The translations under genes were made by a program, and so were the position numbers. 64,000 nt of DNA from Deltaproteobacteria bacterium (GTDB taxonomy: Bacteria; Desulfobacterota; Binatia; Binatales; Binataceae). Location: the NCBI GenBank assembly GCA_021799495.1, contig JAJZAI010000013.1, positions 1 to 64,000 of the forward strand, written 5' to 3'. Shown piece by piece: positions 1 to 64,000 of this stretch (within the stretch, counting starts at the first letter, position 1; each line of letters opens with the position of its first letter). A model generated the notes under the pieces. The model saw only the letters and a program-made list of their open reading frames with translations. It ran no database searches and was not told where the DNA came from.

Positions 1-2
1 GG

Positions 3-110
3 CTGCACAACTTCCGCCGTCTGGTGGTGCGTTGGGAGCGTTACCCGGAAAACTTTCTCGGCTTCATCCACCTCGCCTGCATCCTCATCCTGCTCAGACG
101 CTATTTATGA
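3..110 (+). CDS. IS5-family transposase, C-terminal end (cut by window edge)
   Basis: An open frame enters from the left edge and stops with TGA at 108-110. Its 35 residues (LHNFRRLVVRWERYPENFLG, then FIHLACILILLRRYL) match the well-known C-terminal tail of IS5-family DDE transposases, in which an Arg-rich VVRWER segment is followed by a hydrophobic HLAC-type helix. The catalytic DDE residues lie outside the window, so activity cannot be judged. The element's terminal repeat should fall within about 10 bases after the stop, directly against the 3' end of the neighbouring oxidoreductase on the other strand. Confidence 0.75.
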   Translation: MHNFRRLVVRWERYPENFLGFIHLACILILLRRYL

Positions 111-118
111 GACTGCTT

Positions 119-1114
119 CTAGTTTCCGCGCGATCGGAACTCGGGCATCACGTCTTTTACGAGCAGATCGCCGGATTCGCGCGACGACGGAAACACGATG
201 TAATAGGTAATACCAAGTTCCTCAATCCGCGATCTCAGCTCACGCCTCACTTCGTCCGGCGTGCCCGCCAGCAGCACGGGCGAGTTGCGCGCCGATTCTA
301 CATCAGGATATCCCATCCCCTTCGCTGTTCGCGCCAGCGCCTCGTCGGCTTCAGCCTTGCTGCGCGCGATACTCGCCATGCAAATCACGCCGGGTTCGAC
401 CGCGTCCCGCGGCCGGCCCGCCGCCTGCAGGAGGCTGTGCAGCTTCGCGATCTTTTTTTTCAGAACGGACTTGGTGAATTTCACCGCCGCCATTGGATCC
501 TGAATAAAATCCTTGCCGTTGACGATCGGCGGTATCATGTTGATCGCCTGCGCTTCCTGCGCCGCCAGCTCAAGGATTTTCGTCCCCGATCCGCCGATCA
601 TAATCGGCGGATGCGGTTTCTGGACGGGCCGGGGATTGTTGTACGCCTTCTCAACCTTAAAATACTTTCCGCGGTAGGCCGGCTCATCCTGCGTCCACAT
701 CGCTTTGAGCAGGCGGATGCCGTCAGCGAGTTGCGCGATTCGTTCGAGATTATCCGGGTACGGATAGTTGTGGGCGGCGTACTCGTTCCGCTGCCATCCG
801 GCTCCGATTCCCATAATCAGGCGGCCGTTGCTCAGATGGTCGAGCGTCGAGGCGATCTTGGCGAGCATCGGCGGGGTGCGAAATCCGATGGCGGTCACGG
901 CGGGCGCGAGCCTGACATTCCTGGTGACCGCCGCGATCGCGCTCAGTGTCGAAAAACACTCCAGTTGCGGCGTTTGCGGTGCGCCCAACGGCGAGAAAAA
1001 GTGATCGTTCATCGAGACGGAATAAAATCCGTTCGCGTCGGCCCATTCCGCCGCCGCGCGCGCTTGCGGAAAATCGCCGGTCGGCAGGAACAATCCGAAT
1101 TTGACAGTATGCAT
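119..1114 (-). CDS. LLM class F420-dependent oxidoreductase
   Basis: A 331-residue protein of the bacterial luciferase-like TIM-barrel superfamily, which uses F420 or FMN for hydride transfer or monooxygenation. It has the N-terminal KFGLFLPTGDF strand, the segment HLSNGRLIMGIGAGWQRNEY near residue 95-115, and KPHPPIMIGGSG near residue 168, all typical of the F420-dependent branch. An AAAGGA Shine-Dalgarno sequence precedes the ATG. It lies downstream of the MaoC-like dehydratase on the same strand with a 204-base gap, suggesting a shared catabolic role. The substrate cannot be read from sequence. The stop codon lies 9 bases from the end of an IS5-type transposase gene. Confidence 0.85.
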   Translation of the reverse strand: MHTVKFGLFLPTGDFPQARAAAEWADANGFYSVSMNDHFFSPLGAPQTPQLECFSTLSAIAAVTRNVRLAPAVTAIGFRTPPMLAKIASTLDHLSNGRLIMGIGAGWQRNEYAAHNYPYPDNLERIAQLADGIRLLKAMWTQDEPAYRGKYFKVEKAYNNPRPVQKPHPPIMIGGSGTKILELAAQEAQAINMIPPIVNGKDFIQDPMAAVKFTKSVLKKKIAKLHSLLQAAGRPRDAVEPGVICMASIARSKAEADEALARTAKGMGYPDVESARNSPVLLAGTPDEVRRELRSRIEELGITYYIVFPSSRESGDLLVKDVMPEFRSRGN

Positions 1115-1318
1115 CTCGATTCCTTTCTGGGGTTCAAGATCGCTGGCGCGCGAGGCGCGTTTGCCGTCTCTTTAGCCGACCGCGCCTTCGATCGCCAACG
1201 CAAAACGATTGGAAAGCCGTCAGGCCAGAGCTCTGCCAAAGACCGCAAAGCCGTTTCGCGAAGCGGCTGCGCGACGAAGTCCGAACCGTCAATTTCCCGC
1301 AGGCCCGTCAAGCTCCGA

Positions 1319-2317
1319 TCATGCCATCACTCCCACGAAGCGCCAATCGAGCACGTCGTGCGATTCGCCGCCGCGTTCGGCCTTGACCCGCGAGCGCAGA
1401 TGAACGAACCCGCCGCCCTGCGCGAAGGGTTCGCGCTTTTCGAGCGCGAGCGTGCTGCGAAGCGTATCGCCCTCGCGCACCGGCCCAAGATGATCGCATC
1501 CGTGCCAACCGATAATCGCGGCCAGATTGAAAAGCGCGCGCGCCGCCTGCGCCGCCGCTATGCCAATGGTGTGGCCGCCGTAGACAAGCCGGCCGGCCGG
1601 GCTCGCCGCGGCGTCATGATGGACCATCGCGAGATTAAGCGTCAGCCGCGCCAGCTCGGGCGCGGACGACACGACATCGCCCCCCGCTATCTCCCAGATG
1701 GTCCCCTCCGTCAAATCATCGAAATGGAGACCGGGCGCGCGCCGCTTGAATTCCGCGAGACGCCAACCGGAAATCGGCGTCTTGAGCGGCCCTGAATCCA
1801 AATCGGAAGAGACTGAATCGATCTCGGCCTGATGGGGCGTCTTGCCCATCGGGTCGCGCAGCGGAAACATCGCGCAGCGCCGGAAATCGAGTACTTCGTG
1901 GCCGGCTTGATCAACCGAACGTATTCTCAATACGCCGAGGCCGGTCGCGGGCCGTCCCGGCCGTCCCCGATTTTGCTTGAGTCCAACTACTTCCGTCGTC
2001 GTGTGGAGCGTATCGCCGATATTCGGAAACCGCCTGAACGCGAGTCCGCGATAGAAGAGATTCGCGATCACGCGCCGCGTGAAGAGCGTCGATTGGCCGA
2101 TCACCACGTCCCAGGCGAGCGCGGGATGCGCCATCGGGCCGCCGGTGACCGCCTCCGCGAGCTCTTGGTCCAGCGCGAGGCGCATTCTGTCGCCCACGAT
2201 CGTCTGATGCTGCGCGGCAAGGCCCGAGGTCAGCGTCACCGAAGGCGCGTCGTCCGCGCTCATCCCGATTTCGAGATCCTCGAAGAATGGACCGCCGGCA
2301 GTCTGAAGCGATTTCAT
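1319..2317 (-). CDS. MaoC-family dehydratase, double hotdog
   Basis: A 332-residue protein with two hotdog-like halves, as in MaoC/R-hydratase proteins acting on CoA thioesters (mesaconyl-CoA or enoyl-CoA type hydration). The N-terminal half shows PFFEDLEIGM and, in the position of the usual hydratase His segment, MAHPALAWDVVIGQ. The C-terminal half shows LVYGGHTIGIAAAQAARAL, followed by the HLGPVREGDTL segment. A GGGAGGAAAAG ribosome-binding site lies before the ATG. An inverted repeat about 65 bases upstream may be an operator. The LLM oxidoreductase follows on the same strand. The exact acyl-CoA substrate is unknown. Confidence 0.85.
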   Translation of the reverse strand: MKSLQTAGGPFFEDLEIGMSADDAPSVTLTSGLAAQHQTIVGDRMRLALDQELAEAVTGGPMAHPALAWDVVIGQSTLFTRRVIANLFYRGLAFRRFPNIGDTLHTTTEVVGLKQNRGRPGRPATGLGVLRIRSVDQAGHEVLDFRRCAMFPLRDPMGKTPHQAEIDSVSSDLDSGPLKTPISGWRLAEFKRRAPGLHFDDLTEGTIWEIAGGDVVSSAPELARLTLNLAMVHHDAAASPAGRLVYGGHTIGIAAAQAARALFNLAAIIGWHGCDHLGPVREGDTLRSTLALEKREPFAQGGGFVHLRSRVKAERGGESHDVLDWRFVGVMA

Positions 2318-2726
2318 TCGAATCTTTTCCTCCCGCTAGTCAATGAAAATTGGCGGCTCAGCACCAGAACGCCGGAGCTGATTCGATCGGAATCGAATCG
2401 ATCTCGTGTTCCATCAAACTTATCCCGCTCGAAACCGCGCGATCTCAACTCTAAAGCGGTCCACGGCACGCTACAAATTCGCCCGAAACCCGGCATTCCG
2501 CGCGCGCTCCCGGCGGCGGGCTTGAAGTCGCAGGCGCGATGCCGATGAGGACGCTGGAGAATGAAACCCGCCGACCGAAGAAACCATGCGCCGAGGCGTT
2601 GCTGAACATCGCGGCGTTTTCAGGCCGGCCGTAATCGTCAATACCCTGAAGGCCCGCGATCGGACGCTTGACGGCGGCGCATAAGGGCGGCGAAGCTACC
2701 GGCAACATCGCGAGGAAGGATGCATC
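2318..2726. other. Intergenic region between divergent maoC-like and GST genes
   Basis: 409 bases without a convincing gene. It must hold the promoters of the MaoC-like gene (leftward) and of the glutathione transferase (rightward). The only structure I can name is the GATTCGAT inverted repeat at 2380-2399. The glutathione transferase has a clear GAGGAAGGA ribosome-binding site at its end. Confidence 0.5.
2380..2399. promoter_or_regulatory. Inverted repeat upstream of maoC-like gene, possible operator
   Basis: GATTCGAT and ATCGAATC are perfect 8-bp inverted arms separated by CGGA. The repeat lies about 63 bases upstream of the MaoC-like start codon, where a repressor of the TetR or similar type could act. 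There is no regulator gene beside it, so operator function is only inferred. Confidence 0.35.
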
Positions 2727-3416
2727 ATGATCGAGCTCCACTATTGGCCAACGCCGAACGGGCAGAAAATCACGATTTTCCTGGAAGAGACCGCGACGCC
2801 CTACAAAATCGCCCCGGTCAATATCCGCGAGGGCGAACAGTTCAAACCCGAGTTTCTCAAAATCAGCCCGAACAACCGGATGCCCGCGATCGTCGATCCG
2901 GACGGGCCCGGCGGCGCGCCGATCGCGATTTTCGAGTCGGGCGCGATCCTGATGTATCTGGCGGAAAAGACCGGCAAGCTGATGCCGTCGGACACGCGCG
3001 GACGTTACGCCGTGATTCAGTGGCTGATGTTCCAGATGGCGAACGTCGGACCGATGTTCGGCCAGCGCGGCCATTTTCTGCGCGCCGCTCCCGAAAAAAT
3101 TCCTTACGCGATCGACCGCTACACCAACGAAACCCGCCGCTTGTGCAACGTGATGGACCGCCGGCTGGCCGAAGCCGAATTCCTCGCCGGCGATTATTCG
3201 ATCGCCGACATCGCCTGCTATCCGTGGGTCGTGGGAATCCGCCGCGAACCGGACCAGCTTGAAAACCGGCCGCATCTGAAACGCTGGCTCGACGCGATCG
3301 GCGCGCGCGAGGCCGTCAAGCGCGGGATGGCGGTGATGGCGGACCTGCCGCAGCAACCGCTCGACGAGAAGGCGCGGTCGGTCCTTTATGGGGCGAAGCA
3401 ATTCGAACGGCGCTAA
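2727..3416 (+). CDS. Glutathione S-transferase family protein (Nu-class/YfcG-like)
   Basis: A 229-residue cytosolic glutathione transferase. The N-terminal thioredoxin fold (about residues 1-85) carries TPNGQKITIFLEE, the Thr/Asn active-site segment of Nu-class YfcG/YghU disulfide-bond reductases, then RMPAIVDPDG (cis-Pro) and FESGAILMYLAEK (glutathione gamma-Glu binding). The helical C-terminal domain carries FLAGDYSIADIACYPWV, the N-capping box motif. A strong ribosome-binding site precedes the ATG. The gene appears monocistronic. It probably reduces disulfides or detoxifies electrophiles with glutathione. Confidence 0.9.
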   Translation: MIELHYWPTPNGQKITIFLEETATPYKIAPVNIREGEQFKPEFLKISPNNRMPAIVDPDGPGGAPIAIFESGAILMYLAEKTGKLMPSDTRGRYAVIQWLMFQMANVGPMFGQRGHFLRAAPEKIPYAIDRYTNETRRLCNVMDRRLAEAEFLAGDYSIADIACYPWVVGIRREPDQLENRPHLKRWLDAIGAREAVKRGMAVMADLPQQPLDEKARSVLYGAKQFERR

Positions 3417-3519
3417 CCGGCGCCCCCGACGCGCCGCTCGCTGCCGCAAATAATCGTGAAAGCGGTCGAATGAGTGCGAAGATCGCGGTCGGCGGCGCTG
3501 CGCTCGCGATACTGTCTGG

Positions 3520-3777
3520 TTACTGTCGGGAATGGCGGACGCTGAACTTCACGCATCCGCAGTCTTCGTCTTCGGTCAACCGCCAGGGCGGGTCTTCGTC
3601 GAGCAGGGCGTGGCGCCAAACGTCACGTTTGCAATAGTCGCACAATCCGTCGAAATGGGTGCGTCCATCGCCAACCGGCCAGAAGCTTGGGTTACGGCCG
3701 CGGAGAGAATTGGGAATTACCGCCAGGTGTTTGCACCTGCGGCCGCCGATCTGACGGCGGAACCATCGAAATGCCAT
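3520..3777 (-). CDS. Small Cys-rich protein, putative metal binding
   Basis: An 85-residue open frame with GC-rich third positions like the surrounding genes. Its C-terminal half reads HFDGLCDYCKRDVWRHALLD and then DEDCGC, so a CxxC and a CxC pair could coordinate one zinc or iron ion. The N-terminal third (rich in Arg) is less convincing, and the true start may lie further inside. The family is not recognised. The gene sits 28 bases downstream of another small CxxC protein on the same strand, and the two may be co-transcribed. Confidence 0.4.
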   Translation of the reverse strand: MAFRWFRRQIGGRRCKHLAVIPNSLRGRNPSFWPVGDGRTHFDGLCDYCKRDVWRHALLDEDPPWRLTEDEDCGCVKFSVRHSRQ

Positions 3778-3805
3778 CGTTACGCCTGTTCATCGGGGCC
3801 GAAAA

Positions 3806-4003
3806 TTATGGCTCGTGATACTCGACAGGCTCGATTCTAAGCTTCGCGGAAGCATTTTGAAAAGCGCGGGTGAGCGCGCCGAAACATCCGACGCAAAGAT
3901 TGAGAGTCGCGTCGAAGCGCTCGATCGACATGTGCATGATGGTGCCGAGCGCGCCGCAGTTGTCGCATTTCTCGGTTCTATCCCGGTCAAAATGAACGAA
4001 CAT
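3806..4003 (-). CDS. Small zinc-ribbon-like protein with two CxxC pairs
   Basis: A 65-residue protein: MFVHFDRDRTEKCDNCGALG, then a spacer ending in LNLCVGCFGALTRAF. The two CxxC pairs about 23 residues apart are the classic ligand arrangement of a zinc ribbon. I chose the ATG at 4003 because GGAGA lies at good spacing before it; an upstream in-frame TTG is less likely. The function is unknown. Upstream lies an AT-rich gap that would contain the promoter, and a second small Cys-rich gene follows. Confidence 0.6.
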   Translation of the reverse strand: MFVHFDRDRTEKCDNCGALGTIMHMSIERFDATLNLCVGCFGALTRAFQNASAKLRIEPVEYHEP

Positions 4004-4393
4004 TGGCAATCTCCGTTGAACCGAACGTGATTTCTGGCGAAATCATCACATTTCGCATGAGATATCTCAACACATGACGTTATTACATGCCGAAATATTC
4101 AGATTGTCGCGAATCTCAGTCAAAATATCGGGAATATGGCCAAATTATTCGCATCAAAGATGATATTTGCTCGTTATCGCCGATATCGCCTCCGGCATTT
4201 GATCCCCTTTTAAGAAATCACAGCAAAAAATCCAAAATCCCGAAGCTTGGCCGATTCGTAGCACAACTTTTAACTTTTGTCACCCAAATACCGTAACAGC
4301 TTGGTTTTCCATCGACACTTCCCAAACCTGAGCAAATAATCCCGAAAACTCAAGGTTTTCGCTACACGCTGCTTAACGCCTATAATTCCCGAT
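4004..4393. other. AT-rich non-coding region upstream of ubiE
   Basis: About 390 bases markedly poorer in GC than the rest of the window, with many A/T runs. No open frame shows coding character. It separates the leftward zinc-ribbon gene from ubiE and must contain both promoters. It could also hold an unrecognised small RNA, but no hairpin with a T-run terminator was seen. Confidence 0.5.
4381..4386 (+). promoter_or_regulatory. -10 box of ubiE, apparently leaderless
   Basis: A perfect TATAAT is followed by only seven bases before the GTG start codon, which itself lies about where transcription should begin. A matching -35 is weak (TTCGCT at 4358-4363 with a 17-base spacer). No ribosome-binding site fits between the box and the GTG, consistent with a leaderless mRNA. 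Confidence 0.5.
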
Positions 4394-5149
4394 GTGATCG
4401 CCGCCACTCAGAATGGTCTTCCCGATGCATCTGAAAAGTTCCGCAGGGATACCAAGTCCGATCGAATTCGCCAAATGTTCGCCAGTATCGTACCTCGCTA
4501 CGATACAATCAATACTCTGATGACGCTCGGGCTGGATAGGCGTTGGCGGCGCCAGACCGTCGCGATGGCCGAGCCGGCGGGCGGGATCGCGCTGGATATT
4601 GCCACCGGCACTGGCGAATTGGCGCGCGAGCTTGATCGCGCCGGCGCGCGGCTGACCATCGGCATGGATTTCTGCATCGAGATGGTCGGTGCGGCGCAGC
4701 GTAAATTCGCCGCCATCGATGCGTGCGGAAATCTCCGCCTGGGCGTTGGCGATGCGATGGCGCTGCCCTTCGCCGGCGAAACCTTCGACTGCATCGTCAA
4801 CGGCTTCATGTTGCGCAACGTCGCGGACCTCGGCGCGACCTTCGCCGAGTTGTATCGCGTGCTCAAACCGGGCGGACGGCTCGCTTGCCTTGATCTGACT
4901 CCGCCACGCGGGCCGATGCGCCGGGCGTTTTCGCTTTATATCGCGTCGGCCGTACCGCTGCTCGGAATCGTCGTCGGACGCAAGTATGCCGCCTATCGCT
5001 ATCTGTTCCAGTCCCTGAGCATTCATCCCGACGCCGAGCGCGTCGCCGCGATGATGCGCGAGGCTGGTTTCGCCGAGGCGAGTTTCCGCATCGCCGGGTT
5101 CGGCACGGTCGCGATCCATCTCGGCCGCAAGGCGGCGCGCGTCGCATGA
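4394..5149 (+). CDS. ubiE: Ubiquinone/menaquinone C-methyltransferase UbiE/MenG
   Basis: A 251-residue SAM-dependent methyltransferase for the last ring C-methylation of (demethyl)menaquinone and/or the ubiquinone precursor. It shows the family signature RQMFASIVPRYDTINTLMTLGLD near residues 26-48, SAM motif I LDIATGTGELARE (67-79), FDCIVNGFMLRNVADL, RVLKPGGRLACLDLTPP, and YRYLFQSLSIHPDAERVAAM near the C terminus. Length fits the family. Start is GTG at 4394 directly behind a TATAAT box. No quinone biosynthesis partner lies beside it. The next gene is an unrelated VOC protein. Confidence 0.92.
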   Translation: MIAATQNGLPDASEKFRRDTKSDRIRQMFASIVPRYDTINTLMTLGLDRRWRRQTVAMAEPAGGIALDIATGTGELARELDRAGARLTIGMDFCIEMVGAAQRKFAAIDACGNLRLGVGDAMALPFAGETFDCIVNGFMLRNVADLGATFAELYRVLKPGGRLACLDLTPPRGPMRRAFSLYIASAVPLLGIVVGRKYAAYRYLFQSLSIHPDAERVAAMMREAGFAEASFRIAGFGTVAIHLGRKAARVA

Positions 5150-5205
5150 CCCTTGCTTGACGCTCGCCGCGGTATGATTCTGTAATCGCCGAAGGAGAAC
5201 GGCCG

Positions 5206-5604
5206 ATGCGCGGCGGAATCGACCATTTGATGATCAATGCGAGCAGCTTCGACGCGGCTGTGCGGTTCTACTCGTGGCTGATGCCGAACCTCGGCTATCC
5301 GAACGTCGAAAACTACGACCAACCGGAGCGGATGATCGGCTTTTGGGGGGATTTCGGCAGCTTGTGGGTGATGCGGGCGCGCAACCAGAACGAAAATTTC
5401 GACAAGACCAGAATCGGCCTGCGCGAGGTCGCTTTTCGCGTTCCGCGGCGCGCGCAAATCGACGAACTCGCCCGGGAAATTTCCTCTCGCGGCGGCCGGA
5501 TTCTCGATCCGCCGCGCGAATACGATTATCGGCCCGGCTATTATGCGGTTTTCTTCACCGACCCCGACGGCATCAAACTGGAGATCGTCAACTATCCCGA
5601 CTGA
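5206..5604 (+). CDS. VOC (glyoxalase/bleomycin-resistance) family protein
   Basis: A 132-residue single-domain vicinal-oxygen-chelate protein. The start GGIDHLMINASSFDAAVRFY and the end VFFTDPDGIKLEIVNYPD are the two paired beta-alpha-beta motifs, with His in the first module and Glu in the KLEIV strand as likely metal ligands. A GAAGGAGAA ribosome-binding site precedes the ATG. The family includes lyases, dioxygenases and resistance proteins, so no reaction can be assigned. Confidence 0.85.
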   Translation: MRGGIDHLMINASSFDAAVRFYSWLMPNLGYPNVENYDQPERMIGFWGDFGSLWVMRARNQNENFDKTRIGLREVAFRVPRRAQIDELAREISSRGGRILDPPREYDYRPGYYAVFFTDPDGIKLEIVNYPD

Positions 5605-5765
5605 TTATCGAGCTCGCATGGATTCGGAACGGCGCGCCCGAAGACATGGCGCTTCCCCCCTGATCTTCGCACGCCAGGAGAGAAGAAAACGCGCATTGAT
5701 TTAGCAAAATCGGTTAGATAGTTTGCAAGCGGGGCCGATAGCCGATCGGCCAAGGAGGCGTGGTG

Positions 5766-5948
5766 ATGGAGCTGCCGAAGTGCCAGAAGTGCAATAATGG
5801 CACGCTGATTCCTCTCTCCGATTACGGGCAGGAAGGCGCTTCGGTAATTTTCAAAGCGTGGGCCTGCACCAATCCCGATTGCGGTTTTAGCTTGCGCGTT
5901 GACAAGGGCGAAGTCTCGTACGGCAAGCGGATCGAGCCCAAGCACTGA
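5766..5948 (+). CDS. Small zinc-ribbon protein
   Basis: A 60-residue protein beginning MELPKCQKCNNGTLIPLSDY and containing ACTNPDCGFSLRVDKG. The CxxC and CxxxxC pairs make a probable zinc ribbon. AAGGAGG lies seven bases before the ATG at 5766, so I prefer this start over two upstream GTG codons. A strong intrinsic terminator follows, so the gene is likely a single unit or the end of a short operon. The function is unknown. Confidence 0.75.
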   Translation: MELPKCQKCNNGTLIPLSDYGQEGASVIFKAWACTNPDCGFSLRVDKGEVSYGKRIEPKH

Positions 5949-5972
5949 TTTATTGGATTTAATCCCGGTTCC

Positions 5973-6007
5973 GGGGCACTCGCCGCACGGCGAGCGCCCC
6001 GTTTTTT
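5973..6007 (+). terminator. Rho-independent terminator after zinc-ribbon gene
   Basis: A GC-rich hairpin (GGGGC, one A bulge, CTCGCC; loop GCAC; GGCGAG, C, GCCCC) is followed by GTTTTTT. It lies 25 bases downstream of the stop codon. Confidence 0.85.
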
Positions 6008-6089
6008 CGATCGCACGCGCCTCCTGCGCGCTTTCTCTGCTATGCTCCGGCGGACGCGCGACGCTCGGCCGCGCATAGGGAGCACCGCG

Positions 6090-7190
6090 ATGACAAATTC
6101 CGTGTTTCGCGCCGAACCGATCGGATCGATGCTGCGCCCCGGATGGCTCACGGACGCCCGCCGCCGGATGCGCCGTGGCGAGATTTCCGCCGCCGCGTTC
6201 AAACGGATCGAAGACCGCGCCGTCGATGAAGCGATCGCGCTTCAGGAAAACGCCGGCCTCGCCGTCGTCAACGACGGCGAGCAGCGCCGGCTCAGTTTCC
6301 TCGGCTCGCTGGTCGAAACCACCGAGGGACTCACCCGCACTGCCGGACTGACGAAACCATGGCGCACCGACGCCGGTTCGGTCGAGCAGCTTTCGCTCGG
6401 TCTCGCCGCGACCAGCCGGCTGAAACGCCGCCGCTCGCTCGTCGGCGAGGAATTCGCCTATGCCCGGGCGCGCGCCAAAGCGCCGCTCAAAGTCACTCTG
6501 CCAAGCCCGATGATGCTCTTCATGTTCTGGTCGCCCGAGGAATCGAGCGCGGTATATCGCGACCCGTTCGAGCTATTCGCTGACGGCGCCGCGGTGATTC
6601 GCGAGGAAATCAGCGAACTGGCGCGCCTCGGATGCGAATATATCCAGATCGACGCGCCCGAACTCGCCATCCTGGTCGATCCTTCCGCCCGCGCGGAAGT
6701 TTTCGACCGCAACGGCATCGACCCGGCGCGCGTGCTGGACGAAGGCGTCGCGATGCTCAACAGCCTTGCCGACGCGCCCGGCGTGCGTTTCGGACTGCAT
6801 CTATGCCGCGGCAACAACGACGGCCGCTGGCTCAGCGCCGGCGGCTACGACTCGATCGCCCGCGCGGTCTTTCGCGGCGCGACGCGTTACTCGACCCTGC
6901 TGCTCGAATACGACGACGCCCGCTCGGGCGGCTTCGAACCGCTCGCCGAAGTTCCGCGCGACAAAACCGTCGTCCTGGGACTGGTCTCGACCAAAAAGCC
7001 GCGCCTCGAAACCGCGGACGAATTGCATCAGCGCATCGCCGACGCCTCCCGCCATTTCCCGCACGAGCAGCTTGCGCTCTCGACGCAGTGCGGCTTCGCT
7101 TCGGGCATCAAGGGCAACCCGATCGACGCCGCTGCGCAGGAAGCCAAATTGCGGCTGGTGGGCGAGGTCGCGCGCCGCGAATGGCGCTGA
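6090..7190 (+). CDS. MetE-like cobalamin-independent methionine synthase family protein
   Basis: A 366-residue homologue of the C-terminal catalytic barrel of MetE, much shorter than full MetE (about 750 residues). Recognisable segments are FRAEPIGSMLRPGWL at the start, AGLAVVNDGEQRR, LPSPMMLFMFW, EYIQIDAPELA, HLCRGNN and TQCGFASGIKGNPI. The GFAS Cys and the HLC His/Cys are expected zinc ligands. I chose the ATG at 6090 because AGGGA precedes it and the encoded start matches the family. Such short homologues may transfer methyl groups between other substrates, and a methionine synthase role is not proven. Confidence 0.8.
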   Translation: MTNSVFRAEPIGSMLRPGWLTDARRRMRRGEISAAAFKRIEDRAVDEAIALQENAGLAVVNDGEQRRLSFLGSLVETTEGLTRTAGLTKPWRTDAGSVEQLSLGLAATSRLKRRRSLVGEEFAYARARAKAPLKVTLPSPMMLFMFWSPEESSAVYRDPFELFADGAAVIREEISELARLGCEYIQIDAPELAILVDPSARAEVFDRNGIDPARVLDEGVAMLNSLADAPGVRFGLHLCRGNNDGRWLSAGGYDSIARAVFRGATRYSTLLLEYDDARSGGFEPLAEVPRDKTVVLGLVSTKKPRLETADELHQRIADASRHFPHEQLALSTQCGFASGIKGNPIDAAAQEAKLRLVGEVARREWR

Positions 7191-7236
7191 TCGCCGCGCA
7201 CTGGTCCGCCGCAAACGCCAAAACGATCCCACGCGA

Positions 7237-8652
7237 TCATCCGGCCTGCGCGCGATAGTGATCGGCGATCACGCGGGCGACGCAGGCGGTCAGGCGCTTT
7301 CCAGTCGGAATATGCAGAAACTCGTTGGGGCCGTGCGCGTTTGAATGTGGCCCAAGGACGCCGGTGATGAAGAATTGCGCCTGCGGAAACCGCTCGCCCA
7401 GCATCGCCATGAACGGAATCGTGCCGCCCTCGCCCATGTAGGCCGCGGGGCGGCCGAAGAAGGCGCGCGACGCGTCGTCGAGCGACTGTTCCAGCCATCC
7501 GGCCAGCGCCGGCGCGTTCCATCCGCCAGCCGCCCAGTTGCCCTTGAACGAGATGCGAGCGCCCTGCGGCGGATCGCTCTCGAGCGCCGCCTTGAGCCTG
7601 GCGCTGGCCGCCTTCGCGTCGATTTCCGGCGGCAGGCGGAGCGAGAGTTTCAACGCGGTGCGCGGGCGCAGCACGTTGCCAGCGTTGCCGGCTTCGGGCA
7701 GGCCGTCGGCGCCGACGATTTCAAGTGCGGGCCGCCAGGTGCGATTGAGAATCAGCTCGGCGAGATCGCGGGTTACCGGGCCTGCCCCATCGACGAATGG
7801 AAACCGCTCGTACATCGACGATCCCAGCGCCGCTGCGGCCGCGCGCGCCTGCGCGAGCCGCGCTTCGGGAATTTGCGCGTGAAATTCCGGCAGCAGAATC
7901 GCGCCGGTGCGCTCGTCTTCGATCCTGCTGAGCAGTTGCCGCGCGATCCTGAAACTCGACGGCACGACGCCGCCCGCGTCGCCCGAATGGACGCCTTCGG
8001 TCAGCACCTCGACGGTCAGCGTGCCGCCGGCCAATCCGCGCAGCGAAGTCGTGCACCATAACTGCTCGTAATTGCCGCATCCCGAGTCGAGCGCGATCAC
8101 GAGTCCCGGATTTCCAATCCGCGCCGCCAGATGCTCGATATAGGCGGGCAGATCGAAACTGCCGCTCTCCTCGCACGCCTCGATCACCAGCACGCAGCGC
8201 GCGTGCGGAATCTTCTGCGCGGCCAGCGCGCCGATCGCGCCAAGCGCGGCGAACATCGCGTAGCCGTCGTCGGCGGCGCCGCGACCGTACAAACGGTCGC
8301 CCTCGACCACCGGCGTCCATGGATCAAGGCCGGCGCGCCATCCCGCCATCTCCGGCTGCTTGTCCAGATGGCCGTACAGCAGAATGGGCGCGCCGCCCGC
8401 GCCGGGAATATCGATAAGGATGAGCGGCGTGCGCTTTTCGAGCCGCACCACTTCGACCGCGATGCCCGGAATCGGCTGGCGCCGCGCCCATGCCTCGAAC
8501 CGCCCAACGACGCGATCGATTAACCCGCGTTCGCGCCAGTCCGGATCGAACGCGGCTGATTTATTGGGGATGCGGATATATTCGATCAGCTCGGGAACGA
8601 TCGCCTCGTCCCAGAGCCGGCCGACGTATGCGGTGGTCGCCTGAGGTTCCAT
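7237..8652 (-). CDS. M20 family metallopeptidase
   Basis: A 471-residue zinc peptidase of the M20 family (dipeptidase/carboxypeptidase/deacetylase). It has LLYGHLDKQPEM (first metal His, catalytic Asp), RLYGRGAADDGYAMFA (bridging Asp), VLVIEACEESGSFDLP (catalytic and metal Glu), and the dimerisation domain around VEVLTEGVHSGDAGGVVP. The C-terminal GPHSNAHGPNEF carries the final metal His. The ATG at 8652 gives a family-like N terminus (EPQATTAYVGRLWDEAI); an in-frame ATG 27 bases upstream is possible. The peptide or amide substrate is unknown. Confidence 0.88.
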   Translation of the reverse strand: MEPQATTAYVGRLWDEAIVPELIEYIRIPNKSAAFDPDWRERGLIDRVVGRFEAWARRQPIPGIAVEVVRLEKRTPLILIDIPGAGGAPILLYGHLDKQPEMAGWRAGLDPWTPVVEGDRLYGRGAADDGYAMFAALGAIGALAAQKIPHARCVLVIEACEESGSFDLPAYIEHLAARIGNPGLVIALDSGCGNYEQLWCTTSLRGLAGGTLTVEVLTEGVHSGDAGGVVPSSFRIARQLLSRIEDERTGAILLPEFHAQIPEARLAQARAAAAALGSSMYERFPFVDGAGPVTRDLAELILNRTWRPALEIVGADGLPEAGNAGNVLRPRTALKLSLRLPPEIDAKAASARLKAALESDPPQGARISFKGNWAAGGWNAPALAGWLEQSLDDASRAFFGRPAAYMGEGGTIPFMAMLGERFPQAQFFITGVLGPHSNAHGPNEFLHIPTGKRLTACVARVIADHYRAQAG

Positions 8653-8719
8653 CACCGACGAGCTTACCCCCGCACGCATCCGCGCGGGAGAGGCTCGGCG
8701 CGGCCGCGCGGACGCTGAA

Positions 8720-9721
8720 TCAGTTTGGAACCCAGGCGATCGCGCGAATTTCGCCGAACTCGCGCCGCACTTTGCTCCAGGACGCCCCCGCGTCCGTGCT
8801 CAGATAGACGTAGCCGTGCAGGCTGTTGGCGACCACGATATTCGGATCGGCCGGATTCGTCGCCAGCCAATAGACGACCGAGTTCGGTTCGACCGGAAGC
8901 GGCGCCGCCGCCCACGTTTTGCCGCCATCGACCGTGCGCTGGATCGCGCCGCGCTTGCCCGGAATGAAATCGCCGTTGCCGACGAACATCACGTTGGCGT
9001 CGTCGGGTTTGAGCGCCACGCCGCGGCAATAGGATATCGTGTCGCGTTCGGCGAAACGCGGAAACGGATGAAGCGACCAGCTTTGGCCTTCGTCAAGGCT
9101 GGTCCAGATGCCGTCGGGCGTGGTCGCGAGCAGCCTGGGATTCGGACCAGGCGTAATCGCCAGCCCGTGTATATCGCCGTTGAGCGGCTTGTCGCCAAGC
9201 GGCGGCAGATGCTCCCAGGTCTCGCCGCCGTCGCGGCTGCGAAATACGCCGTCGATCTCGACGCCGACGTAAATCGTCCGCGGATTGCGCGGGTCGAAGA
9301 GGATATTCGTAACCTTCGGCGCGCCGGCGAGGCATTCTTTGACGATCGGCAGATCCAGCCGCCGCCAGCTTTCGCCGCGGTTCGAGGTGTGGAAGACCGC
9401 CGGCGGCTTGGTTCCGGCCAGCATCGCGTTGGGGTCCGCCGGATGCCACGCCGCCGACCAGATCTGCATCCCGTCCATCGGCGACGGCACGAGGTCCCAA
9501 CTGGCGCCGTTGTCCTCGCTGCGATAGAGGCCGGCCTCCGAACCAGCCAGCAGATGATGGGGATTATGCGGCGAAACCGCGAGCGTGCGAATCTGAATCT
9601 CGCCCGGCTCGGCATGAAACGGCAGCTTCATCTTGCTGCGCCGCCAATGTTCTCCGCCGTCCGGGCTGAACCATACGCCGGCTCCGACCGTGCCCACGCA
9701 AATCGTGAATTGATTTGTCAT
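8720..9721 (-). CDS. BNR/Asp-box beta-propeller protein
   Basis: A 333-residue protein made of repeating sialidase/Vps10-type blades. Seven Asp-box motifs (S/T-x-[D/N]-x-G-x-x-W) can be read in order: SPDGGEHW, SEDNGASW, TSNRGESW, SRDGGETW, SLDEGQSW, TVDGGKTW and STDAGASW. There is no signal peptide and no catalytic residue set of a true sialidase, so it is best described as a cytoplasmic glycosyl-hydrolase-like propeller of unknown function. It lies between an amidohydrolase and a peptidase gene on the same strand with short gaps, suggesting a co-transcribed catabolic unit. Confidence 0.85.
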   Translation of the reverse strand: MTNQFTICVGTVGAGVWFSPDGGEHWRRSKMKLPFHAEPGEIQIRTLAVSPHNPHHLLAGSEAGLYRSEDNGASWDLVPSPMDGMQIWSAAWHPADPNAMLAGTKPPAVFHTSNRGESWRRLDLPIVKECLAGAPKVTNILFDPRNPRTIYVGVEIDGVFRSRDGGETWEHLPPLGDKPLNGDIHGLAITPGPNPRLLATTPDGIWTSLDEGQSWSLHPFPRFAERDTISYCRGVALKPDDANVMFVGNGDFIPGKRGAIQRTVDGGKTWAAAPLPVEPNSVVYWLATNPADPNIVVANSLHGYVYLSTDAGASWSKVRREFGEIRAIAWVPN

Positions 9722-9763
9722 CGCCGTTAATCCTCGACGGTTACGCGGTCATCAGCAGGATAG

Positions 9764-11446
9764 TCAGCAGGCGCCCGAGCGCAGCACCTGGCCCGCCATC
9801 GCGCCGCTCGCCTTGCCGTGCTCGTAGAGCGTTTCGCCATTGACGATCGTGTATTCGACACCGCGCGCCGGCATCACGAGACGCCGGCCGCCGCCCGGAA
9901 GATCGCTGCGCATCTCGCCGCGCCTGCCCGAACCGACCGTGTTGTAATCGAAAATCACGACGTCGGCGGCCAGACCCTTTTGCAATCGGCCGCGATCGGT
10001 AATTCCGAAATAGGCGGCCGGCTCGGAAGTCATCCGCTGCACCGCGCGCTCCAGCGTCATCGCCGAGCGTTCGCGCACCCACGTGCCGAGCAGATAGGTG
10101 GCGTAGCCGGCGTCGCAGAGCATATCGACGTGGGCGCCGCCGTCCGACAGCCCGACCATCGTGCGCGGATCGCCGATCAACTCCGGAATGCGATCCTCGT
10201 TGGCGTTGAACAGCGCCATCGAGAACTGGATTTGGAGATCGTCTTCGAGCGCGAGGTCAAGGAACGCATCGACGCCGTCGCATCCGCGCTCGCGCGCGAT
10301 CTCGGCGACGGTGCGCCCCTCAAGCGGCTTCATCGCGGGCGCGAAGACTTCTTTCACCTCGAGCCGCTCCCAGTTGCCGTTGAAGATGTCAGGCCGCTTC
10401 AGCGCGTCGCGGAAGGCGTTGCGGAAATTCCGGTCGCGATAGATTTCAGCCTGCCGCTCCTTGGGCTGATTGAAAACCGGGTTCCAGCAGGCGAGGTTGG
10501 CGAAGATGAACGGATTGCGCAGTTCGATTTGCACGATCAGCGGCCGGCAGGTCACCTGCGGCACGCCGCCGCGCCGAATCAGATCGGCCGCTTTTATCAG
10601 GCTTTGCTGGCAGGCCTCGGGCAAATCGTCGCGATTGAGCAACGCGAGCCAAGTAACGGGACGGCCGCTTTCGGTCAGGAGCAAATCGAGGAATTCGCAT
10701 TCCTCGTCGCTGATCACGGAAACCGACTTGGTTAGCGCCACTTCCATCGCGCCGCGACCCATCTCGCGCAGCACGCGGGCGTAGGCGATATATTCGTCGC
10801 GGCTGGCGTTGCGGCAGGCGAGCGGACGGCCTTTGTAGCCAATATGCTGGGGAGCCGTCGTGGTGGTGAATCCGAACGCGCCGGCCGCGACCGCTTCCTT
10901 CAGCAGGCCCGCGATTTTGCGGGTTTCGTCCGCCGTCGCCGCGCGCTCCATCGACTCCTCGCCCATCACGTAATGCCGAAACGGCGTCAAGGGCGCGAGG
11001 AAGCCCAAATTGATGCCCGACCCGCGCCGGGCGGCGGCGTCGATATATTCGGGAAAGCTCTCCCATTCCCATTTGATGCCGCGGCTGAGCACGTCGAACG
11101 GAATCGCCTCGACGTTGACGAGGTCCCATGCGGCGATTTCGCGCACCTCGGGCCGGCAGGGCGCGATTCCCACGCCGCAGTTGCCCATCATCACGGTGGT
11201 CACGCCGTGCCATGACGACGAAGTAAGGTACGGGTCCCAGCAGATTTGGGCGTCGTAATGGGTGTGCGGATCGACGAAGCCGGGCGCGACAATCAGATCC
11301 GAGGCGTCGATTACGCGCTTGGCGCCTTCAGAAATTTTGCCGATTTCGGCGATTTTGCCGTTGACGATCGCGACGTCGGCGCGCTTTCCGGGCGCCCCGG
11401 TTCCATCGATAACCGTGCCATTGCGAACGAGCAGGTCGTATGCCAT
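9764..11446 (-). CDS. N-acyl-D-amino-acid deacylase family amidohydrolase
   Basis: A 560-residue metal-dependent amidohydrolase. The start DLLVRNGTVIDGTGAPGKRA and VAPGFVDPHTHYDAQICWDP (HxH metal motif near residue 61) are diagnostic of the D-aminoacylase/dihydroorotase-like branch. LSDGGAHVDMLCDAGYATYL near residue 440 gives the catalytic Asp and nearby His. The end TIVNGETLYEHGKASGAMAG is the usual beta-sandwich closure. A GGGAGG ribosome-binding site precedes the ATG. It begins the leftward run followed by the propeller and the M20 peptidase, together fitting turnover of acylated amides or peptides. Confidence 0.88.
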   Translation of the reverse strand: MAYDLLVRNGTVIDGTGAPGKRADVAIVNGKIAEIGKISEGAKRVIDASDLIVAPGFVDPHTHYDAQICWDPYLTSSSWHGVTTVMMGNCGVGIAPCRPEVREIAAWDLVNVEAIPFDVLSRGIKWEWESFPEYIDAAARRGSGINLGFLAPLTPFRHYVMGEESMERAATADETRKIAGLLKEAVAAGAFGFTTTTAPQHIGYKGRPLACRNASRDEYIAYARVLREMGRGAMEVALTKSVSVISDEECEFLDLLLTESGRPVTWLALLNRDDLPEACQQSLIKAADLIRRGGVPQVTCRPLIVQIELRNPFIFANLACWNPVFNQPKERQAEIYRDRNFRNAFRDALKRPDIFNGNWERLEVKEVFAPAMKPLEGRTVAEIARERGCDGVDAFLDLALEDDLQIQFSMALFNANEDRIPELIGDPRTMVGLSDGGAHVDMLCDAGYATYLLGTWVRERSAMTLERAVQRMTSEPAAYFGITDRGRLQKGLAADVVIFDYNTVGSGRRGEMRSDLPGGGRRLVMPARGVEYTIVNGETLYEHGKASGAMAGQVLRSGAC

Positions 11447-11623
11447 TTGGTCGCCTCCCCGGCGGGGTTGGCGCGCAAGAAAATCTTGCCGCGTCTGAGC
11501 GCAACGCTAATGGACATCGGGCGCGAGCGTCAAGGCAAACCGCCCGGAACCAGCGGTAATGCGGCGATTCAACAACCGAATGAAGCGCCGACGGACGATT
11601 TGCGCCAGCCTGTCGCCGCCGAA

Positions 11624-11851
11624 TCAGTGATTCAACAGGCCCTGCGACGACTCGGCTTGCGTTTGACTCGGCGTGACCGTGGTTCCGCCGAACTGGATAT
11701 AAGCGGCCGCCGCCAGAATCAATCCCACAATCGCGAAGATTATCACGCGCTGGCGTTTTGCCGCCGTTTCACGTGAATCCAGCAATCCACGCCGACTCAT
11801 CGAATCTATAATTGCTTTACGATCCGCCATGGCCGTAATGCCGCGCGCCAT
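11624..11851 (-). CDS. Small single-pass membrane protein
   Basis: A 75-residue protein with one clear transmembrane helix, VIIFAIVGLILAAAAYIQFG, preceded by basic residues (ETAAKRQR), so the N terminus probably faces the cytoplasm and the Gln/Ser-rich tail faces the periplasm. TAAGGAGAG lies upstream of the ATG at 11851; another ATG at 11830 is possible. The start codon sits in the loop of a small GCGCC/GGCGC hairpin, which may reduce translation. No family is recognised. Confidence 0.6.
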   Translation of the reverse strand: MARGITAMADRKAIIDSMSRRGLLDSRETAAKRQRVIIFAIVGLILAAAAYIQFGGTTVTPSQTQAESSQGLLNH

Positions 11852-12054
11852 TGGCGCGACTCTCCTTACGGCCAAATTACCGCGCTTGCCGGATGAATAG
11901 CTAGACCTTTTATAACATCAAATTTCGTGTCATATTTTTGCTAGACGCTGATTTTTGCTAAAAATCTTCAAGTTTCAAATAATTTCGAGATTTCGCCATT
12001 ATTACGCAGCATATTGCGCATTCGCGCGACACGCCCGGCGTATCCGTAGCCGCA

Positions 12055-12468
12055 TCACGCACGCGCGGTCTCGATCGGCACGACGTCGAGGCCGCGAATC
12101 TCGTCCGGCTCGCCCGTGCAAACCACATAACCGACCGTCTCGATCGCGCAGAACGCGCTATGCGGGCTGTCTTCGACGTTCAAGCCGTATGCGCCCGGCG
12201 AAGCAATCAGGTCGCCCGCTTTGTTGCAATAACCGCCTTCGAGCAGGAAAACGTGCTCGTCTGAACGCGCCACAGCGATAATCCGCACCAAGTGGTCCGG
12301 CGGCGGCACGAGCCGCAAAAGATAGGCATAGCCGCGGCCGTCTTTACGCCGGTCGCTCAGCTCCTTGATAAATGCGAACGGCACGCCGTCGTGTTCGGCG
12401 GGACGTCCGCCAGGCCCGGCAAACACCTGCCATTCGATTTGGTCCGTGGGAATTTTTGCCGCTTTCAT
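12055..12468 (-). CDS. Cupin-like protein
   Basis: A 137-residue protein with a cupin-type beta-barrel pattern: HLVRIIAVARSDEHVFLLEG followed by AGDLIASPGAYGLNVEDSPH. The His/Glu pattern of a metal-binding cupin is only partly kept. I use the ATG at 12468 with AAGGTGA at good spacing; an upstream GTG is less likely. It diverges from an ArsR-type regulator gene across a 20-bp palindrome, so its expression is probably controlled by that regulator. The ligand or substrate is unknown. Confidence 0.7.
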   Translation of the reverse strand: MKAAKIPTDQIEWQVFAGPGGRPAEHDGVPFAFIKELSDRRKDGRGYAYLLRLVPPPDHLVRIIAVARSDEHVFLLEGGYCNKAGDLIASPGAYGLNVEDSPHSAFCAIETVGYVVCTGEPDEIRGLDVVPIETARA

Positions 12469-12542
12469 TCGCGTCACCTTGATTTGATGAATTGAGCGGT
12501 CGGCCGCAAGCCAACCGTCGGCGCGGATTCGAGCACAATGTC

Positions 12543-12562
12543 ATTTCGACGCGCGTCGAAAT
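12543..12562. promoter_or_regulatory. Perfect 20-bp palindrome, probable ArsR-type operator
   Basis: ATTTCGACGC is followed directly by its exact reverse complement GCGTCGAAAT. It lies in the 146-base divergent gap, 75 bases from the cupin start and 52 bases from the regulator start. A dimeric winged-helix repressor would bind such a site, making it the likely joint operator for both genes. Confidence 0.65.
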
Positions 12563-12614
12563 AATTCGTGGGCCGCGCGCGACGCTCCGTGCTAATGAGG
12601 AAATGGAGCCTGCG

Positions 12615-13340
12615 ATGCGCATCCAGAACGCGACCGATCCCGACCTCGCCGCCGTCGCCGCGCTGATCGGCGATCCGTCGCGCGCCGCGATCATGGTCGC
12701 GCTGATGGACGGCCGGGCGCTACCGGCCGGAGAACTGGCGCGGCGCGCCGGAATTTCCCCGCAGACCGCCAGCGCCCATCTCGATCGTCTCTTCCGCGGC
12801 AAACTGCTCGCCGTCGAGGTTCAGGGCCGCCATCACTATTTCCGCCTGCACGACGAACGGGTCGCGCGGCTGGTCGAAGCGATGGCCGCGATCGCCCCGC
12901 CGCCGACCGTGCGCACGCCCGCGCAACGCGACGCGGCGCGAACGCTCCGGTTCGCGCGAACCTGCTACGGCCATCTGGCGGGAGCGCTGGGCGTCGCGTT
13001 GACCGGCGCGATTCGCGAGCGCGGCTATCTGAACGAAGCCGACGCCGCCTTTGTCGTGACGGCCGCCGGCGACCGCTGGTTTCGCAATTTCGGCATCGAC
13101 CTCGACGCGCTGCGCGGCCAGCGCCGTCCGCTGACGCGCCGATGCCTCGACTGGAGCGAACGGCGGCATCATCTTGCCGGAGCGCTGGGCGTGGCGATCG
13201 CCTCCCGATGCTTCGACAACGGATGGATCGCACGCGTGCGCGACAGCCGCGCCGTACGTTTGACCGATCGCGGACGCGAGGCGATGCGCCGCGAATTCGC
13301 CCTGAAAATCGATAATTTATCGATCAGTTCGCCGAATTAG
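12615..13340 (+). CDS. ArsR-family winged-helix transcriptional regulator
   Basis: A 241-residue regulator with an N-terminal winged helix: LIGDPSRAAIMVALMDGRAL, LARRAGISPQTASAHLDRLF (recognition helix, about residues 38-57) and GKLLAVEVQGRHHYFRLHDE (wing). The C-terminal part carries YGHLAGALGVALTGAI and a second HHLAGALGVAIASRC, an internal repeat probably forming the ligand or dimer domain of the long ArsR subgroup. GGAG precedes the ATG at 12615. There is no ArsR-type Cys metal box, so a small organic ligand is more likely than a metal. It presumably represses itself and the divergent cupin gene. Confidence 0.88.
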   Translation: MRIQNATDPDLAAVAALIGDPSRAAIMVALMDGRALPAGELARRAGISPQTASAHLDRLFRGKLLAVEVQGRHHYFRLHDERVARLVEAMAAIAPPPTVRTPAQRDAARTLRFARTCYGHLAGALGVALTGAIRERGYLNEADAAFVVTAAGDRWFRNFGIDLDALRGQRRPLTRRCLDWSERRHHLAGALGVAIASRCFDNGWIARVRDSRAVRLTDRGREAMRREFALKIDNLSISSPN

Positions 13341-14130
13341 CGCTATCGGAGCCGGCCGCCGCCGGATACGGCGAGGCCATCCCCGGCTCGGTCGGATAGG
13401 GCATCGCACTCCAGAAGCTTGCGGGCTGGCTCGCCATGTATTCGCGGAGCGAGGCGATCGCGCCTTTCATTCCGTTCCGGAAAATTTTGGAATATCCGAA
13501 ATCCTTGCTGAAATCGTGATAGTAAGTCTCGGTGATCTTGTACTCGCCGGCGACGCGGTAAGTCCAAAGCACGCGGCCGTTGTCTTGTTCGACCAGGCTC
13601 AAATCGACCGATAACGTAGCGTCCACGCTGCCGATCGGCAGGCCGGTCGGATACAGCATGCCCATATCCGGCCCCAGCATGTAGGCGTAATGCGAGCCGC
13701 GCCAACTGGTGTTCTTGATCACCCCGCGCAGCATCAGTTGCGCCGCCGGCTCGACCGCGCGGTCGGTCACGTAAACGTCGCGGAACAGTCCAGAATTGCG
13801 CATCTCCGACGCCGCCGCGTTCGCCAAATCGGTCTGCGGACGGAAATCGTACGCGCTCATCGTAAGGAATCCGTTGGCGCTTTCGGGCCGGTCGTATTCG
13901 GCCGTGCAAAACGGCACGAGCGGCAACATGCACAGCCAAAGATAGGTCGAATTGGCGTCCGGCCGGTCGTCTTTGAAGGTCTGCACGGCCAACACCACCG
14001 GGTAGCTCTTGCCCACCGGCGCGGGCGGATTGGGACGATACTCCCATCCCGCCCGGCTGACGCATCCGGACAAAACCAGCGCCATCGCCACCGCATAAGC
14101 TGCCGCGGATAATCGAATTTCTCTGAACAC
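13324..14130 (-). CDS. Putative outer-membrane lipoprotein
   Basis: A 268-residue protein with a signal peptide ending in the lipobox LVLSGC (Cys near residue 22), so it should be lipidated after export. The mature part has VVLAVQTFKDDRPDANSTYL, ASEMRNSGLFRDVYVTDR and LMLRGVIKNTSWRGSHYAY, an arrangement seen in periplasmic lipoproteins that resemble the GNA1162/CsgG-like fold. Start is GTG with GAGG upstream. Its stop overlaps the convergent ArsR-type gene by 17 bases. No specific function can be given. Confidence 0.75.
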   Translation of the reverse strand: MFREIRLSAAAYAVAMALVLSGCVSRAGWEYRPNPPAPVGKSYPVVLAVQTFKDDRPDANSTYLWLCMLPLVPFCTAEYDRPESANGFLTMSAYDFRPQTDLANAAASEMRNSGLFRDVYVTDRAVEPAAQLMLRGVIKNTSWRGSHYAYMLGPDMGMLYPTGLPIGSVDATLSVDLSLVEQDNGRVLWTYRVAGEYKITETYYHDFSKDFGYSKIFRNGMKGAIASLREYMASQPASFWSAMPYPTEPGMASPYPAAAGSDSANSAN

Positions 14131-14426
14131 CCTGTCGCCACCTCGTTTAGCTAATGCCGCTTGTCGTCCCTTTCGACGATACGGGGAGAACCAAAATTAT
14201 TCGCCGATCGGCGGGCTGAAACAACGAAGCTGTCCGCGCCACGCGAGCCTCGATGGCGCCGAATATCTTCCGCGGAGTCGCGACGTTCTTCGCAAACGCG
14301 CCAAAGCGTGCGGCAGCGTCCTGATTTCGCGTCGTGCAATATCGCCGCGATTTTGCTAGGCCAGCGATTGAACCATGCGCGGCGCCCCGCCGGATCGCGG
14401 CGCGCGCCGGCGCAGGCACAGCCCCG

Positions 14427-14897
14427 ATGGACCAACTGGCCGATAAAATCGCGCAATTCCTCTATTACGAGGCGCGCCTGATGGACGCGCATCGCTATGA
14501 CGACTGGCTCGCGCTGTGGGAGGACGACGCAACCTATTGGGTTCCCTGCGGCGACGACGAGAGCGACCCGGCGCGCAGCGTTTCGGTGATTTTCGATCGC
14601 GGCCGGCAATTGCGGAACCGGATTCAGCGGCTCAAGGAAACGCTGTGGCTCAAGGAGCGCGCGCCGCGGCTCAAACGGCTGGTGTCGAATATCGAAATCG
14701 AACCGGCTGCTGACGGGCCGATAGTCGTGCGGTCGAGTTTCATCCTGGTCGAGCTGCATCGTCATCGCCAGATTCTCTGGGCGGGCGAATCGACGCATCA
14801 TCTGGCGGCGGACGGCGGCGGATTCCGGATTCGCTTCAAGAAGGTGTTATTATTGAACAGCGACGAACCGCTGCCGAACCTGATGTTTCTGATTTGA
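14427..14897 (+). CDS. Aromatic-ring-hydroxylating dioxygenase, beta subunit
   Basis: A 156-residue small subunit with the SnoaL/cystatin-like fold: QFLYYEARLMDAHRYDDWLA, then LWEDDATYWVPCGDDE and a long beta-sheet part ending LLNSDEPLPNLMFLI. It supports the alpha subunit structurally in alpha3beta3 Rieske oxygenases. The ATG at 14427 gives the usual beta-subunit N terminus. It starts an operon with an 84-residue unknown and the alpha subunit, the reverse of the common alpha-beta order. No ferredoxin or dedicated reductase gene lies beside it. Confidence 0.88.
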   Translation: MDQLADKIAQFLYYEARLMDAHRYDDWLALWEDDATYWVPCGDDESDPARSVSVIFDRGRQLRNRIQRLKETLWLKERAPRLKRLVSNIEIEPAADGPIVVRSSFILVELHRHRQILWAGESTHHLAADGGGFRIRFKKVLLLNSDEPLPNLMFLI

Positions 14898-14925
14898 CGC
14901 GGCGGCGGGCGCGATCGATCCGGCG

Positions 14926-15180
14926 ATGATCATGCGGTTAAGCAACGAATTCGCGGCGGTAGAAATCGAGCGCGACGACAACGGCAACGGCCCGCGACTC
15001 AAAATCCGCGACGCGCGCAGCGGCCGCGCCGTGATGCTCGATCCTTTGGAACTGTCCGCGCTGGCGGCGATTCGGCATGACGAGCTGGCGCCGTTTCTCG
15101 ATCCGTCGCGCTTCGACCGGCCGCGCGCATCGGCGAAAGCCGCGCGCAACGGCGGCCGCGGGTCGAACGGCGCGCGATAA
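14926..15180 (+). CDS. Small unknown protein between dioxygenase subunits
   Basis: An 84-residue protein with a predicted beta-strand-rich N-terminal half (MRLSNEFAAVEIERDDNGNG, LKIRDARSGRAVMLDPLELS) and a C-terminal segment ELAPFLDPSRFDRPRA followed by a basic tail. It lies 28 bases after the beta subunit and 50 bases before the alpha subunit and must be co-transcribed. It has no Cys for an iron-sulfur cluster, so it is not a ferredoxin. It could be an assembly or regulatory subunit. No family is recognised. Confidence 0.65.
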   Translation: MIMRLSNEFAAVEIERDDNGNGPRLKIRDARSGRAVMLDPLELSALAAIRHDELAPFLDPSRFDRPRASAKAARNGGRGSNGAR

Positions 15181-15230
15181 ACCGTCCGGTCCGGAAGCGC
15201 CGGACGCCGGCGGGCACTGGGGGTTTGGCG

Positions 15231-16508
15231 ATGGCGACAATGCTGGCCTCGAACGGTCTGGATTACGGCGAACTGGTGCGCGACGATCGGGTCAACGGCA
15301 GGCTTTACTACGACCCCGCGATCTTTCAGGACGAAATCGAAAAAATCTGGCGGCGCGAGTGGCTTTACGTCGCCCACGAAAGCGAAATTCCCGAGCCGGG
15401 CGATTATGTCACGCGCCGGATGGGACTCGATCCGGTAATCGTCGCGCGCGACGAGGACGGCGGCGTCAACCTGATGCTGAACCGCTGCACGCATCGCGGC
15501 AACACCGTATGCCAAAGTGAGCGCGGCAATTCGCACGCCTTCCGCTGCGCCTATCACGGATGGACCTTCAACAATCGCGGCGAGCTGGTGGGCGTGCCGT
15601 ATGCGGCCGGCTATGACGAATCTTTCCGCAAAGCCGATTTTCCGCTCGCGCGCGCGCCGCGCGTCGGAACCTATCGCGGGCTGATCTTCGCCAGCCTGAG
15701 TCCCGACGGTCCCGCTCTCGAAGAGAGGCTTGGCCGCGCGGGCCGATTGCTCGATCAGTTCGTCGATCTGTCGCCGGAGGGCGAATTGATCGTGCGGTCC
15801 GGCGTGCTCAAGCATTCCTATCGCGGCAACTGGAAGATGGCGCTGGAAAATTCGGTGGACGGCTACCATCCCAACATCCTGCATCACGCCGCGATGGTGA
15901 TGATGACGCGTGGCAAGGGCGACATGGAGGCGATCTTCGGCGAACGCAGCGACGCCCGCGCGCGCGATCTCGGCAACGGCGCGGCGCAGCTCGATTTGAA
16001 CGCGGTCAACACACGCAACGGCGGCCGCGTGGTGCCGCCCGGATGGAGCCGCGAGGCGTATGCGGATTACCGCGCGGCGATGGAGCGCCGATACGGAGCC
16101 GATGAAGCCGATCGCATTATCGCGCAGGGACCGCCGCACTTCTGCATCTTTCCCAACCTGATTTTTATCCTGAATCAGTTCCGGGTGATTCAGCCGGTCA
16201 GCGTTGACGAAACCGTGATTCACTACTACCCGACGCTGCTCAAAGGCGCGCCCGAAGAGATCAATCAGCGCCGCTTGTCCGAGACCTATCTCATCCATGG
16301 ACCGGCCGGCCGCGTCGCGCCCGACGATTTCGAGGCGTACGAGCGGAACCAGGAAGGCTTTTCCGCCCGCGTTAATGAATGGCTGCTGCTGCGTCGCGGA
16401 CTGCATCGCGAGGACCGCGAGCCGAACGGCGCGATCGCGGGCCACGAGACCGACGAGACCACGCAACGCGCGATCTGGCGTTATTATCGGGAAGCGATGA
16501 CGCGCTGA
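15231..16508 (+). CDS. Rieske aromatic-ring-hydroxylating dioxygenase, alpha subunit
   Basis: A 425-residue catalytic subunit. The Rieske [2Fe-2S] site is CTHRGNTVC...CAYHGW (CxH then CxxH, near residues 82-104). The mononuclear iron site is ENSVDGYHPNILHH (DxxH and a second His, near residue 208). Such enzymes insert O2 into aromatic rings or act as monooxygenases/demethylases, using electrons from a reductase and often a ferredoxin, not present here. I chose the ATG at 15231 behind GGGGGT. The LLM oxidoreductase gene follows after 150 bases. The aromatic substrate is unknown. Confidence 0.92.
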   Translation: MATMLASNGLDYGELVRDDRVNGRLYYDPAIFQDEIEKIWRREWLYVAHESEIPEPGDYVTRRMGLDPVIVARDEDGGVNLMLNRCTHRGNTVCQSERGNSHAFRCAYHGWTFNNRGELVGVPYAAGYDESFRKADFPLARAPRVGTYRGLIFASLSPDGPALEERLGRAGRLLDQFVDLSPEGELIVRSGVLKHSYRGNWKMALENSVDGYHPNILHHAAMVMMTRGKGDMEAIFGERSDARARDLGNGAAQLDLNAVNTRNGGRVVPPGWSREAYADYRAAMERRYGADEADRIIAQGPPHFCIFPNLIFILNQFRVIQPVSVDETVIHYYPTLLKGAPEEINQRRLSETYLIHGPAGRVAPDDFEAYERNQEGFSARVNEWLLLRRGLHREDREPNGAIAGHETDETTQRAIWRYYREAMTR

Positions 16509-16658
16509 GCCGCCGCGAATCAGGCTTCGGCGCCGGATTCGGGGAACGGATCGCCCGCGAAATCGTTCTATTGTCGCGCGGGACGAATCCGGCGTAAGCT
16601 CTGGCCACTGCGCCGCGTCGCGCCCGCTTCCGGCCCGCGCGGTTCCCAAGGAGCTAAG

Positions 16659-17879
16659 ATGAAATTCGGCATCTTTATGGCCCCGTTCCATCGGGCCGGC
16701 GAAAATCCGGCGCTCGCCTACGAGCGCGATTTCCAGCTTATCGAATGGCTCGACGAGTTGGGCTACGACGAGGCCTTTATCGGTGAGCATCATTCGGCCG
16801 GATGGGAGATTATCCCGTCGCCCGAAGTTTTCATGGCGGTCGCCGCCACGCGCACCAAGCGGATCATGCTCGGCTCGGGCGTGGTAAGCGTGCCGTACCA
16901 CCATCCGTTCCATATTGCGAACCGGTTCGCGATGCTCGACCAGATCACGCGCGGCCGCGTGATTCTCGGATGCGGTCCGGGCGCGCTGCCGAGCGACGCC
17001 TATATGCTCGGCATCGAAACCACCACGCAGCGCGACCGGATGGTCGAAGGACTGCAGGCGGTGATTCGACTCTTCACCGAAGAGGGCGGCGTTACGATCG
17101 ACGGGTCGTACTTCAAGCTGCGCGACGCGCATCTGCAGGTCAAACCGTTCCAGCAGCCGCATCTGCCGATCTTCGTCGCGAATACGATTTCGCCCTCCGG
17201 AATGGTCGCGGCGGGCAAGCTCGGATGCGGCGTGCTGTCGGTCGCGGCGTTCACGCAGGGCGGTCTCGACGGACTGCCGAAACGGTGGGCGATGGCGGAG
17301 GAGATCGCGGCCGAGAACGGCAAGACCGTCGATCGCAAGAACTGGCGGCTGGTCTTCCCGATGCATCTGGCCGAATCGACGAAAGAGGCGGCCGACGACG
17401 TGCGCGAAGGCGGCAACGCCTGGATCCAGAAATATTTCATCGAGACGCTCGCGGCGCGCGTGCAGTTCGAGGAGTATCCCGGCCAGCCGGCGGAAGAGAT
17501 GACGGTCGATCGAATGATTGGCCGCGGCGGCGCGATCGTCGGCACGCCCGACGACGCGATCAAGCGCATCAACGAAGTGATCGAGGCGTCCGGCGGCGGC
17601 TTCGGCGGCCTGCTGGTGCTGGCGCACGAATGGGCGTCTCGCGAAAAGACGCTCAAGTCGTACGAACTGCTCGCGCGGCACGTGATGCCGAAGTTTCAGG
17701 GCACCTCCGCGCCGATTCTTTATTCGCGCGATTGGACCGCTGAAAAACGCGATCAGCTCTTCAACACGTCGGTGCAGGCGATCATGAAAGCGATGCACGA
17801 CTACAAGGAATCGCGCACGGCGGCGGGCCACAAGCCGTCCGAACTGGCGGATCAGAAAATCGATCGCGTCAGGCCGTAA
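16659..17879 (+). CDS. LLM class flavin-dependent oxidoreductase (luciferase-like monooxygenase)
   Basis: A 406-residue luciferase-like TIM-barrel enzyme, close to FMN-dependent monooxygenases of the limonene-monooxygenase/LuxA-like branch: KFGIFMAPFHRAGENPALAY, DEAFIGEHHSAGWEIIPSPE, VSVPYHHPFHIANRFAMLDQ, GRVILGCGPGALPSDAYMLG. Such enzymes need reduced flavin from a separate reductase; a flavin reductase gene lies convergent just beyond the terminator. AAGGAG precedes the ATG. Transcription probably continues from the dioxygenase operon and stops at the hairpin at 17910. Confidence 0.88.
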   Translation: MKFGIFMAPFHRAGENPALAYERDFQLIEWLDELGYDEAFIGEHHSAGWEIIPSPEVFMAVAATRTKRIMLGSGVVSVPYHHPFHIANRFAMLDQITRGRVILGCGPGALPSDAYMLGIETTTQRDRMVEGLQAVIRLFTEEGGVTIDGSYFKLRDAHLQVKPFQQPHLPIFVANTISPSGMVAAGKLGCGVLSVAAFTQGGLDGLPKRWAMAEEIAAENGKTVDRKNWRLVFPMHLAESTKEAADDVREGGNAWIQKYFIETLAARVQFEEYPGQPAEEMTVDRMIGRGGAIVGTPDDAIKRINEVIEASGGGFGGLLVLAHEWASREKTLKSYELLARHVMPKFQGTSAPILYSRDWTAEKRDQLFNTSVQAIMKAMHDYKESRTAAGHKPSELADQKIDRVRP

Positions 17880-17909
17880 CGCGCTAAAGCCGCAAACGTT
17901 AACGGCAGA

Positions 17910-17940
17910 CGGGCCGGCGAATTGCGCCGGCCCGTTTTTT
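17910..17940 (+). terminator. Rho-independent terminator after LLM gene
   Basis: A perfect 10-bp stem CGGGCCGGCG / CGCCGGCCCG with loop AATTG is followed by six T. It separates the rightward dioxygenase/LLM genes from the leftward flavin reductase. Confidence 0.9.
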
Positions 17941-17947
17941 GTGGCGT

Positions 17948-18550
17948 TCAGCCCGGCCGCTTCATCCGGAAAATCGAATCGACGACCGCATATTCGTCGA
18001 GATAGCCGAGCCGCGCGATCGGACGTGCGCGGGAGAGATCGACGTTGCCGTCGACGATTACCGAATCGTCGATAAAGATGCTGACGACCTCGCCGATTAC
18101 GATCGAAAACGGATGCGGCTTGCCGCCCGGACCGGGCAGATCGACCGTCTTCACGTATTTGCACTCGAAGGCGACGGGCGCGCGCGCCACGCGCGGCGGC
18201 TTGACCGCGACCGACGGCGTCATCTCGAGCTTCGCCAGCTCCGGCTCGCTCACCTCTTCGCCAACGTCGGCGGAGGTGATGTTCATCTGCTCGCGCAAAT
18301 CCCAGACCGTCAGATTGTGCACGAACTCCCCGGTCGCCTCGGCGTTGCGCTGCGAATGCTTGCGGCCCGCGCTGGCGAACATCACGAACGGCGGATTCGC
18401 GGCGACCGCGTTGAAGAAACTGTACGGCGCGAGATTGACGACGCCCGCCGGACTGATCGTCGAAATCCATCCGATCGGACGCGGCACGACCAGCGCGGTC
18501 AGCGGATCGTGGCGCAGGTTATGGTTGCGAAGCCTGGGATCGTAGTGCAT
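17948..18550 (-). CDS. Flavin reductase family protein (FMN-binding split barrel)
   Basis: A 200-residue protein with the split-barrel FMN-binding fold: LTALVVPRPIGWISTISPAG, NLAPYSFFNAVAANPPFVMF and EFVHNLTVWDLREQMNITSA are signatures of the flavin reductase-like domain. It could supply reduced flavin to the LLM monooxygenase encoded convergently nearby, or use bound FMN itself. Its ATG lies inside the end of the upstream nuclease gene (32-base overlap, other frame), so translation is probably coupled. Confidence 0.88.
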   Translation of the reverse strand: MHYDPRLRNHNLRHDPLTALVVPRPIGWISTISPAGVVNLAPYSFFNAVAANPPFVMFASAGRKHSQRNAEATGEFVHNLTVWDLREQMNITSADVGEEVSEPELAKLEMTPSVAVKPPRVARAPVAFECKYVKTVDLPGPGGKPHPFSIVIGEVVSIFIDDSVIVDGNVDLSRARPIARLGYLDEYAVVDSIFRMKRPG

Positions 18551-20531
18551 TCGGTTGCTCCGGCGATTGATTCGGTTCGTCGGCCCGAGGCGCGGCGGCG
18601 TCGCGAATCGTGGCGGGTTCGAGCCGCGGACCGCTGAAATTTATAATCCGTCCGCCGGCGGCGTCGCGCTCGCGCAGCCATCGCGCGACGATCGTCATCG
18701 CCTCGAGTTCGCCGCGCGCCGGCGTTCGCGAACGATACAGATCGTAATTCGCCGCGACAAACGCCGCGAGCCGCTCGGGCGCGTCGCTCGCGTCAAGCTC
18801 GCGCGTCATCGCGAGCCGTCCCGCCAGCACGATATGGACGCGCGCGGCCGCATGCGTTTCGTCGGACGGAAAAACGATCGCGAGATTGTTTTCCGTCACC
18901 ACGCGGCTGAGCCGCGCCGCACGCTCCGAAAACGCCGCGAGCGCCTCGAGGTCGCGATGGCGCCGGTTGGCTTCCTCGAAGCGCAGCGCATGCGCCGCCT
19001 GATCGCGCGCCGCGGCCAGCGCGCTCATAATCGGCCCGCTCCGGCCGCGCAGGAACGCGACCGCGCGCCGCACGCGCTTGTGGTAATCGTCCGCGCTCAC
19101 GGTTTCGTTGCACGGCGCCACGCAATGGCCCGTCTGGCCGTACATGCAGGGCGGAAAATCGGGATTCGGATCGAGCCTGCCCGCGCAGGTGCGCAATCCG
19201 AGCAGGCGCGAAAGCGCGCGCGCGGAATTGTCCAGATTGCGCCGGCCGGCGAACGGCCCGAAATACATCACGCCGGCGCGCGCGCCGAGCTTGCGCGCCA
19301 CGGCGATGCGCGGAAAGCTGTCGGAGAGATCGAGCTTGACGAAATATGCCGGCGCCGCCGACTTCAGCATCCGGTTGTAAGGCGGCTTGAGTTCCCGGAT
19401 CAGGCGCGCCTCCAGCAGCGCGGCGTCCAGCGGCGAGCGCGCAAGCCGCGTTTCGATCGCGTGGACGTGCGCGATCAGTTCCGCGGTCCTGGCGTCGCGG
19501 CCGAGTCCGCCGTTGAAATACGCCGCCACCCGATCGCGCAGGCGCGCCGCCTTGCCAACGTAGAGCAGGTCTCCCCGATCGTTGCGCATCAGGTAAACGC
19601 CGGGCGCGCGCGGCAGCGCCGCGATCGTCTCCGGCGAAACGTGACGTTCCATGCGCCGTCCGGCGGCGCCGCGCCGCTCCCAATCGAGCAGCCGGTCGAG
19701 CCGCGCGATTCCCACCTTCGCCGCCATCTCCAGGAAGATCGCGAGCAGTTCCGCCGTCATCCGCGCGTCGCCCCATCCGCGATGCCGCCCGCCGGTGGCA
19801 AGCCCGAAATGCCCGGCAAGCGCGTCGAGCCGGCGGCTTTTGAGCGACGGCAGCAGGCGGCGCGAAAGCTTGAGCGTGCAGAGCACGGGGTTGCGGATGC
19901 CGGCGCCGAAAAGCCGGCGGAATTCGAGATCGAGGAAGGAATGATCGAATGGCGCGTTATGCGCGACCATCACGCCGTCGCCGAGAAAATCGCGGAACGC
20001 GGGCAGCGCCGCGCGGATCGGCGGCGCGTCCGCGACCATCCCGTCGTCGATCGACGTGAGCCGGGCGATAAACCGCGGGATGCGCATCGCGGGCCGCACC
20101 AGCGTCGCGAAACTGCGCGTGATCCGCCCGCCGATCAGTTCGCACGCGCCGATTTCGATGATCGAATCAGGCGCGGCGCGGCCGCCGGTGGTTTCGAGAT
20201 CCACCACGACAAAGCGCGCCGCGTCGAGCGGTATCCTGAGCGAAGCGCACGCACGCAGCATCCAGAGTCCGGTCGCGGGATCGAAGGCGCATTCCGGATG
20301 GCCGCCGAGCAAGCCGTGAATCAGGCGCGCGCCCAGCTCGGGATCGCGGCCCGCGCCCTTGAAGAGCAGTCCGACCAGCTCGCGCGCGCCGGCGCCGGCA
20401 GGATGGGCCGCGAGCCATGCGAGCAATTTCGCGCGCGCCCCGGGCCGCGGCGCGGGCGTTATCGCTCCCGCCGCGTAATCGGCAGAATTCACGCTATCCG
20501 CCGCCTCAAGACCGTCCGCTTCGATTTTCAT
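18519..20531 (-). CDS. DnaQ-type exonuclease fused to UvrC-like GIY-YIG endonuclease
   Basis: A 670-residue two-nuclease fusion. An N-terminal helical segment (about 30-90) is followed by a DEDDh 3'-5' exonuclease (about 105-270): FVVVDLETTGG, VAHNAPFDHSFLD and HRGWGDARMTAELL give D, E, D, H and D. Then comes a GIY-YIG domain (about 300-385): APGVYLMRNDRGDLLYVGKA, then a UvrC-like Cys-containing region (GLRTCAGRLD, CMYGQTGHCVAPC) and a UvrBC-like helix pair (ALAAARDQAAHALRFEEANR). The RNase H-like and HhH domains of full UvrC are absent. It probably nicks or trims damaged DNA like Cho or DnaQ-Cho fusions. The downstream flavin reductase overlaps its end. Confidence 0.88.
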   Translation of the reverse strand: MKIEADGLEAADSVNSADYAAGAITPAPRPGARAKLLAWLAAHPAGAGARELVGLLFKGAGRDPELGARLIHGLLGGHPECAFDPATGLWMLRACASLRIPLDAARFVVVDLETTGGRAAPDSIIEIGACELIGGRITRSFATLVRPAMRIPRFIARLTSIDDGMVADAPPIRAALPAFRDFLGDGVMVAHNAPFDHSFLDLEFRRLFGAGIRNPVLCTLKLSRRLLPSLKSRRLDALAGHFGLATGGRHRGWGDARMTAELLAIFLEMAAKVGIARLDRLLDWERRGAAGRRMERHVSPETIAALPRAPGVYLMRNDRGDLLYVGKAARLRDRVAAYFNGGLGRDARTAELIAHVHAIETRLARSPLDAALLEARLIRELKPPYNRMLKSAAPAYFVKLDLSDSFPRIAVARKLGARAGVMYFGPFAGRRNLDNSARALSRLLGLRTCAGRLDPNPDFPPCMYGQTGHCVAPCNETVSADDYHKRVRRAVAFLRGRSGPIMSALAAARDQAAHALRFEEANRRHRDLEALAAFSERAARLSRVVTENNLAIVFPSDETHAAARVHIVLAGRLAMTRELDASDAPERLAAFVAANYDLYRSRTPARGELEAMTIVARWLRERDAAGGRIINFSGPRLEPATIRDAAAPRADEPNQSPEQPNALRSQASQP

Positions 20532-20641
20532 CCGCGCCGCGCCGGCTCCCGCCCGGCCAAATCGCGGGCGTGCCGTTTTCGCTGTCGCTTCGATTTAGCA
20601 GACTCGCGGGCGCGCAAGAAACGCGGCGGCGCGACCGCGGC

Positions 20642-21595
20642 CTATTGCGACGCGCGGATAATGCCGAGCGCGCCCTTGTACGAATGGGCGCCGGCGCTGT
20701 CGGAGAAGCGGTAATCGCCCGGCTCGTTCACGGTGAACTCGAACACCGCGCCCTGTCCGGGCGCGACCGTGAAGCTCGGAATATCGTGGAACGCGTCGGC
20801 CGGATTGCCGCTTTGATAGACCGTGCTGAAAATCACGCCGGAAATATGAAACGTCGAAACCAGGTTCGGGCCGGCGTTGACGAAAAAGACGCGCACGAGT
20901 TTGCCGGTTTTGATTTCGAGCGGATTCGACGCGCCGAACCGGCTCATCGCGCCGTTGAAAACGATGAAATTGGGGTTCGCCGCCAGCATCGCTTCGTGAT
21001 CGGCGGTGACGAATCCCTTGTCGTTAGGCCGGCCGTAAAATTCGCCCTGAATCAGCGTGAGTTCCTGCGCCGGCCCGTCCGGCCAGCCCTTGGCCGGCTC
21101 GACGATCATCATGCCGTACATCCCGCTGGCGACATGGTCGAGCATCGGAATCGCGCTGCAATGATAATCGAACACGCCGGGCACGGCGGCCTTGAAGGAG
21201 TAATCGACCGCGGCCGTCGGATCGCCGCTGAAATGGCTCGGCGCGATCTGCGCCGCCATGATCTCGATCCCGTGCGCCTCGCTGGTGCGGTTATCGAGAT
21301 GGATCGTCACGTCGTCGTCCTGCTTGACGCGCAGTATGGGACCGGGCACGGCGCCGTCGTAGGTCCACGCGTCGTACGTCATGCCGGCGCCGATCGAAAC
21401 GCGCTTGCGTGCGGCGGTCAGCGTAAAGCTGCGGTTATCGGCATGCGCGGCGCCAAACGGCCCCGCCAGCATCCCGGCGAACGCCAGCGCGGCGGCGGCG
21501 CGAAGCGCGAAGCGGCGCCGCGGCGATCGGGACCGCTCTTTCGCAATCGCAATCGAGCCGGCCGAAACCGAAAATTTCTGCGTATAAGACGCCAT
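20642..21595 (-). CDS. NirK-fold two-domain cupredoxin with type 1 copper only
   Basis: A 317-residue exported protein (signal region about residues 28-52) with two cupredoxin domains resembling copper nitrite reductase. Type 1 ligands are all present: H108, C146, H154 and M159 (DYHCSAIPMLDHVASGMYG). The type 2 site is damaged: the position of NirK His100 is Met113, His135 is kept as H145, and the position of His306 is Ser300. The catalytic Asp98 and His255 correspond to Glu111 and Ile255. I infer an electron-transfer role, not nitrite reduction. AAGGAGAAC precedes the ATG. It is the last gene of the porin-cytochrome operon. Confidence 0.82.
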   Translation of the reverse strand: MASYTQKFSVSAGSIAIAKERSRSPRRRFALRAAAALAFAGMLAGPFGAAHADNRSFTLTAARKRVSIGAGMTYDAWTYDGAVPGPILRVKQDDDVTIHLDNRTSEAHGIEIMAAQIAPSHFSGDPTAAVDYSFKAAVPGVFDYHCSAIPMLDHVASGMYGMMIVEPAKGWPDGPAQELTLIQGEFYGRPNDKGFVTADHEAMLAANPNFIVFNGAMSRFGASNPLEIKTGKLVRVFFVNAGPNLVSTFHISGVIFSTVYQSGNPADAFHDIPSFTVAPGQGAVFEFTVNEPGDYRFSDSAGAHSYKGALGIIRASQ

Positions 21596-21618
21596 CTTGG
21601 TGTTCTCCTTCAGGCCGG

Positions 21619-21978
21619 CTACTTTTTGCAAAACCCGCTGATATACGTCATCAGGGCGTGAATCTGATCGTCGTCCAATCCGGCGGACCATGCGGGCATG
21701 TCGTTGGGCAGGCCGACCGACGCGCCGCCGTCCTTGATCGCCTTGAACCTGGTGGCGTCCGGAATTTTCGACATGACCGCGCAATCCGTGAAATTGCGCG
21801 GCTTGGTCTTGAGCGTGCCCGCGTCGGGACCGTCGCCCTTGCCGTTTTCGCCGTGGCATCTCGAGCAGTAAATCTTGTAAGTCAGCGCCGCATCTTGCGC
21901 ATGCGCCGGCGCGGTCCCGATTACGCTCAGGCTCAGCGTCAGCGCGCCGGCCATACTCACAACCGCCAGTTTTCTCAC
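21619..21978 (-). CDS. Monoheme cytochrome c (CSRCH)
   Basis: A 119-residue class I c-type cytochrome with a Sec signal peptide ending AHAQ (about residue 28). Haem is bound at CSRCH (about residues 38-42) inside YKIYCSRCHGENGKGDGPDA. The likely distal ligand is Met94 in LPNDMPAWSAGLDDDQ. The length suits a soluble periplasmic carrier. It lies 23 bases before the cupredoxin gene and 120 bases after a second cytochrome gene, in one leftward operon. It probably passes electrons to or from the type 1 copper of the cupredoxin. Confidence 0.9.
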   Translation of the reverse strand: MRKLAVVSMAGALTLSLSVIGTAPAHAQDAALTYKIYCSRCHGENGKGDGPDAGTLKTKPRNFTDCAVMSKIPDATRFKAIKDGGASVGLPNDMPAWSAGLDDDQIHALMTYISGFCKK

Positions 21979-22098
21979 TACTCGACTCCTTAGCGCGATT
22001 TCGCCGGTTTAGTCGTGGCTCCGCGCGCGGCTCAAATGTTGCGGCTCCAATGTTATGGATACGCCGGAATCCGCCTTTGGTTGCGGCGGGGCGGCGCC

Positions 22099-22398
22099 TC
22101 ATCGCGACGCCTTCAAATATTCGAGTATCGCTTTCGCGTCCTGCGGCGGCAGATTCGCCTGCGTCCGCATGTGCATCAGGATCATGTTCCATTCGGTGGG
22201 AGAGAATTCCCCTCCCGGCCGCGCGTTGTGGCAGGTATTGCAGTAAATCGGCCAGAGCTCCGCGCCGCGCAGGAACATCTGGCGTTTTTGCTGCGCGGAC
22301 GTCGCATCGCTCCCGGCGCGCGCAACGCCTCCCGCGCACGCCGCGAGCGCCAGCGCGACCGCCGCGGCGGCGAATCCGGACTTGAACTTCCGCTTCAT
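22099..22398 (-). CDS. Small monoheme cytochrome c (CNTCH)
   Basis: A 99-residue exported haem protein. The haem site is LWPIYCNTCHNARPGGEFSP (CNTCH). MILMHMRTQANLPPQDAKAI supplies candidate Met axial ligands, and the C-terminal helix ILEYLKASR closes a reduced class I fold. The signal region is hydrophobic and contains LAACAGG, so it could be a lipoprotein anchored to a membrane. I chose the ATG at 22398 because GGAGG lies upstream and it starts only 17 bases after the porin gene. Confidence 0.85.
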   Translation of the reverse strand: MKRKFKSGFAAAAVALALAACAGGVARAGSDATSAQQKRQMFLRGAELWPIYCNTCHNARPGGEFSPTEWNMILMHMRTQANLPPQDAKAILEYLKASR

Positions 22399-22415
22399 CC
22401 CAGCCGCCTCCACCG

Positions 22416-23921
22416 TCAGAATCCCACCGCGAATTGCGAAACGAACGCGCGATCGTTCGGATACGCCCCGACCGCCTGTCCGGTGTCGCTGTAAAATCCG
22501 CCGGCCTCGGGCAATTCGAGATCGAATTCGTTCTGCCACACGATCGAAGGCGCGAGCCAGTAATCCAGTCCCAGCGCCACCTCGCGCGCATGCGGCGCAT
22601 ACAGCGCCGGCGATCCGGTGAATCCGATTTGAGGCGTGGTAATAATATTGGCGAGAACGGTCGCCCGCTGATTGATTCCGGAATAGCGAACCAGCGGCTC
22701 CAGCTTGTCGATATACTCATTCGCCGCGGACGGAATGAACGGCAAGGTCAGGCCGGTCAGGAAATAACCCGCCTGCACGTACCAGCCCTGGCGGTTGTCG
22801 GCGCCAAGTCCGGCCGGCATCTGCCGGTAGCTCTGTATCCATTCGCCGCGCGCCTGCAGATTGTCGCGGAAATAGTTGAAATCGGCTCCCCACGAAGTCA
22901 TCCAAAGTCCGTTCGCCCACTTGCCGTCGTAGGTCGAAACGCCCAGCTCAAGCCGGCCCCAATCGGAATCCGCGGGCAACGGATAGATCCGGAAACGGCC
23001 GCCGAACGACGGCGTATGAGTATTCAACCTGATATTATTCACTCCGACCAGCGTATCGCCGACGAACGCCGTCGACGTGCAGGTTGGCAGCGGGCTGGGC
23101 GGCGTATTGTTGGTGCAGGTTGAATTGGTGTAGCCCGGACCGTTGCCCGACCATACCGTGTAGTCGGCCACCTGGCCCATCCGGCCCCACTGGAATCCGC
23201 CGCGCACCTGCACGCCGATTTCGGTGGGCGGGATCAGCGGATTGACGTTATACGGCAGCGGCGCGGTGACGAACCGGTTCACCCACACAGCGCTTTGGTC
23301 TTCGTACCAGTCGCCGAACGGCTGATCGAAAATTCCCATTACCAATTCGACGTAGTTATTCAAGAAATACTGAAAATCCGCCACGGGCAACTGATAGCTC
23401 GCCGACGAACCGGCCGGCAGTCCTGCCGCGATCGAACCCTCAAAGAGCAAATCATCACTGAGCTGCCATAAAATTATTGGCTCGAGTTCAAGATTGAAAG
23501 TGTTGATATTGCTGTTGCGATCATAGATAAAACCGCCGGCCGCATCGCCCACTATTGTGACGCGATAACGCCCAAGAAAGCGATCCATCGCGTCCATGAA
23601 ATCTTCCGGCGACGGCGACGTGGCGACTTTGGATTGCAGCGCGCTGATTTGCTCGTTCGTCGAGCTTTGCAGCTTCTGTGTGTTTTTCTGCAGTTCCGCG
23701 TTGGCCTTTTTCAACCGGCCATTTTCGTTTTCGAGCTGATCGACGCGCTGTTCGAGCAGTTTCAACTCGCGGCGGATTTCCCTGATTTGCCGCTCCTGCG
23801 CCACTCCCGGATCGCTCGCGCCGCTCGACACAGACATGTCGTCCGCCATCGTGATTGACGGCAAAACCGCGATCCCGATCGCGGCCGCGGCCAGAACCAT
23901 CCACCTTGCCAACCCTCGCAT
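22416..23921 (-). CDS. Outer-membrane porin with N-terminal coiled coil
   Basis: A 501-residue exported protein. A signal peptide (about 1-26, ending TMADD) is followed by a coiled coil (about 42-95; RELKLLEQRVDQLENENGRL) and a long beta-barrel part rich in alternating aromatic and polar residues, ending in Phe (FAVGF), as expected for recognition by the Bam complex. SFGGRFRIYPLPADSDWGRL and GADFNYFRDNLQARGEWIQS are barrel strand pairs. GAGGAATTCC precedes the ATG at 23921. It is first in the operon with two cytochromes and a cupredoxin, so it may admit a substrate or hold a trans-membrane electron conduit. Confidence 0.85.
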   Translation of the reverse strand: MRGLARWMVLAAAAIGIAVLPSITMADDMSVSSGASDPGVAQERQIREIRRELKLLEQRVDQLENENGRLKKANAELQKNTQKLQSSTNEQISALQSKVATSPSPEDFMDAMDRFLGRYRVTIVGDAAGGFIYDRNSNINTFNLELEPIILWQLSDDLLFEGSIAAGLPAGSSASYQLPVADFQYFLNNYVELVMGIFDQPFGDWYEDQSAVWVNRFVTAPLPYNVNPLIPPTEIGVQVRGGFQWGRMGQVADYTVWSGNGPGYTNSTCTNNTPPSPLPTCTSTAFVGDTLVGVNNIRLNTHTPSFGGRFRIYPLPADSDWGRLELGVSTYDGKWANGLWMTSWGADFNYFRDNLQARGEWIQSYRQMPAGLGADNRQGWYVQAGYFLTGLTLPFIPSAANEYIDKLEPLVRYSGINQRATVLANIITTPQIGFTGSPALYAPHAREVALGLDYWLAPSIVWQNEFDLELPEAGGFYSDTGQAVGAYPNDRAFVSQFAVGF

Positions 23922-24224
23922 GGAATTCCTCGCTCCAACATGGCTACACGTCTTCCGACCGCGAACACAGAACGTCAAACACATACGGCTTTCACGATTG
24001 ATATTTGGTAATTCCGCGACTTGTGAAATGCAACGAAAAGATGTGAACAGGACGGGTTCATACGCCTGAACCGCGCCGGTTACCGCCGGTCGCCGCGGAA
24101 TTTTCGCAGCAAACTCACGGGCTTTGGCGAATCATAGGCGAGGAAAACGCCAAAACTCACGGCCGTCCAAGACTGGCGCGGGAGCGTCGCACGATTTAAA
24201 ATCAAATTTCGAGGCAAGCGAACA
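23922..24224. other. Divergent intergenic region (porin operon / sufT)
   Basis: About 300 bases between the leftward porin operon and rightward sufT. It contains no coding-like frame. Several short A/T tracts (around 23995-24040) probably include the porin-operon promoter, but no confident -35/-10 pair was assigned. Confidence 0.4.
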
Positions 24225-24761
24225 ATGGACCGTGTGGAACTTCTCCGTGAATGTGAAGCGGTGCGCATACCCGCCGGCGACAAAACCGCGCTCGAAAAGG
24301 GCCTCGAGGTCTATATCACGCAAGCGCTGGGCGGAACGTTCACCGTGCAGGTTCCCGCCTACGGCGGCCTGTTCCGGATCGCCGGCAAGGACGCCGACGC
24401 GCTCGGCAAGACGCCCGCCGATGCGGGCGCGATCGATAGCGCTGGCGGCGACCTGGAAGCGATGGTCTGGGAGCGGCTCAAGACCTGTTACGACCCTGAA
24501 ATTCCGGTCAATATCGTCGATCTCGGCCTGGTGTACGGGATGGAACTGACGCCGCAGGGCGACGACGCCGCGCGCGTGGACGTCAAGATGACGCTGACCG
24601 CGCAAGGATGCGGGATGGGCGCGTCGATCGCCTTCGACGCGCGCGAAAAACTGCTCGGCATTCCCGGCGTCGTCGAGGCCAACGTCGATCTGGTCTGGGA
24701 TCCGCCCTGGAATCCGCAGATGATCTCCCCGGAGGGGCGCGAGCGGCTCGGTTTGGACTGA
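24225..24761 (+). CDS. sufT: Iron-sulfur assembly protein SufT (MIP18/DUF59)
   Basis: A 178-residue protein. The N-terminal part carries the SufT-specific segment VRIPAGDKTALEKGLEVYIT. The C-terminal MIP18 domain carries KTCYDPEIPVNIVDLGLVYG, KMTLTAQGCGMG and NVDLVWDPPWNPQMISPEGR. SufT aids maturation of [4Fe-4S] proteins under iron or oxidative stress. It stands alone here, not within a suf operon, and precedes the ribosomal protein genes. Confidence 0.9.
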   Translation: MDRVELLRECEAVRIPAGDKTALEKGLEVYITQALGGTFTVQVPAYGGLFRIAGKDADALGKTPADAGAIDSAGGDLEAMVWERLKTCYDPEIPVNIVDLGLVYGMELTPQGDDAARVDVKMTLTAQGCGMGASIAFDAREKLLGIPGVVEANVDLVWDPPWNPQMISPEGRERLGLD

Positions 24762-24852
24762 AATCTGTCCCGCGCCTGAAAAGCCGCCGCGGATCCGAAT
24801 CCTCGCAGCTATTTCCGGCGATCGAAACCCGGGTCGGCCGTTATCGATTGGA

Positions 24853-24881
24853 TTGACCCAGAACATCGCGTCGGCTACTTT
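24853..24881 (+). promoter_or_regulatory. Sigma70-type promoter of rplU-rpmA
   Basis: TTGACC at 24853-24858 and TACTTT at 24876-24881 are separated by 17 bases. Transcription would start near 24888, giving a leader of about 14 bases before the rplU ATG. No r-protein leader structure was seen. Confidence 0.55.
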
Positions 24882-24901
24882 TGACGTTTCAGGCGAAGGA
24901 A

Positions 24902-25237
24902 ATGTTTGCCATAGTTAAAACGGGCGGAAAACAATATCGTGTCGGCCCCGGCGATCAAATCACCGTCGAACGTATCGCGGGCGAGGTTGGAGCCGAAATC
25001 GCGCTGGACGAAGTGCTTGCGGTCAGCGACGGCGCGGTCAACAGGATCGGCGTGCCGACCGTCGCCAACGCCTCGGTGCGGGCGAAGATTATCGGGCAGC
25101 CGCGCGGCACGAAAGTGCTGGTGTTCAAGAAGAAGCGGCGCAAGAACTACCGGCGCAAACGCGGCCATCGCCAGGAACTCACGGTCCTGCGCATCGAAGC
25201 GATCGACCATGGCGCCGGCGCGGCGCCGTCCGCGTAA
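24902..25237 (+). CDS. rplU: 50S ribosomal protein L21
   Basis: A 111-residue ribosomal protein L21, starting MFAIVKTGGKQYRVGPGDQI and containing VLVFKKKRRKNYRRKRGHRQ, the universally conserved basic loop. It binds 23S rRNA in the large subunit. The ATG at 24902 has GAAGGA just upstream, at unusually short spacing. It is followed after 16 bases by rpmA, the conserved rplU-rpmA pair that usually precedes obgE; here an LLM gene is inserted between rpmA and obgE. Confidence 0.97.
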   Translation: MFAIVKTGGKQYRVGPGDQITVERIAGEVGAEIALDEVLAVSDGAVNRIGVPTVANASVRAKIIGQPRGTKVLVFKKKRRKNYRRKRGHRQELTVLRIEAIDHGAGAAPSA

Positions 25238-25253
25238 TTCGAGGTAACCGCCA

Positions 25254-25550
25254 ATGGCTCACAAAAAAGGTCAAGGCTCAACACGCAACGGCCGGGACAG
25301 TCCGGGGCAGCGCCGGGGAATCAAGGTTTACGCGGGCGAAGCCGTGATACCGGGCAATATCCTCGTGCGCCAGGTAGGCACTCGAATCCATCCGGGCAAG
25401 AATGTCGGCCTGGGCCGCGACTACACGATATACGCGATGGTCGCTGGCACGGTGAAGTACGAAACTTTCCGCGGCGACAAGCATCGCGTAAGCGTCGAGC
25501 CGCCGGCCGAATCCGCAACCGCGTCCGATGCGGCGGCCGCCGGCTCCTGA
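25254..25550 (+). CDS. rpmA: 50S ribosomal protein L27
   Basis: A 98-residue ribosomal protein L27 starting [20 protein letters not shown]. There is no Firmicutes-type N-terminal pre-sequence; the mature tail that reaches the peptidyl transferase centre is encoded directly. The C terminus is extended by an Ala-rich tail ([13 protein letters not shown]). It is the second gene of the rplU-rpmA operon and ends at a strong terminator. Confidence 0.97.
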
Positions 25551-25574
25551 TCGCATCGCGAATCTTTTCACGTC

Positions 25575-25606
25575 AAAAAGCCCCGCGGTTCACCGTGGGG
25601 CTTTTT
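25575..25606 (+). terminator. Rho-independent terminator after rpmA
   Basis: An A-run and GCCCCGCGG / CCGTGGGGC stem with TTCA loop is followed by TTTTT. The flanking A5 and T5 runs could make it work in both directions. Confidence 0.9.
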
Positions 25607-25646
25607 CATTTGTCCGCGCTATACTCCGCGCCAGGGAGAATCGCCT

Positions 25647-26678
25647 ATGCGCCTCGGATTGAACACCGCCTACTCCGGCCCGCGGATGGCCCAGACGATG
25701 GAATTGATTCTTGAGGCCGAACGGCTCGGCTACGACTCGGTATGGTCGGGCGAGGCGTACGGCTCGGACGTGATCACGTTCCTGTCGTGGATCGGTGCGC
25801 GCACCTCGAAGATCAAGCTGGGCGCGGGGATCATGCAGATGCATGCGCGGACGCCGGCGATGGCCGCGATGACCGCGATGACGCTCGACGGACTGTCGGG
25901 CGGCCGTTTCATTATCGGATTGGGCCCGTCGAATCCCCAGGTCGTCGAGGGCTGGCACGGCGTCGCTTACGGCAAGCCGCTGCAACGTTATCGCGAATAT
26001 ATTCAGATTCTCAAAATGATTCTGGCGCGCGACAAACCTCTGGAATTCGATGGAAGAGAATACCAAATTCCATATCGCGGCCCCGACGCGACCGGCTTGG
26101 GCAAGCCCTTGCGGAGCATCCTGCACGGACGCCCCGACATGAAGATTTACACCGCGTCGATCAGCCCCAGAGGAATCGAATTGGCGGCGGAACTGGCCGA
26201 CGGCGTGATTCCGGTCTGGATGAGCCCCGGATGGTATGGCCAGCTTTACAAGCCGCATCTGGAGGCCGGTTTCGCCAAGGCGGGCGGCGGCAAGAGCATC
26301 GCGACATTCGATCTCGCGCCGTACGTGCCGTGTCATATGGGCGCGGACCTGGCGAAATGCCGCGCGCCGGTCAAGGCGAGCCTGGCCCTGTATATCGGCG
26401 GGATGGGCGCGCGCAATCGCAACTTTTATAACAGTTACGTGCGCAATTTCGGCTACGACGATCTGGCGACGAGGCTTCAGGACCTCTATCTCTCGGGCCG
26501 CAAGGAAGAAGCCGCGGCCGCCGTACCCGACGAATTGGTCGACGCAGTTGCGCTGGTAGGCCCGCGCGAGCATATCAAGGACCAGCTTGCCGCGTGGAAA
26601 TCGGCGCCGATTGGCACCATGATCATAGGCACTACCCAAATCGAGGCGCTGCGCACGCTGGCCGAACTCTGTCTGTAG
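25647..26678 (+). CDS. LLM class F420-dependent oxidoreductase (Rv3520c-like)
   Basis: A 343-residue luciferase-like enzyme of the branch typified by mycobacterial Rv3520c: RLGLNTAYSGPRMAQTMELI, YDSVWSGEAYGSDVITFLSW, LGAGIMQMHARTPAMAAM, GGRFIIGLGPSNPQVVEGWH. These use coenzyme F420. It sits behind the rpmA terminator with its own short upstream region (TATACT near 25619 and GGGAGAA ribosome-binding site) and interrupts the usual rpmA-obgE order. The substrate is unknown. Confidence 0.88.
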   Translation: MRLGLNTAYSGPRMAQTMELILEAERLGYDSVWSGEAYGSDVITFLSWIGARTSKIKLGAGIMQMHARTPAMAAMTAMTLDGLSGGRFIIGLGPSNPQVVEGWHGVAYGKPLQRYREYIQILKMILARDKPLEFDGREYQIPYRGPDATGLGKPLRSILHGRPDMKIYTASISPRGIELAAELADGVIPVWMSPGWYGQLYKPHLEAGFAKAGGGKSIATFDLAPYVPCHMGADLAKCRAPVKASLALYIGGMGARNRNFYNSYVRNFGYDDLATRLQDLYLSGRKEEAAAAVPDELVDAVALVGPREHIKDQLAAWKSAPIGTMIIGTTQIEALRTLAELCL

Positions 26679-26769
26679 GCGCCCGAACGCGTCCGCGGCC
26701 GTCCCGGGCCGTCCGGGAATGTCCCGCGACGGCCGCGCGCCGCCACTTCGCGCGCGCGATCTCGCCGAT

Positions 26770-26778
26770 TGCTATAAT
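26770..26778 (+). promoter_or_regulatory. Extended -10 promoter of obgE
   Basis: TGC directly before TATAAT forms an extended -10 element. The obgE ATG follows 12 bases after the box, so the leader would be about six bases, too short for a Shine-Dalgarno interaction. Confidence 0.5.
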
Positions 26779-26790
26779 CTCCCCGAGCCG

Positions 26791-27810
26791 ATGCGGTTTA
26801 TCGACGAAGCGCGAGTCTATGTGCAGGCCGGCAAGGGCGGCGACGGCGCGATCGCCTTTCTGCGCGAAAAATACCGGCCCTTCGGCGGACCCGCGGGCGG
26901 CGACGGGGGACGCGGCGGCGACGTGGTTTTCGAGGTTAATGAGGGGCTCTCCACGCTCCTCGATTTCAAATATAAACCGCGGCTTATAGCCCGCGACGGC
27001 GAACCCGGGCGCGGCAAACAGCAGTATGGCCACAAAGGCGACGATCTGATCGTGCGCGTTCCGCCGGGTACGCTGGCGTTCGACGAAGAATCCGGCGCGA
27101 TGCTGGCGGACCTCGTGATGCCCGGCGAGCGCGCGATTATCGCCAAGGCGGGCGCGGGCGGCCTTGGCAATATGCATTTCGTTTCTTCGACGCGCCGCGC
27201 GCCGCGCATCGCCACGCCGGGAACGATGGGCGAACGGCGATGGGTGCGGATGGAGCTCCGGCTGGTCGCGGAAGCTGGCCTCGTCGGATTGCCAAACGCG
27301 GGCAAATCGACGCTTTTGCGAGCGCTGAGCGCGGCCCGGCCCAAGGTCGCGCCCTACCCGTTCACGACGCTAAAGCCGAATCTGGGCCGGGTGCGGGTTT
27401 CCGACGATGAATCTTTCACGCTCGCCGACATCCCCGGCCTGATCGAGGGCGCCCATCTGGGCCACGGCCTCGGCATCCGCTTTTTGCGCCATCTGAAGCG
27501 CACCCGCTTGCTCGTTTATGTGCTCGACCTGACCGGCGATCCGGAACGCGATTTTGCGATCGTGCGGCGCGAGGTCGCCGCGTTCGACCCGGCGATGGCG
27601 GCGCGTCCGTCATTGATCGCGCTCAACAAGCTCGACCTGACCGAACCAGCGGCGGCGGAACGGATCGCGCGCGATCTCGCCCGGCATAGCGGACTCGAAG
27701 CTTTCGCGATCTCGGCCGAAGCCGCGCTCGGCCTCGAGCCATTGGTCGCCGCTATCGCCGCGCGGCTTGCCGCCGCCAACGCACCCGCAGCCGCCGCATG
27801 CCCCAGTTGA
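26791..27810 (+). CDS. obgE: GTPase ObgE/CgtA
   Basis: A 339-residue Obg GTPase. The glycine-rich N-terminal Obg fold (MRFIDEARVYVQAGKGGDGA, GGPAGGDGGRGGDVVFEV) spans about residues 1-155. The G domain has G1 GLPNAGKSTLL, G2 within YPFTTLKPNLG, G3 DIPGLIEGAH, G4 NKLD and G5 SAE. The C-terminal OCT domain of some homologues is absent. It acts in large-subunit assembly and stress control. It overlaps proB by 13 bases and heads the obgE-proB-proA-nadD-rsfS run. Confidence 0.96.
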   Translation: MRFIDEARVYVQAGKGGDGAIAFLREKYRPFGGPAGGDGGRGGDVVFEVNEGLSTLLDFKYKPRLIARDGEPGRGKQQYGHKGDDLIVRVPPGTLAFDEESGAMLADLVMPGERAIIAKAGAGGLGNMHFVSSTRRAPRIATPGTMGERRWVRMELRLVAEAGLVGLPNAGKSTLLRALSAARPKVAPYPFTTLKPNLGRVRVSDDESFTLADIPGLIEGAHLGHGLGIRFLRHLKRTRLLVYVLDLTGDPERDFAIVRREVAAFDPAMAARPSLIALNKLDLTEPAAAERIARDLARHSGLEAFAISAEAALGLEPLVAAIAARLAAANAPAAAACPS

Positions 27811-28937
27811 ACCACAAGCGCGAACTGCTGGCGGACGTGCGCCGCGTCGTGGTCAAGGTCGGCAGCGCCGTGCTTTCCGATCAGGACGGCCTGCGCATCG
27901 ACGTAATCGGCGGGCTGGCCGCGCAAATCGAGCAGTTGGCGCGCGCGGGATTGGAAATCGTGCTCGTCACCTCCGGCGCGATCGCCGCCGGACGGGCGCG
28001 ATTGCGCGGCCGCGCGGCCACGATCGCCGAGCGGCAGGCCGCGGCCGCCGCCGGCCAGATCGAACTGATGCGGCAGTGGGCCAAGGCCTTCGACGAGCAT
28101 CACCGCACCGTCGCGCAGCTCCTGCTAACCCATCAGGACGTCGCCGAACGCGGCCGGCGGCTCAACGCCACGCGCACGATCATGGCGCTGATCGCGGCCG
28201 GCGCGATTCCGATCGTCAACGAAAACGACACCGTCGCGGTCGAAGAAATCCGGATGGGCGACAACGACGTGCTGTCGGCGCTCGTCGCCGAGATGGCGGG
28301 CGCGCGCGCGCTGATTATCCTGAGCGACGTGCGCGGACTTTATACCGGCGATCCGCGCAAGCGCGCCGACGCGCGGCTGATTCCGCTGGTGGCCGACGCC
28401 GCGGCCGGGATGCGCGGGTTCGCGGCCGATCGCGCCGGGCCGCTCGGCAGCGGCGGCATGGCGGCCAAGGTCAAGGCGGCGCGGCAGGCCGCCCGCGCCG
28501 GCATCGGCGTGATCATCGCGCCCGGCCGCGAACCCGGCGCGTTGCTGGCGGCGCTCGATCCCGAGCGTGAAATCGGCACCCTGATCGTGCCGGCGCGGCG
28601 GCGGATGCGCGGGCGCAAGCACTGGATCGCCTTCGCGCTCAAGCCGGCCGGCGCGCTGGCCGTCGATCGCGGCGCCGCCGAAGCGCTGCGCAATCGCGGC
28701 CGCAGCCTGCTGCCCTCCGGAATCCGCGACGTGCGAGGCGAGTTCGCCAGCGGCGATTGCGTAAGCCTGCTGGATCATGAAGGAGTGGAATTCGGACGCG
28801 GACTGGTGAATTATCCCGCCGCGGACGTGACGCGGTTGAAAGGGATTCGCTCGAACGAAATCGCGCGGATACTCGGCTACAAGGTCGCCGACGAAATCAT
28901 CCATCGCGACAACTTCGTGCTGATTGAAGATCTCTGA
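27798..28937 (+). CDS. proB: Glutamate 5-kinase
   Basis: A 379-residue glutamate 5-kinase for the first step of proline synthesis. The amino-acid kinase domain shows VVVKVGSAVLSDQDGL, VTSGAIAAGRARL, IPIVNENDTVAVEEIRMGDN and GPLGSGGMAAKVKAA. A C-terminal PUA domain (about 285-370) contains SLLPSGIRDVRGEFASGDCV. It overlaps obgE by 13 bases and is followed at once by proA, so proline synthesis is organised as an operon. Confidence 0.96.
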   Translation: MPQLNHKRELLADVRRVVVKVGSAVLSDQDGLRIDVIGGLAAQIEQLARAGLEIVLVTSGAIAAGRARLRGRAATIAERQAAAAAGQIELMRQWAKAFDEHHRTVAQLLLTHQDVAERGRRLNATRTIMALIAAGAIPIVNENDTVAVEEIRMGDNDVLSALVAEMAGARALIILSDVRGLYTGDPRKRADARLIPLVADAAAGMRGFAADRAGPLGSGGMAAKVKAARQAARAGIGVIIAPGREPGALLAALDPEREIGTLIVPARRRMRGRKHWIAFALKPAGALAVDRGAAEALRNRGRSLLPSGIRDVRGEFASGDCVSLLDHEGVEFGRGLVNYPAADVTRLKGIRSNEIARILGYKVADEIIHRDNFVLIEDL

Positions 28938-28938
28938 G

Positions 28939-30192
28939 ATGAACCTGGAAACGGAAATCCTGACGATGCTCGCGGCGGCGCGGCGCGCCGCGCGCGGCCT
29001 TGCGCTCGCTTCGGCCGATCGCAAGAACGCGGCGCTCGAGCGGCTGGCGGCGGCGCTGCGCGGCGCCAACGACGCGCTGCTCGCGGCGAACCGAATCGAT
29101 CTCGAAAACGCGCGCGCCGCTGGAATTTCCGGCGCGATGCTCGAGCGGCTGACGCTCGACGCCGAGCGAATCGGCGCGATCGCGCGCGGGGTCGAGGAAA
29201 TCGCCGCGCTGCCCGATCCGGCCGGCGAGACGATGGCGTCGTGGCGGCGGCCGAACGGACTCGAAATCCGGCAGGTCCGCGTTCCGCTCGGCGTAATCGC
29301 GATTATCTACGAGGCGCGCCCCAACGTCACCGTGGACGCCGGCGCGCTCGGCTTCAAGGCCGGCAACGCGGTGGTGCTGCGCGGCGGACGCGAGGCGCTC
29401 GCGACGAATCGCGAGCTGGGGCGCCTGATGGCCGCCGCGATCGAGGCCGAAGGTTTCGATCCGGCGTGCGTCGCGATGGTGCGTAATCCGGATCGCGAGG
29501 CGATTCAAATCCTAAAACGGCATCCGGAAGCGATCGACCTGATCATTCCGCGCGGCGGCCAATCGCTCAAAGAGGCGCTCGCCGGCTCGGCCGTGCCGAT
29601 CCTGCCGCACTTCGATGGCATCTGCCACACCTACGTCGATCGCGCGGCCGACCTCGCGATGGCCGAGGAGATCTGTTTCAACGCCAAGTGCGGCCGGCCG
29701 TCGGTCTGCAACGCGATGGAAACCATGATCGTCCACGCCGGCGTGGCGGCGCGCTTTCTGCCGCGGATCGCCGCGCGGATGCGCGCGGCCGGAGTCGAAC
29801 TGCGCGGCGACGATCGCGCGCGCGCGCTGATTCCGGATTGCGCCGCGGCGACCGACGCCGACTGGGACACGGAATATCTCGATCTGATTCTCGCGATTAA
29901 GACCGTGGATTCGCTCGACGAGGCGATCGAATTCATCGGCCGGCACGGATCGGGCCTGGCCGACGCGATCGTCACCGGCGATTCCGAAGCCGCCGCGCGC
30001 TTCGCGCGCGAAGTCGATTCCGCTACGGTTTACGTCAACGCCTCGACCCGCTTCACCGACGGCTTCGAATTCGGCTTCGGCGCGGAAACCGGAATCTCAA
30101 CCAACCGCCTGCACGCGCGCGGACCGATGGGCCTGCGCGAGCTGACAACCTACAAATACGTCATCCACGGCGAGGGCCAGGTGCGCCGATGA
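28939..30192 (+). CDS. proA: Gamma-glutamyl phosphate reductase
   Basis: A 417-residue aldehyde-dehydrogenase-superfamily enzyme that reduces gamma-glutamyl phosphate to glutamate semialdehyde with NADPH. Key segments are GVIAIIYEARPNVTVDAGAL, the catalytic region FNAKCGRPSVCNAMET (active Cys is the second of the pair), and FGAETGISTNRLHARGPMGL at the end. The ATG at 28939 is one base after the proB stop. An upstream in-frame TTG would overlap proB and is less likely. Confidence 0.95.
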   Translation: MNLETEILTMLAAARRAARGLALASADRKNAALERLAAALRGANDALLAANRIDLENARAAGISGAMLERLTLDAERIGAIARGVEEIAALPDPAGETMASWRRPNGLEIRQVRVPLGVIAIIYEARPNVTVDAGALGFKAGNAVVLRGGREALATNRELGRLMAAAIEAEGFDPACVAMVRNPDREAIQILKRHPEAIDLIIPRGGQSLKEALAGSAVPILPHFDGICHTYVDRAADLAMAEEICFNAKCGRPSVCNAMETMIVHAGVAARFLPRIAARMRAAGVELRGDDRARALIPDCAAATDADWDTEYLDLILAIKTVDSLDEAIEFIGRHGSGLADAIVTGDSEAAARFAREVDSATVYVNASTRFTDGFEFGFGAETGISTNRLHARGPMGLRELTTYKYVIHGEGQVRR

Positions 30193-30235
30193 GGCGGCGG
30201 GCCTGAAGGGCGGGCCGCGCGGGACGGCGGCGACG

Positions 30236-30889
30236 ATGCGAATCGGACTGTTCGGCGGAAGTTTCAATCCAATCCATCTGGGCCATCTGCGCGCCGCGGA
30301 GGAGGATCGCGAGAAGCTCGGCCTCGATTTCGTCTATTTCATTCCAGCCGCCGCGCCGCCGCACAAATCGGGCGAAGACCTTGCGGCGCCGGAGCATCGC
30401 CTGGCGATGGTCCAGCTTGCGACCAAGGGCAATCGCCACTTCATGGTGTCCGAGGCCGAAGTGCGGCGCTCGGGACCGTCCTATACGGTTGACACGCTGC
30501 GCCACTTTATCACGGCGGCGCGCGCCAAAGCGGAATTCTTCCTGATCATGGGCGGCGATCAGTTCGCCGAACTGGAAACCTGGAAGGAGGCCGGCGAGAT
30601 TACGCGGCTCAGCAACCTTGCCGTGCATACCCGCCCCGCCGACCGCGCCGATGATGGACCCGATCCGCGACTGCTTGCGGCGCTCCAGCGCTTTGGCTAC
30701 TCTGCAAAAGAAGATTTTTTCGTGAACCCGAGCGGGCATACACTCACGTTCGTCGCCACGACATTCTTTCCGGTTTCAGCCACTCTAATCCGGCGCAAAA
30801 TCGCCGCGCATCAGTCGATTCGCTACCTCGTGCCGGGCGACGTCGCCGACTATATCGAGCGCCACGCGCTCTATCGGGCCGCACGATGA
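30236..30889 (+). CDS. nadD: Nicotinate-nucleotide adenylyltransferase
   Basis: A 217-residue adenylyltransferase of NAD synthesis. The nucleotidyltransferase motifs are GLFGGSFNPIHLGHLRAAEE (GxFxPxHxGH) and the C-terminal VSATLIRRKIAAHQSIRYLV (ISSTxIR variant). PPHKSGEDLAAPEHRLAM is a NadD hallmark. It lies in the conserved proA-nadD-rsfS order. Confidence 0.95.
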   Translation: MRIGLFGGSFNPIHLGHLRAAEEDREKLGLDFVYFIPAAAPPHKSGEDLAAPEHRLAMVQLATKGNRHFMVSEAEVRRSGPSYTVDTLRHFITAARAKAEFFLIMGGDQFAELETWKEAGEITRLSNLAVHTRPADRADDGPDPRLLAALQRFGYSAKEDFFVNPSGHTLTFVATTFFPVSATLIRRKIAAHQSIRYLVPGDVADYIERHALYRAAR

Positions 30890-30935
30890 TCCATCCGCGA
30901 CGGATCGCGCGCCCGGCCGATCGATTCCGGAGGAA

Positions 30936-31334
30936 ATGGCGAAACTGACTTCGTATCAAAAAGCGCTGGCCGCCGCGGAGGCGGCGTTGGACAAAAAAGC
31001 ATTCGATCTCGTCGTGCTCGAGGTCGAACATCTCAATTCGATCGCCGATTATTTCATCGTCGCCACCGGCCGTTCCGACGTGCAGGTGCAGGCGATCGCG
31101 CGCGGCATCGAGGAGCGCCTGACGCTCGACGGCGCGCGGCCGCTCGCGATCGAGGGACTGACCCACGCGCATTGGGTGGTGCTCGACTACGCCGACGTCG
31201 TGATTCATCTGTTCCTTGAACCGGCGCGCGAATTTTACCGGCTGGAACGCAACTGGACCGACGCGCGCGAAGTCGAGCTGCCCGAGCCATGGCGATCGCA
31301 GGCGCGCGAGCGCGCGCCCCGCGCGCTTGGTTGA
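30936..31334 (+). CDS. rsfS: Ribosomal silencing factor RsfS
   Basis: A 132-residue RsfS/Iojap protein that binds L14 and blocks subunit joining when nutrients are short. It carries AALDKKAFDLVVLEVEHLNS, ADYFIVATGRSDVQVQAIA, WVVLDYADVVIHLFLEPARE and FYRLERNW, all family signatures. GGAGG precedes the ATG. It follows nadD after 46 bases. Confidence 0.95.
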   Translation: MAKLTSYQKALAAAEAALDKKAFDLVVLEVEHLNSIADYFIVATGRSDVQVQAIARGIEERLTLDGARPLAIEGLTHAHWVVLDYADVVIHLFLEPAREFYRLERNWTDAREVELPEPWRSQARERAPRALG

Positions 31335-31439
31335 AGCGGACGAAATCCGCGCGCACGCGTTCGTGACATCCGCCGCCCGCCGGCGGTAACATCGCGGCCA
31401 TCCCGCGCCGCAATTCGCGCTGGAAGGTGAGCCGCCGCG

Positions 31440-32219
31440 ATGAGCGAATCGATCTGGACCAGCCCCGTCCTGCTTGCGCAATTCCGCCGCCAGCCTTCGG
31501 CTTACGCCCGGTCCGAAGCGGCGGGCGACCGCAAGTTCGTCGCCTTCATGGTTGCGACCGCCGGCGCGGGCCGCGACGATCTCGTGCTCGACGTCGCGTG
31601 CGGACCCGGCGCCGCGACGATCGCTTTCGCCGAGCGATGCCGCGGCGCGATCGGAATCGACTTCGCCGCCGGCGCCCTGGCGCGGGCGCGCGCCGACGCG
31701 GATGCGCGCGGCGTGGCGAACGCCGAATTTATCGCCGGCGAGTTCGAGCGGATGCCGCTCAGGTCGGGCGGCGTCAACGGCGCGATCTGCCGCTTTTCGT
31801 TCCATCATTTCGTCAATCCCAAGCGGGTCTTCGCCGAGATGGCGCGCGTGGTGGGAGATAATGGCTGGATGCTGATCGCCGATCTGTTGAGCGCCGACGA
31901 TCCGGATAAGTCCGAACTGCACAACCGGATGGAGCGGCTGAGCGATCCGACCCACGCGCGCGCGCTGCCGCCAGGCGAGTTCGAAGCGATGTTCGCGGCG
32001 GAGGGTTTTCGCATCGCGATGAAGATCGTGCGCGAAACGCGCGTCGGCTTCGACGACTGGATTTCGTTCAACCGCACGCCGCCGGATCGCGCCGCGCAAC
32101 TGCGCGCGCTGATGGAGGAAGCGGCGGAGGGCGATCGCGCCGGCCTCAAGATGACGCGCGAGGGCGATACGCTTCGCACCGTCCGCGCCAGCGCGACTTA
32201 TCTGATCGAGCGGGAGTGA
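31440..32219 (+). CDS. Class I SAM-dependent methyltransferase
   Basis: A 259-residue methyltransferase with Rossmann motif I LVLDVACGPGAATIAFAERC, motif II region GAIGIDFAAGALARAR, and post-motif segments ICRFSFHHFVNPKRVFAEMA and VVGDNGWMLIADLLSADDPD. It resembles UbiE/YcgJ-type small-molecule methyltransferases. No pathway partner lies beside it and the substrate is unknown. GGAAGGTGAG serves as ribosome-binding site. Two extragenic palindromic elements follow. Confidence 0.85.
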   Translation: MSESIWTSPVLLAQFRRQPSAYARSEAAGDRKFVAFMVATAGAGRDDLVLDVACGPGAATIAFAERCRGAIGIDFAAGALARARADADARGVANAEFIAGEFERMPLRSGGVNGAICRFSFHHFVNPKRVFAEMARVVGDNGWMLIADLLSADDPDKSELHNRMERLSDPTHARALPPGEFEAMFAAEGFRIAMKIVRETRVGFDDWISFNRTPPDRAAQLRALMEEAAEGDRAGLKMTREGDTLRTVRASATYLIERE

Positions 32220-32231
32220 CCGCCCGCTCTC

Positions 32232-32290
32232 TCATTCTGAGAGTTTGTGAATTTTCCGGGATCAGGGATTCTTCGCTGCGCTCAGAATGA
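32232..32290. repeat. Extragenic palindromic element 1
   Basis: Perfect 10-bp inverted ends TCATTCTGAG and CTCAGAATGA enclose about 39 bases including GGGATTCTTCGCTGCG. This sequence type (TTCGCTGCGCTCAGAATGAC) is a familiar dispersed intergenic repeat in many bacterial genomes. It lies between convergent genes and may form an RNA hairpin that protects or ends transcripts. Confidence 0.6.
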
Positions 32291-32361
32291 CCAAAAAAGA
32301 GACTGGCGTCTGAAGTGTTTTGGCCGGCGAACGTCACGATGCCAGTCATTGTTTCGCCGTC

Positions 32362-32384
32362 ATGGCCGGGCTTGACCCGGCCAT
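32362..32384. repeat. Extragenic palindromic element 2
   Basis: ATGGCCGGG and CCCGGCCAT are perfect 9-bp arms around CTTGA. The surrounding CGTCATGGCCGGGCTTGACC text is a widely seen intergenic repeat. It is 12 bases from the 3' end of the convergent methyltransferase gene. Confidence 0.6.
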
Positions 32385-32396
32385 CCACCGCGTCAA

Positions 32397-33587
32397 TCAA
32401 ACGTTGCGAACCACATAGATCGCAGCCAGCGCGCCGAGAATCGAAACGCGCATAATCCGCTCGGGACGCAAGCCTTCGGCGCGCAACGTCTGTTCCATCA
32501 GGCGCGTCTCGGCGGTGAGCATCACGAGCTTCGCGCCCGGCGCGGCGACGCGGCGGATTTCGGCGAGCGCGCGCGGATAAAGCGCGCGGTTTTCCTCGTG
32601 CGTGCCGTGCCGCGCGCCCCACGGCAGATTGGTCACGACTTTGGTCACGGAGGCGCGTGCGAGCGGCAACGCGGCGGCGTTCCATTCGCGCAGCTCCAGC
32701 GGCTGATAACGCGGTCCGATATTTTCGCGCGCGGCGGCAAGCGCGTGCTGATCGCTGTCGCCGCCGAACAGCCGGGCGTAGCGCCCCAGATGGGCGCGCT
32801 CGATCAAAATCGTTCCGGCGCCGCAGAACGGATCGAGCATCACGTCGTCGTCCCGCGGTTCCGAAAGCAACGCCATCGCCGCCGCGATCGCCGGGCGCAG
32901 CGAGCCCGGAATGTGCGCGGACTTGTACTCGCGATGGCGCATCCGGTCGTCGCTCAGCCTGAGCGCGAGCATAAATTCGCCGGGCAGCATCGTGGCCCAC
33001 AACTCGACGTCGGCTTCGCTGTCGTCGCCGGCCGCGCGCCATGCGTGATCGCCGCGATCGGCCATCGCGCTTTCGACCACGCGCCGCAAATCGATACGGC
33101 GAAAGCCGTGCTCGCCCGCCATCCGCGCGACGACGCGAAACCGAATCCGCTTGCCCGCCCGGCCGCCCGGAGCGATGCGCCCGCGCACGGTCAGGGCTTC
33201 CTCGATAAAACGGGCGCGATGAGTCGCCGCGCGGATTCGTTCGAGCGCCGCGCCGGGACGCGCCGGAGCTTCGGGCGTCTCGGCCAAGCGGCGGTAGCCG
33301 ATCAGCGCAAAAAGGTCTTCGGCCGTGCGCAGCGCACGGAGCGGTTCGATTTTTTCAGCGTGAAAAATCGTTGCGCCGGCGCGGTCGCCGATCGTGCGGC
33401 GGGCTCTTTCGCGCGCGCCGGCGGAGCCGAGGCGTTTTTCAATTTCCGTCCAGAGAATTCCTTCGAGTCCCGGATGGGTCTGCGCGAGATAGAGGTTGGG
33501 GCCGAAGCGGAATTCGCCCCGAATCGGTTGCGGCGCGCGCGGTCTGGATACCGGACGGCGGCGCGCGGTGTGGCCGCGATCGTTCAC
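32397..33587 (-). CDS. THUMP-type class I SAM-dependent RNA methyltransferase
   Basis: A 396-residue RNA methyltransferase of the RlmL-N/Trm14 type. The N-terminal part (about 25-190) looks like the ferredoxin-like/THUMP RNA-binding region (YLAQTHPGLEGILWTEIEKR). The catalytic domain has SLRPAIAAAMALLSEPRDDD, VMLDPFCGAGTILIERAHLG (SAM motif I) and VVTNLPWGARHG, the NLPWG variant of the NPPY motif for guanine-N2 methylation. The RNA target (tRNA or rRNA) cannot be settled from sequence. It is next to efp on the same strand. Confidence 0.87.
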   Translation of the reverse strand: MNDRGHTARRRPVSRPRAPQPIRGEFRFGPNLYLAQTHPGLEGILWTEIEKRLGSAGARERARRTIGDRAGATIFHAEKIEPLRALRTAEDLFALIGYRRLAETPEAPARPGAALERIRAATHRARFIEEALTVRGRIAPGGRAGKRIRFRVVARMAGEHGFRRIDLRRVVESAMADRGDHAWRAAGDDSEADVELWATMLPGEFMLALRLSDDRMRHREYKSAHIPGSLRPAIAAAMALLSEPRDDDVMLDPFCGAGTILIERAHLGRYARLFGGDSDQHALAAARENIGPRYQPLELREWNAAALPLARASVTKVVTNLPWGARHGTHEENRALYPRALAEIRRVAAPGAKLVMLTAETRLMEQTLRAEGLRPERIMRVSILGALAAIYVVRNV

Positions 33588-33643
33588 GAGGGGTTTGGCG
33601 TGGGCGGCGGGCGGCGCGCATCGCGGCGCCCCGCTGGGTCGCG

Positions 33644-34207
33644 TTACTTCGATCGCGAAAGATACTCGTTGTTCTCGGTGTTGATCGTAATCAAGTCGCC
33701 CTCGGCCACGAAGTGCGGCACCTGCACGACCATCCCGGTTTCGAGCCTGGCCGGCTTGAGCGTGTTGGTGACCGCCGCGGTCTTGATGCCCGGGTCGGTC
33801 TCGACCACGCGCATCGTAACGGTCTTCGGCAGCGTAACATTGAGCGGCGTGCTGTTGTGAAACTCGACTTCGACTTTCAGGTTCGGCGTCAGGTATCCGG
33901 CGACGTCCTCGATCAAATCCTTCGGCAGCGTGATCTGGTCGTAGGTCTCGGTGTTCATGAAATGGAAATCGTTGTCCTCCTGATAGAGGAATTCCATTTC
34001 GATCTGGTCGAGGATGACTCGCTCGACGCGATCTTCGGAGCGGAAGCGGTTTTCAGTCTGCGATCCGGTCTGGATATTGCGCAGCTTGGACTGCACCATC
34101 CCGCGCCAGTTGCCGGGCGTGATGTGCTGGATAGTCATCACGCGCCAGAGGCCGCCATTGTATTCGAGCACCATTCCGGGCCGTAGCTGCGTCGCCTGAA
34201 TCAACAT
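33644..34207 (-). CDS. efp: Elongation factor P, atypical tip loop
   Basis: A 187-residue EF-P with the KOW-like N-terminal domain and two OB domains (end NTENNEYLSRSK). It relieves ribosome stalling at polyproline. The tip loop reads HITPGNWRGMVQSKLRN: the residue equivalent to the modified Lys34 of E. coli is Asn33, followed by Trp and Arg. Neither the Lys used by EpmA/YmfI-type systems nor the usual Arg32 rhamnosylation loop is present in the normal position. No modification enzyme gene is nearby. Confidence 0.93.
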   Translation of the reverse strand: MLIQATQLRPGMVLEYNGGLWRVMTIQHITPGNWRGMVQSKLRNIQTGSQTENRFRSEDRVERVILDQIEMEFLYQEDNDFHFMNTETYDQITLPKDLIEDVAGYLTPNLKVEVEFHNSTPLNVTLPKTVTMRVVETDPGIKTAAVTNTLKPARLETGMVVQVPHFVAEGDLITINTENNEYLSRSK

Positions 34208-34290
34208 TATGCTTAAACTCTCGGCTTGGCTGTAAACTCTGAATGATAATCCAACCGCGCCCGCCGCCGCAACCCGGCGTCGGCGTGGCG

Positions 34291-36357
34291 TTAGCGGACG
34301 GGCGGGCCTGAGAAGGGATTGGTCGGCGGGGCGTAGGGATTGATGGGCGGCGCGCCGAAAGTTCCGCCCGAATACGGACTGGCCGCGCCGGGATTCGCAT
34401 ACACGCCGTTCGGCGGCATCGCCGGCGCGTATGTTCCATACGGCGACGCGCCGTAGCCGTATGGACTCATGCCATAGGGACTCATGCCATACGGCGACGC
34501 GCCGTAACCGTACGGGCTCGCCCCGTAGGGCGACACGCCATAGGGCGACATGCCGTAGGGGCTGTACGGCGTCATTACGACGGGCGGCGCGCTGTAGGAA
34601 TACGAACCGCCGGAGGTCGTCATGCCGCCGGCGTAGGGATTATTCGCGGCGCCCGCGACGACCGGCTGTTCGGCGTACACGCCATTGCCGGAGTAGGCGC
34701 GGATCGTCGCCGGACCGGCTTGCGGATCGAAGCGGACGTTGAAATTCACGTTGTTCGACGAGCCGGGCAGGAGCGAACCGATCATCGCGCCGATTCCGTG
34801 GCGGACCGCGATCGCCTGCACCAGCATCCCATTCTGATAAAGCCCGGCGCTGACGACGCGCTTGCCGGTGATCACGCCGGAAACAACAGACTGCGTGGGC
34901 GAGATTGAGCCGACGGCGGAAATTTGAATGGCGACGCCCGCAGCCATGACGGGCGCGCCGCCGAGCATCGCTCCGCCGGTCATCGGCGCGGCGGCGACGG
35001 CCGGCGGCATCGGTTCGGCCGACGCGAGCGAATTGCCCAGATCGACCGGCGTTTCGATAAATCGATCGCCCATCGCATACGCGCGGATCGTCGGCGCTCC
35101 GCCTTCGAGCGTGAAGCGCTGATCGAAGCTGTTCAACGGCGCGGCGGCGGCAACCGGTATCCGATGAACGAGGCGGCCGTTGATATAAATTCCCGCGCGG
35201 TTCACGCCCCGCCCTTCAATCTGCCCGATGATTTCATAGATGGGCGGCTGCGCCTGGACCTGATTCACGGCGATAACGTCGATATGGAAATCCGCCAGCC
35301 GGCTCGCCATCGTATGGCGTTTCGATGGCGACGGCCGCGGCGCGCCGTACGAGGGAATCACCGCCAGATTGCCCGCCGCGGAATTCGGGGAATTGCGATC
35401 GACCTCGACGCCGGCTTCTTCGGCCGGCGCGTGCGGCGGGCGCATCGCGGGAATTTCCGGCTCATTCGACGCCTCGCTCGCGCCCGCCGCCGGCGACGCC
35501 GCGGCCGGCGGCGCCTCGCCGCCCAAACTCGGCTCCAGGACCGACGCTTCGCCCATCCGGCCCGCGGAATCGAAAACTCTTATCGTGGTCGCTGAGGAGG
35601 GATTGCCCAATCCGAGGTCGAAATTGACGCGTTCCTCGCCCGCGACTTTGCCGATATGAAACGCGCGCAACTCGCGACCGTTCTCGAACAGCCCCGCGCG
35701 AGAGAGATCGGAGCCTTGCATGTAGCCCTTGATGCGCACTGTATCGCCGTTGAGACTGCGCGATTCGATCACGACCCGCGGCGCGCCGCTCGACGCCAAT
35801 CCGGAGGCGGAATCGGCGGCGGGTTTTTCCGCGGAGCCGGCGTCCGTATGCGCGACCGGCGGCGGCGTAATGGGCGCAGGCGCGGCGCGCGGCGCGGCGG
35901 CGGCTGACGGGACGGCGGCTTCCAGCGCGGCCATTTGCCGCTTGATCGCATTCCACTGATTCGCGTCGAACCCGTGCGGATGGCCCCCGGCGGCGGCATC
36001 GACGGATTGCTCATCGGCCTTCAGCGCCGCCATCGCGGACGCGGCCGACGCTCCGTCGCCGGCCGCCAACGCATGACTGAGCGTCTGCGCGTCTCCGGCA
36101 AATACCGCCATCGGCCCGACCGCCGGATTCGGCGCTCCGCCGCCGCTCGCGGCATTCAAACCGGAAAGCATCGCGAACGCCTGATCGCTGAGCGAAGCGG
36201 CCTGCCGGGCTGGCGTCACGGCATAAGCGCATACCGCGGCGAGCAGCATCGCGGCGAGCCACGCGGCCCCCCAGCGGCGCGCGGCGGCTGGCCGCCTGAG
36301 GAGCGCGGAGATTTCCCGCCCGCGCGATGTCGGTCCGGATCGCATCCCCAAAATCAT
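34291..36357 (-). CDS. Membrane-anchored protein with triplicated module and SPYG-repeat tail
   Basis: A 688-residue protein. One transmembrane or signal helix (WGAAWLAAMLLAAVCAYAV) lies near residues 29-47. Ala-rich linkers separate three related modules at about 193-274, 357-439 and 476-567; each has a V-x-G strand, then SRAGLFENGRELRA, NRAGIYINGRLVHR or VSAGLYQNGMLVQA, and ends TTIRVFDSAG, TIRAYAMG or TIRAYSGNG. The C terminus has about ten copies of SPYG/SPYGYGA, then Pro/Asn-rich sequence. No known domain was recognised; an Ig-like surface fold is likely. The start at 36357 is chosen because a TATAAT box overlaps the upstream TTG. Confidence 0.75.
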   Translation of the reverse strand: MILGMRSGPTSRGREISALLRRPAAARRWGAAWLAAMLLAAVCAYAVTPARQAASLSDQAFAMLSGLNAASGGGAPNPAVGPMAVFAGDAQTLSHALAAGDGASAASAMAALKADEQSVDAAAGGHPHGFDANQWNAIKRQMAALEAAVPSAAAAPRAAPAPITPPPVAHTDAGSAEKPAADSASGLASSGAPRVVIESRSLNGDTVRIKGYMQGSDLSRAGLFENGRELRAFHIGKVAGEERVNFDLGLGNPSSATTIRVFDSAGRMGEASVLEPSLGGEAPPAAASPAAGASEASNEPEIPAMRPPHAPAEEAGVEVDRNSPNSAAGNLAVIPSYGAPRPSPSKRHTMASRLADFHIDVIAVNQVQAQPPIYEIIGQIEGRGVNRAGIYINGRLVHRIPVAAAAPLNSFDQRFTLEGGAPTIRAYAMGDRFIETPVDLGNSLASAEPMPPAVAAAPMTGGAMLGGAPVMAAGVAIQISAVGSISPTQSVVSGVITGKRVVSAGLYQNGMLVQAIAVRHGIGAMIGSLLPGSSNNVNFNVRFDPQAGPATIRAYSGNGVYAEQPVVAGAANNPYAGGMTTSGGSYSYSAPPVVMTPYSPYGMSPYGVSPYGASPYGYGASPYGMSPYGMSPYGYGASPYGTYAPAMPPNGVYANPGAASPYSGGTFGAPPINPYAPPTNPFSGPPVR

Positions 36358-36369
36358 CCCAACCAAATG

Positions 36370-36375
36370 ATTATA
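36370..36375 (-). promoter_or_regulatory. -10 box of the SPYG-protein gene
   Basis: TATAAT on the minus strand lies 12 bases before the ATG at 36357, so the transcript should start about six bases before it. No clear -35 was seen. Confidence 0.4.
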
Positions 36376-36547
36376 CGCCAAATCTTAATGATCGTTAGCA
36401 GACCCGCTCTGACGAATCGAAATCGCGTGCGCCGCGCCGGCCGCAACGGGCAAGGCGGTTCGCGCCGGCGGTGTTGTGGCGGGCGCGCCGAATCTGTTAA
36501 TTTTTTCTGGCGCGGTTAATATTCTCGCAAGCCGGAAAACCCCTCGC

Positions 36548-37561
36548 ATGAGTTCGCTGGAGCAAGGCGCCTTGAACGCGTTCCCGGAGTCTCGGATCGA
36601 CGCCGAATATTTCGCGCTGCGCAACGGCGCGGGAATCTCGCCGCTTGCCGATCGGCTCCTGATTCGCGTGGTCGGAAGCGATCGGGTCGCGTTCATGCAC
36701 GGGATGTGCTCGCAGGACGTGAAAAGCCTCGCGGCGGGAGCGGTCGCGCCGGCGCTGATTCTCAACGAACGCGCCCATTTGATCGCCGATCTTTTCCTGT
36801 ACGCCGAGCCGGACGCTCTGCTGATCGAAACCGATCGCCGGCTGTGGCCGGCCGCCCGGGATCATCTGGAACGCCTGTTGGTGGCCGACGACGTCGAGTT
36901 CGAGACGCTCGGCGAGACGGCGGTGCTCGATCTCGAAGGACCGCTCTCCGGACGAGCCGCGGCGGCGATCGCCGGCGCAAGCGTGGCGGACCTGGCGGAA
37001 TGGCGGCACGTGACGGCGGACGGGCTGATCATCGCGAATTTGCCGCGCTACGGTATGCAGGCCTATTCGATAATCGCCCCACGCACGATAATTGATGGCC
37101 TGGCGGCGAAAATTCTGGGCGCTGCGGACCGGCCGGAGACGGCTCGGGTGGCGCCCGAGACGCTCGAAATCATCCGCGTCGAGAACGGCCGCGCGCGCGT
37201 CGGAATCGATACGAACGAAAAGACGATCGCGCTCGAAGCGCGGCTCGAAGCGGCGATTTCGTTCAGCAAAGGATGTTACGTCGGACAGGAAACGATCGAG
37301 CGGGCGACGGCGCGCGGCGGAATCAGAAAAAGACTATTCGGACTCAGGATTGCCGGAGAACGCCCGCCCGCGCCCGGCGCCGCCGTTATTTATCAGGAAA
37401 AGGAGGCCGGCCGCCTGACCTCGGTGGTCTGTTCGCCGCGCTTCGGCGCGATTGGACTTGCGATTATTCATCAACCGGCCTGGACCCCCGGCGCGACGGT
37501 CGCGGTTCGCGCCGACGATGGCGAGTTTTCAGGCATCGTGAGCGAGTTGCCGTTCCAATAA
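36548..37561 (+). CDS. ygfZ: YgfZ/GcvT-like folate-binding iron-sulfur repair protein
   Basis: A 337-residue homologue of YgfZ, a tetrahydrofolate-dependent factor for making or repairing iron-sulfur clusters. It carries the YgfZ signature SKGCYVGQETIERATARGG with the conserved Cys, and VENGRARVGIDTNEKTIALE before it. The GcvT fold is evident from FMHGMCSQDVKSL at the N terminus. I use the ATG at 36548; an upstream in-frame GTG would add 24 atypical residues. A tiny desulforedoxin-like gene follows after 99 bases, which fits an iron-related context. Confidence 0.88.
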   Translation: MSSLEQGALNAFPESRIDAEYFALRNGAGISPLADRLLIRVVGSDRVAFMHGMCSQDVKSLAAGAVAPALILNERAHLIADLFLYAEPDALLIETDRRLWPAARDHLERLLVADDVEFETLGETAVLDLEGPLSGRAAAAIAGASVADLAEWRHVTADGLIIANLPRYGMQAYSIIAPRTIIDGLAAKILGAADRPETARVAPETLEIIRVENGRARVGIDTNEKTIALEARLEAAISFSKGCYVGQETIERATARGGIRKRLFGLRIAGERPPAPGAAVIYQEKEAGRLTSVVCSPRFGAIGLAIIHQPAWTPGATVAVRADDGEFSGIVSELPFQ

Positions 37562-37660
37562 CGTCTCAAGGCTTTTATCCGCAGCGCCGAAATGATACTC
37601 GGCGTGTCTGATTTTGTTTGGCGGCCGGGCCAGTGAACCCGCCGCATGGAGGAAACAACG

Positions 37661-37804
37661 ATGGCTAACGTGCTCGGCAAGCGTTACATGTGCGAAAAAT
37701 GCGGCACCGAAGTGCTGTGCAACAAGGCCGGTTCGGGCGCCCTTGAGTGCTGCGAGGGCGAAATGAAATTGAAAGAGGCCAAGCCGCTACCGTCGTCCGA
37801 CTGA
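37661..37804 (+). CDS. Tiny desulforedoxin-like protein A
   Basis: A 47-residue protein. MANVLGKRYMCEKCGTEVLC followed by NKAGSGALECCEGEMKLKEA gives Cys at CxxC and adjacent CC, the rubredoxin-like Fe(Cys)4 site of desulforedoxin and of the N-terminal domain of desulfoferrodoxin. GGAGGAAAC lies upstream of the ATG. A paralogue is encoded at 42724. It may be an electron carrier, or simply a zinc-binding protein. Confidence 0.75.
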   Translation: MANVLGKRYMCEKCGTEVLCNKAGSGALECCEGEMKLKEAKPLPSSD

Positions 37805-37811
37805 CGCGGTC

Positions 37812-37849
37812 AGGGCGGCCCCGCGCCATCGTGCGCCGCCGGCCGCCCT
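37812..37849 (+). terminator. GC-rich hairpin after desulforedoxin-like gene A
   Basis: AGGGCGGCC and GGCCGCCCT form a 9-bp stem with a 20-base loop that can itself pair partly. There is no T-run, so it is either a factor-dependent terminator or an RNA-stabilising hairpin. Confidence 0.4.
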
Positions 37850-37904
37850 AACGACATTTTGCGCAGGGCGCGCGCGATTCAAGGAAAGGGGGACGGGTGC
37901 GCCA

Positions 37905-39461
37905 ATGGCCCAAGATAAAGCCGATCTGGTGCTGCATGATGGCCGCGTCTTCGGTCACCCCGAATGCGATTCGGTGGCAGTTGGGGCCAGCCGAATCATG
38001 GCCTATGGCAGCTTTAACGAGCTTAAATCGCTCGTAGGTCCCAGCACTCATCTGATTCGCCTCAATGGCCGGACGGTCGCGCCCGGCTTCATCGATTGCC
38101 ATCTCCATTTCATGGAAGGCGCCGCCGCCGCCACCGGCGCAAGCGTGCGGCGATGCCGCACGCTTGGCGATCTTTTCGCCGCGCTGCGGCTGGCGGCGGG
38201 CCGCACTCCGCCGGGCAACTGGCTGCGCGCGTTCGGATGCGACGAGGCGTTGATCGCCGAGCGGCGCGGCCCAACCCGCGCCGAACTCGATCAAGCCGCG
38301 CCGCGCAACCCGGTCCGGTTGCGCCATCAGACGCTCCATGCGTCGTGGTTGAATTCGCGCGCCATCGCCGCCCTGGGACTCGAATCGCCCGATTTCCATC
38401 CGCCGGAGGGCGTTTGGCTCGATCGCGCCGCGGACGGCCGCTTGAGCGGCTTCGTGGCCGGACTGGAACAGTGGCTGTCAGACCGTTTGCCGCTGGTGAC
38501 GGCGGCGGAACTGGAAGCGCGCGCGCGCAACTTCAGCCGGGAGCTCGCCGCCGGCGGAATCACGGCATTTACCGACGCCACCGTGCGCAACGGTCCCGAC
38601 CAGATTGCGGCGCTTGCGCGGATGGTGGGCTCGGGCGCGATTCGCCAGCGCGCCGGCGTGATGCTTGGCGAAAATTTTATCGACGCCGCGAGCGAGGCGC
38701 GCCGGATCGTCGATGCGTCGGGTCTCAGGCTGGCCGGAGTGAAATTCATGGACGTGGCGCGCGCGCGGCCGGAACGGCTGGCGCGCGACCTTGGACGAGC
38801 GTTGAGTCTCGGTCTGGACGCCGCTTTCCACGCCACCGAACTGGATGAAATCGACGCGGCCCTGACCGCCGTCCATCGGATTCGCAAAGAGATGAATCCG
38901 CGGCTGGCGGCAGGCACGGTGTGCCGGGTCGAGCATGGCGGTGTAATTCCGCCGGACTATCCGGAAGCGATCGCACGGATGGGCGTGTGGGTCGTGACGA
39001 ATCCCGGATTTCTCCACTACCGTGCCGCGAAATACGCCGCCGATCCCGGTCTGACGCCCTATCGCTATCGCGCCCGCGGCCTGCTCGAGGCGGGCGTCGA
39101 ACTGGCCGCCGCTACGGACGCCCCGGTCACGCCGCCACGGCCGCTGACGGCGATCGCCGCCGCGGTGACGCGGCGCGGCGCCGAGGGCGAAGAGCTGGCG
39201 CCCGCGGAGGCGCTGCCGGTCGCCACAGCCTTCGAGCTTTTCTCGAACCGGGCCGCGCGGCTGAGCCGCCTCGCCGCCGGCGAAATCACGCCTGGATATC
39301 TGGCCGACCTGATCGTTCTGAGCGCCGACCCGATGGCGGTGGCGCCGGCCGAACTCGCAAATCTGCCGATCGATCTCACGATTATCGGCGGCAAAGTGGT
39401 TTACGAACGCGGCCGGCCGGCGATCGCGCAGAGCGACACGGCCAACTTGTATTCTCCATAA
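37905..39461 (+). CDS. Amidohydrolase family 3 protein (YtcJ-like)
   Basis: A 518-residue metal-dependent hydrolase. ADLVLHDGRVFGHPECDSVA opens the beta-sandwich and VAPGFIDCHLHFMEGAAAAT provides the HxH metal motif. Further metal-site regions are LAGVKFMDVA (Lys), DAAFHATE (His), CRVEHGG (His) and AAATDAPVTPP (Asp). The end LADLIVLSADPMAVAPAELA closes the fold. YtcJ-like enzymes hydrolyse varied C-N bonds. It is upstream of CoA-pathway genes on the same strand but probably separately controlled. Confidence 0.88.
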   Translation: MAQDKADLVLHDGRVFGHPECDSVAVGASRIMAYGSFNELKSLVGPSTHLIRLNGRTVAPGFIDCHLHFMEGAAAATGASVRRCRTLGDLFAALRLAAGRTPPGNWLRAFGCDEALIAERRGPTRAELDQAAPRNPVRLRHQTLHASWLNSRAIAALGLESPDFHPPEGVWLDRAADGRLSGFVAGLEQWLSDRLPLVTAAELEARARNFSRELAAGGITAFTDATVRNGPDQIAALARMVGSGAIRQRAGVMLGENFIDAASEARRIVDASGLRLAGVKFMDVARARPERLARDLGRALSLGLDAAFHATELDEIDAALTAVHRIRKEMNPRLAAGTVCRVEHGGVIPPDYPEAIARMGVWVVTNPGFLHYRAAKYAADPGLTPYRYRARGLLEAGVELAAATDAPVTPPRPLTAIAAAVTRRGAEGEELAPAEALPVATAFELFSNRAARLSRLAAGEITPGYLADLIVLSADPMAVAPAELANLPIDLTIIGGKVVYERGRPAIAQSDTANLYSP

Positions 39462-39509
39462 TTCGTACTAGATTCTTTTCAGTATTCGGGTTTTCGCCGT
39501 TTTTCATCG

Positions 39510-40316
39510 ATGACCAGGACCGCTATCGCGGCGGCGCGAAAGGCTTCGCCCTCGCCACCCGTACTTTTCGAGAAACGCGGCGCGATCGCATTGATCACCC
39601 TGAACCGGCCGGAGCGGTTGAACGCCTATAACGTCGCGATGCGCGACGCGCTGTACGCCGCGCTGACCGCCGTCCATCGCGATCCGGAAGTCCGCGCGAT
39701 GGTGCTGCGCGGCGCCGGACCCGCCTTTTCGACCGGCGGCGACGTTAGCGAATTCGGCAGCGCGCCCTCGCCGATCGCGGCGCGATGGATTCGTTTCCGG
39801 CGCGACGTCTGGGGCCGCTTGCGCGGCCTCGCGGTGCCGACGGTCGCGGCGGTCCATGGTTTTACGGTCGGCGGCGGACTGGAGATGGCGCTGCTGTGCG
39901 ATATCGCGATCGCGGCCGACGACGCACGCTTTTGTCTGCCCGAAACCGGCCTTGGGATGATCCCGGGCGTCGCCGGCACGCAGACCGCGGCGCGCCGGCT
40001 GCCGTTCGGATGGGCGCTCGATTTGAATTTGACCGGCCGGTGGATTGACGCGGATCGGGCTTTATTTATAGGTTTGGTCGCCGATGTCGTGCCGCGGCGG
40101 GCGCTCGATCGCACCGCCCTTGGGATGGCCAGGTCGCTGAGCCGGATGCCGCGCGAGCGGGTCGCTTGCGCCAAATTTGCGGTTTGGGAGGGTCTCGACG
40201 CCAGTTTGGCGGAAGGCCTCGAGCTTGAACGGCGGCTCGCCGCCCGGCTCGGCAATTTTTTGAAGGCGCCGTTGGGCAAGGCGGCGGCCATGCGGCCATC
40301 GCCGCGCAGGAGGTAA
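39510..40316 (+). CDS. Enoyl-CoA hydratase/isomerase family protein
   Basis: A 268-residue crotonase-fold protein: ALITLNRPERLNAYNVAMRD, LRGAGPAFSTGGDVSEF (oxyanion hole 1), AAVHGFTVGGGLEMALLCDI (oxyanion hole 2), FCLPETGLGMIPGVAGTQTA (Glu and Pro of the active site). Both oxyanion-hole segments and a catalytic Glu are intact, so hydratase activity is plausible. It is followed by an acyl-CoA ligase gene after seven bases and belongs to the same operon. Confidence 0.88.
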   Translation: MTRTAIAAARKASPSPPVLFEKRGAIALITLNRPERLNAYNVAMRDALYAALTAVHRDPEVRAMVLRGAGPAFSTGGDVSEFGSAPSPIAARWIRFRRDVWGRLRGLAVPTVAAVHGFTVGGGLEMALLCDIAIAADDARFCLPETGLGMIPGVAGTQTAARRLPFGWALDLNLTGRWIDADRALFIGLVADVVPRRALDRTALGMARSLSRMPRERVACAKFAVWEGLDASLAEGLELERRLAARLGNFLKAPLGKAAAMRPSPRRR

Positions 40317-40323
40317 TTAGTCC

Positions 40324-41874
40324 GTGAACACCGTCAACTTCATTTCGATCCCTGGCTCGATCGCGCCCGAGCAGGAAATCGTGGTCTTTGGGCAGAACCG
40401 GCTCACTTACGGCGAACTGAACGACCTGGTCGCCCGGCTGACCGGCGTCTTCAGACAGCAGGGCCTCAAGCCGCGCGACGTGCTGGCCATCCTCGACACC
40501 AATTCGCACCTTTATATCGCCAGCTACTACGCCGCCGCCAAAGCCGGCCTGACCTTTTTGCCGCTCAACTATCGCGCCAAGGACCCCGAACTCGAATATA
40601 TGATCAACACCGCGAACGCGCGGCTGCTGCTGGCCGGCGATCGCTATCTCGACCTCGTCAAGCGGATCCATCCCAAGCTCAACGGCGTCAAATGCATGGC
40701 GGTCGGCGAGGGCGACGGCGCGCTGGCCCGGCTGGCCGATCTCGCCGCCAAAGCCGACCCCGATGAAACCGAGACCGAAATCGAGGAAGAGGACGTTTCC
40801 GTCCTGATGTACACCAGCGGCACGACTTCACTGCCCAAGGGCGTGATGCTGAGCTTCCACGATTTTACAGCCTACGTGACGGCGAACGTCGAGATGGCCG
40901 ATGGAACCGAGCGGGGCGTTTTTCTGGTGTGCGCGCCGTTCTACCATATCGCCGGCACGACCGCGATGATGACCAACCTCTGGACCGGCCGAAAAATGAT
41001 CGTGATGCCGCAGTTCGAGCCGGCCAACTGGCTCGAACTGGTGCAGCGCGAGAAGGTCACGCACGCCTTTGTCGTGCCCACGATGATGAAGCAACTGCTT
41101 GACCATCCGGCCTTCGCCAGCACCGATTTTTCGTCGCTCACCAACCTCGCCTATGGCGGAGCGCCGATGCCGGTGGCGGTAATCCGCCGGGCGATCGAGG
41201 CGTTTCCGAAAAATGTAGGCTTCGTCAACGCTTACGGGCAGACCGAAACCACCTCGTCGCTGACCGTGCTCGGCCCGGACGACCATCGGATCGAGGGCAC
41301 GCCCGAACAGGTCGAACTCAAGCTCAAGCGGCTCAATTCGATCGGCAAGCCGCTGCCCGACGTTGAAGTGCGGGTGCGCGACGAAGACGGCCAATTCCTC
41401 GCCGCCGGACAGGTCGGCGAAATCATTATCCGCACGCCGCGAATTATGAAGGGCTATGCGGGACGCAAGGACGACGCCGCGCTCGCGGACGGATGGCGCG
41501 CGACCGGCGACCTCGGCTGGCTCGACGAGGAGGGTTACATCTTCTTCGCCGGCCGCAAGGACGACATGATTATCCGCGGCGGCGAAAATATCGCGCCGGC
41601 GGAGATCGAGACCGTCCTGATGAGCCATCCGGCGGTCGAAGAAGCGGCGGTGATCGGCGAGCCTTCGGTGGAATGGGGGCAGACGATCAAAGCCTTCGTC
41701 GTGCTGCGCGAGGGGCGGAAGGCCGGCGCGAAAGAGATTCAGGAGTTTTGCAAGACGCGGCTGGCGAGCTTCAAACGGCCGGAGAATATCGAATTTATCG
41801 CGGAACTGCCGAAAAACGCGCTCGGTAAAATCCTGCGCAAGGAATTGCACGCGCGCCAGAAGGCCGACGCTTGA
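40324..41874 (+). CDS. Acyl-CoA synthetase (AMP-forming), class I adenylate-forming
   Basis: A 516-residue ligase that activates a carboxylic acid to its CoA thioester with ATP. Core motifs are SVLMYTSGTTSLPKGVML (P-loop-like A3), NAYGQTETTSSLTV (A5), DGWRATGDLGWLDEEGYIFF (A7), GRKDDMIIRGGENIAPAEIE (A8 hinge) and KNALGKILRKEL (A10 Lys). Start is GTG. It is flanked by two crotonase homologues in one operon, so the acid is probably degraded by beta-oxidation-like steps. The chain or ring specificity is unknown. Confidence 0.92.
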   Translation: MNTVNFISIPGSIAPEQEIVVFGQNRLTYGELNDLVARLTGVFRQQGLKPRDVLAILDTNSHLYIASYYAAAKAGLTFLPLNYRAKDPELEYMINTANARLLLAGDRYLDLVKRIHPKLNGVKCMAVGEGDGALARLADLAAKADPDETETEIEEEDVSVLMYTSGTTSLPKGVMLSFHDFTAYVTANVEMADGTERGVFLVCAPFYHIAGTTAMMTNLWTGRKMIVMPQFEPANWLELVQREKVTHAFVVPTMMKQLLDHPAFASTDFSSLTNLAYGGAPMPVAVIRRAIEAFPKNVGFVNAYGQTETTSSLTVLGPDDHRIEGTPEQVELKLKRLNSIGKPLPDVEVRVRDEDGQFLAAGQVGEIIIRTPRIMKGYAGRKDDAALADGWRATGDLGWLDEEGYIFFAGRKDDMIIRGGENIAPAEIETVLMSHPAVEEAAVIGEPSVEWGQTIKAFVVLREGRKAGAKEIQEFCKTRLASFKRPENIEFIAELPKNALGKILRKELHARQKADA

Positions 41875-41900
41875 GCCGGCCGCGGCGTCCGATCTCCACG

Positions 41901-42689
41901 ATGACTCCTCGCCGGCGGAAGCCCCGCGCGATCGCGCGCAAGGTTGCGGATAGCGGGCCGGGGGCGGTCGAACTCGCGCTCGCCGACGGTGTGATGGTCG
42001 CGACCCTGTCGCGGCCCGCCGCGGCGAACCGGATAAGCCGCTCGATGGCGCACGAGCTGATCGATCTGGCCGAAACGGTCGAGGACGACGACCAGATCGC
42101 GGCGCTCGCGATTACCGGCGACGGCGAAGTTTTCGCGCCCGGCTTCGACCCGGACGCCGATGCGGAGCTGGTGGAGACGCTGGCGCGGATAGGCAAGCCG
42201 ACCGTCGCGCTGGTCAACGGCGATATCGGCGATGAGGCGCTGGAGCTGGCGCTGGCGCTCGATTTGCGCGCGACCATCAAGGACGCGCGCTTTACGATGA
42301 CCCAGCTCGCGCGCGGCGCGCTGCCGCGCTTCGGCGGCACGCAGCGGCTGCCGCGCCTGATTGGCGCCGCGCACGCCTTCCGGATGCTGCTGGGCGGAGC
42401 GGCGCTGGACGGCGCCGAGGCGATGCGGCTGGGGCTGGCGACCTATCTGGCGCGCGACCGGCGGGAGCTGAAGCGCGTCGCGGATGAGCTGTTCGGCGTG
42501 CTGCGCAGCCGCGGGCCGCTCGGGATGCGGCTGGTGAAGGATGCGGTGCGCAAGGGCGCCGATATGACGATCGAGCAGGGTATCAGGCTTGAAGAGGACT
42601 TGTACGCCTTGCTACAAACCACGGCCGACCGCGCCGAAGGCGTGGCGGCTTTTTTGAACAAGCGCAAACCGCTGTTCAAGGGGGCGTAG
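41901..42689 (+). CDS. Enoyl-CoA hydratase/isomerase family protein, divergent
   Basis: A 262-residue crotonase-fold protein: GVMVATLSRPAAANRISRSM, ALAITGDGEVFAPGFDPDAD (oxyanion hole 1, altered) and FTMTQLARGALPRFGGTQRL. The second oxyanion hole VALVNGDIGDEALELALALD lacks the usual HGxxxGGG glycines, so activity may differ from a true hydratase. I use the ATG at 41901; a TTG at 41871 overlapping the ligase stop is possible. It ends the operon before a desulforedoxin-like gene. Confidence 0.82.
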   Translation: MTPRRRKPRAIARKVADSGPGAVELALADGVMVATLSRPAAANRISRSMAHELIDLAETVEDDDQIAALAITGDGEVFAPGFDPDADAELVETLARIGKPTVALVNGDIGDEALELALALDLRATIKDARFTMTQLARGALPRFGGTQRLPRLIGAAHAFRMLLGGAALDGAEAMRLGLATYLARDRRELKRVADELFGVLRSRGPLGMRLVKDAVRKGADMTIEQGIRLEEDLYALLQTTADRAEGVAAFLNKRKPLFKGA

Positions 42690-42723
42690 GCGGAATTTCG
42701 TAAATTGGGAGCAAGCGAACGAA

Positions 42724-42843
42724 ATGGCTAATCAACTGGGCAAAGTCTATATCTGTGGCAAATGCGGCTCGCAGGTGATCGTCACCAAGGGCGGGACCGG
42801 AACGATCAAGTGCTGCAACGCGCCGATGGAACAGAAGAAGTGA
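42724..42843 (+). CDS. Tiny desulforedoxin-like protein B
   Basis: A 39-residue protein, paralogue of the one at 37661. MANQLGKVYICGKCGSQVIV is followed by TKGGTGTIKCCNAPMEQKK, with the same CxxC and CC spacing (Cys 11, 14, 30, 31). It lies 34 bases after the second crotonase gene with GGGAGC as ribosome-binding site. A rubredoxin-like Fe or Zn site is expected. It could be an electron carrier for a nearby oxidoreductase, but no partner is identified. Confidence 0.75.
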   Translation: MANQLGKVYICGKCGSQVIVTKGGTGTIKCCNAPMEQKK

Positions 42844-42850
42844 CCGGTTC

Positions 42851-42876
42851 GCGCCGCATCCAAGTCCGCGCGGCGC
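42851..42876 (+). terminator. GC-rich hairpin after desulforedoxin-like gene B
   Basis: GCGCCGC and GCGGCGC pair around a 12-base loop eight bases after the stop. As after the paralogue at 37661, there is no T-run. Confidence 0.35.
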
Positions 42877-42902
42877 ATTAATCGGCCAGGAGCGCCTTCG
42901 CC

Positions 42903-43556
42903 ATGAGCAAGGTTACGCTCAGTTTCGATAACGGCCCGGAGCCCGAGGTCACGCCGCGCGTGCTGGATATCATGCGCAAACGGCGGCTGCTGACGACCTT
43001 CTTCGTGATTGGAGAGAAGCTCGCCGATGCGGGCCGGCGCCGGCTCGCCGAACGGGCGCGCGACGCCGGCCACTGGATCGGCAACCACAGCCTGACGCAT
43101 ACCGTGCCCCTCGGCGAACGGCGCGACGCGGGCGCGGCGGAGATCGAAATCGGCCGTGCGCAGGAGGCGCTCGGCGCGCTGACCCGTCCAGAGCGGCTGT
43201 TCCGTCCGTTCGGCGGGGGAGGCCGCCTCGATCGCTGCCTGCTCAGCCGCGAGGCGGTGGATTATCTGACCGCGGGGCGCTACACCTGCGTGCTCTGGAA
43301 CTGCGTGCCGCACGATTGGGACGATCCCGACGGCTGGGTCGATCGGGCGCTTAAGGAAATCGCATCGCGCCCGTGGTCGCTGGTCGTATTGCACGATCTG
43401 CCGACGGGAGCGATGCGCAACCTGGAGCGATTTCTCGACCGGCTCGACGCCGCGCAAATCGAGGTCGAGCAGGAATTTCCGCCCGCATGCGTGCCGATTC
43501 GCGAAGGCGCGGCAGTCCTTCCGATCGGCGCTTACGTGACCGAGCCGGGCGCATAA
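42903..43556 (+). CDS. Polysaccharide deacetylase (NodB domain) family protein
   Basis: A 217-residue NodB-type carbohydrate esterase: KVTLSFDNGPEPEVTPRVLD (catalytic Asp, metal Asp replaced in part by Asn), LTTFFVIGEKLADAG, GHWIGNHSLTHTVPLG (metal HxxxH) and LFRPFGGGG (RPP-like). The usual TFDDG is SFDNG, so one metal-site residue differs. There is no signal peptide, so the substrate would be cytoplasmic. Confidence 0.83.
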   Translation: MSKVTLSFDNGPEPEVTPRVLDIMRKRRLLTTFFVIGEKLADAGRRRLAERARDAGHWIGNHSLTHTVPLGERRDAGAAEIEIGRAQEALGALTRPERLFRPFGGGGRLDRCLLSREAVDYLTAGRYTCVLWNCVPHDWDDPDGWVDRALKEIASRPWSLVVLHDLPTGAMRNLERFLDRLDAAQIEVEQEFPPACVPIREGAAVLPIGAYVTEPGA

Positions 43557-43594
43557 TTCGGGAGTATCGCGGCGAAGCCGAGGAGGCCGATTTC

Positions 43595-43855
43595 GTGCAT
43601 CTGTTGGGGATATTGATCGCGGGCCTGATCGCCGGCTGGCTGACCGGAAAACTGATGCGCACAGGCGGCTACGGCCTCGCCGGCGATATCGTGCTGGGTC
43701 TGGTGGGCGCGGTGATCGGACAGTGGGTGTTCGGCAAGCTCGGAATCGAGCGGCCGTTCGGCGCGATCGGATTTATCGCAATGGCGGTGGTGGGCGCGAT
43801 TATCCTGGTCGGCGCGATTCATCTGATCCGCGGCGCGCAACCCTCCGCCCGCTAA
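43595..43855 (+). CDS. GlsB/YeaQ/YmgE family membrane protein
   Basis: An 86-residue protein with three hydrophobic helices: LLGILIAGLIAGWLTGKLM, GDIVLGLVGAVIGQWVFG and GFIAMAVVGAIILVGAIHLI, the pattern of transglycosylase-associated (YeaQ/YmgE) stress proteins. The start is GTG at 43595 with AGGAGG eight bases upstream. Its stop overlaps the convergent SET gene by four bases. Confidence 0.85.
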   Translation: MHLLGILIAGLIAGWLTGKLMRTGGYGLAGDIVLGLVGAVIGQWVFGKLGIERPFGAIGFIAMAVVGAIILVGAIHLIRGAQPSAR

Positions 43856-44427
43856 GGCCGATGAGACGCGGCGCGGCGGCGTGGCGTTTCAATTATTTCT
43901 TCACCATATTTAATCCGCCGCAGCCGCGGCAGCATGTAGGGAAGATTGCGCTCCCTGAATTCCGCATCCTTCCAATCGTCGCCCGTGATGATTGAGCGAC
44001 AATTCGCCGCGCCACATCGGCATCGCATGCGAAATCGCGGATTCGATTCGGCCAAGCCGTAGTCGTAGGTCAGTTCCTCGCCGCGTGGGATGCGGCGGCG
44101 GGCGATAAAATCGCCGCGTTCGTCGAAGCCGACGTTCCCGTCGCAAGAATGGTTCAGATACCATTCGATCGTCAGCCGGTTGAAATCGAGCTTGTCAGGC
44201 GGAAGGAAACCCTCGGGCGTGCCGATGCAGAAGGCGCGGATTTTCTCCTGAAGATTTTCTTCGTAAGCGGCGAAGTGGCTCCAGGGAATCAGCCGCCGAT
44301 ATTCCGCTTCGTGAATTCCCTCGGCAATGCGCTGGCGCTCCTCGAAAGCAGCGACCGCAAACACGCCGACGCCGTCAATGACGGAGGGGTTGAGTTCAAT
44401 CAGAACTTTCGGGAAAACGACGCGCAT
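43852..44427 (-). CDS. SET-domain protein (putative lysine methyltransferase)
   Basis: A 191-residue protein with a near-complete SET core. SVIDGVGVFAVAAFEERQRI is SET-N, EWYLNHSCDGNVGFDERGDF holds the NHS(C) SAM/pseudoknot motif, and IPRGEELTYDYGLAESNPRF holds ELTYDY. The post-SET CRCGAANCRSIITG supplies a Cys cluster. Bacterial SET proteins methylate lysines of ribosomal, chromatin-like or host proteins; the target here is unknown. Its start lies within the end of the upstream DUF4760-like gene (32-base overlap). Confidence 0.85.
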   Translation of the reverse strand: MRVVFPKVLIELNPSVIDGVGVFAVAAFEERQRIAEGIHEAEYRRLIPWSHFAAYEENLQEKIRAFCIGTPEGFLPPDKLDFNRLTIEWYLNHSCDGNVGFDERGDFIARRRIPRGEELTYDYGLAESNPRFRMRCRCGAANCRSIITGDDWKDAEFRERNLPYMLPRLRRIKYGEEIIETPRRRAASHRP

Positions 44428-44944
44428 AACGTGCCTTTTCGTCGTTTAAGAATTTCTCTCTGGTCCGCCGTAATTTTTCAATAAAACAACTCTTTCCCTC
44501 CGAAACGCCTTTATCTTCGCGGTTTTCGTAGTGTTCCCACAATTTCCCCAAATTTTCATAAAGCTTGTCATCCAGCCAGTCCGCGCGCAGCCGATCGATC
44601 ATTCCGTTCTCATGATTGTAGAAATAATAGCGCGCCGCATACCAGCCAAGCGTCGAATCCCAGATTAAATCCTCGTCAAAGACATTGCGCCCAGCCAGAG
44701 CGGCAAACTCTTCGAGAAATTCAAGAACGGCCTCCACCGCTCCGAAATCCTCCGGGTCGGAGGCCCATGCGGTTCTCAAGCGGCAGGTCTCACGAGAATC
44801 CCATGCCAAATTCAATTGCACGAGGGCATCAACCTGGTTTTGCGCCCTCAGCAAATTGGCCTGCCAATATATGATGACAGCGGTTGCTCCTGTGCCTAAC
44901 ATCGTCAAAAAGGTCCACAACCAGTCCATTGGCATCGAATTCAC
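44396..44944 (-). CDS. DUF4760-like membrane-anchored protein
   Basis: A 182-residue protein with an N-terminal transmembrane helix (LWTFLTMLGTGATAVIIYWQ) followed by ANLLRAQNQVDALVQLNLAW and a mostly helical acidic cytoplasmic part (DFGAVEAVLEFLEEFAALAG, YAARYYFYNHENGMIDRLRA). The arrangement matches the DUF4760 type, often found near mobile or defence genes. Its base composition is visibly more AT-rich than the flanks, suggesting transfer. It overlaps the SET gene and may be translationally coupled to it. Confidence 0.7.
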   Translation of the reverse strand: MNSMPMDWLWTFLTMLGTGATAVIIYWQANLLRAQNQVDALVQLNLAWDSRETCRLRTAWASDPEDFGAVEAVLEFLEEFAALAGRNVFDEDLIWDSTLGWYAARYYFYNHENGMIDRLRADWLDDKLYENLGKLWEHYENREDKGVSEGKSCFIEKLRRTREKFLNDEKARYARRFPESSD

Positions 44945-44977
44945 TTGTTTGGTCCCCGATCCTTTCCAATTGAATAC

Positions 44978-45871
44978 TCATATAGCGTTGAAGCCGGGTT
45001 GACTGAAGAGCACGCGGTCCGGGCCAAGCCGGCGGCGCATCGCGGCGAGCAGTTCTCGCTCGGCGCCGGGATGGAACCATCCCGCGTAACCGAGCCGCGC
45101 GAATAGTTGCTCCATCCCGAGCGCTTTGGAACGGCGGCCGGACGCGCCGTCGCCGTCGAACAGCGTATCGACAACGACTCTGTCCGCCGCATTGTCGATA
45201 AGCGCGGCGAAGCGCTCTGGATCGTTGGGCAGCATCGGCGCGATTGCGACCTGCGTCGGAATTCCCGCCGAACGCAATCGCCGCAAGGTGGCAAGCCGGC
45301 GCGCGACGGACGGCGAGGTCGGCGTGAAGGCGCGGCGCACCCGTTCGTCGTCGGTTTCGAGCGTGATTGAAGCGATCGCCCGCCCGCTCATCGCGGCAAG
45401 CAAATCCAGGTCGCGCTCGATGAGCGGACTGCGCGTCTGCACGAGCAAGCGGCGGATTGGAAAGCGCGCGATGATCGCGAGCGCGTCGCGGGTGAGGCGG
45501 GCGCGCCGCTCGATTCCCTGATACGGATCGGTCGCGCTGGACATGAAGATGGCGGTTGCGGCGAGTTTGCCGGCGCGTTGCAGCGCGTGCAGTTCCTTTT
45601 CAAGCAATTCGGAAAGATTGGATTTGGCGATCACCCATGCGCCCCATCCGCCCGGCCTCGCGCCGGCGACCGGCCGCGCGCGCACGTAGCAGAAGGGACA
45701 TCCGCCGGCCGCGCCGAAAGCGCATCCGATATAAGGATTGAGCGAATAGGCGAAACCGCTGAGAAAGCCGCCGGTCGGGGCGAGCGCGCGGCGGGCGGGA
45801 CGGAATTCGTAATGACGCATCGCGGAGGCGCGGGGCGCGGCCGAATGCGGGTCATGCCGCGGCATTGACAT
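44978..45871 (-). CDS. SPL-family radical SAM protein
   Basis: A 297-residue radical SAM enzyme related to spore photoproduct lyase and Rv2578c. The cluster motif lies in NPYIGCAFGAAGGCPFCYVR, spaced Cx7CxxC instead of Cx3CxxC. Other signatures are IFMSSATDPYQGIERRARLT, RRLLVQTRSPLIERDLDLL, ASITLETDDERVRRAFTPTS and IPTQVAIAPMLPNDPERFA. The start is uncertain: ATGs at 45871, 45865 and 45820 are all possible and no clear ribosome-binding site decides. The function of this branch is not established. Confidence 0.82.
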   Translation of the reverse strand: MSMPRHDPHSAAPRASAMRHYEFRPARRALAPTGGFLSGFAYSLNPYIGCAFGAAGGCPFCYVRARPVAGARPGGWGAWVIAKSNLSELLEKELHALQRAGKLAATAIFMSSATDPYQGIERRARLTRDALAIIARFPIRRLLVQTRSPLIERDLDLLAAMSGRAIASITLETDDERVRRAFTPTSPSVARRLATLRRLRSAGIPTQVAIAPMLPNDPERFAALIDNAADRVVVDTLFDGDGASGRRSKALGMEQLFARLGYAGWFHPGAERELLAAMRRRLGPDRVLFSQPGFNAI

Positions 45872-45900
45872 CGGCGGCGCCGCCGCCTCAAGATTATCGT

Positions 45901-46374
45901 ATGAAACGCGCGTTGATAGCATTGGCGGCGATGGTTTTGCTGAGCCTGCCGGCTCTGGCGCACGCGCAGTTTGACGGCGACGACGATACCGCATGGGGCC
46001 CGCCGCCATACAACGACGTCGATAACGGCCAGCTGCTGCAGATTTTCAGCTATACGCTGGCGCCATTCGGTTACGCTCTGGAATGGGGCGTGGCCCGGCC
46101 GCTGCATCACCTTGCGACGCAGACGCCGCTGACGCCGGCGCTCAGCGGCGACACCGACGTGCGCTATTTCGGCGAAACCTCGAACGCCGCGCTGCTGCCG
46201 CCGAATACGTTCGCGCCATTCAAGATGCCCGCGAATCCAAATGCGATGGAGCCGGACACCGGATCGCCAGCGCCAACGGCTCCGGTCAGGATGATCGCGC
46301 CTTATGCGGGCGCCAAACCGACGACCGTGCGGTCGTCGAATGCGGGCTACGGCGACCAATCCACGCTGCGCTAG
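45901..46374 (+). CDS. Exported protein of unknown function
   Basis: A 157-residue protein with a Sec signal peptide (MKRALIALAAMVLLSLPALA, cleavage after AHA near residue 22). The mature part contains LLQIFSYTLAPFGYALEWGV and ARPLHHLATQTPLTPALSGD, then a Pro/Ala-rich end. No domain is recognised. It diverges from the radical SAM gene with about 30 bases between the starts. Confidence 0.65.
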   Translation: MKRALIALAAMVLLSLPALAHAQFDGDDDTAWGPPPYNDVDNGQLLQIFSYTLAPFGYALEWGVARPLHHLATQTPLTPALSGDTDVRYFGETSNAALLPPNTFAPFKMPANPNAMEPDTGSPAPTAPVRMIAPYAGAKPTTVRSSNAGYGDQSTLR

Positions 46375-46448
46375 CGAACCCGTCGGCGGGCGCGGCGTGG
46401 ACCACGCCTAAGCAAATTCGTCGCGGGCGCGCGCCCTCTGAATCAGCT

Positions 46449-46454
46449 ATAATC
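46449..46454 (+). promoter_or_regulatory. -10 box upstream of alpha/beta hydrolase
   Basis: A perfect TATAAT lies 40 bases before the hydrolase ATG, leaving room for a normal leader with GGAAGGAAG as ribosome-binding site. No strong -35 was found. Confidence 0.4.
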
Positions 46455-46494
46455 GCTGGCGACCGCCCTGCCGAACGGAAGGAAGATTGCCGCG

Positions 46495-47298
46495 ATGCCG
46501 AAAATCAAAGCCGGCGCGATCACGCTGAACTACGAAACTTTCGGACAGGGCGAACCGCTCCTGCTGATCATGGGTTTCGGGATGCCGGGCGCGGCGTGGG
46601 CCCCGATGCTGCCGTTTCTGGCCGGATTCCAGTGCATCTATTTCGACAATCGCGGAACCGGCTCGTCGGACCGCCCCGACGGCGTTTACACGATTCCCGA
46701 CATGGCCGACGACGCCGCCAGCCTGCTCGCGGCGATGGGGATCGGGCGGGCGCGCGTTTACGGCGTCTCGATGGGCGGAATGATCGCGCAGGAGCTGACG
46801 CTGCGTCATCCCGAGCGCGTCGAAAAGGTGATCCTTGGCTGCACGATGGCGGGCGGAGCGACGGCGGTGCGCGCCGCGGATGAGGTCGTGCAGATGCTGA
46901 TCGAGGGTTCGCGGATGATGGCGAAGGATCCGAATTTCGCGCTCGACATGATCATCCCGCTGCTTTATCCGCCCGAATTCACGCTGGCGCATCCGGAAAT
47001 CAAGGCGCTGACGCTGGCCGGGATGCAGCTCGCGCCGCCGACGCCGCCCGAAACGGCGGACCGCATGATTGCCGGGATCATGCAGTTCGACGCCAGCGAC
47101 CGTCTCGGCCAGATAAAATGTCCGACGCTAATCGTCCACGGCGAGAAGGACATCCTGGTCCCGCCGGCCAACGCCAAACTGCTCGCCGAGCGGATTCCGC
47201 AGGCGGAAGTTTTCATGATTCCGGAAGGCGGACACAATTACGCCGCCGCCGATCCCGTCGGCATCCATCAGCGCATCATTGCCTGGCTGAAAAACTAG
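46495..47298 (+). CDS. Alpha/beta hydrolase
   Basis: A 267-residue alpha/beta hydrolase. PLLLIMGFGMPGAAWAPMLP gives the oxyanion HG-like loop, YFDNRGTGSSDRPDGVYTI is typical of the family, VYGVSMGGMIAQELTLRHPE holds the nucleophile elbow GVSMGG with Ser, CPTLIVHGEKDILVPPANAK holds the acid Asp, and EGGHNYAAADP the catalytic His. It could be an esterase, lactonase or C-C hydrolase. It is convergent with the NDP-forming synthetase. Confidence 0.9.
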   Translation: MPKIKAGAITLNYETFGQGEPLLLIMGFGMPGAAWAPMLPFLAGFQCIYFDNRGTGSSDRPDGVYTIPDMADDAASLLAAMGIGRARVYGVSMGGMIAQELTLRHPERVEKVILGCTMAGGATAVRAADEVVQMLIEGSRMMAKDPNFALDMIIPLLYPPEFTLAHPEIKALTLAGMQLAPPTPPETADRMIAGIMQFDASDRLGQIKCPTLIVHGEKDILVPPANAKLLAERIPQAEVFMIPEGGHNYAAADPVGIHQRIIAWLKN

Positions 47299-47313
47299 CC
47301 CGGGCGTCGCAGT

Positions 47314-49452
47314 TCATTCCGCGGCGACGATTCCCGCCGCCCGCGCCCATCGGTATTTCGCGCCCAGCACCGCGACCGGCTTCTCCGTCGTGTATGGATA
47401 GGCCGGGATGCCGCGATCGAAGAGATAGGCGCTCGCCTGCTCGACCTCGACGTCGCCGACCAGCGAAGCGACGATCGGCTTGACGATGCCGCGCCGCCGC
47501 GCGTCCTCCACGGCCTCGGCTGCCAGCTTCGCGAAGACCATCGGCGGCGTGATGATCGTGTGCCAGTAGCCGAGAATCAGCGCGTGGATGCGCGGATCGT
47601 CGAGTCCGAGCGCGATCGTGTTGCGATAAGTCGCCGGCGGCTCGCCGCCGGTGATATCGACCGGATTGCCCGCGGCGCCGAAGGGCGGAATAAATTTGCG
47701 GAAGGCGGCGTCAAGATCCGGCGGCATCGCCATCAGGCTGAGTCCGTTATCGACGCAAGCGTCCGAAAGCAGCACGCCCGAACCGCCCGCGCCGGTGATA
47801 ATCAGCACATTCTCGCCCTTCGGCGCGGGCAGGATCGGCAGGCATCGCGCGAACTCCAGCATGTCGTTCAGCGCCATCGCGCGCACCACGCCTGATTGGC
47901 GGAGCACGTCGTCGTAAATCCGATCGTTGCCGGCGAGCGCGGCGGTGTGCGATTTCGCGGCGCGCGCGCCCAGCGCGGTGCGTCCGGCCTTGAGCACGAT
48001 CACCGGCTTCTTTTTCGAGACCCGTTGCGCCACCTCGGCGAACGAGCGGCCGTCCTTGAGGTCTTCGACATGCATCGCGACGACTTCGGTATTCGGATCC
48101 TGCTCGAAAAAGGTCAGCAGGTCGTCCTCATCGATATCCGATTTGTTGCCCAGCCCGACGATCGCCGAAACGCCCATCCGCGCCGACCGGCTGAAGCCGA
48201 TTATCGCCATCCCGACGCCGCCGCTCTGCGACGAGAGGGCGGCTTTGCCCTTGACGTCGTATGGGGTGCAGAAGGTCGCGCAGAGATTTTTGTGCGTATA
48301 GTAAAAGCCGTAAATGTTCGGCCCCATCAGGCGGACGTTGTACTCGCGCGCGATCGCGACGATCTGTTCCTGCAATTCAACGTTGCCGGTTTCGGCGAAG
48401 CCCGAGGGAATCAGCACCGCGCCCGGAATTTTCTTCTCGCCGCATTCCTTGAGCGCGCCGGCGACCAGCGGCGCCGGTATCGCGAAGACGGCGACGTCCA
48501 CCGGCCCCGGAATCTCCTTGACGCTTTTGTAAGCCTTGCGCCCCATCACTTCCGGAACCTTCGGATGAATCGGATGGATCGCGCCCTGATAACCTCCGTT
48601 GATCAGGTTCTTCATCACGGAGTTGCCGATTTTGCCGTCCTCCGGCGAGGCGCCGATCACCGCGACCGCGTCGGGCCGCATGATCCGGTTCATCGCGGCC
48701 AGAATCTCCGCCTGCGACGGACGGTAGCGTTCGCGGAGCGGGGAAAAATCCACGATTATCCGCACGTCGGCGGCGGTCGCGCCGTCGGACCGCGCGAAAA
48801 CCGGATTCAGATCGATTTCGCGGATTTCGGGAAAGTCGGCGGCCAGTTGCGCGACCGCGACGATAATCCGCGCCAGCGCCGCGCGATCGATCGGCGCGCC
48901 GCCGCGGACCCCGCGCAGAATTTCCGCCGCGGCGATTCCGTCGATCATCGAAAGCGCGTCGGCCGCGCCCGCCGGCGCAAGGCGGAAAGTCACGTCCTTC
49001 AGGACTTCGACCAGCACTCCGCCCATCCCGAACGCCACGACTTTGCCGAAGCTCGGATCGGTCAGCGCGCCGACGATCACCTCGTGTCCGCCGGAGAGCA
49101 TCCGCTGGATCAGCACGCCTTCGATTCGCGCATCGGCCTTGTACGCTTTCGCGTTGGCGACCAGCTTTTCGTAGGCCCGTTCGGCGGCGGCCGCGTCGCC
49201 CACGCCCACGATTACGCCGCCGGCCTCGGTCTTGTGGAGAATATCGGGCGAAACAATCTTCATCACGGCCGGATAGCCGACACCCGCCGCGAGCTTCGCG
49301 GCCTCGGCCGTAGATTTCGCCAGCGCCTCGGTCGGCAGCGGGATTCCATACGCCGCGCATACCGGCCGGCATTCGTCGGGCGCGAGCGCGCCGCGCCCCT
49401 GCGCCTTGACCATCTCCAGCACTTTGCGCACGGACGCCTTGTCAAAACTCAT
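47314..49452 (-). CDS. Acyl-CoA synthetase (NDP-forming), beta-alpha order
   Basis: A 712-residue ADP-forming acetate-CoA ligase family protein. The ATP-grasp (beta) part is N-terminal (about 15-230: YPAVMKIVSPDILHKTEAGG, VAFGMGGVLVEVLKDVTFRL, REIDLNPVFA). The CoA-binding alpha part follows (about 255-700: RPDAVAVIGASPEDGKIGNS, LSSQSGGVGMAIIGFSRSAR, KSHTAALAGNDRIYDDVLRQ, GNPVDITG). His of SHTAALAGND is the phosphorylated residue candidate. It interconverts acyl-CoA and acid with ATP synthesis. The domain order is the reverse of PatZ-type proteins. Confidence 0.88.
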   Translation of the reverse strand: MSFDKASVRKVLEMVKAQGRGALAPDECRPVCAAYGIPLPTEALAKSTAEAAKLAAGVGYPAVMKIVSPDILHKTEAGGVIVGVGDAAAAERAYEKLVANAKAYKADARIEGVLIQRMLSGGHEVIVGALTDPSFGKVVAFGMGGVLVEVLKDVTFRLAPAGAADALSMIDGIAAAEILRGVRGGAPIDRAALARIIVAVAQLAADFPEIREIDLNPVFARSDGATAADVRIIVDFSPLRERYRPSQAEILAAMNRIMRPDAVAVIGASPEDGKIGNSVMKNLINGGYQGAIHPIHPKVPEVMGRKAYKSVKEIPGPVDVAVFAIPAPLVAGALKECGEKKIPGAVLIPSGFAETGNVELQEQIVAIAREYNVRLMGPNIYGFYYTHKNLCATFCTPYDVKGKAALSSQSGGVGMAIIGFSRSARMGVSAIVGLGNKSDIDEDDLLTFFEQDPNTEVVAMHVEDLKDGRSFAEVAQRVSKKKPVIVLKAGRTALGARAAKSHTAALAGNDRIYDDVLRQSGVVRAMALNDMLEFARCLPILPAPKGENVLIITGAGGSGVLLSDACVDNGLSLMAMPPDLDAAFRKFIPPFGAAGNPVDITGGEPPATYRNTIALGLDDPRIHALILGYWHTIITPPMVFAKLAAEAVEDARRRGIVKPIVASLVGDVEVEQASAYLFDRGIPAYPYTTEKPVAVLGAKYRWARAAGIVAAE

Positions 49453-49613
49453 CGCAACCTCCCGCTCTGGTTCTTGAGACGCACCGAAACCCGAGCCGCC
49501 TTGTCTTTGCGGCTGCCTTATGCGCTAATGGCGCGCAGCGCCCAACCTATCGCCCGTCGCGCGATCGCGTCAAACCGCAGTGGCGCTGCTATCATGGATT
49601 AGGAGCGCTTGCT

Positions 49614-49826
49614 ATGGTCGAGAAAACTATCGAGCTGGTTGGAATATCATCAAATTCCATCGAAGACGCCGTGCAGCTCGCCCTGGCGCGCGCCGGCGTG
49701 ACGATTTCCGGCATCAACCACGTCCATATCGAGGATATTTCGGCGGCGGTTGAGAACAACCAGGTTTCGCGATGGCGGGTGGCGATTAAGGCCACGTTTC
49801 TGGTGAAGGACCAATTGCACGAATGA
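49614..49826 (+). CDS. Dodecin family protein
   Basis: A 70-residue dodecin: MVEKTIELVGISSNSIEDAV, then an ALARAGVTISGINHVHIEDI helix-strand and WRVAIKATFLVKDQ. Dodecins form 12-subunit shells that store flavins. The conserved Trp and Lys of the flavin-binding strand are visible in SRWRVAIKA, though the usual Gln near the sheet is uncertain. AGGAGC precedes the ATG. It diverges from the acyl-CoA synthetase. Flavin storage fits the many flavoenzymes in the window. Confidence 0.88.
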   Translation: MVEKTIELVGISSNSIEDAVQLALARAGVTISGINHVHIEDISAAVENNQVSRWRVAIKATFLVKDQLHE

Positions 49827-49978
49827 CGCGGATTGCGCCGAATCGGACCGGACCGCCGCCCAAGCCGGGCGCGCGCGGCCGATAACCGGCGGGAATCCAA
49901 TTAGCATGGACCGCAAAGGCGCCGGATCGACGGTTTTCGCGATCACTTCGCAATAGGCGGTCTGGAAAGTCCACTTCT

Positions 49979-50968
49979 ATGCCAGCAAAAGTCGCCGAGG
50001 TTCAATCCGGCATCTACGAAGTTTTTCTGCCGCTGCCGATGCGGCCGACGATCGTCAATGTCTATATGGTCGATTGTCACGGCGCGTGGGCGTTGATCGA
50101 CACAGGCATGAACACGGCGGACAGCGTCGCCACGCTCGAAGACGCCTGCCGCCAGGTCGGAATCCGGCTCGAAGACATCAACGTGGTCATCGGCACACAT
50201 CATCACGTGGACCATTTCGGCACGTCGGCGACGATCAAGCGGCGCAGCGGCGCAACCACCCTGCTCCATCGCCTCGAGCAGGAACGGGTCAACCGGATGC
50301 TGACGCTGGGGCCGCCGTCGCAGAATCCCGACGCGATGGCGTTTTTCCAAACCCACGGCTTTCCCGTCGACAAATATCCGATCGAAGGGATGCGTCCGAT
50401 CTGGATGGGCACCGACCAGTACAATCCCGTGCCCACTCCCGATCGCTATCTCAACGACGGCGACGTGGTGATGATTGGCGACCGCGAGCTTGAAATCATC
50501 TGGACGCCCGGCCACGCTCCCGGCCATTGCGTGATCTATCTGCGCAAGGAAAAGGTGCTGATCGTCGGCGACCATCTGCTGCCCAAGATCACTCCACACG
50601 TCGGCGTCTATCCGAGCGGCCCGGCCAACCCGCTCGGCGATTTCATCAATTCGCAACTCAAGGTGCAGCGCTTCGACGTCGAGCACGTTTTGCCCGCCCA
50701 CGGCGCCGTCTATCACGACCATCGCCATCGCGCCAACCAGCTAATCGAGCATCATCGCTACCGCGAGGCCGAGATGCTCGACCTGATTCGGCGCAAGCCG
50801 CAGTGCGCCTACGAGGTCGCGTCGCAGGTCTTCGGCGACGAGGAGCGGCCGATTTTCCACGTGATGGCGGCGACGTTCGAAACGCTAGCTCATCTGGAAC
50901 TGGCCTGCGTCGAGGGGCGCGCGAAGAAAAAGGTCGATAACGGCCGCACGCTCTTCCAGACGGTCTAA
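49979..50968 (+). CDS. MBL-fold metallo-hydrolase
   Basis: A 329-residue metallo-beta-lactamase-fold hydrolase. VIGTHHHVDHFGTSATIKR is the HxHxDH zinc motif, ELEIIWTPGHAPGHCVIYLR gives the third-site His, VLIVGDHLLPKITPHVG the bridging Asp, and VLPAHGAVYHDH the final His. A C-terminal helical region (REAEMLDLIRRKPQCAYEVA, PIFHVMAATFETLAHLELAC) resembles that of RNase Z/LACTB2-like hydrolases. The substrate is unknown. It is convergent with the desaturase. Confidence 0.9.
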   Translation: MPAKVAEVQSGIYEVFLPLPMRPTIVNVYMVDCHGAWALIDTGMNTADSVATLEDACRQVGIRLEDINVVIGTHHHVDHFGTSATIKRRSGATTLLHRLEQERVNRMLTLGPPSQNPDAMAFFQTHGFPVDKYPIEGMRPIWMGTDQYNPVPTPDRYLNDGDVVMIGDRELEIIWTPGHAPGHCVIYLRKEKVLIVGDHLLPKITPHVGVYPSGPANPLGDFINSQLKVQRFDVEHVLPAHGAVYHDHRHRANQLIEHHRYREAEMLDLIRRKPQCAYEVASQVFGDEERPIFHVMAATFETLAHLELACVEGRAKKKVDNGRTLFQTV

Positions 50969-50983
50969 AGACGCCGGCCGCGA

Positions 50984-51943
50984 TCAGGCGGTCAGCGTCT
51001 TGAGCATCTCCCAATACGTGACGGGCTTGAGCGCCGCGTGGTATTTTCCGTTCGCCAGCATCGCGCGATGCAGCTTCGGCAGATTGAAGAACGGCACGCT
51101 GGGGTAGCTGTGATGCTCGATATGGTAGTAGCAGTTCTTCGGCTCGAACAGGATTCGCTCGAGCGGTCCAAGTTTGTATTCGAGGATCGTATCGTAGGCG
51201 GTGGCGCGTTCGATCGGCGGATGCTCCGACAGCACGCGCATCTTGTTGAACGCGATCATGCAGGTCGCGAGCGGAACCATCCAGTACGCAAGGAATAGCA
51301 GGAAGACGCGGAAATAGATAATCAGCGCCAGCGCGCAAATATAATAGCCAATCCGAACCGCGCGATAGAGCGGCGTCTGCCCCGACGCCGCCGGATCGGC
51401 GTTGCCGTAGCGCATGATCTTGATCGCGTACCAGATTCCAAGGCCGGTGAACTGCCGGAGCAGCGACCATGCGAGCCGCCCGCGCGGAACCGGAAAATGC
51501 CAGTCCGGATCCGCGAACTTCTTTTGCAAATCGCCGTCAACCGGCAGATTCAGATACTTGTGATGCTGGAGATGGGTGTGGCGGAACGCTCTCAATGAAA
51601 CCAGCACCGGCCACGTCACGAACGGCTCGCAGACGAGATCGTTGAGCCATTTGCGCTCGAACATCCGCCAGTGCGCCGCCTCATGCATCATCAGCAGCAG
51701 CGCGTGCTGGCGCGAACCGATAATCACCACCGCAAGCAGATAGGCCGGAATCGCAAGCATCGGGTTGGCGACGCCGCGTGACAGATAAATCGTGGCGAAG
51801 ACGATCGCCCATTCGAGCGCGATATGAAAAACGGCGCGCGCCGGCGAGAGCCGCGACAGCTCGCGGACTTTGTCCGGATCGATCCGCCAGCCCTCGAACG
51901 GCGTCTCGATAAAATCCTCGTACTTTTGCGCCGCCTCGCCCAT
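50984..51943 (-). CDS. Membrane fatty acid desaturase family protein
   Basis: A 319-residue integral membrane di-iron enzyme. The three histidine boxes are MMHEAAHW (HxxxH), FRHTHLQHHKYL (HxxHH type) and YYHIEHHSYPSVPF (HxxHH), with hydrophobic helices between (AVFHIALEWAIVFATIYLSR, IGYYICALALIIYFRVFLLF). Such enzymes desaturate or hydroxylate acyl chains or carotenoids. I use the ATG at 51943, which gives a natural cytoplasmic N terminus (MGEAAQKYEDFIETPFEGWR). Confidence 0.9.
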   Translation of the reverse strand: MGEAAQKYEDFIETPFEGWRIDPDKVRELSRLSPARAVFHIALEWAIVFATIYLSRGVANPMLAIPAYLLAVVIIGSRQHALLLMMHEAAHWRMFERKWLNDLVCEPFVTWPVLVSLRAFRHTHLQHHKYLNLPVDGDLQKKFADPDWHFPVPRGRLAWSLLRQFTGLGIWYAIKIMRYGNADPAASGQTPLYRAVRIGYYICALALIIYFRVFLLFLAYWMVPLATCMIAFNKMRVLSEHPPIERATAYDTILEYKLGPLERILFEPKNCYYHIEHHSYPSVPFFNLPKLHRAMLANGKYHAALKPVTYWEMLKTLTA

Positions 51944-52046
51944 CAGTAGTCCCTGCGTACATCCAGAAACTATTATAGTGGTCCAAAGCTGGCAATATTC
52001 CGGATTCCGGCTTGAACGGCCGCTCCGGACAATCATTCAGAATTCT

Positions 52047-52415
52047 TTATTTGACAGCGAACAATCCGAATTCGTACGGCATCGAATAAAAGCCCGCTTC
52101 CTCGCCGGCGTAAAAGCTACCCGCGTAGAGCTGTCCGGCGTAACGGATACAATCCGGCTGCGATTCGGATCCGTCCGCCAGGCATTCTCTGGGCACTGGA
52201 ACCGGCGGAAGATCGAGAATCGCGTCGGCGCGCTGCCGGCGGGAAAATTTATCGGGATTCGCGTAAACCTGATCGAATCGTTGCTGGCGTTCGCGCGCGA
52301 GGCGAACGGTCTGTTCCAATTGAGCGACCGTCGGTGGCGTAACGTGGGCGCGATTATCGATGCACCCCGGTAAGTACAACAGAGCAAATAACACGAAGCC
52401 TGCTCGAGCCGCCAT
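52047..52415 (-). CDS. Small lipoprotein, paralogue of the frameshifted neighbour
   Basis: A 122-residue lipoprotein with the lipobox LYLPGC (Cys near residue 18). The mature part starts IDNRAHVTPPTVAQLEQTVR and continues LARERQQRFDQVYANPDKFS, then LDLPPVPVPRECLADGSESQ. It is clearly homologous to the gene just upstream, which contains LAREREARFNQVYSNPDAYS and LPPIAVPREC. It is the last gene of an operon starting with a GNA1162-like lipoprotein. The function is unknown. Confidence 0.75.
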   Translation of the reverse strand: MAARAGFVLFALLYLPGCIDNRAHVTPPTVAQLEQTVRLARERQQRFDQVYANPDKFSRRQRADAILDLPPVPVPRECLADGSESQPDCIRYAGQLYAGSFYAGEEAGFYSMPYEFGLFAVK

Positions 52416-52425
52416 TGGAATTCGC

Positions 52426-52823
52426 TCAATAGCCGTCCGGATTTGCAAAGGTCGTCAGAGGAAAATTTACCCACCCCGAATCAGCCACGCTCTCATCAGC
52501 CGCCTGAATGAAAAACAGAACGGCGTGAAGCCGCGCGGCGTAGCGCATGCAATCAAGGCTCGTCTCCGTGCCCGGCTTGATGCATTCCCTGGGAACCGCG
52601 ATCGGCGGCAGATTCCATACGGCTAAATTCCGATCGCTGCGCGAATAGGCGTCGGGGTTTGAATAGACTTGATTGAAGCGCGCTTCGCGCTCGCGCGCCA
52701 ACCGCACGTCCTGTTGCAAATCCGCGCGCGTCAGCGGCGTGATCCTTTCCGCCCCGGCGTGCATCCCGAGACGATCAAAATCATTCCCAGCGCCGCGGCG
52801 ACCGCCGCGAACCGCATCGCCAT
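52426..52823 (-). pseudogene. Small lipoprotein gene with a 1-base frameshift
   Basis: The ATG at 52823, behind AAAGGA, opens a signal peptide MAMRFAAVAAALGMILIVSG with Cys 21 as lipidation site, but this frame stops at 52731. The rest of the protein continues in another frame to 52426 (ERITPLTRADLQQDV, then LAREREARFNQVYSNPDAYS). Restoring one G in the GGGG tract (CCCC at 52752-52755 on the plus strand) joins them and gives seven residues between the lipid Cys and Thr-Pro, exactly as in the intact paralogue at 52047. It is either a real recent mutation or a sequencing error. Confidence 0.8.
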
Positions 52824-52840
52824 GGCCGGAATCCTTTCGT

Positions 52841-53794
52841 TCAATTGGCCGAAGTAGCTCGCGCCGGCGGGACCGGCGGCAATTCGAGGGCATTGACCGG
52901 CGCCAGCGCCGCAGGAGGCGCGGCCGGCGGCGCGAGCGTCTGGACCGTTGGCGCGTCGCTGCTCTGCGCGAGCGCTTCATCCGCCAGCCGCCGCTCCAGA
53001 ATCTGCGAGCGCGGAATCCGCACCACGACTTCGCGACAGGCTTCGTCCTCCGCCCGCGCGATATTCACGTCGCGCATGTCGATCAGCGTCTGCGCGGAAT
53101 TGATCGCCATGTCGATCGGATCGATCGCCGGCATCGGATTGACATGATAGCGGCCGCCGCTGAACTCGATCAGCGTCTTGCCGTCATGGGTCGAGACCAT
53201 CCGGCCGTGGATGCTGACCTGCTCGGCCGACACCAGGAACAGGTAGAAACCCTCGTAGTGCGTGACTTCGCCGTAGACCACCGCGTCCGCGCCCAGCCAT
53301 GCGCCCAACTGCTGGGGACTTATCCGGTTCAGCTCGGCGCCGTCGTCGATTCCGTGGCTGGCCAGCACCGCGTCGATGCCGATCGGATTGATCAGTGTAA
53401 ATTCGCGTTGCGCGAGATAGCCCACCATATAGAGCCGCAGCCGCTGCGCGTCGGTCCACGCCCAGCGTTCGCGCTCGGCCTTGTTCCGATCGGTCATCGG
53501 CAGTTTATCGACCACGTATTGCGCGCTGCCGTCGTCGACAAAAGGCAGCACGGCAATCCGTTCGGGCGGATCTTTCTTGTACTCGGGCGATATCGCGACC
53601 TTAACGCCGCTCGGATCGAGCTCGACAATCCGATCCCACCAATCCTTGCGGCCGTGCGAAGCGACTTCGTAAGGCTGCTGGTAAAACGGGCGCGCATCGG
53701 CGTCCTTTGCCGACACATTCGCGCATCCGCATGCGCCGCCGGCCGCCAACCCGCACCAGAACGCAGCCGCCATCCAACCGCGCGTTATCTTCAT
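52841..53794 (-). CDS. GNA1162/DUF799-like putative lipoprotein
   Basis: A 317-residue exported protein with a signal region ending GGACGCAN (probable lipid Cys near residue 24). RIAVLPFVDDGSAQYVVDKL, then a helical segment LRLYMVGYLAQREFTLINPI, AWLGADAVVYGEVTHYEGFY and VSIHGRMVSTHDGKTLIEFS follow the order of the GNA1162-like domain found with CsgG-type lipoproteins. The end is Ala/Pro-rich. It starts a three-lipoprotein leftward operon. No CsgG homologue is adjacent. Confidence 0.72.
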   Translation of the reverse strand: MKITRGWMAAAFWCGLAAGGACGCANVSAKDADARPFYQQPYEVASHGRKDWWDRIVELDPSGVKVAISPEYKKDPPERIAVLPFVDDGSAQYVVDKLPMTDRNKAERERWAWTDAQRLRLYMVGYLAQREFTLINPIGIDAVLASHGIDDGAELNRISPQQLGAWLGADAVVYGEVTHYEGFYLFLVSAEQVSIHGRMVSTHDGKTLIEFSGGRYHVNPMPAIDPIDMAINSAQTLIDMRDVNIARAEDEACREVVVRIPRSQILERRLADEALAQSSDAPTVQTLAPPAAPPAALAPVNALELPPVPPARATSAN

Positions 53795-54175
53795 CGCCGC
53801 AATCCATCGCGAACGCGCACATCCGCCGCTATCGCTGTCTTAATCATCTTGATATTCGCTTATTTATGCTATATTCTCGTATTGGCGGCATCGTCGCGTT
53901 GACTTGAAACAATCGAATGCCGGAATTTCCACCCGCGCCACCGATACAATCTCTCTTTTATACGATACTTTTTATTTAAGGTACGTCCTAGCGCGGTCCG
54001 GGATTCAAATGAGATTAGTAGTGATATTCATTATCGCTTTCCACGTTCGCCTGCGCAACCAATACCAATTTCGCGCGCACTTACCTTGACAGCGCAACGA
54101 CGACAGCGTTTATTTGACCGACGCGAAAGTTGCGCGCACTAACGCTTGCCGCGCGTTTTCTGAGGGAGTGCCTGC
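53795..54175. other. AT-rich divergent intergenic region
   Basis: 381 bases between the leftward lipoprotein operon and the rightward glycosyltransferase. The composition is distinctly AT-rich. No frame has coding character. It contains the promoter at 54086-54114 and probably a leftward promoter around 53850-53880 (ATATTCGCTTATTTATGC area). Confidence 0.45.
54086..54114 (+). promoter_or_regulatory. Sigma70-type promoter of glycosyltransferase operon
   Basis: A consensus TTGACA at 54086-54091 and TTTATT at 54109-54114 are separated by 17 bases. The expected start near 54121 leaves about 55 bases of leader before the GTG with GAGGGAG as ribosome-binding site. Confidence 0.55.
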
Positions 54176-55402
54176 GTGAAAATTGGCATCAACGCGCTCG
54201 GCCTGTTGCCAGGAGTAATTGGTGGCGGCGAAACCTATTTGCGGGGCCTGGTCCATGGATTCGGCCAATTACGCGGCGCCGACGAATTTTTGCTCTTCAC
54301 CAATCGCGAAAACCATCAGACCTTCGCCGCGCTCGGCCCCAATTGCCGGCGCGTGCGATGCGATTTTTCGGCGCGGTGGAACGTCCGCTCGCTGGCCCTG
54401 ACGCGCATCTTCGGCGAGCAATTCTATTTGCCATGGCGGGCGGCGCGCGAAGGGGTGGAGCTGATTCATTCGCCGCTCGACACCACGGTGCTGCGCGCGC
54501 GCTGTCCAACCGTGATGACCTTGCACGACATGAATTTCGAAGCCCTGCCCGAGGCGGCGAACGCGGCGCAACGCGCGATCGCGCGGGCGCTGGTCAGGCT
54601 TTCCGCCCGCCGCGCCAGCGCCATCATTACCGTAAGCGAATTCAGCCGGCGCGAAATTATGGCGGGACTTAAGATGTCAGGCGATCGCCTGTTCGTCGTG
54701 CACAACGGCGTGGGCGGCGCTTACGCGCCGGCGGAGGCGGCGATTCCGGAATCCGGCATGCCAGCGGCCGCCAGACCGCCCTATCTGGCGGCTTTCAGCA
54801 GCATCAACCCGCATAAAAATATGGCCGGGTTGATGCGCGTTTTCGCCGGGCTGAGGGCCGCGGACGACTGCCAATTGGTGATCATCGGCCACCTTCCGAT
54901 GAGCGGCAAGCCGCTGCCGGAATTGGCGCGCGAACTCGGCATCGGGAATCGCGTCGTATTCACCGGGTATGTTAGCGAGCGCGTGAAGCGCCAATTGATA
55001 CTTGGCGCGCGCCTGCTCGCCTTTCCATCGCTCTACGAAGGATTTGGCTTGCCGGTGATAGAAGCGATGCGGGCGGGCGTTCCCGTCGCATGTTCCGCGC
55101 GCGCGGCGCTGCCCGAAATCGCGGGGCCGGCGGCGCGGTATTTCGATCCCGGCGATGCCGGCGATTTCGGCGCGGCGCTTGCGGACCTGCTGCACGATGA
55201 AACGATGCGCGCAGGATTGATCGCGGCCGGACGGCGCAATGCGCGGCGTTTTTCCTGGGAGCGGGCGGCGCGGCAGACCATGGAGGTTTACCGGCGGGCG
55301 GCGGGACGATCGGGAATCGCGGCGCCCGGCCTGACGGCGAGCGGCGATGGCGACGATGCGATGGCGGGATTGCACGATTCGGTGAACGCGCGCCATGCGT
55401 AA
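54176..55402 (+). CDS. Glycosyltransferase family 4 (GT-B) protein
   Basis: A 408-residue glycosyltransferase. The N-terminal acceptor domain starts KIGINALGLLPGVIGGGETY and includes PTVMTLHDMNFEALPEAANA and AIITVSEFSRREIM. The donor domain has LAAFSSINPHKNMAGLMRVF, VFTGYVSERVKRQLILGARL, and LAFPSLYEGFGLPVIEAMRA with the EGFGLPxxE nucleotide-sugar motif. Start is GTG. It overlaps the next membrane protein by eight bases. Together with the remnant at 56416 this looks like a surface-glycan locus. Confidence 0.92.
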   Translation: MKIGINALGLLPGVIGGGETYLRGLVHGFGQLRGADEFLLFTNRENHQTFAALGPNCRRVRCDFSARWNVRSLALTRIFGEQFYLPWRAAREGVELIHSPLDTTVLRARCPTVMTLHDMNFEALPEAANAAQRAIARALVRLSARRASAIITVSEFSRREIMAGLKMSGDRLFVVHNGVGGAYAPAEAAIPESGMPAAARPPYLAAFSSINPHKNMAGLMRVFAGLRAADDCQLVIIGHLPMSGKPLPELARELGIGNRVVFTGYVSERVKRQLILGARLLAFPSLYEGFGLPVIEAMRAGVPVACSARAALPEIAGPAARYFDPGDAGDFGAALADLLHDETMRAGLIAAGRRNARRFSWERAARQTMEVYRRAAGRSGIAAPGLTASGDGDDAMAGLHDSVNARHA

Positions 55403-56384
55403 GTCGGCGGAGGCGGCCACGGCGGAGCGCCTGGAAACCCCATCGGGCGAATTGCCGGCGCGTCCCGCCCGGTTCGGATCGCGCGCGCGCACCGTTCTTT
55501 CCTATCTGGCCGCACTGGCGATCATCGTGGCGATCGCGCGCGACGTTCCGCTCGCGGCGCTGCTCGGCGCGCTGGCGCGCGCCCGAATCGGCCTGTTCAC
55601 GGCGACGGTCACGCTTGCGTTCGCCGGATGGTTTTTCGGAGAAACGCTGCTCTTTTCGCGCCTGTTCACCTATTTTCACGGCCGCACGACGTTTCGCGAA
55701 ACGCTCGCGGCCAACGCGGCGCAATATTTTCTTCAACTCGTCAATGTCGCTGTCGGCAGCGGAGCGTTGATCGTCTTCCTCAAAAAACGCAAATCGGCGC
55801 ATTGGCTCGACGGAGCCTGCACGCTGCTGTTCCAGGCCATGATCGACTTTCAGGTGATGATCGCGATGGCGCTGGCGGGCCTGATGATCGCTCCGCAATC
55901 GGCGCTGCGGCGTTTCGGCCTGTATTTGATCGTGTTGCTGGCCGCGCTCTGGCTGGTCGCATGGTTCTGGATGCGCGGCCGGCCGCGCACGCGCTGGATG
56001 CGGCGAATCTACGACCTTCCCGCGATGGGCGCCTTCCGCACCGCACGGCCGCGCCACTATGTTTCGCTGGCGCTGATCCGCGCCGCGATCTTCGGGTTTC
56101 AGGGGTTTGCGCTCTACTTCGAAATGCGCGCCTTTGGCTTGCAGGTTCCGTTAACGATGACTCTTGCGCTGGCTCCGGTGATTCTCCTGATCGCGAGCCT
56201 GCCGCTGACGCCGGTCGGCCTTGGTTCGGAACAAGCCGCGATGGTGATGTGCTTCAGGAACTTCGCGCCCGCCGCCGACGTGCTTACGGTCTCGCTCGCG
56301 ATCAGCGCCGGCAATATGATTTGCCGCATCCTGCTCGGCCTGATTTTTCCGCACGCAATCAAAAGTTTCGATGAAAATCTCTGA
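55395..56384 (+). CDS. Lysylphosphatidylglycerol synthase TM region/UPF0104-like membrane protein
   Basis: A 329-residue polytopic membrane protein with about eight hydrophobic helices (TVLSYLAALAIIVAIARDVP, LALAPVILLIASLPLTPVGL). PLTPVGLGSEQAAMVMCF is the conserved PxxPGGxGxxE-type signature of the AglD/MprF flippase-like family. Only the membrane part exists; there is no lysyl transferase domain. It probably assists lipid or glycolipid transfer for the glycosyltransferase encoded just upstream. Confidence 0.85.
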   Translation: MRKSAEAATAERLETPSGELPARPARFGSRARTVLSYLAALAIIVAIARDVPLAALLGALARARIGLFTATVTLAFAGWFFGETLLFSRLFTYFHGRTTFRETLAANAAQYFLQLVNVAVGSGALIVFLKKRKSAHWLDGACTLLFQAMIDFQVMIAMALAGLMIAPQSALRRFGLYLIVLLAALWLVAWFWMRGRPRTRWMRRIYDLPAMGAFRTARPRHYVSLALIRAAIFGFQGFALYFEMRAFGLQVPLTMTLALAPVILLIASLPLTPVGLGSEQAAMVMCFRNFAPAADVLTVSLAISAGNMICRILLGLIFPHAIKSFDENL

Positions 56385-56415
56385 GGGCGGACGGGCCCGC
56401 GCCGCCGATTTGTAG

Positions 56416-56720
56416 TTGATCGGAATCGGCAGCCCGGCGTGGTTTGGATGGGCCGCCCGCGGTCCGGACTATTACGATTTCGGCGCAGGCGTGTACGCCG
56501 AGATCGCGCGTGAAATCGCGCGGACCGGCCAACTGCTGGCGCCGTCGTAATCATGGAACCGTTCGAGGCGGCCGCACCGGTCGCATTTTATTTGCGCAGG
56601 CGCGTGATGATTGTCGATGGGCTCGGCGGCGACTTGCGCGAAGGCCGGGAAATCGATTCGGTGGCCAGCCGTTATTTCCTTGATGACGCCAGCTCTGGAC
56701 CAAGTCCGGCAGCCGGGAGC
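56416..56720 (+). pseudogene. Remnant of an ArnT-like (GT39) membrane glycosyltransferase
   Basis: Two pieces of one protein family lie back to back. 56416-56550 encodes PDYYDFGAGVYAEIAREIAR and TGQLLAPS before a stop, like the N-terminal periplasmic loop of ArnT-type transferases (DExxYAEIAREM). From 56553, EPFEAAAPVAFYLRRRVMIV and DGLGGDLREGREIDSVASRY with FLDDA match the C-terminal end of the same family. Some 400 residues in between are deleted, and the tail shifts frame after FLDDA. A TAG stands directly before the first piece. It belonged to the glycan locus upstream. Confidence 0.65.
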
Positions 56721-56733
56721 CGTCCTTCCGGCG

Positions 56734-57165
56734 TTAACCGGCTTGCGAAACGCGCTTGCCGCGCCGGGTTGGAGCGCTAATCCGGCCGCTGCGGACCACC
56801 GGCGAGCGCCGCGCCAGGCGGCGCGTCGAGTTGCCGGCGAGCTGCTGGTCGCGCCATTCGCGCAATCCGGAACGCAGAAAACTGGGTTCGATGCCAAGCG
56901 TTTCGCACACCGTTTCAAACGAGAACGGACCGTCGCCGTCCTCGCTGCAGAGCCATTGTTCGGCTTCGGCAAAAAGCCGCTTTCGCGAGCCATTCTTGGC
57001 GTCGGCGTTGTTTTGAAAGCATCGCAAAGCGTCTTCCAGAACCGCCATCATCAGCCGTTTGACCGGAGCCATGGCGCTGTCGTCGCGCCGCGCATCGTAA
57101 TATTGCTCAGGGGTCAGGACGTCGGGCACGAAGATCGATCCGAGTACGCCGTTTTCCCAATCCAT
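56734..57165 (-). CDS. Hypothetical protein
   Basis: A 143-residue soluble protein: MDWENGVLGSIFVPDVLTPE, KRLMMAVLEDALRCFQNNAD, RKRLFAEAEQWLCSEDGDGP and FSFETVCETLGIEPSFLRSG. The last part resembles a short helical, helix-turn-helix-like region found in many hypothetical proteins of Deltaproteobacteria-like lineages. I chose the ATG at 57165; a longer start at 57279 is possible. It may be a small DNA-binding or stress protein, but no function is established. Confidence 0.65.
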   Translation of the reverse strand: MDWENGVLGSIFVPDVLTPEQYYDARRDDSAMAPVKRLMMAVLEDALRCFQNNADAKNGSRKRLFAEAEQWLCSEDGDGPFSFETVCETLGIEPSFLRSGLREWRDQQLAGNSTRRLARRSPVVRSGRISAPTRRGKRVSQAG

Positions 57166-57594
57166 TGTCGTCAGCTTCTCACTTTCACAAAATACGGAAC
57201 TGGTCCAAATTCCGGCCGGACTTGCCGCGCCGGAATCGCTACTCGCGATTGCAGTTTTAGCAAGCATTTCCCATGCCATCGCCGCAAAACGCCTGTCGCG
57301 CTTATATCTCCTAGAGATTAGGCGGACTTTAACCGCTGATTTCCAAACAGTTGCCTTTCAAATCGCCAGATTGAGCGCGCAAAATCAGCAATCTGCAAAT
57401 TTGCCGTCTCATCCTGCGGATACCCCAGAAACTACACGGTGTAAGCGAATGCGTTCGGACAGGCCGCGCGACACGTCCTCGCCTCGCGTCCCCGAGGCGA
57501 CCGTTCAAGTCTTTATACGAAGCTCACCCGAATATCGTTCCAGATTATTTTGGCGCCAGCGGCGCCAGCGGACGTTCGCGCGGCGGTCCGAGGG
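57166..57594. other. Intergenic region
   Basis: About 430 bases with no convincing gene. A short hairpin CGCCTCG / CGAGGCG lies at 57481-57500. The region around 57280-57400 is AT-richer and probably holds the promoter of the leftward hypothetical gene. Confidence 0.4.
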
Positions 57595-58242
57595 TTACTG
57601 CAGGGGGCCGGACGAACCGGTCGCGCCGCCTGGACCCAGTTTCCGCTCTTCAACCTGAAACGTCAGGATATCGAGGAGGCATCCCGCGCGTTCGCCGAGC
57701 GCCGCGAGCAGCGTCTGCTTTTCGATCGGCGCCACGTCGAGGTGGAAGCAGATGAAGTTGATCAAATCCGCGCCCATCAGGCCGCGCTGTTCGACCAGCG
57801 AGCGCCAGAGATCGTGCGCGGGCGGGCCAAGGAATCGGATCAACAACTCGCGCAAGCTGCGCATCGTCGCGCCATCGAGATCGATCGGCGCCGTCGGACA
57901 CCATTGCACGCGCGCGGTCCGGTACGCCTTCTCGCGAACCTCCCGGACGACGCGAAACTCGCTGACGCCGTCGAGGATCAGGTTGTAGCGGCCGTCGGGC
58001 AGGCGCGCGAGCGTCGTGATCCGGCCCGCGCATCCGATTTCGTACACGTCGGGATTGGCGTAATAATCGCGCTCCCAGTCGCCTTTCAGCATGATCATGC
58101 CGATCAGCCCGTGGCTTTGCGCGACGTCGGCGACCATTTCGCGATACCTCGGCTCGAAAATATGCAGAGGGGCCTGCACGCCGGGAAAGAGCACGAAATT
58201 GGGCAACGGGAAGAGCGGAATGATTTCCGGAAGGTCCGCCAC
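57595..58242 (-). CDS. LON peptidase substrate-binding domain protein
   Basis: A 215-residue protein equal to the N-terminal domain of Lon without ATPase or protease parts: EIIPLFPLPNFVLFPGVQAP, LHIFEPRYREMVADVAQSHG, VYEIGCAGRITTLARLPDGR and YNLILDGVSEFRVVREVREK. The helical half follows (LLIRFLGPPAHDLWRSLVEQ). Start is GTG. Such stand-alone LON proteins are common and probably bind unfolded proteins or act as adaptors. Confidence 0.9.
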   Translation of the reverse strand: MADLPEIIPLFPLPNFVLFPGVQAPLHIFEPRYREMVADVAQSHGLIGMIMLKGDWERDYYANPDVYEIGCAGRITTLARLPDGRYNLILDGVSEFRVVREVREKAYRTARVQWCPTAPIDLDGATMRSLRELLIRFLGPPAHDLWRSLVEQRGLMGADLINFICFHLDVAPIEKQTLLAALGERAGCLLDILTFQVEERKLGPGGATGSSGPLQ

Positions 58243-58289
58243 GATATCGCCAGCCTAGGGCCGGTCCTATTTTACGTCAAGCCGCTGAC

Positions 58290-58454
58290 TCAAGCCGGGC
58301 GGCTTCCATAACGATTAAGCGAGTATCCGCCGAAATCGGTTGGCTCGAAGAATAAAATCCCGTGCCAGTCGTTGAGCCGTGTCGGGCGTTGTTCCGCCGC
58401 GCCCATGTCAATGAAGCGGTTGCGCAAGAAGATGCCGCCACGACCGGTTGTCAC
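58290..58454 (-). CDS. Short ORF or 3' remnant, unknown
   Basis: From a GTG at 58454 the frame reads TTGRGGIFLRNRFIDMGAAE, QRPTRLNDWHGILFFEPTDF and GGYSLNRYGSRPA. The residue composition is protein-like, and the frame stays open upstream to about 58500. It has no recognisable ribosome-binding site, so it is more likely the end of a truncated gene than a complete 54-residue protein. It lies just beyond the hairpin that follows the nitrile hydratase-like cluster. Confidence 0.4.
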   Translation of the reverse strand: MTTGRGGIFLRNRFIDMGAAEQRPTRLNDWHGILFFEPTDFGGYSLNRYGSRPA

Positions 58455-58463
58455 TGACTGAAC

Positions 58464-58520
58464 ATCGCCTCTCCCGCAGCTGCGGCCGAAAGTCGCGCGG
58501 CGCGCATCGGGAGAGGCGAT
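58464..58520. repeat. Long inverted repeat after the scn-like operon
   Basis: ATCGCCTCTCCCG and CGGGAGAGGCGAT are perfect 13-bp arms around a 31-base GC-rich loop. It starts 20 bases after the stop of the last gene of the leftward operon and could be a transcript-end hairpin, although there is no T-run. Confidence 0.55.
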
Positions 58521-58539
58521 TCAGATTTGGAACGTGGGA

Positions 58540-58896
58540 TTACGCCGATTCGAGACGCGAGCGGACGGCGCGCATGCGCGCGGCGAGATCGCTTTCATCG
58601 ACCAGACCGCGGTTCAGCATGATGTGTACGAGCGCGAGGAGCTGGCGCTCGGGCGCGGGCACGTCACGATAGACGGACTCTGCGAGCTTGTCTTCGGCGT
58701 TGCGCCGATCGAGCGATGGAAGCTTGCCGCTATCGGCCAGGCAATCGCACATCGCGGCGAGACTGGTTTTCCACGGCGGGTTCGGATTAGTCACGCCGTA
58801 TTGCGGCGCGAGCACATCCCAAGTCTTTTCCTTCTTGTTCCGTAGCGCCTCGAGCAGCTCGATTCGGCTGGCGTCGACATCACTCTTGATACTCAT
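58540..58896 (-). CDS. Cobalt-type nitrile hydratase/thiocyanate hydrolase activator (P15K-like)
   Basis: A 118-residue protein. NPNPPWKTSLAAMCDCLADS and LAESVYRDVPAPERQLLALV are features of the small P14K/P15K/NhlE activator family, which helps insert cobalt and oxidise the Cys ligands of the metal subunit. I chose the ATG at 58896 behind GAGG. It follows the metal-binding subunit gene by 21 bases, the place of P15K in the thiocyanate hydrolase operon of Thiobacillus thioparus. Confidence 0.7.
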   Translation of the reverse strand: MSIKSDVDASRIELLEALRNKKEKTWDVLAPQYGVTNPNPPWKTSLAAMCDCLADSGKLPSLDRRNAEDKLAESVYRDVPAPERQLLALVHIMLNRGLVDESDLAARMRAVRSRLESA

Positions 58897-58917
58897 CTGC
58901 AGCCTCACGGCGCCCGG

Positions 58918-59634
58918 CTATTCCTGAACAGGATGACGCGCCTTGTGCACCGGATGAACGTCGGCGGTCCTGCCGGGGCGCGGCAGGGCGACGCCGATCA
59001 TGCAGTCGCGGGTGACGATCTCCGCAAGCTGTTCTTCGGTCCAGCTGTCGGTGCCCTCAGGCCGCATAGGCATGACCATGAAGCGGCATTTCTGGTTGGA
59101 ATCCTCCACGCGCACTTCCACTTCGGGTGGAATTATCAAACCAAACTCCGCCAGAACCTGCCGCGGCCAGCGCACCAACCTGCGCCGGTAGTTGGTCGTG
59201 CGATACCATTCCGGCGACATCCCGAGCAGCGGGCGCGGATAGCATGAGCATAGCGTGCAGACGATCACGTGATGGAGCGTCGGCGTGTCTTCGAGCACGC
59301 GCAGGTTCATGTAGTCGCTTGGCGTGCCGAATCCTGTCGGCTCCGCCCAATCGATACCGATCTCCTTGCAGGCTTTGACGGCGTCATCGAGGACTCGCGC
59401 TTTGAAGGCAGGATCGGTCCATGCCTTCGCGACCAATCGCGAGCCTGCGGCCGGCCCAATCGATTCGGTCCACTCGGTGAACCTGCGATGATCTTCGGCG
59501 GTAAACAGACCGTGCTCGATCGCGAGTTCGCGCACCGCAATTTCGAGCACTTCAAAGTCAGTTATTTCTTCGACCGTCGGCGCCGCGTGAGGGAGATCAG
59601 CGCCGCTCTCTCCCGGCTTATGTGAATGGCTCAT
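58918..59634 (-). CDS. Cobalt-type nitrile hydratase alpha / thiocyanate hydrolase gamma subunit
   Basis: A 238-residue metal subunit. The claw-setting motif VCTLCSCYPRPLLGMSPEWY has Cys 126, 129 and 131; Thr at the second position marks the cobalt type. EWYRTTNYRRRLVRWPRQVL and VRVEDSNQKCRFMVMPMRPE are further family features. The length and Cys positions closely match the gamma subunit of thiocyanate hydrolase (243 residues, Cys 128/131/133). It converts a nitrile to an amide or thiocyanate to carbonyl sulfide and ammonia; the two cannot be told apart here. Confidence 0.88.
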   Translation of the reverse strand: MSHSHKPGESGADLPHAAPTVEEITDFEVLEIAVRELAIEHGLFTAEDHRRFTEWTESIGPAAGSRLVAKAWTDPAFKARVLDDAVKACKEIGIDWAEPTGFGTPSDYMNLRVLEDTPTLHHVIVCTLCSCYPRPLLGMSPEWYRTTNYRRRLVRWPRQVLAEFGLIIPPEVEVRVEDSNQKCRFMVMPMRPEGTDSWTEEQLAEIVTRDCMIGVALPRPGRTADVHPVHKARHPVQE

Positions 59635-59664
59635 GTCTTCCGTTTTCCTTGATTTCCCGATCGA

Positions 59665-59988
59665 TCAGTCGGCGGGTTCGAGCCAGCGCTCCGGTGACTC
59701 AGTCTGCAACGTATCGTTTTCGAATTGATATTCGGGCCACAGATCCTTCTGCCGGAAGCGCACGATGTAGTACTGCTCGATCCGGCCGTCGCGATTGAAA
59801 GCTTCGTCCTCAGGGATGATGTCCTTATACGTGCACTCGGCGATCGTGCCGACGACGCCACGGATATACATCTGCGTGCGGCTGTAGAACAGATTCGGCA
59901 TGTCCTTGACGCGAACCCGATCGCCGACTTTGAATCGCGCCGCGTCCGCCGGCGGGCGTACCTTCTCCGGAGGTTTACTTTTTGGCAT
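59665..59988 (-). CDS. Nitrile hydratase beta C-terminal half / thiocyanate hydrolase alpha subunit
   Basis: A 107-residue protein with the SH3-like C-terminal domain of nitrile hydratase beta: ARFKVGDRVRVKDMPNLFYS, RTQMYIRGVVGTIAECTYKD and IEQYYIVRFRQKDLWPEYQF. In ordinary nitrile hydratase this domain is joined to the N-terminal half; here it is a separate gene, as in thiocyanate hydrolase (alpha, 126 residues). Its start overlaps the preceding gene by 14 bases. Confidence 0.87.
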   Translation of the reverse strand: MPKSKPPEKVRPPADAARFKVGDRVRVKDMPNLFYSRTQMYIRGVVGTIAECTYKDIIPEDEAFNRDGRIEQYYIVRFRQKDLWPEYQFENDTLQTESPERWLEPAD

Positions 59989-60400
59989 TGCGCGCTTTCA
60001 CCTCCGCAATCTTCTCGATCAGCTCAGTAAGCGCAATATGGTTTTTATCGACGAGCATCCGCGCCGCAGCCATAATCCAGCGGCCGTAGTAGGGGATGCC
60101 GAGATAGAGGGCGTAGCCCAGATCATTATCGGCGCGGCGACGTCTTTCCTCTGAGTTCCAGACGCCTCGCCATCCGAGAACCTCGCACGTCACGTACACG
60201 TTGGCTTCCCACTGCTCCTCTTCCTTCTCTTCGTAAAGGATCGGAGCGTCGAACTGCCCGCCGACATCATGGGGGGGATGCGCGTAAGCCTTGAAGAGTG
60301 GGGCCTCTACCTCGTAATTCCAGTTTTGCGGCACATGAACAGCAGGCTGTATCGACCCGATCAGCGCCTGCTGCTCGAGAAGGTCACGTCGTGCTGACAT
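59975..60400 (-). CDS. Nitrile hydratase beta N-terminal half / thiocyanate hydrolase beta subunit
   Basis: A 141-residue helical protein: HVPQNWNYEVEAPLFKAYAH, PPHDVGGQFDAPILYEEKEE, QWEANVYVTCEVLGWRGVWN and YYGRWIMAAARMLVDKNHIA. The HDVGG and the WE-A pattern match the N-terminal half of nitrile hydratase beta and the beta subunit of thiocyanate hydrolase (157 residues). A strong GAAGGAGAT ribosome-binding site precedes the ATG. It is first in the leftward four-gene operon (order beta, alpha, gamma, P15K). Confidence 0.87.
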   Translation of the reverse strand: MSARRDLLEQQALIGSIQPAVHVPQNWNYEVEAPLFKAYAHPPHDVGGQFDAPILYEEKEEEQWEANVYVTCEVLGWRGVWNSEERRRRADNDLGYALYLGIPYYGRWIMAAARMLVDKNHIALTELIEKIAEVKARNAKK

Positions 60401-60774
60401 TTTGTCGATCTCCTTCGTCGCACGGACATCAAGCGGAGATGTTGCTTTGATCTTTCGATTTCATTTACGCCTCTCTCAACTTGGCTGCAAGATCGCGGCT
60501 TCGTTGCGCTTAGACGGAACCAGACAACTCCGCCCGGGAGGGCGAAACAACCGGCGGTCCTACTTATGATTGGCGGAAATATGGGGGCGCAGGACGCTTT
60601 CGGTCGTACTGCGGCAAGCCCATCGTGCAGCAGTGATTCGCATCTCTAACAGCGACAGGCGAAAATCCATAAGGATAATTGCTGGTTGGGGGCGGCCGGT
60701 TGCACTATATTCCGGAACGGAACCGCGCGGACCGTCACGCCTTCGATCCTTGGGCGCGGCGGCGCGCAATCGCG
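60401..60774. other. Divergent intergenic region (scn-like operon / aldehyde dehydrogenase)
   Basis: About 370 bases between two divergent operons. No coding-like frame was found. A TATATT at 60706-60711 could be the -10 of the aldehyde dehydrogenase operon, but no good -35 fits. The leftward promoter lies presumably in the AT-richer part around 60430-60480. Confidence 0.4.
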
Positions 60775-62247
60775 ATGGAAACCAGACTCTTTATCAACGG
60801 ACGCTATGAAGGGGCGCGCGGCGGCGCGCGTTTCGCCGATATCGAACCGGCCACCGGAGCGCTTCTCGCCGAAATCGCCGATGCCGGCGCGGACGACATC
60901 GATCACGCGGTCGCCGCCGCCCGCGCCGCCGCCGACCACGGACCGTGGCCGCGGATGAGCGCCGAGGCGCGCGGCAAAATCCTGAACCGCCTCGCCGACG
61001 AAATCGAAAAACGGGCGCGCGATCTCGGCCTGCTCGAAGCGCGCGATGTCGGCAAGCCGATCAGCGAATGCGTCAATCACGATATTGCGCGCGCCGCCCG
61101 CAACATCCGTTTTTTCGCCGCGCAGGCCGAAACCTGGACGCAGGAGGCGAGCTTCGGCGCGGCCAAATTCCTCGGCGCAGACCTGCGGCTGGTCAACGTC
61201 ACCGCGCGCGCGCCGCTGGGCGTCGGCGCGATCATCATTCCCTGGAACTCGCCGCTGATGCTCGGCACGTGGAACCTCGGACCGTGCCTCGCCGCCGGCA
61301 ATTGCTGCGTGCTGAAACCGTCGGAGCTGGCGCCGCTCACCTCGATCGCCCTGGGCGAGATCGCCAACGCCGCCGGCCTGCCCGCGGGCGTGCTCAATGT
61401 CGCGCCGGGACAGGGCGCCGCGGGCGCGGCGCTGGTGGGCCATCCGGACGTCGACGGCGTCGCGTTCACGGGCGGCGTCGCGACCGGAAAACGCGTGATG
61501 GCCGCGGCGGCGGAATCATTGCAGCGCGTGACGCTGGAGCTGGGCGGCAAATCTCCCAACCTGGTCTTCGCCGACGCGAACCTGAAACGCGCGGCGGCCG
61601 GCGTGGCGCGTTCGATTTTCCGCAGCCAGGGCCAATCCTGCGTCGCCGGCTCGCGCCTGCTGGTCGAGCGCAAAATCGCCGGCGACTTCATTCCGCTGCT
61701 GCTCGGCGAAATCGGCCGGCTCAAAATCGGCGATCCGCTCGACGACCAAACCGAATACGGCCCGCTGATCTCGGCCGCCCATCGCGAACGGGTCGATGGG
61801 TTCGTCAGGGAGGCGCGCGCGGCTGGCGCTGAAATTCTCGGCGAGCCGCGCCGCGATCTGCCCGCGCGCGGCTTCTACTATCCGCCGGTCGTGCTGGATC
61901 GCGCCGCGCCCGGCTCGCGCGCGGTATGCGAAGAAATTTTCGGCCCGGTGCTGACGGTCGAACGCTTCAACGGCGAGGACGAAGCGATCGCGATGGCCAA
62001 CGCCGGCCGCTACGGCCTTGCGGCCTATCTGTGGACCGGCAACGCCGAGCGCGCGCTCCGCGCCGGCGAGCGCATCAAGACCGGGATGGTGTGGGTGAAC
62101 AGTTTTTTCCTGCGCGATCTGCGCACGCCCTTCGGCGGCGCGCGCCAGAGCGGATTTGGCCGCCAGGGCGGCCGCTACAGTCTCGAGTTCTGGACGGAGC
62201 CGAAGCTGATCTGCATGACTTATCCGGAGGGCGACGCCAATGGGTGA
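60775..62247 (+). CDS. Aldehyde dehydrogenase (hydroxymuconic-semialdehyde type)
   Basis: A 490-residue NAD(P)-dependent aldehyde dehydrogenase. GVGAIIIPWNSPLMLGTWNL and FTGGVATGKRVMAAAAESLQ bind the cofactor, VTLELGGKSPNLVF holds the catalytic Glu, and RSQGQSCVAGSRLLVERKIA the catalytic Cys. EEIFGPVLTVERFNGEDEAI and the C-terminal FGGARQSGFGRQGG complete the fold. Because it overlaps an HpaD-like ring-cleavage gene by eight bases, a meta-cleavage semialdehyde (HpaE/XylG role) is the likely substrate. Confidence 0.9.
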   Translation: METRLFINGRYEGARGGARFADIEPATGALLAEIADAGADDIDHAVAAARAAADHGPWPRMSAEARGKILNRLADEIEKRARDLGLLEARDVGKPISECVNHDIARAARNIRFFAAQAETWTQEASFGAAKFLGADLRLVNVTARAPLGVGAIIIPWNSPLMLGTWNLGPCLAAGNCCVLKPSELAPLTSIALGEIANAAGLPAGVLNVAPGQGAAGAALVGHPDVDGVAFTGGVATGKRVMAAAAESLQRVTLELGGKSPNLVFADANLKRAAAGVARSIFRSQGQSCVAGSRLLVERKIAGDFIPLLLGEIGRLKIGDPLDDQTEYGPLISAAHRERVDGFVREARAAGAEILGEPRRDLPARGFYYPPVVLDRAAPGSRAVCEEIFGPVLTVERFNGEDEAIAMANAGRYGLAAYLWTGNAERALRAGERIKTGMVWVNSFFLRDLRTPFGGARQSGFGRQGGRYSLEFWTEPKLICMTYPEGDANG

Positions 62248-63151
62248 AGTGGCCGCCGCGATCTTCACCACGCATGTGCCGCGCCTGATGATCAAGGATC
62301 TCGAGGCCCGGCGCGCGTATATGGGCCGCAACGTCACCACCTTTTACGATGCGATGGAGCGGCTGGCGCGCGAACGGCTCGATCCGCTCGAATTCGACAG
62401 CTTCGTGCTGTTCGATACGCATTGGTTCACCACGCTCGATTACGTGCTCAACGCGCATGAACGGCTCGAAGGCGTGTACACGTCCGAAGAACTGCCGGCG
62501 ATGCTGCACGATCTCGCCTACGACTATCCGGGCGATCCGCAGCTCGCCCATGCGATCGAAGCGGAGGCGCGCGGGCGCGGACTGCACGCGCTCGCCTCGG
62601 CGCATCGCAACCTGCCGCTCCATTACCCTACGCTCAACGTGATGTCCTATTTCAACGCGGGGCCGAAGCCGCGGCGGGCGCTTTCGATCGGCGTCTGTCA
62701 GACCGCTTCGATCGCCAACGATCTCGCCTTTGGCGCCGCAATCGGCGCGGCGATCGAACGGAGCGCGCGCCGCGTCGTGATCGTCGCCGCGGGCGGCCTG
62801 TCGCATCAGTTCTGGGACCTCGACCATGCGCGGATTCGCGCGTCGGCGTCGCCCGACGACATCAGCTCGCTCGCCAACCGGATGTACGACGAGCGCATCC
62901 TGGAATGGATGGCGGAGGGGCGGCACGATGCAATCCTCGCGTCCGCCGCAGAGTTCCGCGCACGATGCTCCCCGGAAGGCCGCTTCTCGCATTACCTGAT
63001 GATGGCGGGCGCGATGGGCGGCGCGGACTGGGACTGGAGCGGCGAGCAGTTCGGCCGCTATGAGGCGGCGCTCGGAACCGGCCAGGCGATCGTCTATTTC
63101 GCGCGGCCGGACGACGAACCGATTCGCGCCGGCGCCGCGCGGCGCGCCTGA
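62240..63151 (+). CDS. Class III extradiol ring-cleavage dioxygenase (HpaD-like)
   Basis: A 303-residue LigB-type dioxygenase. AAAIFTTHVPRLMIKDLEAR (iron His near residue 12), DSFVLFDTHWFTTLDYVLNA (second His) and HERLEGVYTSEELPAMLHDL follow 3,4-dihydroxyphenylacetate 2,3-dioxygenase HpaD. VVIVAAGGLSHQFWDLDHAR holds the His/Ser loop and FSHYLMMAGAMGGADWD lies near the Glu ligand end. It opens catechol rings next to a hydroxyl using O2 and Fe(II). The start overlaps the aldehyde dehydrogenase gene. Confidence 0.87.
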   Translation: MGEVAAAIFTTHVPRLMIKDLEARRAYMGRNVTTFYDAMERLARERLDPLEFDSFVLFDTHWFTTLDYVLNAHERLEGVYTSEELPAMLHDLAYDYPGDPQLAHAIEAEARGRGLHALASAHRNLPLHYPTLNVMSYFNAGPKPRRALSIGVCQTASIANDLAFGAAIGAAIERSARRVVIVAAGGLSHQFWDLDHARIRASASPDDISSLANRMYDERILEWMAEGRHDAILASAAEFRARCSPEGRFSHYLMMAGAMGGADWDWSGEQFGRYEAALGTGQAIVYFARPDDEPIRAGAARRA

Positions 63152-63181
63152 AGCGATCGTTCATTCACTTCGGAGACAACG

Positions 63182-64000
63182 ATGAAAGTGATTCACGGAA
63201 TTCTCGCGATGCTGGTGACGCCGTTCCACGACGACTACCGGCTCAACGAAGAAGCGCTGCGGACCGAAACCCGATGGGCGCTCGACAACGGCGCCGACGG
63301 CATCGTCGCCACGCCCAGTATCGGCGAGTTTCTCCATCTGGACGAAGCCGAGCGCGTGCGCGCCTGGGAAGTGACGCTCGAAGAGGCGCGCAAGCGCAAA
63401 GGGGCCACGGCGGTCGCGATGACCTCGGGCGCGACCACGCTCGAAACCCTGCATTACGCCAAACTCGCCGCGCGCCTCGGTTTCGACGCGCAGCAGGTGA
63501 TTCCGCCGTACTACTGGCGATGCGGCGAACTGGAAGTCGAGCGGCACTTCCGGATGGTCTCGGAGGCGGGCGATCTGCCGGTCGTCATCTACCACAACCC
63601 CGCATTGAGCAAATTCACGATTACGCCGCGCTTCGCCGGAAAACTCGCGACGATACCCAACGTAATCGCGATGAAGGAAGTGCTGACCGACCTGCAGCAT
63701 CTGGAGGAGCTGTACGACCAGATCGACGGACGGATCGAAATCTACAACACCTTCCGCGCGCTGATGGCCGGGCTGCTGCTCGGCGCCGCGGGCGGCTTTA
63801 TCAATATCTTCGCCGTGCCGGCGGCGGCCGCCCTGCTCAAAGCCTTCGCGGCGGGCGACTATAAACGTGCGCAGGAAATCCAGCGCCGGCTCAACCGATG
63901 CTTCCCGCGCGGCGGCGAGGAAGCGCTCGGCCATCTGGGCACGACCAAAGTCACCGCCACGGTCGCGACCGGAATCGAGATGGGACCGGCGCGGCCGCCG
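63182..64000 (+). CDS. DapA/N-acetylneuraminate lyase family aldolase (3' end beyond window)
   Basis: 273 residues without a stop before the window ends. This TIM-barrel class I aldolase starts VIHGILAMLVTPFHDDYRLN. GADGIVATPSIGEFLHLDEA is the GTTGE-like loop, DLPVVIYHNPALSKFTITPR holds the Tyr of the YNP motif, and NVIAMKEVLTDLQHLEELYD holds the Schiff-base Lys. It may be an aldolase or hydratase acting on a ring-cleavage product (such as pyruvate-releasing steps) in the same operon. GGAGACAACG precedes the ATG. Confidence 0.85.
   Translation, partial: MKVIHGILAMLVTPFHDDYRLNEEALRTETRWALDNGADGIVATPSIGEFLHLDEAERVRAWEVTLEEARKRKGATAVAMTSGATTLETLHYAKLAARLGFDAQQVIPPYYWRCGELEVERHFRMVSEAGDLPVVIYHNPALSKFTITPRFAGKLATIPNVIAMKEVLTDLQHLEELYDQIDGRIEIYNTFRALMAGLLLGAAGGFINIFAVPAAAALLKAFAAGDYKRAQEIQRRLNRCFPRGGEEALGHLGTTKVTATVATGIEMGPARPP

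Follow-up and report, generated by a model that had tools for sequence, protein, structure and literature searches.

Copper nitrite reductases (NirK) hold their type 2 copper with three histidines, numbered 100, 135 and 306 (PMC5571812), and Asp98 and His255 are both demanded of a protein assigned to the family (PMC4770552). In the ncgABC-nirK operon, as found in Nitrosomonas europaea and Nitrobacter, small c-type cytochromes directly precede a NirK-type cupredoxin, accompanied by the multicopper oxidase NcgA. The rus and petI operons of Acidithiobacillus ferrooxidans encode Cyc2, Cyc1, an aa3 oxidase and rusticyanin, as well as a bc1 complex (PMC2621215), and Cyc2 carries a motif, AXPXFAR[Q/K][T/Y], upstream of its CXXCH, with PXL downstream (PMC8406198). 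Two-domain NirK-like cupredoxins devoid of type 2 copper occur beside coxAB in Ca. Angelarchaeales, where they are described as ancestral, with two type 1 centres (PMC9038741). A literature search, limited in coverage, returned no description of a derived NirK lacking the type 2 site, nor of a porin–cytochrome–nirK operon. Here we describe such an operon from the window, i.e. the whole stretch of 64,000 nucleotides that was analysed. We consider it likely that its cupredoxin is a derived NirK that, having lost the type 2 site, serves as a blue-copper electron carrier and forms the exchangeable periplasmic end of a respiratory module made of a porin and two cytochromes. The copper loading of the protein, the direction of the electrons, the redox partners and any part of the porin in electron passage are points that we infer.

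The operon and its products

On the minus strand of the window, the genes for the porin, cytochrome A, cytochrome B and the cupredoxin follow each other head to tail in that order, with gaps of 17, 120 and 23 nt, and all four products are exported proteins. The initial annotation had called these genes a leftward operon and proposed a search for their synteny; they indeed lie as described, and the four-gene order was found in 13 loci, that is, in 12 loci of related genomes besides the window, reaching down to about 30% porin identity. The flanking genes are unrelated, being SufT-like, rplU and rpmA on one side and an exonuclease/GIY-YIG gene on the other, the latter (18519-20531, minus strand) encoding a protein in which exonuclease (RNase_T) and GIY-YIG (UvrC-like) parts are fused. 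Scans for promoters and terminators found nothing above chance. The host genome is a 3.43-Mb assembly of 89 contigs, and the relatives compared are metagenome bins.

The porin (22416-23921, minus strand; 501 aa) has a signal peptide, two Cys residues and no CXXCH heme motif in its sequence. Its structural model, which is of low confidence (mean pLDDT 64), displayed an N-terminal coiled-coil helix at about residues 41-99 and 16 strands as assigned by DSSP, with OprP (2o4v) as the best fold match and OprO (4rjw) as the third. This predicted stalk helix and barrel agree with the coiled-coil beta-barrel porin that had been proposed from the letters alone. On this low-confidence model the porin shares with Cyc2, an iron oxidase, the 16-stranded OprP/OprO-like barrel, a common porin type; in Cyc2 a monoheme domain is fused to the N-terminus of the barrel, whereas cytochrome A is here encoded by a separate gene. 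The upstream Cyc2 motif was moreover absent from cytochrome A in the alignment of relatives. Membership of Cyc2 was rejected because of the heme-free porin and the missing motif, and an MtrAB-type multiheme conduit was rejected on account of the 16 strands and the single heme per cytochrome.

Both cytochromes are monoheme c-type proteins having the CNTCH and CSRCH motifs originally noticed. Cytochrome A (22099-22398, minus strand; 99 aa, CNTCH) has an H76-M77 pair that is invariant among its relatives, and a lipobox-like LAAC that is found in the window and in locus L004, without being kept in all sequences of the relatives' alignment. Cytochrome B (21619-21978, minus strand; 119 aa, CSRCH, GTG start) has an invariant M94, and is 34-39% identical to the cytochrome beside nirK in two ncgABC-nirK-type clusters of relatives. 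These clusters, found in the family to which the window belongs (L085:4487-7732 and L086:5166-8368), encode a two-domain multicopper oxidase close to 3g5w (523 bits), cytochromes c and a NirK close to that of N. europaea, 4kns (504 bits). The operon of the window likewise places small c-type cytochromes directly before a NirK-type cupredoxin, but it has a porin in place of NcgA, its cupredoxin is degenerate and its genome has no NO reductase.

Copper sites of the cupredoxin

The cupredoxin (20642-21595, minus strand; 317 aa) is a two-domain exported protein with C146 as its only Cys. Its best annotation is copper nitrite reductase (TIGR02376), although its 161.7 bits fall below the curated cut-off of 296.3, and its closest families and folds are NirKs, so that the similarity initially predicted holds. 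The nearest solved structures, 6the, 1kbv/5tb7 and 2dv6, belong to the AniA class and match along the whole length, with a TM of about 0.75-0.78 and 31-35% identity.

Residue equivalences were taken from an alignment to AniA and are given in the numbering of the A. cycloclastes NirK. The alignment confirmed that the type 1 ligands are complete (H108, C146, H154 and M159), as had been claimed. It also bore out three of the four proposed replacements, namely M113 for the type 2 ligand His100, S300 for the type 2 ligand His306 and E111 for Asp98. The fourth, Ile255 for His255, was a misalignment, since the P254-H255-L256-I257 of the A. cycloclastes enzyme opens PHLIGGH and its H255 aligns with H250 of the window protein (H240 in AniA), the catalytic histidine thus being kept; I255, five residues further on, aligns with I245 of AniA, a position at which intact NirKs have Ile as well. 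Type 2 loss had been correctly recognized, while two features of the site had been overlooked: the third type 2 ligand, His135, is retained as H145, and the capping Ile257 is replaced by S252.

The protein accordingly resembles NirKs of the AniA class in its full-length two-domain fold, its type 1 site and its equivalents of His135 and His255, and differs from them in having M113, H145 and S300 at the positions of the three type 2 histidines and E111 together with H250 at those of the Asp98 and His255 pair. With two type 2 ligands, Asp98 and Ile257 gone, the conclusion that the catalytic site has been lost stands, as judged from the aligned residues. Single-domain blue copper carriers such as plastocyanin and rusticyanin differ from this protein in domain number, but it would work as they do. 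It is similar to the proteins of Ca. Angelarchaeales in being a type 2-less two-domain blue copper protein, which in that group are found near respiratory complexes (PMC9038741); it is different in that its one Cys allows one type 1 centre and in that the loss would be a derived one inside NirK. Genes of this kind would be annotated as nirK and counted as a denitrification marker, while in the lineage of the window they encode a protein without the NirK active site.

A porin–cytochrome core with exchangeable partners

Cytochrome A was found in 33 of the 41 genomes of the order, and all 37 loci that were read have the same porin beside it. Since members of these loci served to build the models used for assigning roles, seed members score high by construction; gene order is independent of the models. 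As partner of the porin and cytochrome A we found a NirK-like protein in 13 loci, a Rieske/cytochrome b operon in 11, a plastocyanin-like protein in five, an aa3 oxidase in two and none that could be recognized in eight, with L074 and L112 counted twice and some of these eight loci truncated by contig ends. In L112 the order is coxB-coxA-coxC, plastocyanin-like protein, porin and cytochrome A, and in L120 it is porin, cytochromes, COX2, COX1 and COX3. L074 has a NirK module with the type 2 site lost, directly followed by a second porin–cytochrome module having a Rieske/cytochrome b set. In the 11 loci with such a set, for example L110:9065-13702, a glutamate-synthase-like FAD/Fe-S oxidoreductase, a Rieske protein, an ExtP-like cytochrome b and a cytochrome c are encoded directly behind the core; this set resembles an operon for a bc-type complex that has no name.

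In other loci, electron carriers or respiratory complexes take the slot of the window's cupredoxin, and no other observation speaks more strongly for its role in electron transfer. By gene order, the porin and cytochrome A make up a core whose partner is swapped, an arrangement that is new here and that supports a role in electron transfer. The operon had initially been viewed as an outer-membrane/periplasmic electron-transfer module; the recurring core and its swapped redox partners uphold that view, but not so far as to include a crossing of the outer membrane by electrons. The core constitutes an unnamed respiratory module across an order represented here by metagenome bins only, and one that may offer an outer-membrane electron route.

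In composition there is a parallel with the rus/petI operons, in which a 16-stranded OprP/OprO-type outer-membrane barrel is likewise combined with a blue copper protein and small c cytochromes; in relatives of the window, aa3 oxidase genes (L112, L120) or those of a Rieske/cytochrome b complex join this set. The differences are that cytochrome and porin are here separate proteins and that the blue copper part is either NirK-derived or plastocyanin-like, not a rusticyanin. It is also conceivable, if rather unlikely, that the porin and cytochrome A are a two-protein counterpart of Cyc2 for electron uptake (or release), with the cytochrome docked at the barrel and with interchangeable downstream carriers or complexes. 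A nitrite reductase reduced to a blue copper protein would then be one such interchangeable recipient.

With the cupredoxin taken as the periplasmic end of the module, electrons would be relayed in the periplasm via the two cytochromes and the type 1 copper, the most likely path running between these cytochromes, the cupredoxin and the aerobic chain. The genome of the window has one heme-copper oxidase, which adjoins genes for alternative complex III; at L098 (contig 31 of G000), ActD, NrfD and an Fe-S/Mo-like subunit are encoded beside a caa3-type oxidase with fused COX1-COX3. The likely partner chain would be alternative complex III together with the caa3-type oxidase.

Loss of the type 2 site within the clade

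A maximum-likelihood tree, computed without the trait columns, comprised 38 NirK-like proteins, all of which have the same type 1 ligands. Within the clade of 20 proteins that includes the window, the type 2 triad is degenerate in 14 members, the window among them, and in several different ways. At positions 113, 145 and 300 the triad reads MHS or MHT in the genus of the window, and QHS, YHQ, YHG, YHD, GHS, HHL or HQH outside it, giving Met, Gln, Tyr or Gly at 113, Ser, Thr, Gly, Asp, Gln or Leu at 300, or Gln at 145. The remaining six members retain HHH, three of them with Tyr in place of Asp98. An intact group, L077-L080, was nested among the degenerate proteins in the tree, which implies no fewer than three separate losses provided that a lost site is never regained; unordered parsimony needed only two changes, and some of the branches behind the loss count have 83-90% support.

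Among 12 relatives that have lost the type 2 site, positions 111, 113, 252 and 300 were at the 84th-93rd percentile of variability, and positions 108, 146, 154 and 159 were invariant. The dN/dS ratio of the cupredoxin, determined over four species, was 0.18-0.20, and its operon neighbours were similar, with about 0.2 for all four genes. Variable former type 2 columns, invariant type 1 ligands and low dN/dS fit what would be a maintained, non-catalytic blue-copper protein. The early proposal that the protein carries electrons only is hence supported by inference, through the type 2 loss in 14 proteins, the invariant type 1 site and the purifying selection. One helical turn past the lost His306 lies H304 (20684-20686 of the window), a position that holds His in 11 of the 12 type-2-lost proteins but Arg in six of the clade's remaining eight members; this His might act as a substitute ligand or might reflect a change at the surface.

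Ancestry and alternative explanations

Four loci (L077, L078, L079 and L095) have the same operon with all three type 2 histidines in the cupredoxin, showing that the operon is compatible with catalysis and that the module is not non-catalytic by definition. L078 adjoins a quinol-type NO reductase, and the nearest outgroup or sister NirKs, L011 and L082, adjoin norCB; together these neighbours suggest that the cupredoxin probably descends from a nitrite reductase associated with NO reduction. That enzyme was probably recruited and degenerated afterwards. Genome G427 has both an intact copy adjoining norCB and a degenerate copy adjoining cytochrome B. No NO reductase was found in the genome of the window, and in a small sample an NO reductase was present in four of the 15 genomes that carry a degenerate copy versus four of the six that carry an intact sister copy, so that type 2 loss shows no more than a tendency to go with a missing NO reductase. 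Since this operon holds an intact cupredoxin in some members of the clade and a degenerate one in others, the transition from enzyme to carrier is open to direct study.

Alternatively, the cupredoxin could still be an enzyme handling nitrite or NO, with an unusual type 2 site formed by M113, H145, H250 and/or H304. The invariance of H145, the retention of H250 in the window and the enrichment of H304 in type-2-lost proteins would agree with this, as would the intact triads in the same operon, the quinol-type NO reductase at L078 and the norCB genes next to L011 and L082. However, the degenerate proteins share no candidate ligand set, with Met, Gln, Tyr, Gly or His at 113, His, Ala, Asp or Met at 250 and the six residues listed above at 300, Asp98 and Ile257 are gone as well, and NO reductase is missing from the genome of the window and, in that small sample, less frequent beside degenerate copies. 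We therefore regard continued catalysis as improbable.

Still less credible is a function of the cupredoxin in copper storage, chaperoning or sensing, with a porin that lets in solutes or metal. A non-catalytic NirK could retain type 1 copper for storage, but the partners in relatives are redox chains and not copper efflux or resistance genes, the cupredoxin sequence has no Met/His-rich copper-binding region and storage would leave the two cytochromes c of the operon with no role. That the operon is a decaying remnant after a switch from nitrite respiration can be given hardly any credence, since its frames are open in four species with low dN/dS in every gene and no type 1 ligand varies over a clade whose members share as little as 51-59% identity with the window cupredoxin, even though the cupredoxin is missing in two of seven genomes of the genus (G403 and G406, the latter retaining porin and cytochrome A), for which assembly gaps may be part of the explanation.

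Another type 2 loss, His135 to Gln adjoining the type 1 Cys, was seen at L076:7071-7967 and L081:6663-7577, where the surrounding genes are universal-stress-like and luciferase-like, without a porin.
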